DNA of 5,633 bases from Desulfobacterales bacterium (GTDB taxonomy: Bacteria > Desulfobacterota > Desulfobacteria > Desulfobacterales > Desulfobacteraceae), in assembly GCA_022361535.1 (NCBI GenBank), contig JAKSAU010000490.1, positions 1 through 5,633 on the forward strand, given 5' to 3'. A model generated the notes under the pieces. The model saw nothing but the letters and a program-made list of their open reading frames with translations. It was not told the origin of the DNA and did not search any database. Made by a program: the position numbers and the translations under genes. Positions 1 to 5,633 of the stretch are shown here, in pieces (the stretch's first letter is position 1; every line of letters starts with the position of its first letter).

Positions 1-1
1 A

Positions 2-178
2 CAAGATGTCAGACTAAATAATTTGATTCGCCCGAAATCAAATTTATCCGCTGTTGAATGTACTCTTCAACAAGGAACTCCAACACAATATGTTGTGGTC
101 AAGGGAATTTTAACGAAAGTGAGCAATCATAGACAGATTGTTCTCTTTTTTAAACTTCAAAATATTACTATCTTTTAA
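2..178 (+). CDS. C-terminal end of an unidentified protein (NusG/KOW-like?), 5' end outside window
   Basis: An open frame of 58 codons runs from the window edge to a TAA at 176-178, with no start codon needed because the gene begins upstream. The last 30 residues or so (VVVKGILTKVSNHRQIVLFF and the following KLQNITIF) have the spacing of a KOW/NusG C-terminal domain: a valine-rich strand, a glycine turn, a basic turn, then alternating hydrophobic residues of the type found in 'rlvvsidllqrsvaV'. That resemblance is weak and comes from reading by eye. The family would be a transcription elongation or antitermination factor (NusG, RfaH or UpxY type). The residues are too few to be certain, and the fragment could belong to something else or be a remnant. 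There is no clear link to the downstream genes, which lie more than 200 bases away. Confidence 0.35.
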   Translation, partial: QDVRLNNLIRPKSNLSAVECTLQQGTPTQYVVVKGILTKVSNHRQIVLFFKLQNITIF

Positions 179-386
179 GCAAACATTATTGAAAATAAAT
201 AACAGGATCTCTCAATCCTTCCAACAGGATTAGCTGGCTAACTTATTTTTACAAAGTTAACTATAATTCTAAAAACCTGTTTTTCCAAATCCTTAAAAAC
301 ATAATGGTTGCATTTTTATGTTTTAAGTGATATTTACGCCACTGAATTTCAACCCATCTTTAAAAAGGATCAGAAAGGAGGTCATT
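179..386. other. AT-rich intergenic region upstream of the repair unit
   Basis: I see no gene here on either strand. The stretch contains a small palindrome TTAGC-TG-GCTAA at 230-241, a short AATCCT/AGGATT inverted pair near 214-231, a candidate promoter at 308-336 and the ribosome binding site AAGGAGGT at 375-382. None of the inverted repeats is followed by a T-run, so a terminator for the upstream gene is not evident. Confidence 0.5.
308..336 (+). promoter_or_regulatory. weak candidate sigma70 promoter
   Basis: TTGCAT at 308-313 and TATTTA at 331-336 are separated by exactly 17 bases and lie about 50 bases upstream of the first ribosome binding site. Each box matches the consensus only partly, and AT-rich DNA produces such pairs by chance. 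It is the best-placed candidate I see for transcription of the plus-strand unit. I found no sigma54-type GG-N10-GC element here, although rtc operons of enterobacteria use one. Confidence 0.28.
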
Positions 387-580
387 ATGGTCAGTGAATC
401 AACTAAAATCAAAATGATATTCCTCTGCCTGGTCGGCTAATCTCTTCAATCAGCCTTGCCTGGCTGGGATATCAATTAGTTTTTCCAATTTAGAACTACA
501 CTTACACCCTTAGTGCGCTTCTTATGCTGCATTTTGTGTTTTCTATTAACCGTTTAGATGTGGAGGTGCGTCATGGCTAA
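387..580 (+). pseudogene. probable decayed small membrane-protein gene
   Basis: A near-perfect ribosome binding site, AAGGAGGT at 375-382, lies four bases before ATG 387. Reading gives MVSESTKIKMIFLCLVG and then TAA at 438-440. Moving back one base at 437 continues the hydrophobic segment as LISSISLAWLGYQLVFPI, up to a TAG at 491-493. Past the TAG the same frame continues as NYTYTLSALLMLHFVF and ends DVEVRHG at TAA 578-580. Joined together these would form a protein of about 64 residues with one convincing membrane helix and perhaps a second. The final TAA overlaps the start of the next gene (ATGGCTAA), as in coupled operon genes. Another frame also gives a hydrophobic stretch at 486-554, so the reconstruction is not unique. 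Seen: the strong ribosome binding site, the frame change and the stop. Inferred: decay of a real gene. A 17-codon leader peptide is the alternative. Confidence 0.35.
562..567 (+). promoter_or_regulatory. ribosome binding site of the SEC-C gene
   Basis: GGAGGT lies five bases before ATG 573. It fixes the start of the short frame that reads into the frameshift site. The SEC-C frame itself has no ATG, GTG or TTG until TTG 724, inside the metal-binding motif. Confidence 0.7.
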
Positions 581-813
581 AAAGAATAATACCTATTACC
601 AGGAGAAATTTTGAAGTCACGAGCAAGCGGAGAAAAGGATATCCATCAGAAACAAGAGTTAAGAGAGGCATACGGATAGTTCACGGATCAAAAGAGCTAT
701 ACGAAAAGCTCGGAAGAAACGATTTGTGCCCCTGTGGCTCATTCAGGAAATTTAAAAACTGTTGTTTGAAGTCTAAAAAATACGATGGATCGCTTCGTGA
801 CTATTACTTTTAG
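573..813 (+). CDS. small SEC-C zinc-binding protein, read through a +1 frameshift (or recently frameshifted)
   Basis: ATG 573 opens [13 protein letters not shown] and meets TGA at 612-614. Skipping one T in the TTTT at 609-612 continues smoothly ([18 protein letters not shown]...) to TAG 811-813, giving 79 residues. Residues 48-64 form a SEC-C motif ([10 protein letters not shown]...KNCC) with all four cysteines in CxCx8CC spacing (52, 54, 63, 64); the usual GSG is GSF. The fold binds one zinc. In SecA and YecA such domains contact SecB or the ribosome. The N-terminal part is strongly basic. No membrane segment or signal peptide is seen. The frame after the shift has no usable start before TTG 724, so the motif can only be made by frameshifting from ATG 573. 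The gene begins within the tail of the upstream frame and ends 21 bases before the next gene, so it looks like an operon member. It may be a working recoded gene, a fresh pseudogene or a base-calling error. Its function is unknown; a role at the ribosome is inferred. Confidence 0.7.
601..614 (+). promoter_or_regulatory. RF2-like programmed +1 frameshift site (candidate)
   Basis: The string AGGAG-AAA-TTT-TGA contains an internal Shine-Dalgarno-like element, a three-base spacer, a slippery TTT codon and an in-frame TGA. The bacterial prfB site has the same order and spacing (AGGGGG-TAT-CTT-TGA). Phe-tRNA on TTT can re-pair perfectly with the overlapping TTT after slipping one base, and translation then continues at GAA into the SEC-C protein. 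TGA is followed by A rather than by the C that weakens termination in prfB. That the site works is inferred from sequence alone. Confidence 0.5.
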
Positions 814-834
814 AGAATAGATTGGAGTACTGTT

Positions 835-1644
835 TTGAATTCTATCGTAAAAGCATTCGAAAAAATTGGCACAAGAGTAAAATTTAGCGATCTGTCTAAA
901 AGGCAAACCCGATTCAGAAGAATAAGAAATGCCTCTACAGGCAGGGATATCAGTTTAATTGTTGATATTGAAAAAGATAAACAAGGCGAATTTTATAAAA
1001 TTGAAACAGATGGTTCCGTTGATCTGCATATTATGAATATCGATAAAGAGCTTAATCACCTTTTGCTGTTTGCAAGAGATAAATATAAAGCCAAATATCG
1101 GTTTTTATGCGGTTTGGATGAAAGAGGTTGGTTTGCCGCAGCTGTACCTGGAGCAGTGTCAAACATCAGTGATGCTATGGACAGCTTAAAGCCAAAACAG
1201 GTTATTGCCGCTCAAAAAAACATCAAAACCGAAAAGAAAAACAGAAGAAAGAATGAGGCTTTTTTAAGACAGGGTGAATGGTTTTTTCTTCCTGCACCAG
1301 ATATTTCACCTCCTGCGGAACTGATATTGAAAAATGAACCCATTCAGAGGGGGCCTGGAAACCCCCATAAGGTTCAAGAGATATTCCGAACTGGAGGCGA
1401 GGTGGTATACGTGTGCCGAAAATATCCTCAAGGCGTTTCTTTTAAGAAATATAGAGAGATTATGAAAAATCCTGAGGCAATCCTCATGGGATGGCGCACC
1501 ATGAAGGTTAACATGACAGTGTATGGAAAGGGCAGAGTCACCCACCGAGATCATCAAACCATTGTGTTGAAAGGCTGGTATCAAATTCTTCCAAATCGGG
1601 AAACGGAGTCCTGGTTTATAGAAAACCTGGTCTTTCTTGATTAA
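835..1644 (+). CDS. conserved-looking hypothetical protein linked to RtcB2-PrfH, 269 aa
   Basis: I do not recognise a named family. The TTG start is the only usual start after the preceding TAG at 811-813, and TTGGAG at 822-827 supplies a ribosome binding site seven bases before it. The protein appears soluble, with no signal peptide or membrane helix. Residues 1-45 are basic (SKRQTRFRRIRNASTGR). Residues 86-105 end in a motif-like CGLDERGWFAAAVP. A charged, probably helical, lysine/arginine stretch follows at about 120-145, then RQGEWFFLPAP at 145-155, NPHK at 176-179, GGEVVYVCRKYPQG at 187-200 and a C-terminal GRVTHRDHQTIVL at 233-245 followed by GWY. These dense blocks of Gly, Trp, His and Asp look like a conserved domain, not a remnant. 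The gene lies 70 bases before the ligase on the same strand. A role with the ligase or on damaged rRNA or ribosomes is inferred only from position and basic charge. Confidence 0.8.
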   Translation: MNSIVKAFEKIGTRVKFSDLSKRQTRFRRIRNASTGRDISLIVDIEKDKQGEFYKIETDGSVDLHIMNIDKELNHLLLFARDKYKAKYRFLCGLDERGWFAAAVPGAVSNISDAMDSLKPKQVIAAQKNIKTEKKNRRKNEAFLRQGEWFFLPAPDISPPAELILKNEPIQRGPGNPHKVQEIFRTGGEVVYVCRKYPQGVSFKKYREIMKNPEAILMGWRTMKVNMTVYGKGRVTHRDHQTIVLKGWYQILPNRETESWFIENLVFLD

Positions 1645-1660
1645 TAACTATCTACAATTT

Positions 1661-1693
1661 CGGGTGGTTTTGATCCTTCTTCAAAATCACCCG
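1661..1693 (+). other. 13-bp hairpin between the hypothetical gene and rtcB2
   Basis: CGGGTGGTTTTGA at 1661-1673 pairs with TCAAAATCACCCG at 1681-1693, with a single G-U pair and a loop of seven bases (TCCTTCT). It begins 16 bases after the upstream stop and ends 20 bases before the TTG start of rtcB2. No T-run follows on either strand, so it is not a classical intrinsic terminator. It may set relative expression, protect an mRNA end or act in regulation. The structure is seen; its function is inferred. Confidence 0.6.
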
Positions 1694-1713
1694 GCTTAAC
1701 GAAAGAATGTAAT

Positions 1714-2847
1714 TTGAATACGATTTTTAAAAATAAAACCGGTATTTGGGTTATTGCCTCAGAGAATAGCTGGATTGAGGGGAAGGCAGAACGACAGTTA
1801 CAGAAAACATCAGAACTTGATGGTGTTGAATACTGTGTTGGTTTGCCGGATATTCATCCAGGCAGGGGCAATCCTGTTGGTGCCGCATATTTAATCAGGG
1901 ATATCATCTATCCTTATTTGATTGGCAATGACGTGGGGTGCGGTATCAGTCTTTTCAGGACTGGTATCAGAAAGAATAAAATTAAAATTGATAAGTGGAT
2001 CAGAAAACTGGGAGATCTCAACGAGCCTTATGGGGCAGGCATTGAGCACTGGATGGATCAACGGGAGCTTAAAAAACATTCAATAAATACTGCTATAGGA
2101 ACCATTGGGGCAGGGAACCATTTTGCCGAACTGCAAACAATAAAAAAAGTATTTAATGAAGAATTGTTTTCTAACGTTGGACTGGACAAAAATTTACTTA
2201 CATTGGTTGTTCACAGTGGTTCCCGGGGTATTGGAGAAACCTTGCTTCGCAGCCATACAGATATCTATGGTGCTGGGGGGCTCAGGGCGGATAGTCAGAA
2301 GGGCAAGAATTATTTAGCTCAGCACGACCAGGCTCTAAAATGGGCAACTTGTAATCGGATAGCCATAGCAGAAAAATTTGTATCCAGAATTGGTACAGAT
2401 TGTCAGCTTATTATTGACACGTGTCATAACAAGATTTCATACGTGATTTACGATAATGAGAGTTTCTGGTTGCATCGAAAAGGAGCTGTTGTTTCAGATT
2501 CAGGGCCTGTTTTAATACCAGGATCAAGAGGCAGTTTGAGTTACCTTGTCAGACCCAAAGGGGCTCAGCGCTATAATTTATGGTCGTTACCCCACGGGGC
2601 AGGGCGGAAATGGAATCGAACCAGTTGCAAGGGAAGGTTAAAAGCTCGATATAATATCAGCTCTCTTAAAAGAACAGGATTTGGTGGTCATGTGATCTGT
2701 GATGATCGAGAGCTTTTATATGAGGAGGCCCCTCAGGCTTATAAAAATATCGATCAGGTTATTCAGGATCTTCTTGATGAAAATCTGGTTGAAGTTATAG
2801 CCACTTTTAAACCCCTCATAACTTACAAAAAAGGAAAGAATAAATGA
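1714..2847 (+). CDS. rtcB2: RtcB2-type RNA ligase
   Basis: RtcB ligases join RNA ends carrying 3'-phosphate or 2',3'-cyclic phosphate to 5'-OH ends, using GTP and Mn2+ through a guanylylated histidine. All active-site blocks are present: DVGCG (Asp73, Cys76), GNHF (His136), HSGSRG (His167), CHN (His238), HRKGA at 254-258, PGSRG at 269-273, the nucleotidyl histidine in PHGAGR (His294) and PQAYKNID near the C-terminus. At 377 residues it is shorter than the housekeeping-type RtcB in this window (400) and diverges from it strongly. This, plus its partner prfH, places it in the RtcB2 group, reported in E. coli to re-ligate 16S rRNA cut in the decoding centre by colicin E3-type nucleases. The start is TTG; only a weak GAAAG precedes it, and the ATG at 1707 runs straight into TAA. 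The stop overlaps the prfH start (ATGA), so the two are translationally coupled. Confidence 0.93.
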   Translation: MNTIFKNKTGIWVIASENSWIEGKAERQLQKTSELDGVEYCVGLPDIHPGRGNPVGAAYLIRDIIYPYLIGNDVGCGISLFRTGIRKNKIKIDKWIRKLGDLNEPYGAGIEHWMDQRELKKHSINTAIGTIGAGNHFAELQTIKKVFNEELFSNVGLDKNLLTLVVHSGSRGIGETLLRSHTDIYGAGGLRADSQKGKNYLAQHDQALKWATCNRIAIAEKFVSRIGTDCQLIIDTCHNKISYVIYDNESFWLHRKGAVVSDSGPVLIPGSRGSLSYLVRPKGAQRYNLWSLPHGAGRKWNRTSCKGRLKARYNISSLKRTGFGGHVICDDRELLYEEAPQAYKNIDQVIQDLLDENLVEVIATFKPLITYKKGKNK

Positions 2848-3473
2848 TAAATTGGTTACAGATAACATCGGGCCGAGGTCCCGAAGAATGCTGCTGGGTT
2901 GTGGCTAAGCTTTCTGAGTGTATTATCAAGGAAGCTGAAATCAATGGAATTTCATGTAAAATTATTGAAACGATCCCTGACGGCAGATCAAAAAGGCTGA
3001 AATCTGCATTGATTTCACTTGAAGGGGATGCTGTCGTATCCTTTGCAAAGTCATTTGAGGGGACTGTTCAGTGGATTGGTAAAAGCATGTTCAGACCACA
3101 TCATAAACGAAAGAACTGGTATGTTGGCGTAAATCTTTTTTCGCCTCCTGAAGAAAACAAGTGGTCTTTTAGTCAATTGAAAGTTGAAAAGATGAGATCC
3201 TCCGGTCCTGGTGGACAGAATGTTAATAAAAGAGAAACTGCTACCAGGATCACACACATACCAACCGGGTTGAGTGTGACAGCTCAGGAGGAGCGTTCAC
3301 AGCATCTGAATAAAAAACTGGCGCTAAGCCGCTTAGATGAATTGCTGAAACAAAAAGAAAGTGAAACGGAAATGAAAAATCAAAATAGTCGCTGGAATGG
3401 GCATAATAGACTTGAAAGGGGGAATCCTGTTCGGGTTTATAAAAATGAAAACTTCAGTTTGACGAGATCTTGA
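2844..3473 (+). CDS. prfH: peptide chain release factor homologue PrfH
   Basis: PrfH is a shortened class I release-factor homologue. It hydrolyses peptidyl-tRNA on ribosomes damaged in the decoding centre, so that the freed ribosome can be repaired by RtcB2 (known from E. coli; inferred here). The catalytic loop GPGGQNVNK is at 121-129, with GGQ at 123-125. It is followed by the release-factor-type block RITHIPTGLSV and the tail SQHLNKKLA (152-160). The family signature RPHHKRKNW lies at 84-92 and RLERGNPVRVY near the C-terminus. The stop-codon recognition domain of RF1/RF2 is absent, since the N-terminal half is short (about 110 residues before GGQ). The length of 209 is close to the roughly 200 expected. 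ATG 2844 overlaps the rtcB2 stop by four bases, and AAGGAAAG at 2831-2838 is the ribosome binding site. It is the last gene of the unit. Confidence 0.94.
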   Translation: MINWLQITSGRGPEECCWVVAKLSECIIKEAEINGISCKIIETIPDGRSKRLKSALISLEGDAVVSFAKSFEGTVQWIGKSMFRPHHKRKNWYVGVNLFSPPEENKWSFSQLKVEKMRSSGPGGQNVNKRETATRITHIPTGLSVTAQEERSQHLNKKLALSRLDELLKQKESETEMKNQNSRWNGHNRLERGNPVRVYKNENFSLTRS

Positions 3474-3477
3474 AGCT

Positions 3478-3510
3478 ATCCCGGGGATCACGCTTTATGA
3501 TCCCCGGGAT
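3478..3510. terminator. bidirectional terminator-like hairpin between converging operons
   Basis: A perfect 13-bp stem (ATCCCGGGGATCA at 3478-3490 with TGATCCCCGGGAT at 3498-3510) closes a seven-base loop. It lies five bases after the prfH stop and four bases before the rtcB stop on the other strand. The T-rich stretch after the stem is short on both sides, so termination may be less efficient than at a textbook site. The position between two convergent units makes terminator the natural reading. Confidence 0.75.
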
Positions 3511-3514
3511 TATA

Positions 3515-4717
3515 TCACCCTTTCACAACACCTAGGGGATGAAGCTTATGCAGGGGTTTGATCAAATCAAGCTCGGCTTCAATTACATTTTCAATATTTT
3601 TGTATGCCTGGGGCGCTTCTCCCAGGTCGTACATGCCCTTGGCTTTCCCACGTCTGACCTTGTTCCAGCGGTCGTAAACGATGCCCTGCATTGCCTGATC
3701 GCAGTCTTCAGGTGTAAGCTCTCTGGTTGCCTGTAACCTTCCCAGAACTCTTCCCGCTCCGTGCGAACAAGACATGAATGACTCAGGATTACCCAGACCT
3801 TCAACAATGAAGGAAGGTGTTCCCATTGAACCGGGGATAATTCCAGTCTCTCCCTGTTTGGCAGAGGTTGCCCCTTTTCTATGAATCCACACATTCTTAT
3901 TGAAATGATTTTCCAGGGCAGCATAGTTATGATGAATATTAACTTCATCGGCAAATTCGGTCTCAGGGAAGACCTCGGTAAAAGCATCCTTAAACCGATT
4001 CATGATTCTTCGGCGGTTTTCCTGCGCATAAGAAAGTGCAAAATTCATATCATTGATATAATCTTGACCTTCCGTTGAGTCTGTCGGCAGGAAAGCCAGA
4101 TCTGTTCCTGGTGTATCCGCATGCCACTTTTGATTCAACTTAACAGCAATGTCATTGTAGAATCGTGCTATGACGTTGCCCAGATGTCGTGAACCGGAGT
4201 GAATCATCAGCCAAATCCGGTCGTCATCACCGGCCTGTATCTCAATAAAATGGTTACCGCCTCCAAGGCTGCCTAAATTCTTAAAGGCAAGTTTTTTGAC
4301 ATGGGACGAATACCATCCTCTTTCTTCATAGGCTTCCATATCATCAAGGTTTTCCCATGTCTGCGGTGCGTTATGGGATTTGCCTTCCCCGCAGGGAACA
4401 TATTTTTTTACCAATGTAACCACTTCCCTCAGGCTGTTCCGGCTGGTTTCGGATACCGGGAGGCTGGTTCTTACCGATCCCATACCACAACCGATATCCA
4501 CACCCACGGCATTGGGGATGACGGCATTGTCCGCGGCAATGACGCCGCCGATGGGCATACCGTAACCCGGATGGCAGTCCGGCATCAGCGCTACGTGGCG
4601 GAAAACAACAGGGTGCACGGCCAGATCCTCGGCTTGTTTCATTGCAAGCCCTTCAAGGTTTGAACACCACGATTTTATAGGGACTTTATAGTTCTTTTTT
4701 TTTTTTACCCATTCCAT
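3515..4717 (-). CDS. rtcB: RNA-splicing ligase RtcB (housekeeping type)
   Basis: A complete RtcB of 400 residues, near the 408 of E. coli. It seals 3'-phosphate or 2',3'-cyclic phosphate to 5'-OH RNA ends with GTP and Mn2+ in tRNA or rRNA repair. Visible motifs are MPDCHPGYG at 45-53, VDIGCGM (Asp74, Cys77), GNHF (His156), HSGSR (His173), IHHNY (His263), HRKGA at 279-283, IPGSMG at 294-299, CSHGAGR with the guanylylated His319, and the C-terminal VVKG. AGGAGG at 4726-4731 supports the ATG at 4717. It follows rtcA by 28 bases, so the two form an rtcA-rtcB operon, in the reverse order of the E. coli rtcBA operon. An A12 run spans codons 4-8. The sequence resembles E. coli RtcB far more closely than the RtcB2 next to it. 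No RtcR regulator lies within the window. Confidence 0.96.
   Translation of the reverse strand: MEWVKKKKNYKVPIKSWCSNLEGLAMKQAEDLAVHPVVFRHVALMPDCHPGYGMPIGGVIAADNAVIPNAVGVDIGCGMGSVRTSLPVSETSRNSLREVVTLVKKYVPCGEGKSHNAPQTWENLDDMEAYEERGWYSSHVKKLAFKNLGSLGGGNHFIEIQAGDDDRIWLMIHSGSRHLGNVIARFYNDIAVKLNQKWHADTPGTDLAFLPTDSTEGQDYINDMNFALSYAQENRRRIMNRFKDAFTEVFPETEFADEVNIHHNYAALENHFNKNVWIHRKGATSAKQGETGIIPGSMGTPSFIVEGLGNPESFMSCSHGAGRVLGRLQATRELTPEDCDQAMQGIVYDRWNKVRRGKAKGMYDLGEAPQAYKNIENVIEAELDLIKPLHKLHPLGVVKG
4695..4706 (-). repeat. A12 homopolymer at the 5' end of rtcB
   Basis: Twelve consecutive A on the coding strand (T12 on the plus strand) encode the end of Val4 and Lys5-Lys8. With 11 A the frame reaches TAA after RTIKSL; with 13 A it reaches TAA after EL. 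Slippage by polymerase in either direction would therefore abolish RtcB. Whether it happens is unknown. Confidence 0.8.
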
Positions 4718-4725
4718 ATTTTATT

Positions 4726-4731
4726 CCTCCT
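4726..4731 (-). promoter_or_regulatory. ribosome binding site of rtcB
   Basis: The coding strand reads AGGAGG eight bases before the ATG at 4717, inside the 28-base gap after rtcA. It fixes the rtcB start upstream of the A12 run. Confidence 0.75.
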
Positions 4732-4745
4732 ATGCGCAGAGTGGT

Positions 4746-5633
4746 TTAATCCTCAACTGATATCTGCCAGCGGCGGCCGGCAATCTCTGTGCAGTTGATA
4801 TTCAGGTCTAAAAATTGTTTCACGACCTCAATATTTGTCATTGTATGACGGCTGGGCGGCTGGGTGATGAATGAGCCGCCGCCGGCCATGGCCAAAGGGA
4901 TTAACAATTGATCCGCAAGATATTTTCCCACGGGGGCATCAGAGGCCAGATAGCTTTTCACCTGACCCACACATCTTTTGGCGACCTTTTCAGCGGTAAC
5001 ACCTTTGACGCCGAACCCGGTAAACACTTCCGTTAGATTTTCGCTTTCCACGCAGAGCGTCAATACGTTCCCCGGTCCATGGGAGTCAGGAACGTTCACA
5101 ACTTCACAGTTTTCCCAACCCAATAGCTTTTTAACTATTTTAATTTCCCTTGCTGCAATATTTTCAGGCAGGCTGGCCACAAACGCCTTTGCCGTTTTAT
5201 TTAATATCTCACCCCGGTGGGTGAGGTCTATTTTACCCAGAGGGGCGGGGGCAATCTCTACTCTGACTTTTCCTCCGCCGGCCGGATAGAAACCGGGGCG
5301 AATCAACGATGCTGACACGGTCGGGCCCATCTTGTTGATGAGCCCAAGGAATGTCTGATCGAGAAAATCAAAAGAAGGGGCATACGGGTTATGGGTACCT
5401 CCTTCCAGTATGATTTCGGAGGGCCCGTCTGCCGTCAGCAATGCCGGCAATATTGCCTGGAGGACCAGCGTGCAGCTTCCTGCCGTTCCGATTGCGAAAT
5501 TATAATTGCCGGCAATGATGCTGCCCGGCTCAAATTTAAGAGTCTTTGAACCGATGTACGCACCGTCTGCCTTTGCATTACCCACCTTGGCTGCGGCGTT
5601 GACGCAGGTCAGGTGCTGCCGCATCAGTCCCGG
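4746..5633 (-). CDS. rtcA: RNA 3'-terminal phosphate cyclase RtcA, N-terminus cut by window edge
   Basis: RtcA uses ATP to turn RNA 3'-phosphates into 2',3'-cyclic phosphates through a covalent histidine-AMP, making ends that RtcB can seal. The visible 295 residues begin PGLMRQHLT, matching PGLLRQHLT around residue 45 of E. coli RtcA, so about 44 residues with the GEGGGQ motif lie outside the window. The Met at 5622-5624 is therefore internal. Further family blocks are FAIGTAGSCTLVLQ, LEGGTHNPYAPSFDF, RPGFYPAGGG, the HGPGN segment, YLASDAPVGKYLADQLLIP and PSRHTMTNI, whose His (residue 263 of the visible part) corresponds to the adenylylated His309 of E. coli. The gene ends at TAA 4746-4748, 28 bases before rtcB, and is very probably co-transcribed with it. 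Any promoter or RtcR-type regulator would lie beyond 5633. Confidence 0.95.
   Translation of the reverse strand, partial: PGLMRQHLTCVNAAAKVGNAKADGAYIGSKTLKFEPGSIIAGNYNFAIGTAGSCTLVLQAILPALLTADGPSEIILEGGTHNPYAPSFDFLDQTFLGLINKMGPTVSASLIRPGFYPAGGGKVRVEIAPAPLGKIDLTHRGEILNKTAKAFVASLPENIAAREIKIVKKLLGWENCEVVNVPDSHGPGNVLTLCVESENLTEVFTGFGVKGVTAEKVAKRCVGQVKSYLASDAPVGKYLADQLLIPLAMAGGGSFITQPPSRHTMTNIEVVKQFLDLNINCTEIAGRRWQISVED

Follow-up and report, generated by a model that had tools for sequence, protein, structure and literature searches.

Small SEC-C genes that appear to require several +1 frameshifts at UUU-U/C, in a desulfobacterial RNA-repair locus and in its relatives

Comparison of the small SEC-C gene of a desulfobacterial RNA-repair locus with its relatives shows a family of genes whose reading appears to require +1 frameshifts, usually two to four per gene and nearly all of them at UUU followed by U or C. 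Judged from the compared sequences, it is close to certain that +1 frameshifting occurs in the SEC-C gene itself. We further propose that slippage of the P-site tRNA-Phe probably acts as a multi-step gate that senses weak frame-keeping in RNA-damage loci, although the sensing step, taken alone, falls somewhat short of an even chance. To our knowledge, prfB is the main case of programmed +1 frameshifting among the cellular genes of bacteria. If a single short gene needs several such shifts, at a simple P-site codon and with none of the prfB elements, the view of what bacterial ribosomes do routinely would change. A multi-shift family would also make it clear why gene prediction renders its members as broken or shortened proteins.

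The window, i.e., the whole stretch of 5,633 nucleotides that was analysed, is an RNA-repair locus in which the SEC-C gene lies upstream of the repair genes. Its features are as follows.

562..568, + strand: Shine-Dalgarno (SD) sequence GGAGGTG of the SEC-C gene (read from the sequence; start census)
573, + strand: start codon ATG of the SEC-C gene (read from the sequence)
573..611, + strand: 0-frame leader of 13 codons (read from the sequence)
601..605, + strand: AGGAG, an SD-like element not kept in relatives (sequence and site contexts)
609..614, + strand: predicted frameshift site A, TTT TGA (TTT 609-611, TGA 612-614)
613..810, + strand: +1 frame with the conserved core and C-terminal part of the SEC-C protein, to ...DYYF
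727..765, + strand: SEC-C zinc motif CPCG...FKNCC
808..813, + strand: predicted frameshift site D, TTT TAG, the apparent stop (TAG 811-813)
812..820, + strand: AGA GAA TAG, the conserved R-E-stop end after the second +1 shift
835..1644, + strand: neighbour of 269 aa with a TTG start and no Pfam match, between the SEC-C gene and rtcB2
1714..2847, + strand: rtcB2 (TIGR03073, release_rtcB)
2844..3473, + strand: prfH (TIGR03072)
3515..4717, - strand: second rtcB (profile match)
4746..5633, - strand: RNA 3'-terminal phosphate cyclase (rtcA), which runs off the window

An initial sequence-only reading had described a ribosome binding site and an ATG that lead into 13 codons ending at TTT TGA, and this description is exact. 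The same reading had seen an intact +1 frame with a SEC-C motif and without a start codon of its own, which is confirmed: the frame is open from 613 as far as the TAG at 811-813 and carries CPCGS...CC, there is no ATG, GTG or TTG in it between the upstream TAA (547-549) and the core, and the shift-corrected protein, which is basic, contains the CxCx8CC motif and matches PF02810 (SEC-C) at residues 48-65 (E 1.1e-7; 32.0 bits versus a cut-off of 20.4). At site A, a +1 move from UUU onto the overlapping UUU would make GAA at 613 the next codon, and reading TTTT as F gives a product of 79 residues. The observation at 573-813 thus holds, but the end had been set slightly short: the TTT TAG taken for the stop is a predicted +1 site that recurs in relatives, and the conserved R-E-stop lies at 812-820. 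Under what we call the TTT-Y rule (an in-frame TTT ahead of T or C counts as Phe, and one base is then skipped), the window gene runs from its SD-start through two shifts (609-612 and 808-811) to a protein of 81 residues ending in F-R-E and a stop, the F-R-E/D-stop layout by which we define the multi-site family. The predicted structure of the SEC-C protein (mean pLDDT 57.5) is too poor for use, and a search of solved structures returned only other SEC-C zinc knuckles, those of SecA and YchJ (6 sequences).

To collect relatives, 5.8 billion proteins were searched with the shift-corrected protein, which gave 1305 homologues at E up to 1e-3. Among the 120 of these that were aligned with the query, many predicted proteins start late, stop abruptly after a Phe or lose homology there. 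At least 578 matches were confirmed in species genomes, and the DNA of 80 was taken for analysis, along with three viral contigs and further genome loci; after removal of duplicates and of L104, dropped for its low score, 99 distinct genes, including that of the window, were analysed. Records with a phylum name cover at least seven phyla (Planctomycetota, Pseudomonadota, Verrucomicrobiota, Acidobacteriota, Thermodesulfobacteriota, Binatota and Cyanobacteriota), and three chromosome-sized records (L041, L075 and L076) carry the pattern. The gene is sparse: with the seed genome counted, it was present in 2/247, 10/199, 2/194, 3/240, 2/274 and 3/149 genomes of six phylum- or class-level samples, and in 2/145 genomes of a family-level sample. 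A search at the genus level for stability within Caulobacter yielded one genome only. No match was found in a phage collection, and a plasmid search gave three records, in the best of which 62% of the query was covered. The full family protein mostly has 78-83 residues and mostly ends in F-R-E/D and a stop.

The shifts fall at four Phe positions, namely A (F13-E), B (F60-K in CPCGSxRxF-KNCC), C (F70-D) and D (F79-R-E-stop), the last being served by a neighbouring TTT where the residue pair is FF. A frameshift-aware alignment of the 99 genes, scored such that a skip after TTT-Y is cheaper than elsewhere and a -1 shift slightly dearer, placed 164 +1 events and no -1 event past the core start, with 148 of the 164 at TTT-Y under this scoring that favours it; 64 genes had two events, 33 had one, one gene had three, and L022 had none. 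When all costs were equal, there were 153 +1 events and three -1 events (L024, L037 and L064), and five genes had none. Under equal costs, 1 of the 153 events was put on TTT-Y, the ties mostly falling one codon earlier. Since the protein is the same whether the base is dropped ahead of TTT or behind it, the alignment fixes the direction of the shift and its place to about one codon; the exact base is beyond what DNA alone can show.

Under the first scoring, site B lies at TTT-Y in 28 genes, where the next codon is CAA (22), TAA (5) or TAG (1). Site C does so in 49 genes (TGA in 42, CGA in 6, TGT in 1), with three more genes at CTG TGA, and site D in 46 (TAG in 35, CAG in 8, CCG in 2, TCG in 1), with one further gene at TTG. 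The commonest site A in the relatives is TTT CGA. Thirty-seven events were placed off the four site columns, and 25 of them are also at TTT-Y; the other 12 are in L014, L018, L027, L029, L030, L036, L051, L072, L076, L078, L099 and L105, among which those in L027, L036, L051 and L076 abut CTT TGA and those in L018 and L078 can equally be read as TTT-C. Altogether, 16 of the 164 events were placed off TTT-Y, including the three at CTG TGA and several beside CTT TGA. At unshifted sites, Phe is mostly encoded by TTC or by a TTT with a purine after it. In-frame TTT-Y was left unshifted in the alignment in 17 cases: for six of them, TTT TAG at site D, this is only because the alignment stops there; another five belong to a G-F-P position (TTT-CCN) that must stay in frame; and the remaining six are single cases at or beside site D. 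The end of the gene can be read in the DNA as TTTY-AGR-GAN-stop in 42 of the 99 genes, as TTTY-AGR-stop in 5 and as a version with CGN-GAN-stop in 11; TTTYAG with another sequel is found in 18 and something else in 23.

An SD-start in the frame that needs a +1 shift at site A is present in 83 of the 99 genes, four of which also have one in the core frame. Seven genes have their SD-start in the third frame, mostly ahead of runs like TTT TTT TCG A, which is consistent with two +1 slips or one -1 slip (third-frame TTT TTT TC leaders at site A: L017, L021, L026, L034, L051, L081 and L100). In eight genes, mainly of the Verrucomicrobiota type that needs site B, the SD-start is in the core frame only, and one gene has it nowhere; an earlier count with another choice of start gave 77, 9, 5 and 3 of 94 genes for these four classes. 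Counting all sites, three shifts are predicted in 51 genes, two in 40, four in 6 and one in 1, with one gene unplaced, so that at least two would be needed in 97 of the 98 genes whose start could be placed. In 11 genes, among them that of the window, site D is the sole shift after the core and adds two or three residues. The proposed obligatory +1 shift at TTT TGA in the SEC-C gene is thereby supported by the relatives. When homologues with an uninterrupted frame were looked for, 98 of the 99 genes turned out to need a shift at one or more of sites A, B and C; the exception, L022, also has no detectable SD-start.

A test that does not depend on alignment costs leads to the same four-base motif. 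It used 97 genes with an SD-start, chosen regardless of frame, and 183 rules of the form "after codon X and a Y, R or any base, skip one". The TTT-Y rule carried 86 of the 97 genes into the core and 67 to the conserved end, compared with 78 and 48 for TTT followed by any base and with 6 and 0 for plain reading. The best rule on another codon brought 60 genes into the core and none to the end, and no such rule completes more than one. The same sequences served both to find the TTT-Y rule and to test it; it is the 183-way comparison that shows its isolation. A blind scan that set out from the SD-ATG starts of the fetched loci gave, under the TTT-Y rule, 89 candidates with one cluster of at least three loci, which is the SEC-C gene (68 loci); five control rules gave 19-34 candidates, among which pieces of the SEC-C gene clustered, or nothing did. 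No second conserved gene cluster was found under the TTT-Y rule in the fetched loci. The neighbouring genes read TTT-Y as ordinary triplets (116 in-frame cases in 55 intact ORFs), and TTT-Y is thus ordinarily unshifted.

Conservation beyond the shifts has the form expected of a protein. In the corrected frame, mismatches at the three codon positions are 0.19/0.15/0.60 in the core, 0.36/0.26/0.59 past site B (28 genes) and 0.32/0.18/0.53 past site C (59 genes), a pattern that is the signature of putative protein-coding sequence after sites B and C. The leader shows 0.60/0.55/0.65, a weak coding signature. On the tree, at least 17 changes are required for site B and at least 13 for site C, which is suggestive only of independent origins because only 4 of the 96 inner branches are starred.

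The element common to the sites is a tRNA-Phe on UUU that is predicted to be able to re-pair with UUU or UUC. Other candidate drivers fared less well. An unusual RNA fold was sought in five stretches of four loci and none was found (z from -1.7 to +1.8), and a stimulatory RNA structure was therefore rejected, all five folded stretches being ordinary. Transcriptional slippage on long T runs was rejected upon inspection because the T run at TTTCGA and TTTCAA sites is often only three long; some contexts of sites A and D have six or seven. A prfB-like SD element as a general driver was rejected for sites A, C and D, with some enrichment at B only. SD-like runs of at least 5 at a spacing of 1-5 were present in 1 of 84 site-A contexts (0.9 expected), in 6 of 28 at site B (0.8 expected, maximum 5 in 200 shuffles), in 1 of 52 at site C and in 0 of 47 at site D. 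In L056 and L065, AGGAGG or GGAGG lies three bases before the TTT CAA of site B, which is the spacing of prfB with no stop codon.

The figures for site A bear directly on the explanation that had been suggested for the window, an RF2-style shift with the layout of prfB, and on its fuller form, in which an SD-like element and slow termination by RF2 at UGA would drive the shift as in the autoregulation of prfB. The window does have AGGAG, separated from the TTT at 609-611 by AAA (AGGAG-AAA-TTT-TGA), but in the desulfobacterial relatives L004 and L096 its place is taken by CAGGCAAAA and CAGGCAAGG, respectively. Whereas the sequence-only reading had held a chance placement of this element to be unlikely, its absence from L004 and L096, together with 1 match in 84 contexts for 0.9 expected from shuffles, indicates that the placement in the window may be due to chance. 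The comparison of homologues thus upheld a recurring shift at TTT but neither the TGA, which is variable, nor the upstream AGGAG. In favour of a prfB-type mechanism, TGA follows TTT at site C in 42 genes and CTG in three, CTT TGA is found in L027, L036, L051 and L076, and SD-like runs are in excess at site B; however, enrichment is absent at A, C and D, and the next codon may also be CAA (22 at B), TAG (35 at D and one at B), CAG (8 at D) or CGA (6 at C), while the accessible text of a survey of 8,164 prfB motifs reports no TAG (PMC12421855). As the SD-like element is unconserved, the shifts are serial and the codon after TTT varies and is often a sense codon, prfB-type control as a general explanation is contradicted by the putative site contexts, and we regard it as very unlikely. 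Sequencing errors or decaying genes deserve practically no weight: many of the records are metagenome bins and a few members do look damaged (L104 with its low score, L105 with an extra shift in a G run), but shifts in the same direction recur at the same residues in about 100 sequences, chromosome-sized records included, which excludes an extra T as the general explanation, and conservation past the shifts is codon-like. It is also very improbable indeed that site A, instead of being a frameshift, ends a leader peptide, with translation starting anew in the core frame. The leader is weakly conserved by codon, many planctomycete members have an ATG in FETM-SKRR, and some leaders (e.g., that of L017) end in an overlapping ATGA; yet the core frame lacks any ATG, GTG or TTG in 26 of the 99 genes, that of the window included, and sites B, C and D would be left unexplained.

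Two further explanations accept the shifts and differ as to what they serve or what makes them. A dedicated tRNA-Phe might decode UUUY as four bases. Lack of modification at G37 classically promotes +1 shifting, and a G37 following A36 would escape methylation; of the 12 tRNA-Phe genes found in the fetched SEC-C loci, 11 carry G37 in place of A37 (loci with such genes: L017, L020, L030, L036, L054, L055, L064, L071, L076 and L001), and the array-type G37 form also occurs away from the SEC-C gene in G306 (two), G439 and G002. However, in a survey of the best match per genome (two for G004 and G306), the 28 genomes bearing the gene gave the ordinary A37 tRNA-Phe in 18, the array-type G37 form in 4, an array tRNA-Phe with A37 in 2 and no tRNA-Phe called at the match in 4. 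Because 18 of the 28 best matches are ordinary, the G37 tRNA-Phe is a lead rather than the explanation; it was rejected as a general driver, and we consider a dedicated four-base tRNA improbable. Some of the tRNA-Phe at SEC-C loci have unusual T arms, with an apparent A-G mismatch 53-61 or a T loop without TTC. Alternatively, the shifts may be real and the product needed in constant trace amounts, so that serial inefficient shifts hold expression low and nothing is sensed. The yield would then be multiplied down by the serial sites, and the failure to find a stimulatory element does suggest low efficiency; a weak ribosome binding site would suffice for this purpose, though, yet many members have long SD matches like AGGAGGTG, and the context of RNA repair and tRNA arrays suggests a role related to damage. 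On balance, this explanation is unlikely, if less so than the others.

We therefore return to the proposed gate. The P-site tRNA-Phe would let go of UUU and re-pair fully with the UUU or UUC that overlaps it; the next codon of the 0-frame (UGA, CGA, CAA, UAG or others) would go unread, the Phe would be kept, and reading would resume one base on. The serial shift sites would act as a gate, as output should drop steeply with each shift, and the SEC-C protein would consequently become abundant only in cells whose ribosomes readily slip out of frame at UUU, for instance because a tRNA or the ribosome is damaged. Such a trigger would fit the RNA-repair genes and tRNA arrays of the neighbourhood. 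SEC-C domains bind ribosomes, as in SecA and YecA, and the protein is probably a ribosome-binding factor. The serial layout suggests that the output of the gene depends on the ribosome losing its place, and we infer that it may be a sensor of frame-keeping or of tRNA damage. The frequent RNA-repair and tRNA-array setting makes it testable whether the failure to keep the reading frame is what calls for the repair of translation. A related view, possible though rather doubtful, is that the family uses a local four-base code, in which UUUY means Phe up to four times per gene and is read correctly only by ribosomes or tRNA-Phe in an altered, shift-prone state. On this view, the gene would constitute a frame-fidelity alarm, in which damage to tRNA or to the decoding centre leads directly to synthesis of a ribosome-binding repair or rescue factor.

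Several known systems share parts of this behaviour. In prfB, as proposed here, a P-site tRNA slips +1 onto an overlapping codon, and TTT TGA at site A of the window and at most sites C, like the CTT TGA at some sites C, resembles its motif. According to the accessible part of the survey mentioned above, prfB has one site, the slippery sequence among its 8,164 motifs is nearly always CTTT, a hyper-conserved AGGGGG lies 3 nt upstream, and the stop is TGA or TAA only, never TAG; a poly-T version in 21 genomes is read by tRNA-Phe and keeps the SD element (PMC12421855). In contrast, the SEC-C family usually has two to four sites per gene, uses TTT, does not conserve the SD element and allows sense codons and TAG. 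The window gene itself has TTT T instead of CUU-U, a TGA at site A and a TAG at site D in positions where many relatives have sense codons, an SD-like element 3 nt upstream that has a counterpart in 1 of 84 site-A contexts, and a SEC-C protein as its product instead of RF2. In E. coli, CUU_U is described as far more shift-prone than UUU_U in the accessible text of PMC5009743.

The +1 motif UUU_CGN of plant amalgaviruses and influenza PA-X (PMC5052127 and PMC3498833, accessible parts) is similar in that tRNA-Phe slips from UUU to UUC with CGN in the A site, and TTT CGA is the commonest site A of the family. That motif is a single site in eukaryotic viral mRNAs, with an efficiency at the influenza site given as about 1-2% in reticulocyte lysate in the accessible text (PMC5052127), whereas the SEC-C sites are bacterial, serial and apparently obligatory, and those of the window are TTT TGA and TTT TAG. 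Multi-frameshift genes of Euplotes and of mitochondria likewise have at least two shifts per gene, and those of Euplotes are tied to altered recognition by release factors, as far as the accessible text of PMC5009743 goes; the SEC-C case differs in being found in bacteria, in one gene family, with neighbouring genes unaffected. By titles and the beginnings of abstracts, no description of a multi-shift SEC-C gene was found, a scope that left most subscription papers outside.

The window genes at 1714-3473 match both family models of the RtcB2-PrfH operon and are adjacent (TIGR03073, 444.7 bits, cut-off 271.8; TIGR03072, 250.4 bits, cut-off 166.65). This operon protects E. coli from colicin E3, according to the accessible part of PMC9223846. 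A search by term for SEC-C in PMC9223846, PMC1586002 and PMC3711429 gave nothing, and in the accessible texts the term frameshift is absent from PMC9223846 and refers to RF2 in PMC1586002. The repair locus of the window has two rtcB genes on opposite strands, one with prfH and the other with rtcA, and relatives of the 269-aa neighbour are also found near the SEC-C gene in L003, L031 and L050. When similar neighbours are grouped, an RtcB-like cluster covers 11 loci, the window included (three confirmed by Pfam), and further clusters are PrfH (3 loci, two confirmed), SPFH/Band-7 (6) and HNH (4); RlaP, Thg1, TROVE/Ro60 and HD-AAA_33 recur near the gene as well. Among 50 neighbour proteins tested, taken from part of the loci, unrelated ones such as dnaG, an integrase and fumarase are present too, and some loci have no RNA-repair neighbour among the proteins tested.

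Predicted tRNA genes are present in the fetched flanks of 26 of 94 loci, and eleven loci have at least 16, some members of the family sitting among up to 43. The accessible text of PMC12803027 calls tRNA array units putative antidefence systems; their tie to the SEC-C gene comes from the present analysis. Given the unrelated neighbours and the 50 proteins from part of the loci, the link of the SEC-C gene to RNA-repair loci and large tRNA arrays is frequent, not universal. Predicted tRNAs with two- or four-base anticodons, which may be false predictions, lie near the gene in L002 (2634-2721), L005 (2993-3066) and L075. The viral contig L001 combines the SEC-C gene with 21 predicted tRNA genes of odd make-up, mostly for Leu, Phe, Ser and Tyr.
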